From: an uncultured Taibaiella sp.
Lineage (GTDB): Bacteria; Bacteroidota; Bacteroidia; Chitinophagales; Chitinophagaceae
Assembly (NCBI GenBank): GCA_937870855.1
Contig: CALMWT010000120.1
Coordinates: forward strand, 1-39,309
Direction of reading: 5' to 3'
Length of the DNA stretch: 39,309 nucleotides
The position numbers were made by a program, and so were the translations under genes. The notes beneath the pieces are model-generated. The model ran no database searches. It saw nothing but the letters and a program-made list of their open reading frames with translations, and was not told the DNA's origin. Of the stretch, positions 1 to 39,309 are shown in pieces. Within the stretch, counting starts at the first letter, position 1. Each line of letters opens with the position of its first letter.

Positions 1-909
1 ACACTACCCGGCTTGTTGATGTTAGCTTTAAGCTTTGCCTGTTTTAGTATAGCCTGTATGCTTCTTGTACTATATGCTTCCTTTCCATCATGTCCTTCAA
101 ACATATACTCTTTCGGCTTGTATGCCGTGTAATATTCACGCAGATATTTCAAAGTGGTTTTGCTCAAGGGCACTATTCTATCTTTCTTTCCTTTGGCATT
201 CAGTATGTTTATCACCATCCTTTTACTGTCAATGGCATTTACTTTTAAGGTAGCTACCTCGCTTACCCGCAATCCGCTGCTATAACATACCATCAGTATG
301 GTTTTGTGTTTTAAATTGGTGGTTGCTTTCAGCAGTTTCTCAATGTCTTCTTTCGCAAACATTCTGGGGATTTGCATGGGCTTTTTTGGTCTTTCTATTT
401 GATAAAATTCTTTCGGTTTTTTTAGCGCTTGTTCATAATAAAACTTAATGGCATTCACCATAGAGTGAAGTGCAGACTCGCTGTATTCCTTTTCTTTTGA
501 CAGATGAAGTAAATAAGTTTCGATCTCATCTTTGGTAACTGCTCCAATATCCTTTCCGTAAAAATGATCGAGGAATAAGGAAAATGCCTGCGTATAAGTG
601 CGTATAGTATTTTCGCTATAGCTTTTTAGCTGAAGCCTTCGTTTCATTTCCTTTATTTCATTGCGTTCTATGTCGGTTCCTTTCTGTTCTGCTATTGCTT
701 TGATAATTTTTATTAGCAGCTTTTTTGATTTTGCAACATACCAACCATTCAGCGTTTTACTCCACCTGCCTTCATGCTTCTTAATGGTTGATGTAAGTGT
801 CAGGTCTTTGCCAAATAAAAGTTTCACCACTTCTTTGTCGTAATGCAAAGCTTTTGACGGGGTAATGCCAAAGCTGAGTAGATGTTGTTTTATTTCTTCG
901 CCGGTCATG
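1..909 (-). CDS. Tyrosine recombinase/integrase (phage integrase family), 3' end outside window, start disrupted
   Basis: Read on the minus strand, one frame stays open from about 905 to the left edge and encodes a Bacteroidota-type tyrosine recombinase. An N-terminal arm-like segment contains GRWSKTLNGWYVAKSK. A SAM-like core-binding domain follows (RLQLKSYSENTIRTYTQAF), then the start of the catalytic domain with SSGLRVSEV, whose first catalytic Arg codon is at 267-269, and the beta-hairpin GKKDR near 175-195. The HxLRH box and the nucleophilic Tyr should lie beyond base 1. No stop is seen because the gene runs off the window. The natural-looking ATG (907-909) reads M-T-G and is then one base out of frame with the EEIKQHLLSFG reading that begins at 899, and an in-frame TGA lies at 906-908. 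Either one extra C was gained, or translation starts later, for example at TTG 846-848. Family assignment is firm; whether the gene is functional is uncertain. Confidence 0.85.
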
Positions 910-1054
910 CTATGAAATTAAAAAAATTTCTTAACCGGATTTGATGAAATGCAAAAGCCGGTTTGCTTGAAAATTTGCCACAAATTATCAATCTTGTGAG
1001 TGCGTAGCTGCATTTGTGATAAACGCTAACACTTAAAAAGAAGAGAATTTCGCC

Positions 1055-2155
1055 ATGGACTTCAATTCAATTCCTGTTGTTGCTATAGCTATTTCTATTA
1101 TCATTTGCTGGTCGTTGTTTGCCTTGTTTTGCAGCTTTGTTCATGAGGCGCTAACGCAGATAAAAGCAGAAAGAGGCAGGTTCATGAAGACCTATCTCTT
1201 CAAGCAGTTTTACGATCAGCCAAACGGCGTTAACTGGGCAGCGATGCTCTACATGCACGGCAGTATAGATTTGCTAACCCGCGCCGTCAACAAACCTACA
1301 AGCGATATTGATTCCCGTCTTTTTGCAGAAACACTTATTGAGGTGGTTGGCAAAGCGCATATCACCCAAGTAAACAAAAATGATTTTGCAGAACAGCTTA
1401 CTTATAAAAGCCAATTGCTGAATGATTTTAAAGCAGCAACGCTTTCCCTACAGCAAAGTGATGTAGTTAATTTCTTTCAGCAGTCGTTGAACAGTGCTGA
1501 ACTCTGTAGATTATCGGACGGCACGCCCGACGAAGCAGCCATTTATAAATGCCTTGTAGATCAGATTGAGCGCTGGTACAATAAAATGATGGAGCGGCTT
1601 TCTCTTTGGTATAAGAAGAAGACAAAGTTGCGACTGTTTATGCTCGGAACCGTACTGGCAATTCTTGTAAACGTTGACAGCATCGCGTTATTCAAACATT
1701 TCACTGCGCAGCCTGCATCACGAAAGGCAATGATGAATTATTATGAGGCAAATGCGCAACGACTAACGGCGCTTGCCCATCGGGCAGAATCTTCGGACAG
1801 TGCAATCAATTACAGAAAGCAATTGGAAGCGCTTGCAATTGAAATGGATAGTGTGGCAAAATCGGCTGCGCTGCCAGTGGGTTGGGAGCATAATCTCTTC
1901 AATGCTCAAACCTGGAGAAAAGCTCGTGCTGAAAGCAGAGATTCCCCTCTTCTGTTTTCGTCTTCAGGCAGTGGTGTGAAAGGAATATTAATGGCAGTCT
2001 GGAGTTTCTTTTGCGGCATTGTTTGGTTGCTGTTGTTTTTCTTTTGCAAGCTTCCGGGTTTTGTGCTTTCAGGATTTGCGGCTAGTGCCGGCGCTCCGTT
2101 TTGGTTCGATGTATTGAAAAAGGCTTATTCCACTAAACCACAAAAAGCTTCCTGA
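1055..2155 (+). CDS. Uncharacterised multi-pass membrane protein (GAPFWFD family)
   Basis: A 366-residue protein. It has an N-terminal hydrophobic helix (about 6-29), a soluble middle part, a second transmembrane segment at about 192-213 preceded by ERLSLWYKKKTKLR, a second soluble stretch, and two hydrophobic segments at about 307-350 that run into SAGAPFWFDVLKK. The WYK(K/R)..LNVD and GAPFWFD signatures match, from memory, a widespread family of bacterial membrane proteins with no assigned function. It opens a co-directional cassette, and its TGA overlaps the ATG of the amidohydrolase by one base (TGATG), which suggests translational coupling. Its likely role, by inference, is an inner-membrane anchor or sensor for the enzymes that follow. 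Confidence 0.8.
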   Translation: MDFNSIPVVAIAISIIICWSLFALFCSFVHEALTQIKAERGRFMKTYLFKQFYDQPNGVNWAAMLYMHGSIDLLTRAVNKPTSDIDSRLFAETLIEVVGKAHITQVNKNDFAEQLTYKSQLLNDFKAATLSLQQSDVVNFFQQSLNSAELCRLSDGTPDEAAIYKCLVDQIERWYNKMMERLSLWYKKKTKLRLFMLGTVLAILVNVDSIALFKHFTAQPASRKAMMNYYEANAQRLTALAHRAESSDSAINYRKQLEALAIEMDSVAKSAALPVGWEHNLFNAQTWRKARAESRDSPLLFSSSGSGVKGILMAVWSFFCGIVWLLLFFFCKLPGFVLSGFAASAGAPFWFDVLKKAYSTKPQKAS

Positions 2156-3393
2156 TGCAGTTCTACAACGTACACACGCACATATTCACGATGAATAATG
2201 CGCCCCGCAGGTTTCTGGAATTGTACCTCCCGAAATGGGCTGCTCATAGTGTTGATAAGATTACAAATACACAGGTTGGTGCATGGTTGGTAAAGAAACT
2301 ACTTAATACGGTAGGTGGGCATGGTGGCAAGCGCTATGCAAGTTTTTTAGAAATTGGTAAAAGCAGCAGTCAAAACGATGTGTTTCGTCACCTGATAGAA
2401 AGCTATGAAGACAGTTCTATAAAGATGGTTGCGCTTACATTGTTTATGGAAAAGTTGGGTGCCGATGCCTCTATGTCGGGCTATGAAGGGCAGCTTGAAG
2501 AAATCATTGCATTGAAAAGACGTTATCCTGAACGGTTGCTTCCTTTTTTTTGTATAGATCCGCGCTGGAAAAATGATGGTGCCGCAATACTCGCTACAAC
2601 CCAGCGATATTTTGACAGGAAAATAAACGTGAGTGGAAAAGAATACAGTCCTTTTGCCGGTATAAAAATTTATCCCAGCACGGGTTTTTATCCGTTCGAT
2701 GCCAAGCTAATGCCCGTAATGGAATGGGCAGCTAAAAATGGAGTGCCGGTTATGACGCATTGCAGTTACCTCGGTGGCATTTTCAACAACGATGTTGATT
2801 TTGTGAAAGCTAGTCTGAATCCCTACGATCCTTACGACAGAGTTTACTACGACAAACCTTGCTACATCTCTGGCGATAAAAAAGCGAGGGTCAATAATCA
2901 ACGTTCGTGCAGTTACTTTCTGGAGCCACATGCCTACGAAAGCATGATCAGATATTTTGCCGAAAAAGGTACTCCTCTAAAAATTTGTTTTGCACATTTT
3001 GGAAGTGACAAACACATGTTGCTGGAGCATAAAAAAGATCAGACTCCTCAAAAATACTATGGCGTATTGGCTGATAAAAACTGGACGGCACAAATCAAAG
3101 ATCTAATGACACGATACCCGGAAGTGTACACCGATATTTCTTATTCGCTTACTAAACTTGAAACACACGATTTCATTTTTGAAGAACTGAGAAACGCCTA
3201 TTACGGAGATCGGATATTGTTTGGAACCGACTTCTTTATGACCGAGAGAGAAGAAAAGGAGCAAAAGACCTACACGCATTTTAAAAGCAGGGCGCTAAAG
3301 GAAAAAAACGTATCGGATGCAGGGAATGCCTGGGAAAAAATAGCGATGCTAAATCCAGAGCAGTTTTTGAAAAGCAATTATTACCAAACCTAA
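2155..3393 (+). CDS. Amidohydrolase-family metal-dependent hydrolase (TIM barrel)
   Basis: A 412-residue protein with the amidohydrolase layout. The metal-binding HxH on strand 1 is seen in YNVHTHIF (H7, H9). There is a Lys in GIKIYP (K171), a His in VMTHCSY (H202), a His in CFAHFGSD (H281) and the catalytic Asp in LFGTDFFM (D359). These fit the amidohydrolase_2 (PF04909-like) group, whose members hydrolyse or decarboxylate small cyclic or amide substrates. There is no signal peptide, so it is probably cytoplasmic. It is coupled to the upstream membrane protein by a one-base overlap and followed 14 bases later by an EEP-fold enzyme. The substrate cannot be told from the sequence. It is longer than minimal family members, with an insertion at about 205-255. 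Confidence 0.85.
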   Translation: MQFYNVHTHIFTMNNAPRRFLELYLPKWAAHSVDKITNTQVGAWLVKKLLNTVGGHGGKRYASFLEIGKSSSQNDVFRHLIESYEDSSIKMVALTLFMEKLGADASMSGYEGQLEEIIALKRRYPERLLPFFCIDPRWKNDGAAILATTQRYFDRKINVSGKEYSPFAGIKIYPSTGFYPFDAKLMPVMEWAAKNGVPVMTHCSYLGGIFNNDVDFVKASLNPYDPYDRVYYDKPCYISGDKKARVNNQRSCSYFLEPHAYESMIRYFAEKGTPLKICFAHFGSDKHMLLEHKKDQTPQKYYGVLADKNWTAQIKDLMTRYPEVYTDISYSLTKLETHDFIFEELRNAYYGDRILFGTDFFMTEREEKEQKTYTHFKSRALKEKNVSDAGNAWEKIAMLNPEQFLKSNYYQT

Positions 3394-3407
3394 AAAATAA
3401 AAAGCAA

Positions 3408-4328
3408 ATGATAGTTGCCACATTCAATTGCGAAAACCTTTTTGTCCGTTATCGTTTCAGCAGCAAGCTTGCAGAAGAAAAGAAAAATGAAGCTGTAGAT
3501 AAAGGTTTTATTATCGAACGTTCTCTTTTTGAAACTGTTCTTGAAGAAGAACGCAAGTTGACTGCGGGTGCAATTTTAGCCACAAAGGCCGATATCATCG
3601 CTTTGCAGGAAGTAGAAAACCTCGACACTTTAAAATCCTTTCAAAGTCGTTTCTTAAAAGCCAAGTTTCCCTTTAAATATTTGATAGATGGCAACGATAT
3701 GCGCCTGATAGATATTGCTGCATTAAGCAATATTGAAGCTACGAGTATTCGCACCCATCAATACGATAAGGGTAGTGATAAAAAGCAGATTTTCTCCCGC
3801 GATTGTTTGGAGATAGAATACAATGTGAACGGTGTGCCGCTTACACTTTTCATCAACCATTTTAAAAGCATGTTGGACAAGTCGGACCCTGCAAACGGAC
3901 GACAAAAAACTATGGCGAAACGCAGGCAGCAAAGCGAACAGGTGGTGCAGATAATTAAAGACAAATTCGGAAGCAAACTGGCAAAGGAAAATTTTATCGT
4001 GTTGGGCGATTTGAATGATTATTTACCAAGCACAGGTTTAAAGCCTTTGCTCGATCAGCCCTGGCTGGAAAATGTAGTACAAACCCGCCTGCCTGCTGAG
4101 GAGCAATGGACGCATTGGTGGAGTGATAAAAAGTCTGTTTCGCAGCTCGACTACATTTTGCTTTCCTCCCGTCTGGCAAAAAACAGTCCCGCAAAGCCTG
4201 TTATTATCCGTTGTGGTTTGGGAACGAATTGCACTCAGTTTACGGGCAAACGACTCGATGGAATTGGCAAGAAAAGTCCGGTAGCAAGCGATCATTGTCC
4301 GGTGGCAATGGAGGTAAACGTTAGGTAG
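3408..4328 (+). CDS. Endonuclease/exonuclease/phosphatase (EEP) family protein
   Basis: A 306-residue protein with the EEP (DNase I-like) motifs in order: ATFNCENLF (N7), IALQEVEN (metal-binding E68), FINHFKS (N150, catalytic H151), VLGDLND (D201, N203), SQLDYILLS (D248) and ASDHCPV (D295, H296). All residues expected for Mg-dependent phosphodiester or phosphomonoester hydrolysis are present. It has no signal peptide. The family includes nucleases, sphingomyelinases and inositol phosphatases, so the substrate is open. A basic region (KTMAKRRQQSEQVVQIIK) would suit nucleic acid but is not decisive. It is the third gene of the cassette, 14 bases after the amidohydrolase and 27 bases before the M15 peptidase. 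Confidence 0.88.
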   Translation: MIVATFNCENLFVRYRFSSKLAEEKKNEAVDKGFIIERSLFETVLEEERKLTAGAILATKADIIALQEVENLDTLKSFQSRFLKAKFPFKYLIDGNDMRLIDIAALSNIEATSIRTHQYDKGSDKKQIFSRDCLEIEYNVNGVPLTLFINHFKSMLDKSDPANGRQKTMAKRRQQSEQVVQIIKDKFGSKLAKENFIVLGDLNDYLPSTGLKPLLDQPWLENVVQTRLPAEEQWTHWWSDKKSVSQLDYILLSSRLAKNSPAKPVIIRCGLGTNCTQFTGKRLDGIGKKSPVASDHCPVAMEVNVR

Positions 4329-4355
4329 TTAGTCACACATAAAACACACACAGCT

Positions 4356-4964
4356 ATGAGTTATCAATTCTTAAAACAAGATCAGCTTTTCTACCAGAGG
4401 TTTCTAAAAAGTCACGGCTTTTATACAGGCAAGCTCGATGGCGTGTGGGGTCCAAAAACGGATGCCGCCGACAAAGCTTTTATGCAACACAGCCAGAATA
4501 TTGCGAAGCAAATTGGTTCGTTCGATCATCGAAGCGAATCAAACCTTATAACATTAGCGCCCAAAGTGCAGACCCTTGCCCGACAATTTTTGAAACTATG
4601 TCAGGATGCAAAACTTGATGTTCGTATTATATCCGGCACACGGACTTATGCAGAACAGGAAGCGCTCTTCAGAAAAGGACGCTATGGAAATACTGAAAAG
4701 CGGGTAACAAATGCGCGCGGTGGACAAAGCAACCACAACTTCGGTATTGCATGGGACATCGGTGTGTTTCAAGGAGGAAAATACCTCACTACGCTCAAGC
4801 CTTACAAAGACATTGCTACGCTTGTTATGCCCCATTTTCCCAACCTGGCGTGGGGCGGACACTGGATTTCATTTCCCGACTATCCGCATTACGAACACAA
4901 AGCCACGGTAGATGGTGTAGCGCATGTGAGAGGGCTTTTTGAAAACGGAAAAGTGTATGTGTAG
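4356..4964 (+). CDS. M15-family peptidoglycan peptidase with N-terminal PG-binding-like domain
   Basis: A 202-residue protein. Residues about 10-45 (FYTGKLDGVWGPKTDAADKAF) resemble a PG_binding_1 repeat. Residues about 85-180 are an M15 (VanY/endolysin L-alanyl-D-glutamate peptidase type) domain: SGTRTYAEQEALF, the zinc motif SNHNFGIAWDIG (H127, D134) and WGGHWISFPDYPHYE (third zinc ligand H178). It should cut peptide bonds in peptidoglycan stems. It lacks a recognisable signal peptide, as phage endolysins do, so export would need another route. It sits inside the cassette after the EEP enzyme. Family assignment is firm; biological role is not. Confidence 0.88.
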   Translation: MSYQFLKQDQLFYQRFLKSHGFYTGKLDGVWGPKTDAADKAFMQHSQNIAKQIGSFDHRSESNLITLAPKVQTLARQFLKLCQDAKLDVRIISGTRTYAEQEALFRKGRYGNTEKRVTNARGGQSNHNFGIAWDIGVFQGGKYLTTLKPYKDIATLVMPHFPNLAWGGHWISFPDYPHYEHKATVDGVAHVRGLFENGKVYV

Positions 4965-5039
4965 CAAATGAACAAGCAAGTTCCTCTTGGATAAAAAAGG
5001 AGAAACCATAACCATTTCATCATTCAACTTTAAACACCT

Positions 5040-5420
5040 ATGAAGGAAGTCTATTTTAACCCCAAAGGAGGAGCTATCGTTGCCTCTGCAAGATTTACTC
5101 ACTCCAAAGTAATGATCGCCAACTACAGTATGATGTTGCGGCTAAAAGACAGCAACGAAAGCACGATTCTGAAAGTAGGAGACAACACCAATGTAGAAGA
5201 CGATTGCGCTGCTTTGTCTCAGCCCGTTTCTTTAAATGATGGCCGAAGACTGATACTTGAAACAGGTTTTGTCGGTCAGGATTTTGCCAGCTATCCCCAA
5301 TACGATATTGTACTGGAATTGCATCAGGATGGTAACATACTTGGATATGCACATGAGTCGGGTGTGCTGACAGGCAAAGGACAGTATTCTCTATTATTCA
5401 TTAAACTTATTGCATCGTGA
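5040..5420 (+). CDS. Small hypothetical protein of the cassette
   Basis: A 126-residue protein that I do not recognise. It starts at an ATG 75 bases after the M15 peptidase and ends 4 bases before the likely start of the outer-membrane-like gene, so it is probably co-transcribed. Alternating polar and hydrophobic stretches (ARFTHSKVMIANYSMMLRLKD, PQYDIVLELHQDGNILG, QYSLLFIKLIAS) predict an all-beta fold, possibly a small sandwich. No signal peptide, lipobox or transmembrane helix is visible. It could be a ligand-binding, immunity or scaffold protein, but none of these is supported by a motif. Confidence 0.65.
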   Translation: MKEVYFNPKGGAIVASARFTHSKVMIANYSMMLRLKDSNESTILKVGDNTNVEDDCAALSQPVSLNDGRRLILETGFVGQDFASYPQYDIVLELHQDGNILGYAHESGVLTGKGQYSLLFIKLIAS

Positions 5421-5424
5421 GTCA

Positions 5425-6564
5425 ATGAAAAAAGCAGCCATCATATTGGTTAGCTTGCTCTCTTCTTTCATTGCAAAATCGCAAGGCAGAGATTCTGTAA
5501 TGCTTGGCATGTTGCGGCTCAATTTTGTTGTGCCCGACATGCCAGCTTTCAAAGCGATGGGCACTGATCCTTCGGCCATTCTTCGACCTTCCACAGCGCA
5601 AGCTTTTGCCGTATCTGTTTCTGAGTTTTATCAAAATGGTCAGTTTGCACTACCCACAGATTTTGCCATGGAACTTACTCCTTCATTGCTTTTAAATGCA
5701 ACGCGGCCTATTGAAAATGTAATCCGGTCGTATAGTAAAGCGCAGTGGCTGAAAACTTTTCGGGTTTCGATAGGCACGGCTGCTAATAGAGCTCCTCATT
5801 TGGGACGAAGCATGGCAATTGGTTTGAGAAGCAACCTCATCAACAAAGGAGACATGACAACTGATAAAGCCTATCTGCAAAATGTAGTGATGGCTCTTGG
5901 CGATTTTAGAATGGCTTCAAGAAAAGCACTTGCAACATTTGCCCACCAACATGGTATTGATACCAATAAGGTTGACTATGAATTTAGAATTATGTCGAAC
6001 CCTGTTTTGAAAACCAAATTCGATGATTTGCTTTTTGATATGGAAGCGCAACGGGTTTTTATGGCAAAGCTTGACTCTTTGAAACAAGATTATAAACTAC
6101 GCAATTGGAATGCGCAAAAGCTGGATGTAGCTTTTGCTGTGGTAGGATCGGGGGGCGATTCGCTTCTGAAAAATGTGCAGTTAAACAAGTATGCCTTTTG
6201 GATGACATGGGCGCTTAGGGCAGGAAAATCAGGACAGGTATTGTTGGGCATAAATGCTGAAGCTCGCCGCGATAATTTTGTAGTGAAAAAGCAAAATGAA
6301 TTTTACACCACAGTTTCACTGCCGTTACGTTACATGAGTGGTTCCAATAGATTGAAAGGATATGCAGAATTGCAGTACCAATATGTAGGGATCGAAAGAA
6401 GTCATTACTCTTTTCTAAGCCTCGGTGCCGAGGTAAATCCTTACGATGGTTTTTGGGTAAGCATGTATGGAGGCATTAATCACAATTACACAAATGCAGG
6501 TACAAGTTTTGTTACCAACCTCAACTTAAAGATTACCTTGCCTGAAAGCTTTAAGCTCTTTTGA
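5425..6564 (+). CDS. Secreted, probably outer-membrane beta-barrel protein, function unknown
   Basis: A 379-residue protein. I chose the ATG at 5425 because it opens a standard signal peptide (MKKAAIILVSLLSSFIAKSQG) and lies 4 bases after the previous stop; an upstream TTG at 5410 only adds MHRES. The C-terminal third has strands of the outer-membrane type (GQVLLGINAEAR, GYAELQYQYVGIE, FWVSMYGGINHNY, SFVTNLNLKI), and the protein ends in Phe, as outer-membrane barrels often do. It is the last gene of the cassette, followed by a convergent glycosyltransferase. It may place cassette activity at the cell surface, but this is inference from context. Confidence 0.7.
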   Translation: MKKAAIILVSLLSSFIAKSQGRDSVMLGMLRLNFVVPDMPAFKAMGTDPSAILRPSTAQAFAVSVSEFYQNGQFALPTDFAMELTPSLLLNATRPIENVIRSYSKAQWLKTFRVSIGTAANRAPHLGRSMAIGLRSNLINKGDMTTDKAYLQNVVMALGDFRMASRKALATFAHQHGIDTNKVDYEFRIMSNPVLKTKFDDLLFDMEAQRVFMAKLDSLKQDYKLRNWNAQKLDVAFAVVGSGGDSLLKNVQLNKYAFWMTWALRAGKSGQVLLGINAEARRDNFVVKKQNEFYTTVSLPLRYMSGSNRLKGYAELQYQYVGIERSHYSFLSLGAEVNPYDGFWVSMYGGINHNYTNAGTSFVTNLNLKITLPESFKLF

Positions 6565-6593
6565 TATCATTATTTCAAGCAGCGTTTTAAATT

Positions 6594-7370
6594 TCAAAAA
6601 TTGATTCCTTCCTTTTTCAGACGGCTATAATGTCTTGTCTTTGCATATTTTATGAACGAAGCAAATGCGTTGTTTTTGCAGACAATAAATCCAAACTCTC
6701 CGTCAAGAAAACCCAGCTTAAAAATCAGATCATTTAAGAATTGAAGCGGCGGTGCCACTACCATTTTCAGGAAACTTACTTTCTTTCCTCGTGCTACATC
6801 TGCTCGCGCACTTATTTCTGTATAATGCTCAATTTTCCGAAGGTGATCTGAAATGCTGTCGTAGCTATAGTGCAGCAAATCTCCTTTCAACCGACCAATC
6901 TTTTCATTTTTATCGTGTAGTTCTATGCCTTCATGCACTTTGTCGTTCAGCATCGCACCTTTTTCTTTATTCCAAAGACGAAGCTTGGGTTGCGGGTACC
7001 ACCCACAGTGCCTGATCCATTTGCCGCAATAGTTGGGAAGAATATCCACTTTATAAGCATTGAATTTCGGATTAGTTTTTATAAACAAAATGCTCTCGGC
7101 AAGTTTAGGAGACACTACCTCATCTGCATCAATTGAAAGTACCCATTGGTGCGAAGCTTGTTGCTGTGCAAAAAACTTTTGATCTCCATAACCGAGAAAT
7201 TTTCGCTGCATCACTTTTGCGCCGAGATGGGTTGCGATGTCCACGGTTTTGTCGGTCGAAAAGCTATCTATTACTACTACTTCATCTGCCACTTTCCTCA
7301 CTGCTTCTATGCAACGGGCAATGTTCTTTTCCTCATTGTAAGTAATGATGCAGGCAGAAATTGAGATCAT
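6594..7370 (-). CDS. Glycosyltransferase family 2 (LPS core WaaE/KdtX-like)
   Basis: A 258-residue protein with a GT-A fold. The N-terminal nucleotide-sugar site is ISACIITYNEEKNIARC, followed by VVVIDSFSTDKT and the DxD-type LSIDADEVV at about 78-86. Later motifs (WYPQPKLRLWNK, VHEGIELH) match the beta-glucosyltransferases of the LPS core WaaE/KdtX type. It probably adds a sugar to a cell-surface glycolipid or polysaccharide on the cytoplasmic face. It is convergent with the cassette and divergent from ffh, with 124 bases to the ffh start, so it is likely monocistronic. Confidence 0.88.
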   Translation of the reverse strand: MISISACIITYNEEKNIARCIEAVRKVADEVVVIDSFSTDKTVDIATHLGAKVMQRKFLGYGDQKFFAQQQASHQWVLSIDADEVVSPKLAESILFIKTNPKFNAYKVDILPNYCGKWIRHCGWYPQPKLRLWNKEKGAMLNDKVHEGIELHDKNEKIGRLKGDLLHYSYDSISDHLRKIEHYTEISARADVARGKKVSFLKMVVAPPLQFLNDLIFKLGFLDGEFGFIVCKNNAFASFIKYAKTRHYSRLKKEGINF

Positions 7371-7494
7371 ATAAAAGGTGGCTTGTGCAAAGAAACGGAG
7401 CGTTCCAAAATTAGCAATAAACCAATCCCACCAAAGTAGGGCTGCGTAGTTGTTTGAATTAAATTAAATTTGCGCTTCTTTTTAAGATAGGAAT

Positions 7495-8847
7495 ATGTTT
7501 GATAATCTGAGTGAGCGGCTTGATTCCGCGTTTAAACAGCTAAAAGGTGAAGGTCGCATAAGCGAGATAAACGTAGCGGCAACGATAAAGGAGATTCGCA
7601 GAGCACTCGTTGATGCGGATGTAAACTATAAAATTGCAAAAGAATTTACGGATAAGGTAAAGGACAAGGCAATGGGGGAGAAGGTGCTAACGGCGGTATC
7701 TCCCGGACAATTGATGGTGAAGATTGTAAAGGACGAGCTTGCCGAATTAATGGGGGGTAAAGAAGAGGAATTAGATATTTCAGGAAAACCTACCATCATT
7801 CTAATTGCAGGTCTTCAGGGTAGTGGTAAAACTACTTTTTCCGGTAAACTCGCAAATTTTCTCAAAAGCAAAAAAGGATTAAATCCACTTTTGGTGGCTG
7901 GCGATATTTATCGTCCTGCGGCAATAGATCAGTTGAAAGTGTTGGGTGAGCAGGTAAAAGTTCCTGTTTATAGTGAGCCGGAAAACAAGAACGCTGTAGA
8001 AATTGCACAAAACGCCATTGCACATGCAAAGCAAAATGGTAATCGTATCATTATTATAGATACTGCGGGGCGACTGGCCGTAGATGAGGTGATGATGAAG
8101 GAGGTGGCAAACATTAAATCTGCGGTAAATCCTCAGGAAATTTTGTTTGTGGTGGATTCAATGACGGGACAAGATGCCGTAAATACCGCCAAAGCTTTCA
8201 ATGACCGTTTAGACTTTACAGGAGTTGTACTTACAAAGCTCGATGGAGATACAAGAGGTGGCGCTGCATTATCTATTAAATATACGGTAGATAAGCCTAT
8301 CAAGTTTGTTAGTATGGGAGAAAAGCTCGATACACTCGATGTCTTTTATCCTGAGCGTATGGCGCAGCGTATATTGGGCATGGGAGATATTACCACCCTT
8401 GTAGAACGCGCTCAGGCACAGTTTGATGAAGTGCAGGCTAAGAAGCTCGAAAAGAAAATACGGCAAAACAAGTTCGACTTTGAAGATTTTAAAGAACAAC
8501 TCCAGCAGATAAAAAAGATGGGAAATCTGAAAGACCTGCTCGCCATGATTCCCGGAATTGGAAAAGCCATCAAAGACATTGACATTTCAGACGATGCATT
8601 TAAAGGCATTGAATCCATCATCAATTCTATGACCCCTCAGGAACGTCAGAACCCCGATATTATAGATGGAAACCGAAGAAAACGCATAGCAAAAGGCTGC
8701 GGAAAAGAAATTTCGGAAGTAAACGCATTTATGAAACAATTTGAACAAATGCGCCAAATGATGGGACAAATGGGTAAAATGAAAGGCATGATGCCCGGTA
8801 TGGGTATGCCCGGTATGGGCGCAGGAATGCCGTTTGGAAAAAAGTAG
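7495..8847 (+). CDS. ffh: Signal recognition particle GTPase Ffh
   Basis: A 450-residue SRP54 protein. The N domain is followed by the GTPase G domain: G1 GLQGSGKTT (about 106-114), DIYRPAAIDQL, DTAGRL (about 190) and TKLDGDTRGGAAL. The methionine-rich M domain ends with MRQMMGQMGKMKGMM and a Gly/Met tail. It binds 4.5S RNA and N-terminal signal sequences and delivers nascent membrane proteins to FtsY. Length and domain order are normal for the family. The start is ATG without a clear Shine-Dalgarno, as usual in Bacteroidota. A TAAATTTG -7-like octamer lies at 7465-7472, but without a well-placed TTG upstream. Confidence 0.97.
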   Translation: MFDNLSERLDSAFKQLKGEGRISEINVAATIKEIRRALVDADVNYKIAKEFTDKVKDKAMGEKVLTAVSPGQLMVKIVKDELAELMGGKEEELDISGKPTIILIAGLQGSGKTTFSGKLANFLKSKKGLNPLLVAGDIYRPAAIDQLKVLGEQVKVPVYSEPENKNAVEIAQNAIAHAKQNGNRIIIIDTAGRLAVDEVMMKEVANIKSAVNPQEILFVVDSMTGQDAVNTAKAFNDRLDFTGVVLTKLDGDTRGGAALSIKYTVDKPIKFVSMGEKLDTLDVFYPERMAQRILGMGDITTLVERAQAQFDEVQAKKLEKKIRQNKFDFEDFKEQLQQIKKMGNLKDLLAMIPGIGKAIKDIDISDDAFKGIESIINSMTPQERQNPDIIDGNRRKRIAKGCGKEISEVNAFMKQFEQMRQMMGQMGKMKGMMPGMGMPGMGAGMPFGKK

Positions 8848-8948
8848 TCAATAAATTTTTTCAGACTTTCTCTTTTCCCTTTTCCATTTTTGCCTATCTT
8901 CGCCCTCCTAAAAACTTTTTTGTTCAACACAAATAATTTCTATTATTT

Positions 8949-9482
8949 ATGTCAGTTAAAATTCGCTTACAGCGTCACGGCTCTAAGAAACGCCCTTTCT
9001 ACTTTATTGTAGTTGCAAACAGCACCGCCCCGCGCGATGGTAAATTCATTGAAAAGCTCGGTACTTACAACCCGCTTTCCGTGCCTGCCACCGTTCGCCT
9101 TAGCCGCGAGCGTAGCCTGTATTGGTTGCAAAATGGCGCACAGCCCACAAACACTTGCCGCCGCATCCTATCCTTCAAAGGGGTATTGTACCTCAAGCAT
9201 TTGATGCGTGGCGTAACCCTCGGTCTATTTGATGAAAAGACCGCATGGGAAAAATTTGAATCATGGAATGGCGAGCACGAAGAAGTAGTAGCCCGCCGCC
9301 AGGAGGCAAGTCGTAAACACAAGCAAGAGAAACGCCACGCAGTAGTGAGCGAATCTGTGCGCCGTGTAGAAGAGAAAAATGCTGCACGCGCTGCCGAGGC
9401 TACTGCCGCCGCCGAAACTGAAACTGCCACCGCAGAAGGCGAGGCAAGCGAAGAGCAAGCCGCACCTGCAGAAGGCGAATAA
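8949..9482 (+). CDS. rpsP: 30S ribosomal protein S16 with long acidic/alanine-rich tail
   Basis: A 177-residue protein. The first 80 or so residues are the bS16 fold ([25 protein letters not shown]..., [13 protein letters not shown]), which binds 16S rRNA in the 30S body. The usual bacterial S16 is 80-90 residues. Here a middle extension (about 85-115) leads to a basic stretch ([15 protein letters not shown]) and then a low-complexity Ala/Glu/Thr tail to the end. Long S16 tails are known in Bacteroidota. The gene follows ffh by 101 bases and has a weak terminator-like hairpin after it. Confidence 0.96.
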
Positions 9483-9508
9483 AATTTCAAAAATCTGTTT
9501 ATAAAAAA

Positions 9509-9539
9509 GGCAATGTCAGAAATGGCGTTGTTTTTTTTT
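9509..9539 (+). terminator. Probable weak terminator after rpsP
   Basis: GGCAATGT and GCGTTGTT can pair, with several G-U pairs, around an 8-base loop. A run of nine T follows directly. It lies 27 bases after the rpsP stop. The stem is weak, so this is a moderate call. Confidence 0.45.
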
Positions 9540-9614
9540 GCCCCCAGCCGGGTAGCTATTATCAGGTCACTCGGATTCCTCAATCCTCAACCCTCACCCC
9601 TCAACATTCATCCC

Positions 9615-10226
9615 TCACTCCTTCACCAGCTTATAAACATAATGGTGCATCATGGTAGGAAACGGGCGCACCGAACCATGAAATTCTATCTTCAAACCCT
9701 GCTTTCTAAATTCTTCCAAATATTGTTTGTGATAGCGGAAATTGAGCGGAACCGGCACGCCCTCTTTCATTTTATTCAGCAGCCAATCTTCTACCGAGAT
9801 ATAAACTTTATCGAGCAGATTTATTGCCATTTCTTCTACCAGAATAATGAAGCCGCCGGGCTTTACCACACGTTTTAGTTCCGAAAGAAAATATTCAGGA
9901 TCGGGGGTGTGATGAAGGGTGGCAAGGGCAATGGCACCATCGAAACTATTTTCAAGTGCGTCAATTCCTTTTTCTCCGCTTAGCTGAAAGGCAAGTCTTT
10001 TGTCGGAAAGAATTTCATCGCTCAGGTTTTGATCGCGGATAATGTCGAAGCCGGTGATCTTGAGATTAGGAAGATGATTTAGCAATTGCCGCGCGGTATA
10101 CATATTGCCGCAGCCAAAGTCGAGCAGGTGCGAGCCATTGGGGATGAGCGGCGCGAGGTATTGCGCAAATGTGATGGAACGCTGCTGTGTGAGTTTTTTA
10201 TAGATGGGCAAATTGGCAATGAACAT
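9615..10226 (-). CDS. Class I SAM-dependent methyltransferase
   Basis: A 203-residue protein with Rossmann-fold methyltransferase motifs. Motif I is HLLDFGCGNMYTARQLL (about 33-49), with a later acidic residue in ITGFDIIRD. IALATLHHTPDPEYFLSELKRVVKPGGFIILVEE gives motifs II and III. This is the Methyltransf_11/UbiE-like group; the substrate cannot be told. It is divergent from the GT-C glycosyltransferase, with about 129 bases between the two start codons that must hold both promoters. The 3' side (9575-9614) is a pyrimidine-rich stretch of CCTCA-like words. Confidence 0.85.
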   Translation of the reverse strand: MFIANLPIYKKLTQQRSITFAQYLAPLIPNGSHLLDFGCGNMYTARQLLNHLPNLKITGFDIIRDQNLSDEILSDKRLAFQLSGEKGIDALENSFDGAIALATLHHTPDPEYFLSELKRVVKPGGFIILVEEMAINLLDKVYISVEDWLLNKMKEGVPVPLNFRYHKQYLEEFRKQGLKIEFHGSVRPFPTMMHHYVYKLVKE

Positions 10227-10355
10227 AAGGATGCGCGCACTGGTTTTTTACACGGCGGTAAAGATAGACAAGTAAGCGTTTTATGGAAGTTTGTTTCCTT
10301 TGATAGAATCTTTATTCTATTAATTTTACGCTTCTTCAAAAAGCATTTGCACTGT

Positions 10356-12299
10356 ATGCAACACGCCTCAATTACTACCACAGAATCGAAATACTGGAAG
10401 GTTTCTTTTTACATTCTCAGCGCCATCATTTTGGTGGTAATGCCTTTGCTGAGTAAGGATTACGGGCAGAGTGGCGACGAATGGTTGCAGATAGAATACG
10501 GCCGCGACATCTGGAATTATTTTTTCAACGGCGACAAGCAGGCCCTGAACTATGACGATAAAAGTTTGCAGTATGTGGGGCAGCAATTTTATGGCGGCTT
10601 TTTCGATTTTCTGACGGAGATATTGCATCAATGGTTTCCTGCAATTCCTATTCTTATTCTTCGCCATTTTTTCAATGCACTGATGGGCGCGTTGATGATG
10701 ATGTTTACGGGGTTGTTTGCATATAGATTGAGTGGCAAGTGGAGTGTGGGTTTGGTGGCGTTGCTGTTCATTATTTTTTCTCCAAGAATTTTTGGTGAAA
10801 GCATGAATAACCCGAAAGATATTCCGCTGGGTTGTGGGTTTATAATGGGCATGTATTACTGGCTGGCGTTGTTGCAGGGTTTTCCGAAAAAAGCGTGGCG
10901 TTATACCATTGGCATTGCTATAGGATTTGGAATTGCGTTTGGTGTGCGCTCTGCGGGTGGTATTCTTCAGGTGGCGTATTTCGGAGTAATGACCTTGCTT
11001 TATTTTTTTACGAATAAAGAATTTAAAACGCTTGTAACTGCGGAGAATAATAAGCTGCTGAAAAAGGGTGTGCTTATTCTTGCTGCCGGACTTGCAGGCG
11101 GTTATATAATTGGGTTGCTCACGTGGCCATGGGGACTTGAGTCGCCTATTTCAAATCCTATTGCTTCGCTCAAAGAAATGACGAATCGTAGTGTAACGCT
11201 GCGGGTGTTTTTTGAAGGAGTGTTTCGGCCCAATAATGCGCAACCGTGGTACTATGAGTTTAAATGGATACTGATTTCTAACCCGCTTATTGTGATTATT
11301 GGGGTAGCGCTTTTCTTGATATTAATACTGGAGGCGAAAAAGAAGTACGGAGTTTTTGTGGTGGTGTTTCTGGTGTTTGCAGCATTCTTCACGCCGCTTT
11401 ACATGGCGTATAAAAAATCGAGCGTGCATGATACATGGCGACACTTGTTTTTCATTTATCCGTTTTGGGTTTCGATGTCCGCACTTGGATTGCCTTTGAT
11501 TGGAAATTATTTGAAAAATGAAAAACTGAGATTTATTCCTGTCATCGTTGCAATAGTAGGTTTGATGCCCGCCATTATCTGGACCTTTCGTACACATCCT
11601 AACCAATATGTTTATTTCAACGAATTGGTGGGCGGCATAGAGGGTGCACACGGCTATTACGATACAGACTATTACCAAAACAGTGGTTTGCAAGCAGGCA
11701 AGTGGATATTGAAAAATGCAAAACGCACACCAGGTAAAAAAGTATTGGTTGCATCAAACATGCTGGGCTTCGATAAATACTTTGCGAAAGACACAAGCTG
11801 GATCGGTTACTACTACGTTCGCTACAATGACCGTCATACAAAAGACTGGGATTACTATGTTACTTACTCGCGCTACATTTCTCCCGAACAATTGCAAAAC
11901 GATAAATGGCCGCCTGCAAATGCTGTGCATAAAATAGAAGTGGATGGCATCACGCTTTCGGCAGTTTTAGAAAGAAAAAGCAAAGCAGGAATTGTAGCGA
12001 ACGAAGCATTGCAAAAACAAGATTTTGCCACTGCGGCACAACAATATGCAGCGTATGTACAAGCTGATCCCTATGATGAAAATGCCTGGGCGAATTATGG
12101 AATTGCGATAGCCTCCATCGGGCAAATAGATCCCGCAATTGGCGCACTCACTAAAGCCACAGAACTCGATCCCGGCAATGCGCAGTTTTATCAAATACTC
12201 TCGCAGCTTTACAAAGCCAAAGGCGATATGAATGGTGCGCAGCAGGCTATGAACAATGCAAATGCAATCATGATGCGGGAACAGGAAGCGCAGCAATAA
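10356..12299 (+). CDS. GT-C (family 39-like) membrane glycosyltransferase with C-terminal TPR repeats
   Basis: A 647-residue protein. I placed the start at ATG 10356 because the frame before it, back to a TTG at 10086, runs over the 5' part of the divergent methyltransferase gene and looks non-coding. After the first membrane helix comes the acidic GT-C loop motif GQSGDEW (D41, E42), which normally holds the catalytic base. Many hydrophobic segments follow to about residue 420. A soluble domain with YYVRYNDRHTKDWDYYV comes next, and residues about 547-640 are two to three TPR units (AAQQYAAYVQADPYDENAWANYG, IGALTKATELDPGNAQFYQIL). GT-C enzymes use polyprenyl-phosphate sugars to glycosylate proteins or lipids outside the membrane. 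The acceptor is unknown; TPRs suggest a protein partner. Confidence 0.8.
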   Translation: MQHASITTTESKYWKVSFYILSAIILVVMPLLSKDYGQSGDEWLQIEYGRDIWNYFFNGDKQALNYDDKSLQYVGQQFYGGFFDFLTEILHQWFPAIPILILRHFFNALMGALMMMFTGLFAYRLSGKWSVGLVALLFIIFSPRIFGESMNNPKDIPLGCGFIMGMYYWLALLQGFPKKAWRYTIGIAIGFGIAFGVRSAGGILQVAYFGVMTLLYFFTNKEFKTLVTAENNKLLKKGVLILAAGLAGGYIIGLLTWPWGLESPISNPIASLKEMTNRSVTLRVFFEGVFRPNNAQPWYYEFKWILISNPLIVIIGVALFLILILEAKKKYGVFVVVFLVFAAFFTPLYMAYKKSSVHDTWRHLFFIYPFWVSMSALGLPLIGNYLKNEKLRFIPVIVAIVGLMPAIIWTFRTHPNQYVYFNELVGGIEGAHGYYDTDYYQNSGLQAGKWILKNAKRTPGKKVLVASNMLGFDKYFAKDTSWIGYYYVRYNDRHTKDWDYYVTYSRYISPEQLQNDKWPPANAVHKIEVDGITLSAVLERKSKAGIVANEALQKQDFATAAQQYAAYVQADPYDENAWANYGIAIASIGQIDPAIGALTKATELDPGNAQFYQILSQLYKAKGDMNGAQQAMNNANAIMMREQEAQQ

Positions 12300-12402
12300 A
12301 ATTGTTGGAAAGGGTTGGAAGTTGTGGAATGGAGGGCGATAGAGCTTTTAATATTTTCTGCTTTTCAAACAATTTCAAACATTATCCAACTAAAAACAAT
12401 CT

Positions 12403-12410
12403 TATTTTTG
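12403..12410 (+). promoter_or_regulatory. Possible -7 element for yebC
   Basis: The octamer TATTTTTG fits the Bacteroidota -7 consensus TAnnTTTG and lies 31 bases ahead of the yebC ATG. I see no TTG at the usual 19-21 base distance upstream, so this is weak. Confidence 0.35.
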
Positions 12411-12441
12411 CGCGCACTTAAAAAATCATTTATCAAGAATT

Positions 12442-13152
12442 ATGGGTCGCATATTTGAAGTCCGGAAATCTAAAATGTTTGCGCGTTACGACCGCATGGC
12501 AAAGCAGTTTACCCGTATCGGAAAGGAGATTGCTATTGCTGTGAAAAAAGGTGGATCGGACCCGGATGTAAACCCAATGCTCCGTCGGATTATGCAGAAT
12601 GCGAAAGCAGTAAACATGCCGAAAGAGCGCATTGAAGGAGCCATTAAAAATGCACTGGGAAAAGATACGAGCAACTATGATGAAGTTTTGTACGAAGGTT
12701 ATGCACCGCATGGAATAGCGCTACTTGTAGAAACTGCAACGGACAACCATACCCGCACGGTGGCAAATGTCCGGTCGCATTTCAACAAGGGTGGGGGTAG
12801 CCTGGGCAATAGTGGTTCGGTAGCATTTTTGTTCAAACATCTTGGCGTTTTCAAACTCAATCATGATGGACTTAATGCAGAAGAACTTGAATTGGAATTA
12901 ATAGATGCAGGACTTGAAGAACTGGGGGAAGACAGCGAGGGAAATCTTATCGTTCGTTGCGGATTTAATGATTTTGGAAACATGCAAAAGGCTTTGGAAG
13001 AGAGAAATATTACACCTATATCTTCCGAACTTGAATGGCTTCCTTTGAATACAGTTGATGTAAGTGAAGAGCAGTCGGATGAAGTTTTCAAACTGATAGA
13101 GCGGTTAGAACAAGATGATGATGTGCAGCGTGTGTTTCATAATATGGGATAG
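12442..13152 (+). CDS. yebC: YebC/PmpR (TACO1-family) regulatory protein
   Basis: A 236-residue protein with the three-domain YebC fold. It opens with MGRIFEVRKSKMFARYDRMAKQ, the Bacteroidota variant of the usual AGHSKWANIKHRK start. It then has GGSDPDVNPMLRRIMQNAKAVNMPKERIEGAIKNA, YEGYAPHGIALLVETATDN and NKGGGSLGNSGSVAFLF. Family members act as DNA-binding regulators (PmpR) or in translation, relieving stalling at proline-rich sequences. The upstream gap (12300-12441) is filled with imperfect inverted words of the ttggaa/ttccaa type. A strong terminator follows. Confidence 0.95.
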   Translation: MGRIFEVRKSKMFARYDRMAKQFTRIGKEIAIAVKKGGSDPDVNPMLRRIMQNAKAVNMPKERIEGAIKNALGKDTSNYDEVLYEGYAPHGIALLVETATDNHTRTVANVRSHFNKGGGSLGNSGSVAFLFKHLGVFKLNHDGLNAEELELELIDAGLEELGEDSEGNLIVRCGFNDFGNMQKALEERNITPISSELEWLPLNTVDVSEEQSDEVFKLIERLEQDDDVQRVFHNMG

Positions 13153-13174
13153 CAGATCAAATGATAATTGAAGT

Positions 13175-13203
13175 GCGGCAGATCAAAAGTCTGTCGCTTT
13201 TTG
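13175..13203 (+). terminator. Rho-independent terminator after yebC
   Basis: An 8-bp stem, GCGGCAGA with TCTGTCGC (one G-U pair), encloses a 7-base loop and is followed by TTTTTG. It lies about 20 bases after the yebC stop and ends just before rlmB. Confidence 0.75.
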
Positions 13204-13219
13204 TTTGTAGGTTTACCCC

Positions 13220-13975
13220 ATGAAACGTGCGCGCTCGCTACCCCTGCTTATTGGTCGAAAGCCCGTGATCGAGGCGCTACAACAAGGCTCATCCATCGAA
13301 AAAATATTTTTGCTCCGTTCTGCTTCAGGGGAAGACATTAATATGTTAAAACGTCTTGCAAAGGAAAATGATGTTCCGCTGAGCCTGGTGCCAATTGAAA
13401 AACTAAATAATCTTACAAAAGCACAGCATCAGGGTGTAGTAGCCTGGACAAGTCTGCTTCAATATATTGATCTGCAAAACGCCATTTCTCATGTGGTGGA
13501 ACAGGGACAAACTCCCTTATTTATGTTGCTGGATGGTGTAACAGATGTACGCAACGTAGGCGCTATTGCAAGAACCGCTTTATGCTGTGGTGCGCAAGGA
13601 ATTATTTTACCAACTTCATCCTCTGCCTCCCTTACAGAAGAAGCTATCAAAACATCGGCAGGCGCGCTTAGAAAAATCATGTTGTGCAGAATTCCTTCCG
13701 TTCCGCAGGCAATTGATGTTTTAAGATTAAATGGCATTCAGGTGCTCGGCACACAAATGAAGGGAAGTATTCCGGTTTATGAAGCTGATTTTAGCGGACC
13801 TTCCTGCATTGTGATGGGTGCAGAAGACACCGGCATTAGCAAAGACGTAATTAGGCGAGCAGACACTTTGATAAGAATACCAATGGTAACGAATTTTGAT
13901 TCCTTAAACGTTTCTGTAGCTGCGGGGATGATATTGTATGAGGCGGTAAGGCAAAGGATTTCAACTACTGTATAA
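13220..13975 (+). CDS. rlmB: 23S rRNA 2'-O-methyltransferase RlmB-like (TrmH/SpoU family)
   Basis: A 251-residue SpoU-family enzyme. The N-terminal substrate-binding domain starts LLIGRKPVIEALQQGSSIEKIFLL. The trefoil-knot SAM domain follows with LDGVTDVRNVGAIARTA (motif 1), IVMGAEDTGISKDV (motif 2) and NFDSLNVSVAAGMILYE (motif 3). Domain order and length fit RlmB, which methylates G2251 in the 23S rRNA P loop; other TrmH relatives cannot be fully excluded. The preceding terminator makes it independent of yebC. It ends just before the B12 riboswitch promoter. Confidence 0.9.
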   Translation: MKRARSLPLLIGRKPVIEALQQGSSIEKIFLLRSASGEDINMLKRLAKENDVPLSLVPIEKLNNLTKAQHQGVVAWTSLLQYIDLQNAISHVVEQGQTPLFMLLDGVTDVRNVGAIARTALCCGAQGIILPTSSSASLTEEAIKTSAGALRKIMLCRIPSVPQAIDVLRLNGIQVLGTQMKGSIPVYEADFSGPSCIVMGAEDTGISKDVIRRADTLIRIPMVTNFDSLNVSVAAGMILYEAVRQRISTTV

Positions 13976-13985
13976 ATTTTTCCCC

Positions 13986-14015
13986 TTGCTCTTTCCCCCA
14001 ACTTTTCTACATTTG
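13986..14015 (+). promoter_or_regulatory. Bacteroidota-type promoter driving the B12 riboswitch operon
   Basis: A -33 TTG (13986-13988) and a -7 TACATTTG (14008-14015) are separated by exactly 19 bases, matching the Bacteroidota sigma-ABfr consensus. Transcription would start about 14020-14022, which is where the riboswitch P1 helix begins. The agreement of these two independent signals supports both. Confidence 0.75.
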
Positions 14016-14019
14016 CCTC

Positions 14020-14184
14020 GCAAAGGTTTCCGCGCATACCGGAACGAAAAGGGAATCAGGTGCAAGTCCTGAACATTACCCGATGCTGTAAGCTTCTTTA
14101 AAAGTCTTTTGTATCTCCACGCCACTGTTTATTTGAAACGGGAAGGCACAAAAGATGAAGCAAGTCAGAAGACCTGCCTTTTGC
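14020..14184 (+). promoter_or_regulatory. Cobalamin (B12) riboswitch aptamer
   Basis: All conserved blocks are present in order: GGGAATCAGGTGCAAGTCC, then CATTACCCGATGCTGTAA, then GCCACTG with GGGAAGGC after a short loop (about 14124-14147). The B12 box AAGTCAGAAGACCTGCC is at 14162-14178. The ends GCAAAGG (14020-14026) and CCTTTTGC (14177-14184) form P1. The aptamer binds adenosyl- or other cobalamins and shuts off the downstream operon when B12 is plentiful. A stem TGCTTT/AAAGCA at about 14201-14222 may belong to the expression platform; no strong intrinsic terminator is visible, so translational control is likely. Confidence 0.93.
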
Positions 14185-14313
14185 AAAAAAATTACTTTGC
14201 TGCTTTCGGGAATAAAAGCACAGGTAAGAAAAGGCATGAGCGTTTTTGCTTTCTCTTTCTTGAAAAGTTTCCTTATTGCAGCATATAACATTGTTTCTAA
14301 AACCAAATGCTAT

Positions 14314-15309
14314 ATGCGAAAATCGTTACTCTCTTTCTTGTTTTCATTTGCTGCCATCGGTTTTGCAAATGCACAGTTTACAACGCATGTTGTAACATTC
14401 GACACCTTGAGTCTGCCAAAGACAGACACGTTTTATGTCAACTTCTCTGCGCCTGGCACAGATGTGGGCTTCTCCGATTTCGACATTTATTTTCCTTGTG
14501 TTTACGACACGGGTTGGGGAGCAAATTTCTGGAGCTATGGTTTTGCTTATTCCAATATGACGGACAGTGTTACCAGCGGATGGACTAATGATTATTCTGC
14601 AAAGACAGCGATAGGAGTGAATAACTCCAGCAACTATGCTGTTGCTTATGGTGCGTCCAATATTATAAAAAGTAAGGCCGGTACGCTTATCTGGGATGGC
14701 TTTTATTTAACCAACGGTACTTACACTTACAATAGCATGAGGGATGGCTATTTAGTAGCTAAGAAATTTGGCGGAGCAACAGGAGACGATCCCGATTGGT
14801 TTAAGCTTACAGTACGCAGGTATCTTTCCGGTCAGTTGCAGCAGGACAGTGTAGAATTTTATCTTGCCGATTTCCGCGACACGAATAATGCGAACGATTA
14901 CATCGTAAACGACTGGCAATGGTTCGGACTTGGCGCTGTTTACATGGCGGATAGTTTGCTGGTTACATTAAGCTCATCAGACACTGGCCAGTTCGGTATG
15001 AACACGCCCGGATACTTTTGTCTGGATGATCTGTCGTATAAGATTTTGCCAAACTCAATTAATAATATCGCACAAAATTTCTCCGCAAAAGTTTATCCGA
15101 ATCCCGCAAGCGATCAGCTTTTTATAGAGTTGAAAGATGCTGGAATAATAGCAGTTTCTTTAATAGACATGACCGGAAAAATATTGTCTGTGCATAAACC
15201 CGCGCATGAAAAACTAACTATTCCTGTAACTCATTTACCAAACGGTATGTACGTGTTGCAATTTGATAACGGCTCACAAAAGCAATCTGTTCGTTTTTTA
15301 AAACAATAA
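14314..15309 (+). CDS. DUF4465 surface protein with T9SS sorting domain (B12 operon)
   Basis: A 331-residue protein. I chose ATG 14314 because it opens a clear signal peptide (MRKSLLSFLFSFAAIGFANAQ). The same frame is open back to 14155, but that part lies in the riboswitch. The central domain, with GSGFAYSNMTDS-like GFAYSNMTDS, WDGFYLTNGTYTYNSMRDG, DWFKLTVRRY and VEFYLADFRD, is DUF4465. The last 80 or so residues (KVYPNPASDQLFIEL ... PNGMYVLQFDNG ... VRFLKQ) form a T9SS type A C-terminal domain, so the protein is exported and held at the surface. DUF4465 proteins recur beside btuB loci in this phylum. A role in surface B12 capture is inferred from the riboswitch and neighbours. Confidence 0.85.
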   Translation: MRKSLLSFLFSFAAIGFANAQFTTHVVTFDTLSLPKTDTFYVNFSAPGTDVGFSDFDIYFPCVYDTGWGANFWSYGFAYSNMTDSVTSGWTNDYSAKTAIGVNNSSNYAVAYGASNIIKSKAGTLIWDGFYLTNGTYTYNSMRDGYLVAKKFGGATGDDPDWFKLTVRRYLSGQLQQDSVEFYLADFRDTNNANDYIVNDWQWFGLGAVYMADSLLVTLSSSDTGQFGMNTPGYFCLDDLSYKILPNSINNIAQNFSAKVYPNPASDQLFIELKDAGIIAVSLIDMTGKILSVHKPAHEKLTIPVTHLPNGMYVLQFDNGSQKQSVRFLKQ

Positions 15310-15310
15310 C

Positions 15311-15328
15311 ATGAAACACCTTTTTTAC
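15311..15328 (+). repeat. 18-bp direct repeat, copy 1 (duplicated start of downstream gene)
   Basis: ATGAAACACCTTTTTTAC occurs here, one base after the DUF4465 stop, and again exactly at 15559-15576, where it is the real start of the next gene. Here the frame encodes only 31 residues and ends at 15406 inside the palindrome cluster. The two copies bracket the repeat array. Confidence 0.85.
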
Positions 15329-15330
15329 TG

Positions 15331-15525
15331 TGTCGTCGGGTGTTTCCACCCGACATGGCTGAAAAACGGAGGAGTTAGCATGGAATCATCAGGTGGAAAC
15401 ACCTGACGGCACACCAACGTCAGGTGGAAACACCTGACGGAACGCGCGAGGAAGAAACACCTGATGGCACACAGAGGTGGAAATACCGACTGCACACAGG
15501 AGGTGGAAATACCTGACGGCACTCG
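15331..15525. repeat. Cluster of REP-like palindromes with GAAA loops
   Basis: There are six related units. Unit A (15335-15354) is GTCGGGTG-TTTC-CACCCGAC, in inverted orientation. Unit B (15389-15406) is TCAGGTG-GAAA-CACCTGA. Unit C (15418-15439) is a perfect 9-bp stem CGTCAGGTG-GAAA-CACCTGACG. Units D (about 15448-15470), E (about 15474-15495) and F (about 15499-15520) have decayed arms. B, C, D and F keep a GGCAC tail, E keeps TGCAC, and A shows the complement of a GACAC version. The arm, GNRA-type loop and tail are typical of REP elements mobilised by RAYT transposases. No RAYT gene is in this window. Confidence 0.8.
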
Positions 15526-15558
15526 GGAACTATCATTTTAAACAACAAACGACTTCGG

Positions 15559-15576
15559 ATGAAACACCTTTTTTAC
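15559..15576 (+). repeat. 18-bp direct repeat, copy 2
   Basis: Identical to 15311-15328 and coincident with the first six codons of the surface-protein gene. Together they bracket a 230-base stretch holding the palindromes. Confidence 0.85.
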
Positions 15577-16557
15577 CTTTTACTTCTTACCTCTCACTTC
15601 TCACTTCTAACTGCCCGCGCCCAATACGCACCACAAGCAGGCGCTAATGGCACTACCGCAATTGCGGCAAGTAGTTCGCAGATAGTTTCATGGGCTACAC
15701 ACTGTACGGTAAAGCGCGGCTATCTTGATATTGCACAAGCTTCGCTTGGTTATGTTTCTTCCGGCGATAGTAGTCTTGCTTTGGGCGCAGTAGATAATTT
15801 TGTGGTGAGCCTCGGCGATAGCGGCGTGGCGACATTGACTTTCGCAAACCCAATCGTAAATGGAAATGGTTACGACTTCGCAGTTTTTGAAAATGGCTTT
15901 TACAATCCTTCCAACAGTGAAGAAGCTTTTCTGGAACTTGCTTTTGTAGAGGTGAGTTCGGATGGAATAAACTTTTTTCGTTTCCCTGCTTCATCTCTTA
16001 CGCAAACCACTTCGCAACTTTCGAGTGTAACCGGTCAAAATTATATGAATGCGCGTTGGGTGAATAACCTTGCCGGAAAATACGTGAGTAATTATGGAAC
16101 ACCTTTCGATTTGCAGGAGCTTTCAGGCATTGCAGGTTTAAACATCAATCACATCACGCATGTTCGCATTGTGGACGTAGTGGGTTCGATTGGCGAACAT
16201 GCTTCTTACGATACCGCAGGCAACAAGATCAACGATCCTTATCCTACCAATTTTCCAATCGGTGGTTTCGATCTCGATGCGGTTGGCGTCATTCATCAGT
16301 CTGCAACAAACAATATAAACCCGATAGATCGTCAGCTTGTTTTGATCTATCCAAATCCCGCGAATGATTATCTAACTGTAAAAACGGAAGAGGTACTCAA
16401 CGTTTCCTTGATGGATGTAACCGGTAAACTGTTGAAGCAGTTTCGGGTGATTGGTCAGCAAACAATTCCTTTAAGTGAATTGCAGAGCGGCATGTACCTT
16501 TTGAATTTTGTAAACAGCAAAGGTGTAAGATGGACAGAGCGTATTACCAAGCTTTAA
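15559..16557 (+). CDS. T9SS-sorted cell-surface protein of the B12 operon
   Basis: A 332-residue protein with signal peptide MKHLFYLLLLTSHFSLLTARAQ. The body domain has SLALGAVDNFVVSLGDSGVATLTFANPIVNGNGYDFAVFENGF, EAFLELAFVEVSSDGINFFRFP, GQNYMNARWVNNLAGKYVSNYGTPFDL and GGFDLDAVGVIH. These are features of an uncharacterised secreted family often annotated only as cell surface protein. The C-terminus (YPNPANDYLTVKTEE ... LQSGMYLLNFVN ... TERITKL) is a T9SS sorting domain. It overlaps the next gene, and its start is duplicated upstream of the palindrome array. Cobalamin binding is inferred from the operon only. Confidence 0.8.
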   Translation: MKHLFYLLLLTSHFSLLTARAQYAPQAGANGTTAIAASSSQIVSWATHCTVKRGYLDIAQASLGYVSSGDSSLALGAVDNFVVSLGDSGVATLTFANPIVNGNGYDFAVFENGFYNPSNSEEAFLELAFVEVSSDGINFFRFPASSLTQTTSQLSSVTGQNYMNARWVNNLAGKYVSNYGTPFDLQELSGIAGLNINHITHVRIVDVVGSIGEHASYDTAGNKINDPYPTNFPIGGFDLDAVGVIHQSATNNINPIDRQLVLIYPNPANDYLTVKTEEVLNVSLMDVTGKLLKQFRVIGQQTIPLSELQSGMYLLNFVNSKGVRWTERITKL

Positions 16558-17594
16558 TGATCGTGGTTTTTGCGGTTGCTTTCGCTTCGTGCAATAAAGA
16601 CGACAAGCAAGCGGCACCTGTAATTACGGAGGGGAAAAAGACATTTATTGTGTGCGAAGGAAGCTACGGAAATGGTAATGGAAGGCTGGATGTTTACTTT
16701 TCTGAAACCGACAGTCTTTATGAGAATGTTTATAAAAACATCAACGGCAAAAACCTCGGCGATGTTTTTCAAAGCATGACCTGGATAGGTGATAAGCTTT
16801 ATCTCGCTATCAATAATTCCGACAAGATTGTAGTATTGAATAAAGACCTTACGCTTAGTACACAGATTGCTGTTGCTAAACCGCGTTATATTTTGCCTAT
16901 CAATGAACACAAGGCTTATGTATCTTCTATGTACACCAACAAAGTGTTTGTTTTCGATCCAGCTTCGTCCACGGTAACCGGCAGTGTTGAGTTGTCTGCT
17001 ATCAATACGGAGGGAATGTTGCTGCATAATCAGAAACTTTACGTTTGTCCCTGGGATACTGCTTCCGGCAAAGTGTATGTGATCAATACAATGAATGATG
17101 AATTGGAAGATAGCTTTGAAGTAGCTGGTCGCGCACCATCGGAAGTGCTGATAGATAAGGAGCAGAAACTTTGGATTCTTTCGGGGAATGTTGCAAAGGG
17201 CAAGCCTGCTTTTTGGACGCGTGTAGATCCGAACACAAAGCATATTCTGAGAACTTATTCTTTTCCTGCCAATGCTGATCCTGTAAAGCCACTCCTGAAT
17301 AGCGCAAAGGATTCGATCTATTTTATTGAAGTGAATAATTTTTTGGGCGCGGAACACAACGGCATTTATCGCATGTCCATTCATGATAACAGTCTTCCTT
17401 CCATTCCTTTTATTCCCGCACACGCCGGACAATATTTTTGGGCGCTTGCCATCCACCCGAACGGCGATATTTATGTCGGCGATCCAAAAGGTTTTACACA
17501 GAAAAGCTCCGTGATGATTTACGATACAAAAGGAAATTTGAAAAAGCAATTCAACACGGGAGTAGGCGTAGGTCATTTCTACTTTAGCGATTAA
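16530..17594 (+). CDS. YncE/DUF5074-type beta-propeller lipoprotein (BtuG-like)
   Basis: A 354-residue protein. The signal sequence ends in the lipobox AFASC, with C21 as the lipidated Cys. Repeated propeller blades follow: SMTWIGDKLYLAINNSDKIVVLNKD, PINEHKAYVSSMYTNKVFVFDP, LLHNQKLYVCPWDTASGKVYVINT and LAIHPNGDIYVGDPKG. Two starts are possible: ATG 16530, inside the previous gene, which gives an Arg in the n-region, or ATG 16557, overlapping its TAA, which gives a very short uncharged signal. I prefer 16530. BtuG of Bacteroides is a surface propeller lipoprotein that binds B12 tightly and caps BtuB. Position right before a BtuB-type receptor under a B12 riboswitch makes this a likely BtuG counterpart. 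Confidence 0.85.
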   Translation: MDRAYYQALMIVVFAVAFASCNKDDKQAAPVITEGKKTFIVCEGSYGNGNGRLDVYFSETDSLYENVYKNINGKNLGDVFQSMTWIGDKLYLAINNSDKIVVLNKDLTLSTQIAVAKPRYILPINEHKAYVSSMYTNKVFVFDPASSTVTGSVELSAINTEGMLLHNQKLYVCPWDTASGKVYVINTMNDELEDSFEVAGRAPSEVLIDKEQKLWILSGNVAKGKPAFWTRVDPNTKHILRTYSFPANADPVKPLLNSAKDSIYFIEVNNFLGAEHNGIYRMSIHDNSLPSIPFIPAHAGQYFWALAIHPNGDIYVGDPKGFTQKSSVMIYDTKGNLKKQFNTGVGVGHFYFSD

Positions 17595-17601
17595 AGTGAA
17601 G

Positions 17602-19524
17602 ATGTTACCTAACCATATTGTTCGAAAAAATTTGAGAATAGCATTGCTTATTGCCGTGCTTTTTTCCTTTGTTGAACGAAGTGGTGCGCAAAAGAATGAT
17701 GATACTTTGAAGGAAATACACGTCCGTGATAAAAAAAATCCTTCTCAGGATGAACGCCTGAATAATTTTTCTGTCGGTCAAAAACTTACGACCATTGACA
17801 GTGTTACGTTGGAGCAATACCGAATGCAATCGGTTGCAAATTTGCTTTCGCAACAAACACCTGTGTTCATTAAATCTTATGGTCTAAACGGACTTGCCAC
17901 ATTGAATATTCGCGGTTCGTCTGCGGCACAATCGCAGGTGTTTTGGAATGGTGTGCCGATCAATAATGCGGCGCTTGGAATGGCAGATATTTCTTTGTTG
18001 CCTGTTTCGATGATTAACAAACTGCATCTCATATATGGCAGTTCAGCTGCGCTCTGGGGCAGTGGAAACATAGGCGGGGCTTTACTTTTAGAGAGTGATG
18101 CTCCTTCCTTTCAAAAAAAATTTCAGTATGAATTTGCTTTAGGAGCAGGCAGCTTCGGGCAATATCAGGCGGGAGGAAAGATTGGTTTTGCGAAAAGAAA
18201 ATTCAATTTCAGCACTAATGTTTTTGCACAAACTGCGCGCAACAATTTTAAGTATGAAAATGATCTCGGTGAAACAGAGAGGACAAGCAATGCACACTTA
18301 AATGGACTCGCACTACAGCAGCAAATCGCTTACAGGCATAATGAGAAAAGCACACTTCGCTTCATAGGTTGGTATCAAAATTATTATCGAGAAATTCCTG
18401 CTGCGATGTTTGAAGCATACTCGGAGAAAATTCGAAGAGATGAATCTTTACGGCTGATGCTTGATTGGAATCGAAAATCGTTATTGGGAAATCTTTATGC
18501 AAAAGCTGCTTTTTTAAAAGACAAAATGCACTTTGTTGACGACACGATAAAACTAAATTCGGAGAACACTTCGTATCAAAGTTTCGTGGAAGCAGGCTGG
18601 AAAAAAAGATTTTCAGAACGTCATCAATTAATGGTTTTTACGCCGTTGCAAATTTCGTGGATGAAGCCGGATACTATTCTGCGCAATCAACAGAAATACG
18701 CACTTGTAGTTGCCTATAGCTACAACGACCTTAAAGAAAAGTTCAAAGCCTCTGTGAATTTGCGTGATGAAGTGATTGATGGTTTGAATGTTTTTCTACC
18801 GGGCATCAGCGCATCGTATGCCTTTACAAAAAGCTTCACTATTCGTGCAAATTTTCAGCGAACTTTTAGAGTGCCTACATTGAATGAATTGTACTATAGT
18901 CCTGGTGGCAATAAAAATCTGAAGCCGGAAAAAGGGTGGAGTATTGATGCGGGTTACAAACTCGAAAAGCGCATCAGCAATTTTTCTTTGCTGCACGATG
19001 TATCTGTTTACAATCGCGTGATTGAGGATTGGATCATTTGGCTTGGTGGCGCAATATGGACACCACACAATATTGCAAGTGTTCACAGCAGAGGAATAGA
19101 AACAGAGAATTTATTTTCACTTGCATTGCACGACTGGAAATTGTACCTCGGTTTTAATGCTTCCTACATTGCTGCAACTACTATGTCAAGTCATATTCCC
19201 AATGATGGAAGTATTGGTAAACAAATTCCCTACACACCAAAATATTCCGGTCAGCTAAATGCAGGCTTTGGTTTCCGTTCGCTGTACTTCAACTACAACC
19301 ATACTTACACCGGACTTCGATACATGAATGTGGATGAAACCGGCGCTATCAATGCTTACCAAACAAGCAATGTGCAGGCAAGCTACTTGCTAAAACTGCG
19401 AACGGATTCTCTTTCATTTTCCGCACAAGCAAACAACATTTTCAATGCCTCCTATCAAGTTGTAAACGCCCGACCAATGCCGGGCGTGAACTGGCTTTTT
19501 AGCCTGAGGTTTTCGTCAAGGTAG
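17602..19524 (+). CDS. btuB: TonB-dependent outer-membrane cobalamin receptor (BtuB-like)
   Basis: A 640-residue protein, with a GTG at 17596 as a two-codon-longer alternative. A signal peptide ends RSGAQ. A TonB-box-like stretch and plug domain follow: SVANLLSQQTPVFIKSYGLNGLATLNIRGSSAAQSQVFWNGVPINNA, LHLIYGSSAALWGSGNIGGALLLES. A 22-strand-type barrel then runs to the aromatic C-terminus (WLFSLRFSSR). FRVPTLNELYYSPGGNKNLKPEKGWSIDAGY is the usual late barrel signature. There is no carboxypeptidase-regulatory domain. It is last in the riboswitch operon, 7 bases after the BtuG-like gene. It should import cobalamins using TonB energy. Confidence 0.9.
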   Translation: MLPNHIVRKNLRIALLIAVLFSFVERSGAQKNDDTLKEIHVRDKKNPSQDERLNNFSVGQKLTTIDSVTLEQYRMQSVANLLSQQTPVFIKSYGLNGLATLNIRGSSAAQSQVFWNGVPINNAALGMADISLLPVSMINKLHLIYGSSAALWGSGNIGGALLLESDAPSFQKKFQYEFALGAGSFGQYQAGGKIGFAKRKFNFSTNVFAQTARNNFKYENDLGETERTSNAHLNGLALQQQIAYRHNEKSTLRFIGWYQNYYREIPAAMFEAYSEKIRRDESLRLMLDWNRKSLLGNLYAKAAFLKDKMHFVDDTIKLNSENTSYQSFVEAGWKKRFSERHQLMVFTPLQISWMKPDTILRNQQKYALVVAYSYNDLKEKFKASVNLRDEVIDGLNVFLPGISASYAFTKSFTIRANFQRTFRVPTLNELYYSPGGNKNLKPEKGWSIDAGYKLEKRISNFSLLHDVSVYNRVIEDWIIWLGGAIWTPHNIASVHSRGIETENLFSLALHDWKLYLGFNASYIAATTMSSHIPNDGSIGKQIPYTPKYSGQLNAGFGFRSLYFNYNHTYTGLRYMNVDETGAINAYQTSNVQASYLLKLRTDSLSFSAQANNIFNASYQVVNARPMPGVNWLFSLRFSSR

Positions 19525-19538
19525 CGTAAGAACAAATG

Positions 19539-20108
19539 CTACATACTTTGTCGAATCGTCATTAAACCTTTCGTCCATCTTGCAATTTCATTCAGCATGG
19601 CATGTGCCGCTTTTTCAGATTGTTCGGTGGGCACAAACTCGTCCTTGTCGTTTATTAGTTTGGAAAAGAATGGAATGTTCACCATTTCATTGATCGGAAC
19701 AATTTTATAAACCGTAAGGTCTCCTCTTAATCCATTTGCTGCGCGCGTACCTGCTGATACACCCCCATAACTTACAATGCCGGCTGCTTTATAATTCCAT
19801 TCTTTGAAAAGATATTCGAGGGCGTTGCGAAGTGGTGCAGGATAATTGAAATTGTACTCTGCGGTTACAAAAATATACGCATCAGCTTCTTCAATTTTTG
19901 CACTCCACTTTTTGGTATGTTCGTGTTGGTATTTTTGAAGACCAGGATGATTAGGTTCATCCATCAATGGCAAGTTGATGATTGCCAAATCCAGCACTTC
20001 TACGTCAAAAGCTGAGTGGGTGTTTGCTAATCTTTCTATCCATTTTACAACATGTGGAGCTTTTCTTCCGGGGCGCACGGTTGAGTTGATAATCTTCAGT
20101 TTGTACAT
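19539..20108 (-). CDS. NADPH-dependent FMN reductase (flavodoxin-like fold)
   Basis: A 189-residue protein. The N-terminal flavin phosphate loop is INSTVRPGRKAPHVVKW. EADAYIFVTAEYNFNYPAPLRNALEYLF is the hallmark of the FMN_red family, and GIVSYGGVSAGTRAANGLRG contacts the flavin. Such enzymes reduce FMN, quinones or azo compounds with NAD(P)H. It is convergent with btuB, with only 14 bases between stops, and lies just after the S8 peptidase on the same strand. No functional link to B12 can be shown. Confidence 0.88.
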   Translation of the reverse strand: MYKLKIINSTVRPGRKAPHVVKWIERLANTHSAFDVEVLDLAIINLPLMDEPNHPGLQKYQHEHTKKWSAKIEEADAYIFVTAEYNFNYPAPLRNALEYLFKEWNYKAAGIVSYGGVSAGTRAANGLRGDLTVYKIVPINEMVNIPFFSKLINDKDEFVPTEQSEKAAHAMLNEIARWTKGLMTIRQSM

Positions 20109-20124
20109 AATTCTTCTGTTTTCT

Positions 20125-23100
20125 TTAGTCTGTTACAAGGACTTTGTAGGTATTTATTTGGTCGTCTATAAAACAACGAACAGTATAGATTCCAGTTTCG
20201 AGATCAGGTAAAATAAAAGTTGTTTTTACATCAAAGTCGTTGGAAAAAGATGCCGCCTCATAAACCTTTCTGCCCACCACATCATACATCACCAGTTTCA
20301 ATTCTGTGCCCGGTACGCCGTTCCACATTACGTTCAATTTATTGTTGGTAACAGGATTTGGATAAAGCATTATTGTGTTTCGACCTTTTGACGGTACGGA
20401 TGTATTGAACCAAAACTCTGAGAAGGAAGCGACTGTCGTTTGCGCATAGTATCCTTTTTCATAAGGCACCCATTGTATGGCGGTATAAGGAATGAAAATG
20501 TAGGAGCCGTTTACATTGTCGGTAAGCGAACCATTTTCACGATTCTTTTTTGCATCACTATATTGAGTAATGCCCAGACGATAAGCATCATCGGCGCGTG
20601 CACAAGTATCGCAGTTCTGATCGTTTACCAATTTCACCACCTCCTGATCTGTAATAAAAAGCCGGATGGAAACACTATCCTCAGCATTTTGCGCAGACTG
20701 AAGCACATAGTTGCGTTGAAGATTATAATGCCGTAGAACAGGATTGAGAACGTAAGAATGATTGTAAAGATAAACGTCCGTATTTCCTGTATTTGCGTTG
20801 CTGTGCATTTGCGCGAGTATATCATTTCCACTCACAAAATCTGTCCAACCGCCGGAGTTTACAATATTAGATACTTTAACCGATGCACCGTTGTACACAG
20901 GATGTTTCAAATCGAAAATGTGTATGTCGTCAATTGCAATTCCATCCCACGCTGCTCCCGCATCCGAACGTAAAACGAATCTTAGTTTCAATGAGGGTAC
21001 ATCTTTAGGAAGAGGTATAGAAGCAACGCGCCACCGTAAACTACTGTCATTCCAAACCTGCTGATCGCCATACCAATTGTACCCTTCACCCGTTGCCCCC
21101 AATTTTTTCCAGTTAGTTCCATCATCCGAATACTCAACATAAGCTGCATCGCAAAGTGTGTTGCCACAGTTTTCAATATGCGTGCTCAGGCTGAAACTTA
21201 GCATCGGGTTTTGCAAACCGGAAAGTTCAAAGCAAGGGGAATACAAATAAGATGCTTCATTGTCGTTATAGTTTCCTGAGAGATTTGTCGTCCAAACTTT
21301 TGTTCCACTTGCTGCTTTTTTTAGGCGTAAACTATTGGGGGTTCCGTATTGCCATGAACTGTTGAAGCCATCTGCAAACCAGTTGCCATCGTTTGTTTCA
21401 AAGTTTTCAAGATAAGGGAACGAAGTTATATTGGGTTGATTTCGGAAACGGAAATTGAGGATGCTGTCGTTAGGCAAATAACTATCTCCTTTTGCATTGA
21501 GCCACACATCTAACGTATGCTGACCGATAGAAAGGGTATTAAGTTTCGCGTTGAAAGTATGCGTAACAGTATCTTTCGCCGCAAGGGAAAAAATAGTGTC
21601 TCTCACCACCGCGCCATTATCCATTCGGTAGAAAAGTTCAATGGTGTCTTGTGGAAGATTGTCGCTGTTGTAAACCTGAATAGTAAGGGATGCGGAGTCT
21701 ATGCTGCAATTAAATTTTGACGGGCTGAGAATAGCAAGCAATTGTACGTCATTCTTCACGCTGTATAGTTTGAAGTTGTCGAGTGTTAGTCCGTTTCCAT
21801 ACTCGTTCATTGCAATTACTGACGTGTCCCGTTGTCCGATTCTTACCTGAAAATTGGAAGAAAAATCCTGCCCTGCAATCGCTAACGTGTTGGTGAGAGA
21901 AAGCGAACCTGTATTGATTATTTTCCCCGGAGTTTCCGATGTGTCAAACGTATAAATGTTCAGCCAGGGTGCGGTGTCATTCCCTCTTATCCATACTTCG
22001 TTGCCTGCAAGAAATTTTGGTTTGCCGTGAAGTTTATAATCAAATTCTACGCGCGCTTCTGTAGTTGCTGCATTATATCCTTGCAGGTTAAAAGTTCCTG
22101 TAAGATAATTTTGGTTGTCGTTCTTGTTCAGCAAAAGATCCATGCTAAGAGATCGTTGTCCGGTGATCAATACATCGGAGCTTACAAAGCTTCGCAGTCT
22201 TCCAGAATCTGTTGAATTGAAATAATCCCAATGGTCGTTTGCAAATACGCCCATAGTGTCTTTCAAAACAGAAAAAGCAGGTGCATTTTCAAAATCATCG
22301 GTAAACGAAGCGTTGATATTTACAGGAGCATTGTTTAATTGTTGGATGAATCTGGTAATAGTATCGTTCGATTTTACAAGGTCGGTCATCGCAAGATTTT
22401 CCACCGCAAATCTTATTTTATAAATGCCTGCTGCTGCAAAATTTTGTCCGGGTATATTGATGATGATACTTCCGTTTGCAGGGATGGGCATGGAAGAAAT
22501 CTGTGATTGCCAATTGCCATTTATACTATAGGAAATACGATAATTACTCACGGCCACATCATCAAGATTGCGGATGCGCAGAGACAATGTTTCATTGCTG
22601 GTAAGTGCAGCACTGGTAAGTAATCTTCCGCTGTGCGGCGATAGAATTGAATCAGCCATCAGGTCGCCATCCGAAATATTTCCTGAACAATTTCCATCGT
22701 TTGGTAATCTTCTCACCGCCTTACTTCTCCATCCTGATATTGCACCAAACATTGGTTGCACAGCTACGTATTGTAAACTGTCGAGCGATAGTCCTGAAAA
22801 AATATAGTTTGTGGTTGTTACTGTATCTACGGGTAATAAGTCATCACCGATTTTCCTCATCACTTTATAACCTGAAACATTCGGAATGCTGTTCCAGCTT
22901 ATACTTATATATCCGGGACATTGATCGTTGCTCAATTGAAGTATTGGTTCAGGATTGATGGTAAATCTTCCGCCTGCATCTTGCATGGAAGTGTTGTTTC
23001 TACTTATCCTTAAAGAGCATTGCGCTGAACTAATGTTAGGTGTTTTCCAATAAAAATATTTTTGTGTAGCGGGAATATTTGTACTTAACACGTTCCAACT

Positions 23101-25125
23101 GCTTCCGTTATTATCAGAATATTCCAAAGTAAATGGATTAGGATTGTCGGAAGCGTCCCAGTAAATATGCAATGAATCATTGGCCGGTAACTTACTGCCT
23201 GCAACCGGAAATTTGATCTTAACCGCAGCCGGAACAAAATCGTAGGCTAAAACATAACGCTGCTTTCCCGCCGGTAATAATGTGCCCTTCACTGTGATGG
23301 AACAATTGCCCGCCGATGGGTTGTCTATAGTAATCTGTTCTGAATTATTTCGGTTATCAATACCACGCACAGCATTGTTGGTAACATTCCCAGCAGACGG
23401 ATCAAGAATCCAGGGGAGATAAGAAGTGCCTCCAGAATTAGCTTCAAGATCAAGGTTGTTGATGAGGGCGGTGGACGAAAGAGGACTCGCGGGATCATCG
23501 TGCCAGTACAACATTATTTTCACCTGTGCCGTGTTTGGAGGTATTATGATGTTGTGCGTTTTGGTCGCACCGTTGTTTACAGAATCAATATTGAACCAAT
23601 TGTTGTCTAACATTTGAATGGAACGATAGGTATTTATCAATCCATAGCCATGCGTAAAATCAGGACCAGGTTTGCCCATGTCGGTTGCTCCGTTCATGGC
23701 GAGTGTTTTTAGCAGATCGGAAGGAATATTTTGATTGCCGGAAAGCTGTTTGTAACGCTGCTCTATTAATGCAAGATTTCCCGCAACAACAGGGGAAGAC
23801 ATACTTGTGCCATTGCTGTGGCCATACATATCGTAGATGTCGCCCGAATAAATACTAAAGCCATATCCCATAATTTCCGGCTTAAGCCTGCCATCTTTTA
23901 CAGGGCCACGTGAAGTCTTTGGCCACAGCGTATCGTATTTGGTCATTGCTCCTACAGTGAGAATGTTTTTTGCCGGTTGATAGCCTCCTGTTACTGTGCC
24001 ATAGCCTGCGGGAAAAGAATTAAACTGTAACAACCCATCGTTTCCCGAAGCAAACACATGCTGCACATAAGGATAATCTTTTTGAAATTGATCGAGCATC
24101 TGTGAATACTGATCGTAAGTGCCTGCATAAACCGGATCGCCCAACACTGCCGCGTAAGAGTTATTGGTAATCGTCATGTTGTAGTCGGCATACATGTATG
24201 GGGTTTGCGCCCACACCAAATCGTAAATATGATTCAGGATTTTTACCGACGGAGCCATTCCCTGCGTGCGCGGATCCATGATGCCTTTTCCGCCCACAGT
24301 TAGTGTAGTATGAATGCCGTGCATAGTGGCATTGGCGGGATTGAAATTAATTACTCTGTCGCGTGCATCCACATGATAAATTGCCGAAACATTGTCGCCC
24401 ACTCCTACGCTTACACCCCCGCCATCAAGATTTTTTCCACCGGGTGCCAGAGGTGCGCTTAAAAGATTTGCCCCACTCGAAGAGCGAGCGTCACTATTGA
24501 GCGGTTGAATATTTGCGGGCAGGCTGATGTATTTTACAAGAACATCTTTTGCGAGTTCGTAAATTTTATTTTGTGGTAATTGGACAGTGTATGTGTTTAC
24601 TGCTGCAAAGCGTTTATCAGTAACCGCACCTTCATGTTGTTTTAGTAATTGCTCAATCTCGTTTAAAGAAGTTTGGGGCACAAAAGAAAGCAAAACAACC
24701 GCTCTTTTACCGGAACGCAAATTGAACTCGTTAATAATTCTATCATCAATTTTCCATTCTTTTTTAAACTCTGTAATACTTCGGATGCCCAACGCGGTGA
24801 CATCAAGGTTTTTTAACGGAAAATGAAGGACAGCAACATAAACCATGTTCGGAATATAATCGAGTAAGGTGACGCCATTAGTCGCTAATTGTTGCTTTTG
24901 AAATTCAGAAGGCAATTCCTGAAACTGTAATAAAACCTGTACAGACTGAGTAGGATTTTTTTTGAGAACGCTGTCGAACCATTGCTGCGCATTTGGAGCA
25001 GGATTGATTTGTTGCCCTTTTATCTCTACAACGTAAGGATTTGCTTTTTGCTGCGCGAAAGAGGAGGTCGTTGAAAAAATTATTGCTATTGCAACACAGC
25101 GCATGAATCGTAGCATTATGCTCAT
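20125..25125 (-). CDS. Giant T9SS-secreted S8 (subtilisin-like) serine peptidase
   Basis: A 1666-residue protein. A signal peptide (cleavage after SSFAQ) and a pro-region of about 200 residues come first. The S8 domain has Asp in GVGDNVSA (D244), His in TMHGIHTTLTVGG (H269), the oxyanion Asn in FASGNDG (N362) and Ser in NGTSMSSPVVAGN (S441), so the triad is complete. Beta-sandwich and fibronectin-like modules follow, including one near 900-1080 and a MAM/jelly-roll-like module near 1240-1400 (AAWDGIAIDDIHIFD). The last 80 or so residues (MLYPNPVTNNKLNVMW ... DLETGIYTVRCFID) are a T9SS sorting domain. It is expected to be an extracellular or surface protease. The start could be M1 or M4. Confidence 0.92.
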   Translation of the reverse strand: MSIMLRFMRCVAIAIIFSTTSSFAQQKANPYVVEIKGQQINPAPNAQQWFDSVLKKNPTQSVQVLLQFQELPSEFQKQQLATNGVTLLDYIPNMVYVAVLHFPLKNLDVTALGIRSITEFKKEWKIDDRIINEFNLRSGKRAVVLLSFVPQTSLNEIEQLLKQHEGAVTDKRFAAVNTYTVQLPQNKIYELAKDVLVKYISLPANIQPLNSDARSSSGANLLSAPLAPGGKNLDGGGVSVGVGDNVSAIYHVDARDRVINFNPANATMHGIHTTLTVGGKGIMDPRTQGMAPSVKILNHIYDLVWAQTPYMYADYNMTITNNSYAAVLGDPVYAGTYDQYSQMLDQFQKDYPYVQHVFASGNDGLLQFNSFPAGYGTVTGGYQPAKNILTVGAMTKYDTLWPKTSRGPVKDGRLKPEIMGYGFSIYSGDIYDMYGHSNGTSMSSPVVAGNLALIEQRYKQLSGNQNIPSDLLKTLAMNGATDMGKPGPDFTHGYGLINTYRSIQMLDNNWFNIDSVNNGATKTHNIIIPPNTAQVKIMLYWHDDPASPLSSTALINNLDLEANSGGTSYLPWILDPSAGNVTNNAVRGIDNRNNSEQITIDNPSAGNCSITVKGTLLPAGKQRYVLAYDFVPAAVKIKFPVAGSKLPANDSLHIYWDASDNPNPFTLEYSDNNGSSWNVLSTNIPATQKYFYWKTPNISSAQCSLRISRNNTSMQDAGGRFTINPEPILQLSNDQCPGYISISWNSIPNVSGYKVMRKIGDDLLPVDTVTTTNYIFSGLSLDSLQYVAVQPMFGAISGWRSKAVRRLPNDGNCSGNISDGDLMADSILSPHSGRLLTSAALTSNETLSLRIRNLDDVAVSNYRISYSINGNWQSQISSMPIPANGSIIINIPGQNFAAAGIYKIRFAVENLAMTDLVKSNDTITRFIQQLNNAPVNINASFTDDFENAPAFSVLKDTMGVFANDHWDYFNSTDSGRLRSFVSSDVLITGQRSLSMDLLLNKNDNQNYLTGTFNLQGYNAATTEARVEFDYKLHGKPKFLAGNEVWIRGNDTAPWLNIYTFDTSETPGKIINTGSLSLTNTLAIAGQDFSSNFQVRIGQRDTSVIAMNEYGNGLTLDNFKLYSVKNDVQLLAILSPSKFNCSIDSASLTIQVYNSDNLPQDTIELFYRMDNGAVVRDTIFSLAAKDTVTHTFNAKLNTLSIGQHTLDVWLNAKGDSYLPNDSILNFRFRNQPNITSFPYLENFETNDGNWFADGFNSSWQYGTPNSLRLKKAASGTKVWTTNLSGNYNDNEASYLYSPCFELSGLQNPMLSFSLSTHIENCGNTLCDAAYVEYSDDGTNWKKLGATGEGYNWYGDQQVWNDSSLRWRVASIPLPKDVPSLKLRFVLRSDAGAAWDGIAIDDIHIFDLKHPVYNGASVKVSNIVNSGGWTDFVSGNDILAQMHSNANTGNTDVYLYNHSYVLNPVLRHYNLQRNYVLQSAQNAEDSVSIRLFITDQEVVKLVNDQNCDTCARADDAYRLGITQYSDAKKNRENGSLTDNVNGSYIFIPYTAIQWVPYEKGYYAQTTVASFSEFWFNTSVPSKGRNTIMLYPNPVTNNKLNVMWNGVPGTELKLVMYDVVGRKVYEAASFSNDFDVKTTFILPDLETGIYTVRCFIDDQINTYKVLVTD

Positions 25126-25208
25126 AAAATCTAACTTCTTAAGAATGGAACTATCGTAAAAGCTTCTACAAATTACTAAGAAAAACGCAGGTTGGAAGGC
25201 GCTATTGT

Positions 25209-26237
25209 TTAGATGAAATTCAGTTGATTAAACTCATTACCCAAAATGGAACCAGCATTTGCACCCAGCCATTTTTCCAGAAGAGTTGCATAAACTTGTC
25301 TGAAGTCAATTTCATATTTCACATCACCTTCGTCCAGGTCTTCAAGATTCGACAGAGGATTATACAACCCTGCTTTTTTCAAACCCCCACTCAACAAAAA
25401 CATATTGCTTGCGGCTCCGTGGTCTGTTCCCTTGTGTTCATTTTCTGCTACGCGTCTGCCGAATTCAGAAAAGATAACCACCACCACATCTTTAAATTTG
25501 TCGGTAGCCCTCAGTTCTTTGGTGAAGGAATGGAGTGCTTCATCGAGCTGCGATAAAAGTTTTTCGTGAGTCGGAATTTGGGATATATGCGTGTCGAAAC
25601 CTTCGTGCGACAGATAAAATACTTTTGGGCACAACTCTGAATTAATCAATTGTGCTACCTGTTTCAATTTGTTGCCAATCAGAGTATCGGGGTATGCGGA
25701 AAATAGCACGGACGAGTTTGTAGTTTGCCACGCTATTCCTTCGCGGTAATTTCCTTTTATAGCAAGACTTTTGGTTTCGCTCATTTCACAAACAAGTTCT
25801 TTTCGTTCAGGTGCCAAATCAAGGTATCTTCCCAGCCAACCTGTTTTTTGGCGGGCACTGGCAGTGTGCCAGAAGTTTAGACTTTTGAAATGCGAACGAT
25901 AAGGATGGGCATAACCAACATTATTGATAATGCTTACTTCGCCCCGGTCATATAGTTTTCGCAGTCCTGATAGTGAAGGATGCAAGCCAGTTTCATCGTT
26001 AAGTGGCAATGTTTTATTTCTGGAAATAGCAATGGAGGGGCGGTTGCGATAGTAAATATCATTACTAAAAGGAATTATGGTATTTAAACCGTCATTGCCA
26101 CCAGAGAGCTGGATGATAATGAGTTTTCGATCCTCAGATTTTTCGTTTTTGCTGATGCCTTTCAGAAGTTCGGGAACAAGTAGTGAAGCACCCGCCAATG
26201 AACTAAGCTTCAAAAATCTTGCTCGGCTTATTATCAA
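25209..26237 (-). CDS. DUF1501 secreted protein with twin-arginine-like leader
   Basis: A 342-residue protein. The start codon is TTG (26235-26237); an in-frame stop lies 12 bases upstream and no ATG fits. The leader SRARFLKLSSLAGASLLVPELL resembles a Tat/DUF1501 leader with only one Arg adjacent to the usual pair. Body motifs KLIIIQLSGGNDGLNTIIP, LHPSLSGLRKLYDRGEVSIINNVGYAHPYRSHF, FDTHISQIPTHEKLLSQLDEALHSF and VVVIFSEFGRRVAENEHKGTDHGAASNMFLLSGG define DUF1501, a sulfatase/alkaline-phosphatase-superfamily-like family. Members usually pair with a DUF1800 gene, which is absent next door. The substrate is unknown. Confidence 0.85.
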   Translation of the reverse strand: MIISRARFLKLSSLAGASLLVPELLKGISKNEKSEDRKLIIIQLSGGNDGLNTIIPFSNDIYYRNRPSIAISRNKTLPLNDETGLHPSLSGLRKLYDRGEVSIINNVGYAHPYRSHFKSLNFWHTASARQKTGWLGRYLDLAPERKELVCEMSETKSLAIKGNYREGIAWQTTNSSVLFSAYPDTLIGNKLKQVAQLINSELCPKVFYLSHEGFDTHISQIPTHEKLLSQLDEALHSFTKELRATDKFKDVVVVIFSEFGRRVAENEHKGTDHGAASNMFLLSGGLKKAGLYNPLSNLEDLDEGDVKYEIDFRQVYATLLEKWLGANAGSILGNEFNQLNFI

Positions 26238-26399
26238 TCTTATTGTTTATGGAAATATTGAAGTTGAATGATTAAAGAATTATACCAGAGAAAAAATATC
26301 AGTTGAATACTAATTGCGTAACATGATACAGCATGGACGACCTATGTTAGAAGGAAGATGGCCGCGCCCCGTCATTTTTAGCAACATACATAACCAAAG

Positions 26400-26424
26400 A
26401 AGCTGCCCCTTTTTGAGACAGCTT
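26400..26424 (-). terminator. Terminator-like hairpin downstream of the G-tract T9SS gene
   Basis: On the minus strand AAGCTGTCTC and GGGGCAGCTT form a 10-bp stem (two G-U pairs) around AAAAA, followed by CTTTGGTT. It lies 25 bases after the stop of the gene ending at 26450. The U tract is weak. Confidence 0.55.
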
Positions 26425-26449
26425 CATATACCTGCACAGCTTATATCGT

Positions 26450-27369
26450 TTACTGCAACACCAGCTTCCTTGTTATTTTTTCTCCGTCGGCTTTTAGCTC
26501 TGCGAGGTAGAGACCACGGGGTAGCCTGCTTACATCTATACTTTCTGAAAAGCGGGTACCTGCATGTGCATAAGTATGCTGCCAGACCACAGCACCGGTG
26601 ACATTGGTAAGTGTAACCGATAGTTCTTTGACCGATTTACCCGCATCCCATTGCAGAAAAATTCTGTCTTGCGCAGGGTTTGGATAAAGCTGCATGTCTT
26701 TTAAACCTGATACACTACCCACGCTATTGGGTGCCATATCAAGACCGATAAGGTTAATATGTCCTACCATGCCTGTTGGCCCCCAGTTGCTTGTGAAATA
26801 AGGGAATGATGACGCTAAATAAGTCCTTTTAGCAAGTCCATACCATAGTGTATGAGGAGTGGGCAGGCCAATAGATCCTGAATCCTGCGAAAACTCTACG
26901 AGCAAATTGCCGGTTCCGTTGTACTGAAAAGGTGTCTGCAGCGTAAACTTGATCCAATCGCCGCTATCTATCGGTGTAGCAAGTGCGAACGATGGTGTAT
27001 AAAACACCGTATTGCAGGGAAAAAACGCCCACGGATATACACTATGAGGTATCGTATCGGGGTTGGGTCCGCTTTCATTCACTGGTTGGTGACACATTTT
27101 TACAGTCATATTCCGAAAGGCAGTGGCATTAGGTCTGTTGACAGAAGCCTGCAAATAAACCGCCGTTATGCTACCAGCCGTAAGCCCTGATAACTCGGTC
27201 GGTTTATACATAGACTGGATTTTACCGCCAGTAGGGTGTAGCGGATAAACTCCTCCGTCCCCCCCCCAGCCGCCGCAGGTGGTTGCCAAATGATCTGGGG
27301 TGGTTGCTGGGCCGCAGTGTCATAAAAACAAATAACAAACACAATTAGAATAGAGATGATGTTTTTCAT
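26450..27369 (-). pseudogene. T9SS-secreted surface protein, frame broken at a G9 tract (possibly phase-variable)
   Basis: An upstream frame (27369 down) gives a signal peptide (MKNIISILIVFVICFYDTAAQ) and QPPQIIWQPPAAAGGG. A second frame then gives DGGVYPLHPTGGKIQSMYKPTELSGLTAG and continues to a T9SS sorting domain (LYPNPAQDRIFLQWD ... LPRGLYLAELKADGEKITRKLVLQ). The switch falls at a run of nine G on the coding strand (nine C at 27259-27267); ten or seven G would restore one frame of about 305 residues. The body domain is not recognised but looks like a beta sandwich (GDWIKFTLQTPFQYNGTGNLLVEFSQD). The break may be real, phase-variable or a homopolymer error. Confidence 0.75.
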
Positions 27370-27488
27370 CTGAAAATAATTTTAAAACCTTTGAATAAGA
27401 GGAAGTAATGAATAGCTCTTTTCATGCCTCTGTGTGATTGGAATTCCTAATCATGGAGGCTTCATAAGAGAAATTTGAAAAGAAGAAA

Positions 27489-27511
27489 GCAGGTTGCAAT
27501 GGGCAACCTGC
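27489..27511 (-). terminator. Terminator after the 27519 T9SS gene
   Basis: The minus strand reads GCAGGTTGC, then a short CCATT-type loop, then GCAACCTGC, followed by TTTCTTCTTTTC. The 9-bp stem is perfect and lies directly after the stop codon. Confidence 0.75.
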
Positions 27512-27518
27512 TATATTT

Positions 27519-29286
27519 TTATTGTTTTAAGAACCTGTGAGAAGAAACATTATTGTGTCCGTTCTTCATTCTTACAATGTAAAATCCTGCGGTTAGTTTG
27601 CTTACATCAATACCTTCTTTTCCATATTGCCCGGTAAGTATCGTTTTTCCGGTGATGTCGGCAATGTTATAGCTATTATTTACGGAAGCAGAAAGATATA
27701 TTCTATCGTGCGCCGGGTTTGGAAACACCTTCACTGCATTATTGGTAATATTCTTTATTGTAGTGGTATTTCCGGGCTTATACACAAAAGCATTGGGGCT
27801 TTCTTTGCAAAGTATGTCGTTGCCATCGTAATAGGCGCTCAAAATATTATAGCCTGTATTGTTGCTATTACTCACCGCATAAATGCGGTTGATGTCCCAG
27901 TCGTAGTTTACCGCATTGTTATCCACCTGCAATTCGCTTGCCGACATTACTCCGGTATAGACATCTACACTGCGTGAATAGATATGGAATAATGGCCAGG
28001 GAAAATTATAATCACGCGGATAATAACCAGTTGTATATTGTGTATTGCCAATATTGCTATTATATACAGGTCCTACACCTGCTGCTACTGCGGGAGATAC
28101 TACATCGGTATCGGAAGTAACGCAAGCATAGTTAGTAGAAAGAAAATTTACATTGCCCAGATTATCATAGCTCCATACTTCCCAGGGAACACCTGCTAAA
28201 GCCTGAGGCATGGAGGCCGCCACTACCCATTTACTTACAGTACCACTGCTTTGGTCATACTGGCTCATGGCTTCTATGCGTGTAACCTTGGGTGCATCAG
28301 TCAAATTCAGCGTTGTAACAGGCAAGCCCACAAATGAGGAGGTCATTTTTAACACGTCTTCAATTACATACAGTCCTTGATGCCCTGTACAACCAACAGC
28401 TCCTCCAAAAGTAATAGCAGAGAACTGCTGCATCTGCTCTACAGCGTAGTAGCACGCAATATCGCTCATACCGTTGCAAGCTAAGGCAGCTACAACTCCT
28501 GTTCCAGCACCTGCCGTCCAGGGGCTGTTGATATCTCCATAATTATACATCAACCTGCCCGGAAACTGTGTAGGGCTGGGAGAAGGAAAGGGTGGGGGGC
28601 AGTTTACATAAGAATATCCCTCCGACCAGCACACAGCAAACTCTCGCAAGCTGGGGAAGCCATTCACCAGCTTACCGGTATTGGTCCACATATCTATATG
28701 GGGGTTTCCATCTTCGGCACCATGTGCGGTGTAAGAAGCTACAGATGTTAAGGGTACTTGCTGTAGCAGAGTAACCGTTAATCCTGCTGTTCCAACATTA
28801 TATACACCGTAAGTACGCAGATGAACATAACCGCTTGTGTAGTCGGTTAATGGATTGCCAGTCGCGACTTCCTCAACGTAAACCACAGCAACGATATAGT
28901 CAGGTGTAGCGCCATCGAACGGGTCAATGTTGTTAGCAATCACAACGTCTGGTTGTTTGATGTTTTGTCCAAGAGAAATAGTTTGAGTAAAACCAAGATG
29001 ATCTTCTACATATAGCCAAGGTTTCAGCCTGGTTGCCCGTTGTCTGGTAACGTTCTCCATTATCCCAGGCGATAGCTTTAATAGTGCTGGGAGAACCGTC
29101 TTCTTTTTGATAGGACTGCAGCATATCGCAGTTGATAACCACATCGTGCATATTACTGATGCCCGGCAGGTTCCAGATATTGGTTTCCGGTAATGTTGGT
29201 TGCGCTATGATAGCAGATGTACTAAACATAGCTGTAAAAACCAAAAAGGTCTTGCGCTTTGATAGCGACTTAGCTGATTTATGCAT
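27519..29286 (-). pseudogene. T9SS-secreted surface protein of about 590 residues with a frameshift near its N-terminus
   Basis: The upstream frame (29286 to about 29040) encodes a signal peptide (RKTFLVFTAMFSTSAIIAQ) and a start that reads sensibly through STIKAIAWDNGERYQTT. A second frame takes over with RLKPWLYVEDHLGFTQTISLGQ and runs to 27519. The shift lies at about 29020-29050; no homopolymer is present there. The long body has YIVAVVYVEE, GTVSKWVVAASMPQ and related beta repeats, with no catalytic motif. It ends in a T9SS sorting domain (VFPNPAHDRIYLSASVN ... LTAGFYIVRMKNG ... SHRFLKQ). As written, the secretion signal and sorting domain are in different frames, so the protein would not be exported. 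Confidence 0.75.
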
Positions 29287-29626
29287 AAAAAATTTTTAAA
29301 AAAAGTTAATTAAAACATTCTGCTCTTCCAGTCTATTTACCAATAAAAAGCGCGCTGCTTTCGAATAATAATCATGTTTAAAAAAAGATCTTTACATAAA
29401 GGGACGGATAATAATTGAAAAATGCAAGGGCATATTTGTGCCGGAAAAATCTTTTCGGGCTGCAAAGAAATTTTTACATAACGGCTATTGCTTTTGAAAG
29501 CCTCTGATGTTGTAAAACACTGCGCTTCAACTTTCAGCAAAACGTCACGACTTTCCATCATCGAAAAATGAAAAAACCGCCTCAAATTGTTTTGAGACGG
29601 CTTCCATTTCATTAAAAAGACTGAGC
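29287..29626. other. 340-base gap between rpsA and the T9SS gene
   Basis: It holds the rpsA terminator at its right end and an AT-rich leader for the 29286 gene at its left. A 91-codon minus-strand frame (29337-29612) overlaps the terminator and has no recognisable features; I do not count it as a gene. I see no RNA gene. Confidence 0.5.
29570..29602 (-). terminator. Rho-independent terminator of rpsA
   Basis: On the minus strand GCCGTCTCAAAA and the facing TTTGAGGCGG pair closely and are followed by TTTTTTC. It starts 25 bases after the rpsA stop. Confidence 0.85.
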
Positions 29627-31531
29627 TTATTTTTTATCAGCTTCGTCTTCTGCTTTTTTCATTTTGTCTTTCAGAGCAGCCAATGCGCCAAGATCGCCAA
29701 GCGTCGGTTTTTCAACTTTGCTTTGAACGTTCTTCACAGCTTTCTTAGTGCTTTCATCGTCTGCTTTCGCAGCCTTACGTTGTGCATCTTTTTCTTCAGC
29801 TTTGCTTTGCTCCCACACGCGGCTATGAGATACCATGATGCGTTTGTCGTTGCGATCGAATTCGATGATCATGAACGGCAATGTTTCATCGTTCTCTACA
29901 TTGTTGCCATCTTCCTTGCGGAGGTGACGGGCTGGTGCAAATGCTTCCAGACCATATTGCAACTGAACCAATGCACCTTTTTCATCCTTCTTTGTTACGT
30001 GACCTTCGTGCATTGAGCCGATTGGGAACACAGTTTCAAAAGTTGTCCAGGGATCTTCTTCAAGTTGTTTATGACCGAGAGCCAGCTTGCGGTTTTCCTT
30101 ATCAATGCTTAAGATCATTACGTCAATTTCCTCAGCAGTTTTGGTAAACTCACTTGGGTGATTAAAACGCTTGATCCAGCTAAGATCAGAGATATGTATC
30201 ATACCGCCGATACCGGTTTCCAACTCTACGAATACACCATAAGGGGTAATGTTTTTCACAACACCTTTATGACGGCTTTCGAGCGGGAATTTATTTTCGA
30301 TAGTATCCCATGGGTCTTCAGTCATCTGCTTGATAGAAAGACTCATTTTGCGTTCGTCCTTATCAAGGGTTACTACAACTGCTTCGTATTCGTCGCCCAT
30401 TTTGAAGAATTCCTTCGCATTAATAGGCTGAGAAGACCATGTGATTTCAGATACGTGTACCAAACCTTCTACTCCTGGGAGTATTTCGAGGAATGCACCA
30501 TAATCTTCAATGTTCACAACCTTTCCTTTCACCTTTGCACCTTCCTGAATGTCTTCAACGAGGCTATCCCAAGGATGAGCAGAAAGTTGTTTCAGACCGA
30601 GGCTGATGCGTTTTTTCTCGTCATCGAAGTCGAGAACAACCACATTCAGTTTCTGTCCGTTTTCTAAAACTTCAGTTGGGTGGTTAATACGTCCCCAGCT
30701 TATGTCTGTGATATAAAGCAGACCATCTACGCCGCCAAGATCAATGAACGCTCCGAAGTCGGTAACATTCTTCACAGTACCTTCAAGTACCTGACCTTTT
30801 TCAAGCTGACCGATGATAACGCTACGTTGTTGTTCAATATCACTTTCTATCAGCGCTTTATGAGAAACTACGGCATTGCGGATCGCTTCATTGATCTTCA
30901 CAACTTTAAAGTCCATAGTTTTTCCTACATACTGATCGTAGTCTGTAACCGGTTTTACATCAATCTGAGAACCTGGTAAGAAGGTTTCCAATCCGTAAAC
31001 ATCCACGATAAGACCGCCTTTGGTCTTAGAAGTGATAGTACCGGTAACAATCTCGCCGGTTTTGTAAAACTCAACAATTTGCTGCCATGCGCGTGTAGCA
31101 CGTGCCATTTTGCGGCTGAGGTGAAGATGACCATTTTTGTCTTCTTTCTCTACCACCATTACTTCAATCTCATCACCGATTTTGATGTTGCCACTCAAGT
31201 CGCGAAACTCATTCAGGGAGATAAGACCATCCGATTTGAAGCCGATATTAATTATAACATCAGTCTTTGTCATGCCAACGATAATGCCGTTCAGCAGTTC
31301 GGAATCTGATACTTGTTTGAAAGTAGTATCGTAAACTTTTTCAAGCTCTGCGCGCTTATCATTTGAATAAGAAGCTACGTTACGTTTGTCAACGCTCCAG
31401 TCGAAATCATCGTGGGCTGTTGATTCGAGCTTGTAATCGTTCTGTGGGGCTGTAGCCGCAGAAACGTCCTGAGTTTGTTCTTCAGTTTCAGGATGCTGAT
31501 TTTGATTGTTAGTTAATTGATTTTCTTCCAA
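29627..31531 (-). CDS. rpsA: 30S ribosomal protein S1
   Basis: A 634-residue protein with six S1 (OB-fold) domains at about 78-142, 158-226, 246-316, 331-402, 418-489 and 503-570. Repeats such as VLEGTVKNVTDFGAFIDLGGVDGLLYITDISW and VKGKVVNIEDYGAFLEILPGVEGLVHVSEITW are typical. The N-terminus is an acidic/Gln-rich extension and the C-terminus is a charged Lys/Glu tail. S1 binds mRNA on the 30S subunit and helps start translation. The start is TTG (31529-31531), supported by a strong Shine-Dalgarno 9 bases upstream and the absence of any nearby ATG. Its own promoter and terminator make it monocistronic. Confidence 0.95.
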   Translation of the reverse strand: MEENQLTNNQNQHPETEEQTQDVSAATAPQNDYKLESTAHDDFDWSVDKRNVASYSNDKRAELEKVYDTTFKQVSDSELLNGIIVGMTKTDVIINIGFKSDGLISLNEFRDLSGNIKIGDEIEVMVVEKEDKNGHLHLSRKMARATRAWQQIVEFYKTGEIVTGTITSKTKGGLIVDVYGLETFLPGSQIDVKPVTDYDQYVGKTMDFKVVKINEAIRNAVVSHKALIESDIEQQRSVIIGQLEKGQVLEGTVKNVTDFGAFIDLGGVDGLLYITDISWGRINHPTEVLENGQKLNVVVLDFDDEKKRISLGLKQLSAHPWDSLVEDIQEGAKVKGKVVNIEDYGAFLEILPGVEGLVHVSEITWSSQPINAKEFFKMGDEYEAVVVTLDKDERKMSLSIKQMTEDPWDTIENKFPLESRHKGVVKNITPYGVFVELETGIGGMIHISDLSWIKRFNHPSEFTKTAEEIDVMILSIDKENRKLALGHKQLEEDPWTTFETVFPIGSMHEGHVTKKDEKGALVQLQYGLEAFAPARHLRKEDGNNVENDETLPFMIIEFDRNDKRIMVSHSRVWEQSKAEEKDAQRKAAKADDESTKKAVKNVQSKVEKPTLGDLGALAALKDKMKKAEDEADKK

Positions 31532-31540
31532 TGTGTAAGT

Positions 31541-31549
31541 CCTCCTTTT
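31541..31549 (-). promoter_or_regulatory. Strong Shine-Dalgarno deciding the TTG start of rpsA
   Basis: On the minus strand AAAAGGAGG lies 9 bases ahead of the TTG. Such complete matches to the anti-SD are uncommon in Bacteroidota. Confidence 0.8.
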
Positions 31550-31569
31550 GAGTGAAATTTTTTGGACGG

Positions 31570-31601
31570 CAAAGATAGGGATGTATTCTAAAAAGAGTCA
31601 A
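31570..31601 (-). promoter_or_regulatory. Bacteroidota-type promoter of rpsA
   Basis: On the minus strand a TTG (31599-31601) and TATCTTTG (31570-31577) are separated by 21 bases, fitting TTG-N19-21-TAnnTTTG. The predicted start of transcription is about 30 bases ahead of the rpsA start codon. Confidence 0.75.
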
Positions 31602-31738
31602 AATAATTTCATTGAAGAAATAGACTCCAATTTTAGCCTTGTCGCAGCAATTTTTGCTCCGCACAGGGTGGTACTTAATTATGAAAGTACCCCTGAATGG
31701 ATGTTACATTTCGGGAAAAGATAATCGCTTTTGAAGAG

Positions 31739-32257
31739 CTATTGCACAGGATGGAAAATAGCTACGCTTTCAAATCCATTTTCATTGAAACGAAGGTGAA
31801 GAGCAGTGTCTTCAAGTTTTACCACTTCCATTTTTATTTTGCTGCCTGCACCTTTCTGCTCCAATTCATCGAGCATTAGATTTCCCTCATCGTCAAAATA
31901 CCACTTTACGGTGTCGGGTTGAGTGCCAAAGGCGGCTGCAACAGTTCCGTTTTTCTGAAAATCGAGCCAGGTATTCTTTACAGTCCACGCCTGTAAGCCA
32001 ATGAAACTGTCGAGTTGCATTTTCAAGATCACACGCATACTGTCCATATTCCGCGCGCCATAAAGCTGTTCATTTGTCGCAGCATCGGTGCTTTTACCAA
32101 CGGTATCGAAAAACACGCGTGAATCCGCAATTTGCTTTTCAAGCTCTGGACTTTCTACTCTTATTGCCTGCCATTTTTTGGTGATCAATTCTTCTTTCGA
32201 TTGTTTGCACGAAAAAACAAATACACAGCACACAATGGCAAAACAAATCTTCTTCAT
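31739..32257 (-). CDS. Small lipoprotein, lipocalin-like
   Basis: A 172-residue protein. I chose ATG 32257 because it opens the lipoprotein signal MKKICFAIVCCVFVFSC (lipid-modified C17); a longer frame to 32299 would overlap the upstream gene. The mature part has alternating strands (TVKNTWLDFQKNGTVAAAF, DTVKWYFDDEGNLMLDEL, DTALHLRFNENGFESVAIF) like the small lipocalin-type lipoproteins of Bacteroidota. It is the third gene of the BCCP/DUF4476 operon, 8 bases after the DUF4476 stop. No specific function is visible. Confidence 0.75.
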   Translation of the reverse strand: MKKICFAIVCCVFVFSCKQSKEELITKKWQAIRVESPELEKQIADSRVFFDTVGKSTDAATNEQLYGARNMDSMRVILKMQLDSFIGLQAWTVKNTWLDFQKNGTVAAAFGTQPDTVKWYFDDEGNLMLDELEQKGAGSKIKMEVVKLEDTALHLRFNENGFESVAIFHPVQ

Positions 32258-32265
32258 TATGGATA

Positions 32266-33423
32266 TTATTGGTAGATCAAACGGAAATAGCTTTTCCATT
32301 CAAGCGTTTTGAATAAATGATCTTCGAGTTGGCGAAAATTATACTGGTCTGTAACTTTTGGAAATACTTTTTTCAGAAAAGAATAACGCATGGATTCTGC
32401 CTGTATTTCTCTGGTAAGAAAATAGATTTGCTGGGTAGAATAGCAATTTGACTTTGCTATTTTCATCAGATACGAAATACGGCTTTCATCGTCTTCCCTG
32501 TTTTTTGTGCTTGAATATAATTTATCAAACTCTCCCTGGCTAATTGGCTCGGGGCACTCGGGATTTGCTTGCTGTTTTACAGTTACTTCTCTTGTTGCCG
32601 GCGCCGCTGGAAATGAAACGGGTGGTGTGGTAACTATTTGTTCGGGTATGGTATTGAGCGATGTTGTTTGTTCTGGTTCGAGAGGTGTTGTTGGCGTAGT
32701 TTCTACCGGAGCAATGTTTTCTGGTTCGCTACTCACAGGTTCTTCGATTACTGTGTTTTGATTATTTACTACCGTTGGTTCCTCCTGGGTTGCTATTGGT
32801 TCTTCTTCAATGGTGGGTTCTTCGGTAACAAGGGTTGTTTCCGGCTCTGCTACAGGTGGAGTTGTTTGTTGTACGGGTTGCTCTATTACCGGTGTTGCAG
32901 GTGAGGTTACTTCCTGTGGGGCAGGACGTTCGTTTTCCAGCACCACATTGTTTAGAAACTTAGGATCGTTAGGATTGTTTTTAAAAGCCTGATCGAGCAT
33001 ACTTTTTTCTTCTGTAGCTGCTCCGCTTTGAATGGTGTTTTTTGCCACCACTTCCGGCAAACGATCTTCTCCTACACCTGCCGGCATCAGGTAAAATTTC
33101 TGCTGAATATCATAAAGCGCAAATGCACCATCTTTTTTAGTGAGCAAAAACCCTCTATGTCCATTTTCAGGAACAAGCACTTTAAAATTTTGCGGTTGAT
33201 ATTCATTTTGCTGAAAAAGAACTTGCAATTGAATAGCGCCTGCGGCAAGCTGGGGGATGATGTAATAATTCTTACTGTAGCGAGGTAGCATTTCACCTTC
33301 AAGCTTCACATAAAAAGGTATTTGCTTATCGCCCTGAATATAGACATATGACCAGTCCTGCGCATTTGCATCTGCAAAAACCAACAACGACAGAAGAACA
33401 AAAAAGTATTTTACAAGTTTCAT
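32266..33423 (-). CDS. Secreted DUF4476 protein with long Pro/Thr/Glu linker
   Basis: A 385-residue protein with signal peptide (MKLVKYFFVLLSLLVFADANAQ). The N-terminal part (about 25-115, DWSYVYIQGDKQIPFYVKLEGEML) is a beta domain. Residues about 165-285 are a low-complexity Pro/Thr/Glu/Val linker. The last 95 or so residues (CPEPISQGEFDKLYSSTKNREDDESRISYLMKIAKSNCYSTQQI) are the helical DUF4476 domain. Such proteins are common and uncharacterised in Bacteroidota. It lies 36 bases after the BCCP gene and 8 bases before the lipoprotein. The extended linker suggests a reach across the periplasm or into the surface layer. Confidence 0.82.
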   Translation of the reverse strand: MKLVKYFFVLLSLLVFADANAQDWSYVYIQGDKQIPFYVKLEGEMLPRYSKNYYIIPQLAAGAIQLQVLFQQNEYQPQNFKVLVPENGHRGFLLTKKDGAFALYDIQQKFYLMPAGVGEDRLPEVVAKNTIQSGAATEEKSMLDQAFKNNPNDPKFLNNVVLENERPAPQEVTSPATPVIEQPVQQTTPPVAEPETTLVTEEPTIEEEPIATQEEPTVVNNQNTVIEEPVSSEPENIAPVETTPTTPLEPEQTTSLNTIPEQIVTTPPVSFPAAPATREVTVKQQANPECPEPISQGEFDKLYSSTKNREDDESRISYLMKIAKSNCYSTQQIYFLTREIQAESMRYSFLKKVFPKVTDQYNFRQLEDHLFKTLEWKSYFRLIYQ

Positions 33424-33459
33424 TTTAAGATTATAACTAAAAAAACGTTTGAAGGTATT

Positions 33460-33960
33460 TTATTCTAACTCTATCAGCACTGCGCCTTTTTCTACCGCAG
33501 TTCTTTCTTCCACTTTTATTGCTTTAACGGTTGCAGTGGTATTTGCTTTTAGCACATTCTCCATTTTCATAGCTTCCAGTATCAGCAATCCGTCGCCTTT
33601 GTTTATTTGCTGTCCGGGTTCTACCAATACTTTGAGAATCATTCCCGGCATGGGTGCTTTTACAGGTTCTGTTTTTTGCATTGCTTTCAGATCCAACCCC
33701 ATTTTACTCAGTAGCAAATCTATTTCCTCCTTTATTACTACCTTATGCTGCTCGCCATTAATGCGCAATACCAGTTCCTTTCCTTTCAAGTCTATTTTTT
33801 CTACAATAGCGGTGAAACTTTTGCCATTATACAGCACACTTATCAGTCCGTTGGGTTGCTGCTGCACTTCTATAGCTACAAGTGTGTCATTTAGCATCCA
33901 TTGGTTTTCGTGGGCAGATAGGGTGAAGGTATTTTTATCGTTAACCGTTGCCTGAAGCAT
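33460..33960 (-). CDS. Biotin carboxyl carrier (biotin/lipoyl attachment) subunit
   Basis: A 166-residue protein starting at ATG 33960; the frame extends to 34035 but that part has no family similarity. Residues about 95-166 are a biotinyl domain (VKAPMPGMILKVLVEPGQQINKGDGLLILEAMKMENV) with biotinyl-Lys K132 in AMKM. The N-terminal 90 residues form the beta-rich domain seen in acyl-CoA carboxylase and methylmalonyl-CoA or oxaloacetate decarboxylase carriers. It would shuttle CO2 between a carboxylase and a transferase subunit, neither of which is in this window. A TATTTTTG octamer 22 bases upstream may be its -7 element. Confidence 0.9.
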   Translation of the reverse strand: MLQATVNDKNTFTLSAHENQWMLNDTLVAIEVQQQPNGLISVLYNGKSFTAIVEKIDLKGKELVLRINGEQHKVVIKEEIDLLLSKMGLDLKAMQKTEPVKAPMPGMILKVLVEPGQQINKGDGLLILEAMKMENVLKANTTATVKAIKVEERTAVEKGAVLIELE

Positions 33961-33982
33961 TGGGGGTATAAATTTTAGGCGG

Positions 33983-33990
33983 CAAAAATA
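33983..33990 (-). promoter_or_regulatory. Possible -7 element of the BCCP operon
   Basis: TATTTTTG on the minus strand fits TAnnTTTG. It lies 22 bases ahead of the ATG at 33960, but there is no TTG at the expected distance. Confidence 0.35.
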
Positions 33991-34123
33991 GGTATTTTCA
34001 ATAGCCGATGTGGGAATAATATTGTGTAAACGCAAAGCATGTCTTTAAAACCAAGACTGTTAAATTCTAAGCCAACAACCAATATCTTCGCGCAAACCAC
34101 ATGGTTTTTGTAGTAAGGAGCGT

Positions 34124-35053
34124 ATGCTGAAATATCTTGTACTCACTGCCGCTTTATTTATTTCCCTTTCTGCTTTTGCACAAAAAGCCGACAGCATTTT
34201 TGTAATCAATAATAATAACAACGGCTGGGCTATAAACTATAAGGTGAAAACCAAAGAAACAGTCTTTGATGTGGCGCGCCGGTTCTATGTGCCGCCTGCA
34301 ATGCTGGCAGATGCTAATGGCATTAGCTTTCAGCAACCGCTGCTGCCAAATGCCATCATTAAAATTCCCCTGGGGGCTTACAATTTCTTAAACGCAAAGC
34401 CGCAAACCGCCGATGCAAAACCCCTGTATCTGAAAGTAGCCAACGACGGACTTTATAAAATAGCCAAAACCAGCAACGTAAACCAAAAGACAATACAAGA
34501 ATGGAACGGGCTGATGACCAACGATGTGCGCCGAGGGCAAATATTGCTGGTGGGGTGGGTGCGCTTCGACCCTACGAACACAAACGTAGCCACGCCGCCC
34601 GTAAAAACCATAGTAAAAGACAATACAAGAATAAGAGTGGAGGAAGATGACCCATCGAACCGCCGCCGCAGATATACAGAAACCATTTACATACCCCTGC
34701 CCGACACAACGGCAAACCCGCCCGATACTTTAACCGAAGGTGAAAAACAATTTTTTGCGCAAACCCAAGATGGAACCGTGACCCTGTACGAACAAGGAAC
34801 CGCAGCATTCTTTAAACGTGCCGGAAAATCGCCCAACAATATCTTTTTTGCCTTTCACAACGTGGCCAAAAGAGGCACTATTATAAAAATTCACAACCCC
34901 GGTGCCGACAAAACCATATATGCGCGGGTAATAGGGAAGCTGCCTGTAAACGGAACGTTTCATAATGCGCTGATAGGCATAAGCAGCGACGCGCGCGCAG
35001 AGCTGGGCACTATAAGCGAAAAAATATGGTGCGAAATAAGCTACGCACCTTAA
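34124..35053 (+). CDS. LysM protein with C-terminal double-psi barrel (RlpA-like)
   Basis: A 309-residue protein with signal peptide (MLKYLVLTAALFISLSAFAQ). Two LysM repeats lie at about 36-83 (YKVKTKETVFDVARRFYVPPAMLADANG) and 100-145 (LYLKVANDGLYKIAKTSNVNQKTIQEWNGL). A Pro/Thr linker follows. The C-terminal domain (about 221-309, GTAAFFKRAGKSPNNIFFAFHNVAKRGTIIKIHNPGADKTIYARVIGKLP) has double-psi beta-barrel features of RlpA-like proteins, though the catalytic Asp is not clear. It probably binds cell-wall peptidoglycan in the periplasm. An AAGGAG lies only 3 bases ahead of the ATG. Confidence 0.82.
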   Translation: MLKYLVLTAALFISLSAFAQKADSIFVINNNNNGWAINYKVKTKETVFDVARRFYVPPAMLADANGISFQQPLLPNAIIKIPLGAYNFLNAKPQTADAKPLYLKVANDGLYKIAKTSNVNQKTIQEWNGLMTNDVRRGQILLVGWVRFDPTNTNVATPPVKTIVKDNTRIRVEEDDPSNRRRRYTETIYIPLPDTTANPPDTLTEGEKQFFAQTQDGTVTLYEQGTAAFFKRAGKSPNNIFFAFHNVAKRGTIIKIHNPGADKTIYARVIGKLPVNGTFHNALIGISSDARAELGTISEKIWCEISYAP

Positions 35054-35110
35054 CTTTTACCCTAAAACCTACTTTTTTTCTCTAAATTCTACCCCCTTTT
35101 CTCTCAAATC

Positions 35111-35150
35111 CTCCCCTTTTTTTCTGTTTTCTCCCCTTTTTTTCTGTTTT
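35111..35150 (+). repeat. Two perfect 20-bp tandem repeats in a pyrimidine tract
   Basis: CTCCCCTTTTTTTCTGTTTT occurs twice without a gap, with a degenerate third copy (CTCCTCG...) behind it. The whole spacer from 35055 to about 35200 is almost pure pyrimidine on the + strand and gives way to a G-rich stretch (35211-35226). Confidence 0.85.
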
Positions 35151-35272
35151 CTCCTCGTTTTTCACTCCTTTATATCCTGTCCTTTGCGGGTGCTTTGGTG
35201 TTTTTTCTTTTGGGGGAAAGGGGGGAGATTTTTTACTGCGAAAATTGAAAACGACACGGTATCTTTCCAGCT

Positions 35273-36277
35273 ATGAAGGCTCTGATTATTCGCTTTTCGT
35301 CTATAGGAGATATTGTTTTGACTACGCCGGTGGTGCGATGCCTGAAGCAGCAGAAGGAAAATGTGCGGATTCACTACCTTACGAAGCGGGTTTTTAAGCC
35401 TGTGCTGGAGGCGAACCCTTATGTGGATGCGTTTCATTTTTTGAACGATGATTTGAATGAAACTATAGAGGAGTTGCGGAGGGAAAAGTTTGATGTGGTG
35501 ATAGACCTTCATAAAAATATACGCACGCTGAAGGTGAAAAGGGGGTTGAATACGGAGTCTTATTCGTTCGACAAAAAGAATGTGGAAAAGTGGCTGCTGG
35601 TAAACTTTAAGTGGAATGTAATGCCGGCCGAAAGTATAGTGGAGCGGTATATGAGCGCGGTGAAGGGGCTGGGGGTGAAGAATGATGGGCAGGGGTTGGA
35701 TTATTTTATTCCTGAAAACATACAACTATCGAACAGCGATGTGCCTATGAGCCACTGGGCGGGGTATGTGGCGTGTGTGATTGGGGGGTCGTACAATACG
35801 AAAAAGCTGCCGGTGGAAAAATGGAAGGAGTTTGTGGAGGGGGTGCGGTTTCCGGTAATGTTGATTGGGGGGCCGGAGGATAGGGAAGAGGGCAGGGAAA
35901 TAGCGAAGGTAGATGGGGTGAAGGTTTATAATTCTTGCGGCAAGTTTGATTTGAATGAATCGGCATGGCTTATTTCAAAATCGAGGGTGGTGGTGAGCAA
36001 TGATACGGGTATGATGCATGTGGCTGCTGCATTTAAGAAACCAATTGTGTCGCTGTGGGGGAATACTGCGCCGGAGATGGGTATGTTTCCGTACTATGGT
36101 TATAATGATCTTGAAAAGACGTTGGCGCCGGGTTTGGTGCTGTTGGAAAATAAGGGGCTGGGTTGTCATCCGTGTTCAAAGTTGGGATATTATAAATGCC
36201 CGCGGGGTCATTTTAAGTGTATGCGGGAGCTGGATATGAAGTATGCGGCAAGTATGGTAGAAAAACATTGGGCTTAG
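35273..36277 (+). CDS. Glycosyltransferase family 9 (ADP-heptose:LPS heptosyltransferase-like)
   Basis: A 334-residue GT-B enzyme. The N-terminus (MKALIIRFSSIGDIVLTTPVVRCLK) and the C-terminal donor site (VVVSNDTGMMHVAAAFKKPIVSLWGNTAPEMGMFPY) are classic GT9. RRGHFKCM-like PRGHFKCM and CHPCSK near the end are shared with heptosyltransferases. It likely adds a heptose or related sugar to the LPS core on the cytoplasmic face. The gene is unusually G-rich and C-poor on its coding strand, opposite to the LysM gene before it. Confidence 0.9.
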   Translation: MKALIIRFSSIGDIVLTTPVVRCLKQQKENVRIHYLTKRVFKPVLEANPYVDAFHFLNDDLNETIEELRREKFDVVIDLHKNIRTLKVKRGLNTESYSFDKKNVEKWLLVNFKWNVMPAESIVERYMSAVKGLGVKNDGQGLDYFIPENIQLSNSDVPMSHWAGYVACVIGGSYNTKKLPVEKWKEFVEGVRFPVMLIGGPEDREEGREIAKVDGVKVYNSCGKFDLNESAWLISKSRVVVSNDTGMMHVAAAFKKPIVSLWGNTAPEMGMFPYYGYNDLEKTLAPGLVLLENKGLGCHPCSKLGYYKCPRGHFKCMRELDMKYAASMVEKHWA

Positions 36278-36336
36278 ACCCAACCATGACATTAAAGGGC
36301 TTGTCTTTGAGACGGCGACAAAATAATAAGTTGCTA

Positions 36337-36366
36337 TTGTGTGCTAAACCATAATGATTATATTTG
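36337..36366 (+). promoter_or_regulatory. Bacteroidota-type promoter of the gliding-type surface protein
   Basis: TTG (36337-36339) and TATATTTG (36359-36366) are 19 bases apart, matching the consensus. The predicted transcript would start about 34 bases ahead of the first ATG at 36407. Confidence 0.65.
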
Positions 36367-36406
36367 TTTATGTCTTTGGCACTAAATCATCCAATTTAAT
36401 TTATTC

Positions 36407-39309
36407 ATGTTGATGAAATTTTACACAGTCTTTATGAAAAGGAATATTCCACCATTTGCGTTAGCGCTTTTTGCCTTGCTAATTGCTATTGCACCGTTTA
36501 AGGGATTTTCACAAAACTTGGTTTGTCCTCCAAATATTGATTGGGAGATGGGAGACTCGACAGGCTGGTTAGGCGAATATGGCGGACCTAATACAACGGC
36601 AGGGGTGAATGTAGGTTCCGCCCCATTTCCGGGGGGAGTTCCACAAACCAATATTACCACTCCCAATGCTGGGTTTGTAACAGGTAGGCACACTATAATG
36701 AATACTACTATGCCTGTGGATCCTTATGGATTATTTCCAGTAGTTGCACCGAATGGCGGACAGTATGCAGTAAAAATTGGAGATGACTTAACAGGTGCTG
36801 GAGCAGAGAAAGTGAGATTTACATTCACTGTGCCTGCAAACATCAATAATTATAGTGTTAGATTTTTATATGCCGTAGTTTTAAATGATCAGGGGCATTT
36901 TCCAGAAGAACAACCACGTTTCACGGTAACAGTAAGGGATGCCGTAACTGGACAATCTTTCAAAGAAGGGTGTTCCGATCTGAATTTTGTCGCCGCATCC
37001 GATATACCAGGCTTTCTCACTAGTGCGTTGACCGCTAATAGTGCGCCAGTGCGTTATAAACCCTGGACTGAACACGTTCTAAATTTGAGTGGATCGGCAG
37101 GTAAAACTGTAAACATTGATGTTACTACTGGTGATTGTTCAGCGAGTGGTCACTTCGGATACGGCTATTTCGATGTACAAGAATGTGAAGAATATCTTGT
37201 AACGGTACTCGGTGATTCCTGTAATCTGGACAGAGGTGGTGTTTCTCTTCGCGGGCCTACCGGGTTTATGACGTATGAATGGTACAATCATGATTTTACA
37301 ACTTTGCTGGATACGGGTGAGCATGTAACTATTCAACCTCGCTCCACTAGTCCTGAAGTGTTTCGTCTTGTACTCACTCCTTTCCCTTCTGTAAGCTTGT
37401 GTAAAGATACTTTGGTGACCTTGCCTTATGCAAACATCAATATTGATAAGATAGACAGTGTTTGTATTGAGCCAAATAATCCTGTTGTCTTAGACGCTAA
37501 TATTTTTGGAGGTAGCGGAGACCTTACTTACCAATGGTCGGAAGTAGGCTCTGGCAATACAATGAGTTGTAATGACTGCAAAGTGCCAACCGTTACGCCA
37601 CCAAGTTCAAACAGATATACGGTGCGGGTAGATGACACAGTTGGTTGTCACCGAAGCGAGGTAATGAACATAGGGGTCAATGAAAATACGGTCAATGCTA
37701 CAGAAGACTTTGTGCTGTGCCGCCCGGGTTATACCCAACTCAATGCCGAACCTACAGGGTCTGCACCACTTACCCCGGTAAGCTGCGATACAAGTGGACT
37801 TCCTGTTTGCGCTACCCCCGACACCTTAGTTATGAGTACGCAATACAGAGAAAAACTCGGCAGCAGAGAAGATACTTCGAGCATAAACAATCCGTTTGCT
37901 GCTCAATACACATCGGCACACATGCAGTTTATCATTAGAAAAGAAGACCTGTATGCTTCCGGTTTCAGACACGGCGCTATCAGCAGTCTTGGTTTTGAAG
38001 TAAAAGATCCCGGCACTGCCAGCCTCAATACCTTCACTATTTCTTTAGGATGTACAGAGCAGGGAAGTCTGGGAGGTGCATTTGTACCTAACACCAAACG
38101 AGTTTACACATCCACTGGTGCATTTGCTCCTGTGGCAGGATGGAATGACTTTCAGTTTGACAAGCCCTACAACTGGGACAGAAACCAAAATCTGGTAGTG
38201 GATATTTGTTTCTACAATCCTGGTAAAGATATTCCGGCCTCTATCATCGTACTCAATACCGGAGCCAGCGATGCCCTGGTTGCCTACACTGTTTCCAATA
38301 CCGGAAATGTATGTGCTAACGGAAAAAGCGATGATCTGGTAGTTCATAGCGGACGACCACTGATGCGCGCAGGCTTCTGTAAATCTAAAGACACCACATT
38401 TGCTTATACCTGGGTGCCCGGAAACTTCCTACAGGATTCAACCATTCAATCGCCTATTGCTTATGTAAACAAGACCGTGGAGTATTTTGTGCATACTATT
38501 GGCGGTAGCGATTGTCCGATCAAAGACAGTGTAACCATCACCGTTCCTATTCACGAATACGACTACACACCAAGAGATACCTCTATTTGTTACGGTGCTG
38601 AATTTGGTCTGGTAGCACTGGGTAATTTCACATCAGTAGAGTGGTTTGAATACGATCCGCTTACTGACATTTACGCTACTCCTACCAGCCTTACATGTTC
38701 CGGCTGCGATGATCCGAGCAAGATTGCCAATCCGATAGCTATGCCTAAGGATACTACTACCTATGCAGCGGTATTTACAGACGAATATGGATGTAAGGAC
38801 ACTTTCTATTCTTATGCTGTTGTAAGACCGTTGCCACTGGTAAACATTCTGAATAAAGACACCACCATCAAATACGGACAAAGCCTTCAGCTATTGGTAG
38901 GCGGTGCCTATATGTATAGCTGGAGTCCTTTGTCATCGCTTACGCATCCAAACGTCGCCTATCCTTATGCTACACCTACTGAGCCTACTACCTACTATGT
39001 GTGGGGTCTTGCAGAAGATGGCTGCCGTAATATTGACTCTGTAAAAATTGACATTGACTACCGCGACAATCTGTTTGTGCCTACCGCCTTCACACCAAAT
39101 GGCGATGGTAAGAACGATGTATTCCGTGTATCAAATATCACCTTCCAGAAACTTCAGGAATTCAGAGTATTCAACCGCTGGGGTCAGGAGATATTCAGCA
39201 CTACCGATGCCAAACGCGGATGGGATGGAAGTTGGAAAGGCGTACCTCAGGACATGGGCGTTTACCAATACCTGATAAAAGTTGCATACCCCGATGGCTA
39301 TATTGAAAC
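36407..39309 (+). CDS. Large T9SS/gliding-type surface protein with CHU_C domain, 3' end outside window
   Basis: An open frame of 967 codons that runs off the right edge. Starts at 36407, 36413 or 36434 are possible; 36434 gives the most compact signal peptide (MKRNIPPFALALFALLIAIAPFKGFSQ). The body starts with an adhesin-like domain (WEMGDSTGWLGEYGG). Repeated PKD-like units follow, with paired cysteines (SCNDCKVPTVTPPSSNRYTVRVDD, TCSGCDDPSKIANPIAMPKDTTTYAAVFTDEYGC). The end (FVPTAFTPNGDGKNDVFRV ... FNRWGQEIF ... GWDGSWKGVPQDMGVYQYLIKV) is the gliding-motility C-terminal domain, a type B T9SS signal. Perhaps 10-20 residues are missing. It is likely a surface adhesin. Confidence 0.88.
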   Translation, partial: MLMKFYTVFMKRNIPPFALALFALLIAIAPFKGFSQNLVCPPNIDWEMGDSTGWLGEYGGPNTTAGVNVGSAPFPGGVPQTNITTPNAGFVTGRHTIMNTTMPVDPYGLFPVVAPNGGQYAVKIGDDLTGAGAEKVRFTFTVPANINNYSVRFLYAVVLNDQGHFPEEQPRFTVTVRDAVTGQSFKEGCSDLNFVAASDIPGFLTSALTANSAPVRYKPWTEHVLNLSGSAGKTVNIDVTTGDCSASGHFGYGYFDVQECEEYLVTVLGDSCNLDRGGVSLRGPTGFMTYEWYNHDFTTLLDTGEHVTIQPRSTSPEVFRLVLTPFPSVSLCKDTLVTLPYANINIDKIDSVCIEPNNPVVLDANIFGGSGDLTYQWSEVGSGNTMSCNDCKVPTVTPPSSNRYTVRVDDTVGCHRSEVMNIGVNENTVNATEDFVLCRPGYTQLNAEPTGSAPLTPVSCDTSGLPVCATPDTLVMSTQYREKLGSREDTSSINNPFAAQYTSAHMQFIIRKEDLYASGFRHGAISSLGFEVKDPGTASLNTFTISLGCTEQGSLGGAFVPNTKRVYTSTGAFAPVAGWNDFQFDKPYNWDRNQNLVVDICFYNPGKDIPASIIVLNTGASDALVAYTVSNTGNVCANGKSDDLVVHSGRPLMRAGFCKSKDTTFAYTWVPGNFLQDSTIQSPIAYVNKTVEYFVHTIGGSDCPIKDSVTITVPIHEYDYTPRDTSICYGAEFGLVALGNFTSVEWFEYDPLTDIYATPTSLTCSGCDDPSKIANPIAMPKDTTTYAAVFTDEYGCKDTFYSYAVVRPLPLVNILNKDTTIKYGQSLQLLVGGAYMYSWSPLSSLTHPNVAYPYATPTEPTTYYVWGLAEDGCRNIDSVKIDIDYRDNLFVPTAFTPNGDGKNDVFRVSNITFQKLQEFRVFNRWGQEIFSTTDAKRGWDGSWKGVPQDMGVYQYLIKVAYPDGYIE

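What the first reader, a model, noticed from the sequence alone, without database searches (positions are those of the whole stretch)
1055..6564. Undescribed six-gene cassette of three different hydrolases bracketed by inner- and outer-membrane proteins
Six genes run in one direction with overlap or short gaps (-1, 14, 27, 75 and 4 bases): GAPFWFD membrane protein, amidohydrolase, EEP enzyme, M15 peptidase, orphan beta protein, outer-membrane-like protein. All expected catalytic residues of the three enzymes are visible. I know of no described pathway with this set, and a tyrosine recombinase lies directly upstream. It could be an antagonism, defence or envelope-salvage system; this is inference.
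Basis: partly seen in the sequence, partly recalled or inferred. Interest (0 to 1): 0.65.

Follow-up and report, generated by a model that had tools for sequence, protein, structure and literature searches.

The report
Membrane hub with swappable hydrolases
The six genes look like one version of an unnamed bacterial gene module in which a membrane protein of an uncatalogued family sits beside interchangeable enzymes that break down cell wall, fat, protein or DNA; if confirmed, it would be a new kind of cell-killing or cell-lysis device.

Summary
In detail: six same-strand genes (1055-6564) with the stated spacing and intact catalytic motifs. Gene 1 belongs to a widespread three-TM membrane family ("hub", motif GAPFWFD) with no Pfam or NCBIfam model, no PDB sequence relative and no clear PDB fold match. 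In other genomes its next genes are an interchangeable set of hydrolases, almost all without signal peptides: amidohydrolase, subtilase, peptidoglycan amidases and lysozymes, M15, M19, Tle1 and patatin lipases, nucleases, a deaminase. Distant genes from the same loci lack this pattern. Hub plus this amidohydrolase recurs in nine loci including the window. In Bacteroidota the operons often end with a signal-peptide-bearing protein; the window's own pair (small protein, gene 6 type) recurs. The exact six-gene set was found nowhere else. Hub-bearing relatives carry an eCIS (contractile injection) marker more often (10/19 versus 7/80), but hubs rarely lie beside eCIS and the window's genome has none. 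T6SS, eCIS, phage-lysis, known-defence and T9SS membership is not met or inconclusive. Best reading: a modular envelope-breach or killing device (mechanism confidence about 0.4); that the module is real is much firmer. Function is untested.

The parts
1055..2155 (+). Gene 1, 'hub': 366-aa inner-membrane protein of an uncatalogued family; TM segments about 4-29, 192-214, 305-345; GAPFWFD at residues 346-352; predicted N-out, C-in
   Evidence: ORF; hydropathy and charges; family alignments; AF2 model pLDDT 86, pTM 0.79; window hub without Pfam/NCBIfam match, no convincing one in 52 members; no PDB sequence match; no Foldseek E <= 0.001
2155..3393 (+). Gene 2: leaderless Amidohydro_2 enzyme with complete metal-site set (HxH 7/9, K171, H202, H281, D359)
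   Evidence: Pfam 2.5e-17; invariant columns in 10 sequences; directly next to a hub in 8 other loci
3408..4328 (+). Gene 3: leaderless endonuclease/exonuclease/phosphatase-family enzyme, nuclease-like
   Evidence: PF03372 1.5e-10, PF19580 2e-10; partial ExeM/NucH DNase model 4.3e-16, below its cut-off; motifs NCENL, LQEVEN, NHFKS, GDLND, LDYIL, SDHCPV present
4356..4964 (+). Gene 4: leaderless M15 peptidoglycan peptidase with an N-terminal peptidoglycan-binding-like stretch
   Evidence: VanY 1.3e-10, Peptidase_M15_4 3.5e-10, PG_binding_1 0.0015 (below cut-off); SNHNFGIAWD and PHYEH; related M15 next to the hub in L076
5040..5420 (+). Gene 5: small protein (126 aa), read by eye as beta-rich, partner of gene 6
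   Evidence: No family; relative upstream of a gene-6 homologue in L131 (6.9e-5); small proteins in the same place in L041, L132, L144, L137, low similarity
5425..6564 (+). Gene 6: signal-peptide-bearing protein, possibly outer-membrane (not established)
   Evidence: Relatives in 7 of 99 related genomes, own included; N-terminal hydrophobic leader; alignment; single-sequence AF2 failed, pLDDT 37

Best explanation
The cassette is one instance of an undescribed modular operon type. Constant part: a three-TM inner-membrane hub with helical soluble parts. Variable part: one or more hydrolases, mostly without signal peptides, aimed at the cell's polymers; here an amidohydrolase, a nuclease-like EEP enzyme and an endolysin-type M15 peptidase. 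Bacteroidota often add a small protein and an exported, possibly outer-membrane protein. Proposed mechanism: the enzymes are stored in the cytoplasm, docked on the hub; on a trigger the hub lets them into the envelope, and with the exported protein the cell envelope is breached. The result is lysis of the producer, releasing its contents (in many genomes possibly eCIS particles), or discharge of hydrolases on neighbours. Shown: recurrence, cargo swapping, missing signal peptides, genome-level eCIS co-occurrence. Inferred: docking, opening, breach, killing.
For: Cargo swapping: in 64 tight downstream neighbours Pfam finds S8 in 9, Amidohydro_2 in 9, Amidase_2 in 3, GH25 2, M15 2, M19 2, Tle1-like 1, Endonuclease I 1, deaminase 1; in 64 distant control genes S8 and Amidohydro_2 occur in at most one each (18/64 v at most 2/64, p = 1.3e-4). 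Annotation on plasmids agrees: hub - amidase - trypsin/S8 - M19-like (Hymenobacter), hub - amidase (Caballeronia), haloperoxidase then hub (Rhizobium, Agrobacterium; Paracoccus with two small genes between), patatin - hub (Rhizobium). A hub with a fused trypsin-like domain exists (L034, by eye). Hub and the eCIS marker co-occur: 10/19 v 7/80, p = 5.8e-5, size-stratified p = 0.0023; Cas1 control p = 0.30; 24 of 50 hub-bearing genomes have the marker. In L143 and L107 the hub heads an eCIS-like operon. No immunity gene is evident by eye, as fits lysis.
Against: 54 of 102 hubs have no tight downstream gene, so many may act alone. The exact six-gene set was found nowhere else. Hub is absent from 40 stretches of up to 20 kb around eCIS markers, so the eCIS link is mostly genome-level and may reflect lifestyle; the window's genome has no Pvc16_N or VipB. 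Hub operons with peptidoglycan hydrolases are not significantly more eCIS-positive (5/6 v 5/13, p = 0.14; typed by hand). Hub/amidohydrolase co-divergence is inconclusive: r = 0.40, p = 0.02, but r = 0.16, p = 0.29 without L138. Amidohydrolase relatives occur without a hub beside a patatin (L007, L183). Endonuclease I in L060 seems, by eye, to have a leader. No docking, opening or lysis was tested.
Confidence: 0.4

Rival explanations
1. Antagonism: the hydrolases are effectors delivered into neighbouring cells, by eCIS where present or by an unknown route, and the hub is a membrane docking or loading factor, working like CisA of Streptomyces CIS.
For: The repertoire (Tle1, patatin, GH19, amidases, nucleases, deaminase) is that of antibacterial effectors (families; that these are usual effectors is recalled). 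Genome-level eCIS association and two cis links. Passages of PMC12237407 describe a CIS membrane adaptor; passages of PMC8213781 describe eCIS-associated toxins incl. peptidoglycan hydrolysis.
Against: No immunity genes recognised. The window's genome lacks Pvc16_N and VipB. No hub within 40 eCIS stretches.
Confidence: 0.2
2. Envelope or nutrient salvage: the enzymes degrade peptidoglycan fragments, nucleic acids and amides for reuse, and the hub is a scaffold or importer.
For: M19-like dipeptidase, amidohydrolase and amidase could process wall fragments (families); cytoplasmic recycling enzymes are leaderless (recalled).
Against: Cargo also includes subtilases, Tle1-like lipase, DNase II, deaminase and lysozymes/amidases with SH3 or peptidoglycan-binding domains, which suit intact wall. 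No transporter in the cassette.
Confidence: 0.15
3. Defence: the hub senses phage or membrane damage and activates a hydrolase that kills the infected cell.
For: Constant membrane part with swappable effectors; patatins, nucleases and proteases are usual abortive-infection effectors (recalled); patchy distribution (19 of 99 relatives), variable locus beside an integrase, plasmid copies.
Against: PADLOC: none of the six proteins; hub only 1 of 52 members weakly ZorA-like, 0.002. Peptidoglycan hydrolases are unusual defence effectors (recalled).
Confidence: 0.12
4. The hub has its own membrane role and the neighbouring hydrolases are convenient but functionally separate operon partners.
For: 54 of 102 hubs have no tight downstream gene.
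Against: The neighbour set is strongly non-random and recurs across distant phyla and plasmids; hub-protease fusion in L034.
Confidence: 0.13

Closest known systems
Holin-endolysin-spanin lysis cassettes (phages, R-tailocins) and holin-dependent (type 10) secretion
   Same: Inner-membrane protein, leaderless peptidoglycan hydrolase and exported envelope protein in one operon; M15, GH19, GH25, CHAP and Amidase_2 are also endolysin folds (recalled)
   Different: Hub has no holin model match and a large soluble part; no hub in 50,697 phage records and one locus in IMG/VR; cargo includes subtilases, lipases, nucleases and the amidohydrolase
eCIS / cytoplasmic CIS with membrane adaptor CisA
   Same: Membrane protein linked to contractile systems; peptidoglycan-hydrolase and other toxins; cell death (passages of PMC12237407 and PMC8213781)
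   Different: Window genome lacks the eCIS marker; CisA is described as bitopic with a solute-binding-like domain, unlike the three-TM helical hub; hub rarely next to eCIS
T6SS effector modules (Tle1, GH19, amidase, patatin effectors)
   Same: Same enzyme families (effector use recalled)
   Different: No VipB in 99 relatives; no such apparatus gene in the cassette
Zorya ZorA (MotA/ExbB/TolQ)
   Same: Three TM helices with a large cytoplasmic part (recalled for ZorA relatives); weak hit of 1 of 52 hubs (0.002)
   Different: No partner motor subunit or other Zorya gene in the cassette; 51 of 52 hubs do not match

Membership tests
Type VI secretion system | Contractile sheath TssB/TssC in the genome | tested here: not met
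   PF05943 VipB: 0 of 99 relatives incl. own genome; control rings in E. coli. Divergent Bacteroidota T6SSiii sheaths could be missed.
eCIS | eCIS marker Pvc16_N (PF14065) in the same genome | tested here: not met
   Absent from G000; present in 10 of 19 hub-bearing relatives
eCIS | Hub within eCIS loci | tested here: inconclusive
   Two cis cases L107, L143; none in 40 fetched eCIS stretches
Phage lysis cassette | Occurs in phages or prophages | tested here: not met
   Hub: no match in 50,697 phage records; 1 locus in 2.9 million viral contigs
Phage lysis cassette / holin secretion | Holin family membrane protein | tested here: inconclusive
   No Pfam or NCBIfam holin model matches the hub family; holins are diverse
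Phage lysis cassette / holin secretion | Membrane protein permits passage of leaderless hydrolases | not testable with these tools
   Needs expression experiments
Known anti-phage defence system | Match to a described defence protein set | tested here: not met
   PADLOC: 0 families for all six proteins at E <= 1
Zorya (ZorA) | ZorA profile match | tested here: inconclusive
   1 of 52 hubs at 0.002, window hub none
T9SS cargo | N-terminal signal peptide on the cargo | tested here: not met
   Window genes 2-4 lack a hydrophobic leader; simple hydropathy test
GAPFWFD hub family | Profile match and conserved C-terminal GAPFWF(D) motif | tested here: met
   Window hub in alignments A1, A2, A4; it was one of the rows from which the profile was built. 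Independent: L143 hub finds it by single-sequence search at 7.4e-18

The most novel reading that the evidence does not exclude
The GAPFWFD hub is the core of a new envelope-crossing machine: a conduit or gate in the inner membrane that, with an outer-membrane partner in Bacteroidota, lets folded leaderless hydrolases out of the cytoplasm, as a dedicated secretion or explosive-lysis system found across many phyla and often kept by bacteria that also make contractile injection particles.
Probability: 0.27. Interest if true: 0.92.

Novelty: categorically new. Interest (0 to 1): 0.7.

Why it matters
A membrane protein family conserved from Bacteroidota to Pseudomonadota, Acidobacteriota and Cyanobacteriota, yet without any family model, repeatedly travels with enzymes that destroy wall, lipid, protein and DNA. 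If it is a gate or dock for these enzymes it would be an unrecognised way for bacteria to lyse themselves or attack others, and could bear on how eCIS particles leave their producer cells. The hub motif and the operon pattern make it searchable and testable now. The rating 'categorically new' rests on failed membership tests and limited literature searches, not on a shown mechanism; if the hub proves to be an eCIS accessory, it would drop to a new variant of a known kind.

Tried and rejected
Fold search with the hub model: no Foldseek match with E <= 0.001; the VIA second look of 985 chains gave no Z >= 5 (best 4.9, 7jzk_D, 110 residues, rmsd 5.1). Not evidence of a new fold.

Gene 6 structure without an alignment failed (pLDDT 37). 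Gene-6-type and c4-type end proteins do not align as profiles (3% probability, only the leader), so they are treated as two families. DUF1842 as identity of gene 5: only L041's small protein hits it, at 0.059; not adopted.

Co-divergence of hub and amidohydrolase: inconclusive. eCIS as the machine of this cassette: rejected for the window's genome. Peptidoglycan-hydrolase cargo v eCIS: not significant. Promoter and terminator scan: no more sites than in shuffles, so single transcription is unproven. Solved-structure search with the amidohydrolase: one weak hit, 3irs, 8.6e-4; no substrate inferred.

Method limits: genes were called as longest ORFs, poor in GC-rich genomes, and several fetched loci had no hub among the called ORFs (88 anchors). 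L043 and L066 were dropped as duplicates. Of 71 tight neighbours I gave 64 to Pfam, leaving out seven c4-type end proteins (L031's has no Pfam family); of 92 control genes I gave 64, picked by hand, mostly from the front of the list. The Fisher comparison of 24/50 with 7/80 is not matched for taxonomy. Of 30 listed matches I fetched 27; of 10 hub- and eCIS-positive relatives, 7; and 6 hub-negative ones. Alignments and the structure job for gene 6 lack the initial Met. Papers: for PMC8213781, PMC11297309, PMC12237407, PMC10598620, PMC12114271, PMC10994174 I saw term-search passages only; all others as search listings with abstract starts.
Full report
WHAT IS THERE. Genes 2, 3 and 4 are an Amidohydro_2 enzyme, an endonuclease/exonuclease/phosphatase-family enzyme and an M15 peptidase. 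Their expected active-site motifs are present (motif knowledge recalled). Genes 1, 5 and 6 match no Pfam or NCBIfam family over a cut-off and none of the six a PADLOC model. The integrase upstream (Phage_integrase 4.8e-20) is divergent and cut by the contig end.

THE HUB FAMILY. Gene 1 belongs to a family with three hydrophobic segments, a positive stretch after TM1 and before TM2, and the C-terminal motif GAPFWFD, which suggests N-out, C-in. It is in 22 of 296 genomes of the phylum (E <= 1e-10) and 19 of 99 relatives, in none of the six other genomes of the genus there. None of 52 members has a convincing Pfam or NCBIfam match, and the profile finds no PDB sequence relative. The AF2 model is good (pLDDT 86, pTM 0.79) without a clear PDB match. 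One member (L044) finds nothing in 50,697 phage records.

THE CARGO. In the loci read, the genes tightly downstream of the hub are an interchangeable set of hydrolases. Among 102 hubs, 48 have a same-strand gene within 60 bases; for nine of these 48 it is the amidohydrolase: L005, L006, L056, L062, L084, L085, L112, L138 and the window. In L138 the amidohydrolase is close to the window's (6.6e-119). A Pfam tally of 64 such neighbours (first and second genes) gives S8 9, Amidohydro_2 9, Amidase_2 3, GH25 2, M15 2, M19 2 and single Tle1-like, Endonuclease I, DUF900 and deaminase proteins; 64 distant genes give none of these among families with two or more members. Individually typed neighbours, some of them less tightly spaced or upstream, add GH19, CHAP, patatin, DNase II, PAP2/haloperoxidase-like and GH108. 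Plasmid annotation agrees without my gene calls: Hymenobacter hub - amidase - S8 (with trypsin domain) - M19-like protein (the last by eye); Caballeronia hub - amidase - peptidoglycan-binding protein; haloperoxidase then hub in Rhizobium rosettiformans, Agrobacterium and, with two small genes between, Paracoccus; Rhizobium patatin - hub and cell-wall hydrolase - hub - metallophosphoesterase; Vitreoscilla and Nostoc show no such direct partner. I looked at 8 of the 12 plasmid hits. Against: 54 of 102 hubs have no tight downstream gene.

THE ENVELOPE PARTNERS. Many Bacteroidota operons end with a signal-peptide protein: a c4-type protein, mostly after S8 (ten loci), or a gene-6-type protein. The latter is preceded by a small protein in the window, L041, L131, L132, L144 and L137 (assigned largely by position; similarity is low); L131 and L132 show no hub in the stretch fetched, and in L133, L134 the gene-6 type stands without small protein or hub. 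In L144 hub, small protein and gene-6 type stand alone; in L135 gene-6 type, GH108, another exported protein and hub are consecutive. A simple hydropathy test separates cargo (one haloperoxidase excepted) from the end proteins. The outer-membrane location is not established.

LINK TO CONTRACTILE SYSTEMS. In L143 the hub is the first gene before Pvc16-like, sheath, tube, VgrG-like and PAAR-like genes (names by eye), and in L107 (Pinibacter aurantiacus) hub - Amidase_2 - Pvc16-like follow each other. In 99 relatives the eCIS marker is in 10 of 19 hub-bearing and 7 of 80 other genomes (p = 5.8e-5; 0.0023 when permuted within genome-size classes), while Cas1 shows no association (10/19 v 30/80, p = 0.30). 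Of 50 hub-bearing genomes from the contig scan (50 of the 78 left after duplicates, in rank order) 24 carry the marker. But 40 stretches around eCIS markers contain no hub (the search itself was checked), one further hub (L054) lies about 14 kb from the marker on what appears to be the same contig, judged by equal contig length, and the window's genome has no marker at all. The association holds at genome level in this sample but may reflect shared lifestyle; phylogeny was not corrected for.

MOBILITY. DNA similarity to congeners starts just before ffh (position 7465) in all four congeners compared, and none has the cassette there, so it sits at a variable place next to an integrase; mobility is inferred.

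MECHANISM. The parts map on three envelope layers: hub in the inner membrane, wall hydrolase (gene 4), exported end protein (gene 6). That is the logic of holin-endolysin-spanin lysis as described for tailocin release (passages of PMC10598620), but with an unrelated membrane protein and a wider enzyme set. Cytoplasmic storage of wall hydrolases without evident immunity genes fits triggered lysis better than constitutive secretion; nucleases and lipases would help to dismantle the cell or poison neighbours. All of this beyond the gene content is inference; I give it 0.4. Delivered antagonism, salvage, defence and mere co-location are the rivals.

NOVELTY. Text searches found no description: 'GAPFWFD' anywhere, 0 papers; combined-term searches 0, 2 unrelated and 0 papers. 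The library holds open-licence PMC papers only. Membership in T6SS, eCIS, phage lysis cassettes, PADLOC defence systems and T9SS cargo was tested and not met, with the caveats in the table; hence 'categorically new', conditional on the module being confirmed.

Noticed in passing
L107:7001-8176, L151:6001-7194, L152:6001-7272: Hubs followed by Amidase_2 end in a shared tail resembling 'C(E/D)V...(D)(E/N)(D/H/E)LP...GGV', like a double-glycine leader motif (recalled); function unknown.
   Followed up: partly
L034:7148-9478: Hub with a C-terminal trypsin-like domain (recognised by eye), implying hub and enzyme act in one place.
   Followed up: partly
L033, L038, L136, L139 hub C-termini: Hubs with GH19/S8 cargo end in the same '(E/P)EAVG' after a low-complexity linker.
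   Followed up: no
L007:6916-9923 and L183:6516-9454: Relatives of the amidohydrolase paired with a patatin, without a hub.
   Followed up: partly
L031, L034, L036, L038, L040, L052, L079, L136, L139, L147: A strongly conserved exported protein family of 640-900 aa ('DVT..ADGLAKFLV.RT.EEL') in hub operons; no PDB relative beyond one weak hit.
   Followed up: partly
L116, L119 and plasmids L153, L156, L157: Haloperoxidase/PAP2-type protein upstream of the hub in Nitrosomonas and Alphaproteobacteria.
   Followed up: no
window 6594-7370: Glycosyltransferase family 2 gene, convergent with gene 6, also absent upstream of ffh in the four congeners compared.
   Followed up: no

Follow-up and report, generated by a model that had tools for sequence, protein, structure and literature searches.

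The window, the whole 39,309 nt stretch of DNA analysed here, contains a cobalamin riboswitch followed by four genes on the same strand, encoding a DUF4465 surface protein, a second surface protein, a DUF5074 protein and a TonB-dependent receptor (Table 1). Vitamin B12 binding has been described for DUF4465 proteins (PMC13398666), and the riboswitch-headed set of four genes is therefore read as a B12-uptake operon. Among named relatives, a Flavipsychrobacter MAG (Chitinophagaceae) is closest.

Table 1. Features of the operon and of the junction between its first two genes (window positions)
Feature	Position	Strand	Basis
Cobalamin riboswitch, head of operon	14007..14195	+	Rfam RF00174, 105.5 bits
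DUF4465 (BtuJ-like, B12-binding) surface protein with Por_Secre_tail	14314..15309	+	Pfam PF14717, E 6.8e-43
Left 18 bp copy, ATGAAACACCTTTTTTAC	15311..15328	+	Repeat comparison
Decoy frame, 31 codons plus stop, MKHLFYCVVGCFHPTWLKNGGVSMESSGGNT	15311..15406	+	Translation
REP 1, TGTGTCGTCGGGTGTTTCCACCCGAC	15329..15354	+	Repeat analysis, unit alignment
REP 2, inverted; REPIN-like doublet with REP 1	15389..15413	-	Inverted repeat I2, 88%; fold
REP 3	15418..15443	-	Repeat analysis, unit alignment
REP 4, degenerate	15449..15472	-	Direct-repeat families D1/D2
REP 5, degenerate	15474..15497	-	Direct-repeat family D2
REP 6, terminal tag GGCAC	15500..15522	-	Repeat analysis, unit alignment
Filler, single-copy, non-REP, 36 bp	15523..15558		Genome matches elsewhere at chance level
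Right 18 bp copy, start of downstream gene	15559..15576	+	Repeat comparison
Surface protein with Por_Secre_tail, operon gene 2	15559..16557	+	PF18962; homologues adjoin DUF4465 in relatives
DUF5074 protein (BtuG-like by operon context)	16530..17594	+	PF16819
TonB-dependent receptor (BtuB-like by operon context)	17596..19524	+	PF00593, PF07715

The DUF4465 gene and gene 2 are separated by 249 nt, within which lie six REP units, and these palindromes are bracketed by two copies of ATGAAACACCTTTTTTAC that are identical at 18 of 18 positions and spaced 248 nt apart. The DUF4465 stop codon (TAA, 15307-15309) is followed by a single C and then by the left copy, which opens a decoy frame; the right copy is the true start of gene 2, the full reading frame of which is kept. 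An earlier sequence-only reading had described each of these features, namely the exact duplication around the palindromes, the one-base offset from the stop, the genuine start at the right copy, the intact downstream gene and the 31-codon decoy, and all were borne out by sequence comparison and translation. The tag of the first palindrome (TGTG, 15329) abuts the left copy without a gap, and 36 bp of filler lie between the tag of the last palindrome (GGCAC, ending at 15522) and the right copy. No donor for this filler was found in the same genome beyond chance-level matches. A longer, diverged duplication, pairing the 36 bp tail with the end of gene 1, was considered and rejected (p ~0.06). 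Elsewhere in the window, a direct repeat of around 24 bp with 20 bp spacing, CTCCCCTTTTTTTCTGTTTTCTCC, is present at 35111-35155, and an exact 18 bp direct repeat, AAAAGACAATACAAGAAT, is found at 34485 and 34615 within the open reading frame 34124-35053.

The palindromes are REP-like elements of a known kind, with REP 1 and REP 2 forming a REPIN-like pair and four more REPs following. The unit, of around 26 bp, consists of a GTGN tag and the sequence GTC(A/G)GGTG-TTTC-CACC(T/C)GAC, with tag and loop setting its polarity; in most units the tag is located 5' of the TTTC-loop strand, which is the polarity of a REP. REP 1 and REP 2 are complementary across 25 nt (88%) and pair with one another in the predicted RNA fold of the region, which is far more stable than that of shuffled sequences (z -6.0). 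Such inverted REP pairs are the arrangement seen in REPINs and BIMEs, and a homologous pair occurs on contig C25.

Dispersed, mainly extragenic palindromes of 20-40 bp are typical of REPs, and the unit is found at around nine loci in this genome, the others (around eight) being on contigs C25, C33 (both ends), C88, C173, C185, C192 and C209. The C25 locus carries a homologous composite cluster, composed of a TTTACTGTG-REP, GAGTTAGCAT and inverted REPs, with no flanking repeat; both this cluster and that of the window start directly after TTTAC, which may be a sequence preferred as target or may itself belong to the element. At both ends of C33 and on C192 (L032:1-120, L033:870-1027 and L038:860-1010), REPs are fused to another repeat, GGTCC..GCCATTGCTACTATT..GCTTTTCCCCC, which seems to represent a second composite repeat in the same genome. 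The same units are also present in genomes G122, G394, G421 and G159; in the six other genomes of the genus, matches were found only when two mismatches were allowed, and in some of these the number was approximately equal to that obtained with a reversed-pattern control.

In the five same-genus genomes with complete junctions, the gap between the DUF4465 gene and gene 2 is -4, 2, 4, 4 and 11 nt, and it ranges from -4 to 86 nt in more distant relatives, two gaps there being exactly 1 nt and some falling between 28 and 86 nt. A GGTG..CACC hairpin is absent from all 14 distinct junctions of relatives in which the two genes are adjacent. Set against the 249 nt and six REPs of the window, these palindrome-free junctions and small genus gaps support the view that the cluster is an insertion between the DUF4465 gene and its neighbour in the window lineage, in agreement with the original suggestion that it had entered a tight operon. 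From comparison of these junctions, gene 2 most likely began directly after the stop of gene 1 prior to the insertion; this arrangement is one that we infer, because the proteins compared are just 44-63% identical.

A check of other genomic copies for flanking repeats had also been suggested; no flanking direct repeat beyond chance was detected at 12 further REP loci in four genomes, half of the loci being in the window's own genome and half in three others, with both C33 contig ends left out. Judged from these flanks, the duplication is peculiar to the window copy and not a signature of the element. Hence, in the proposal of an insertion accompanied by target duplication, the insertion is upheld by the palindrome-free relatives, whereas duplication as a habit of the element is not supported by these loci or by the 36 bp tail. 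The family does not fit a DDE transposon or MITE with target-site duplications, most copies of which have direct repeats on their flanks, a flanking repeat being present at one of 13 loci, that in the window. For two REPs of G122, a search for empty sites across 15 genomes from the genus of G122 met with flanks that were too diverged.

The best overall explanation, in which we have reasonable though not complete confidence, is a REPIN-like insertion of REPs that separated the two genes by 249 nt and left the 18 bp repeat as a one-off by-product. A REPIN-like cluster would have entered between the DUF4465 gene and gene 2 in the window lineage, its REPs probably having once been mobilised by a RAYT (HUH Y1) transposase, a broken copy of which remains beside one REP. 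The repeat most likely arose during this one insertion, either as staggered ends were repaired or through template switching; such an event would have left an extra 18 bp copy of the start together with 36 bp of filler, the spare copy keeping gene 2 whole. A duplication of the target at the time of insertion, or a separate and later 18 bp duplication, fits the data almost as well. That GTGN-tagged REPINs of Chitinophagaceae, as a family, can insert with duplication of an adjoining gene start, sparing the downstream gene, seems improbable.

A true target-site duplication would mean that a 230 bp element, spanning 15329-15558 and thus taking in the 36 bp tail, was inserted at an 18 bp staggered cut. 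The exact repeat does directly bracket the insert, and the empty site so reconstructed (TAA C ATG) agrees with the junctions seen in relatives, including two with the same 1 nt gap; we nevertheless regard this as rather unlikely, as the 12 other REP loci lack a flanking repeat, the homologous C25 cluster has no such tail after its last REP as a shared unit, and the simple model leaves the right-hand 36 bp of non-REP DNA unexplained. Furthermore, 18 bp would be a long target duplication for a DDE enzyme. Enzymes of the IS200/IS605 type, to which RAYTs are related, are reported not to generate larger target duplications (PMC2817692). Alternatively, the 36 bp spacer, being non-REP and directly preceding the true start, could be ancestral, with the left 18 bp copy added separately through, for example, palindrome-promoted slippage or template switching. 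Palindromes do promote template switching, but an ancestral gap of around 37 nt would be unusual for a genus with junctions of -4 to +11 nt, even though more distant relatives do include gaps of 28-86 nt, and we therefore consider this more doubtful still. The T6 run within the repeat and the draft nature of the assembly (211 contigs) might suggest coincidence or an assembly artefact; however, when the surrounding 1 kb was simulated 2000 times with a first-order Markov model, the longest exact repeat reached 18 bp only once, even before requiring either the start codon position or contact with the palindromes, and the locus is inside a 39 kb contig, where an 18 bp repeat alone would not confuse assembly. 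Such an origin is thus highly improbable.

Sequence comparisons support a link between the GGTG..CACC hairpin class and RAYTs. Homologues of the broken RAYT on C173 in G086, G097 and G094 have inverted GTTGGTG-N4/5-CACCAAC hairpins on both sides, and that in G011 on one side; NHLH and YIHxNP motifs are present in the RAYTs of relatives. The hairpins at the RAYT genes of three relatives are related to, yet distinct from, the window REPs, with the GGTG..CACC core in common. No hairpin was found at 11 other Y1_Tnp loci, and of 49 loci selected without reference to a REP, just three had one, with stems of 6-7. For the exact unit of the window, the link is tentative and comes from one broken gene: a single REP in this genome, on C173, adjoins a RAYT remnant. 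This REP lies around 30 bp upstream of the Y1_Tnp/RAYT gene, which carries a frameshift and stops short of the catalytic tyrosine. Sequence comparison of this remnant with solved structures revealed no convincing relative. In G086 (L137:640-1440), around eleven TTGGTG-TCC(C/T)-CACCAA hairpins are located upstream of the RAYT gene and one inverted copy downstream. Separately, a tandem duplication of around 2 kb in the window's own genome (L112; C185:62000-67000) contains two identical Y1_Tnp genes.

The decoy start now follows the stop of gene 1, and a long RNA hairpin is predicted between the genes; translational coupling of gene 2 may consequently be weaker. Neither a terminator nor a sigma-70-type promoter was found in 15200-15700, Bacteroidota promoters being of another type. 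These data document a REP cluster within a riboswitch-controlled B12-uptake operon, the downstream gene start of which has been preserved by duplication, and tie a Chitinophagaceae REP family with a GTGN rather than GTAG tag to RAYT-type transposases. As the mechanism of REP insertion is poorly understood, clean insertion junctions are useful.

Like the REPs and REPINs associated with RAYTs (TnpA_REP), the elements of this family are short tagged palindromes, dispersed, mostly intergenic and arranged in inverted pairs or clusters. Typical REPs usually exceed 100 copies, whereas this family has far fewer, at around nine loci, with the sole adjacent RAYT broken. The listed units carry GTGC, GTGG or GTGT, and thus do not belong to the GTAG-tagged REPs. 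CGTC-tagged REPs have been reported from Bacteroidetes among other phyla (PMC3733652), and CGTC is likewise found at one palindrome end in the window units; however, the tag of those REPs is unpaired, whereas the CGTC seen here is base-paired to GACG within the stem, which sets the window units apart from that family. The Bacteroidetes RAYTs of TnpA_REP subclass 2.6, or RAYT group 5, have atypical hairpins on their flanks, further copies of which are found at other places in the genome (PMC6006769); by description, the hairpin-flanked RAYTs of relatives resemble these, while the remnant in the window's own genome differs in being truncated. The operon itself, with its cobalamin riboswitch, DUF4465, DUF5074 and TonB receptor genes together, matches the B12-uptake operons of Bacteroidetes (btuB, btuG, btuJ), except that here a REP cluster splits the first two genes.
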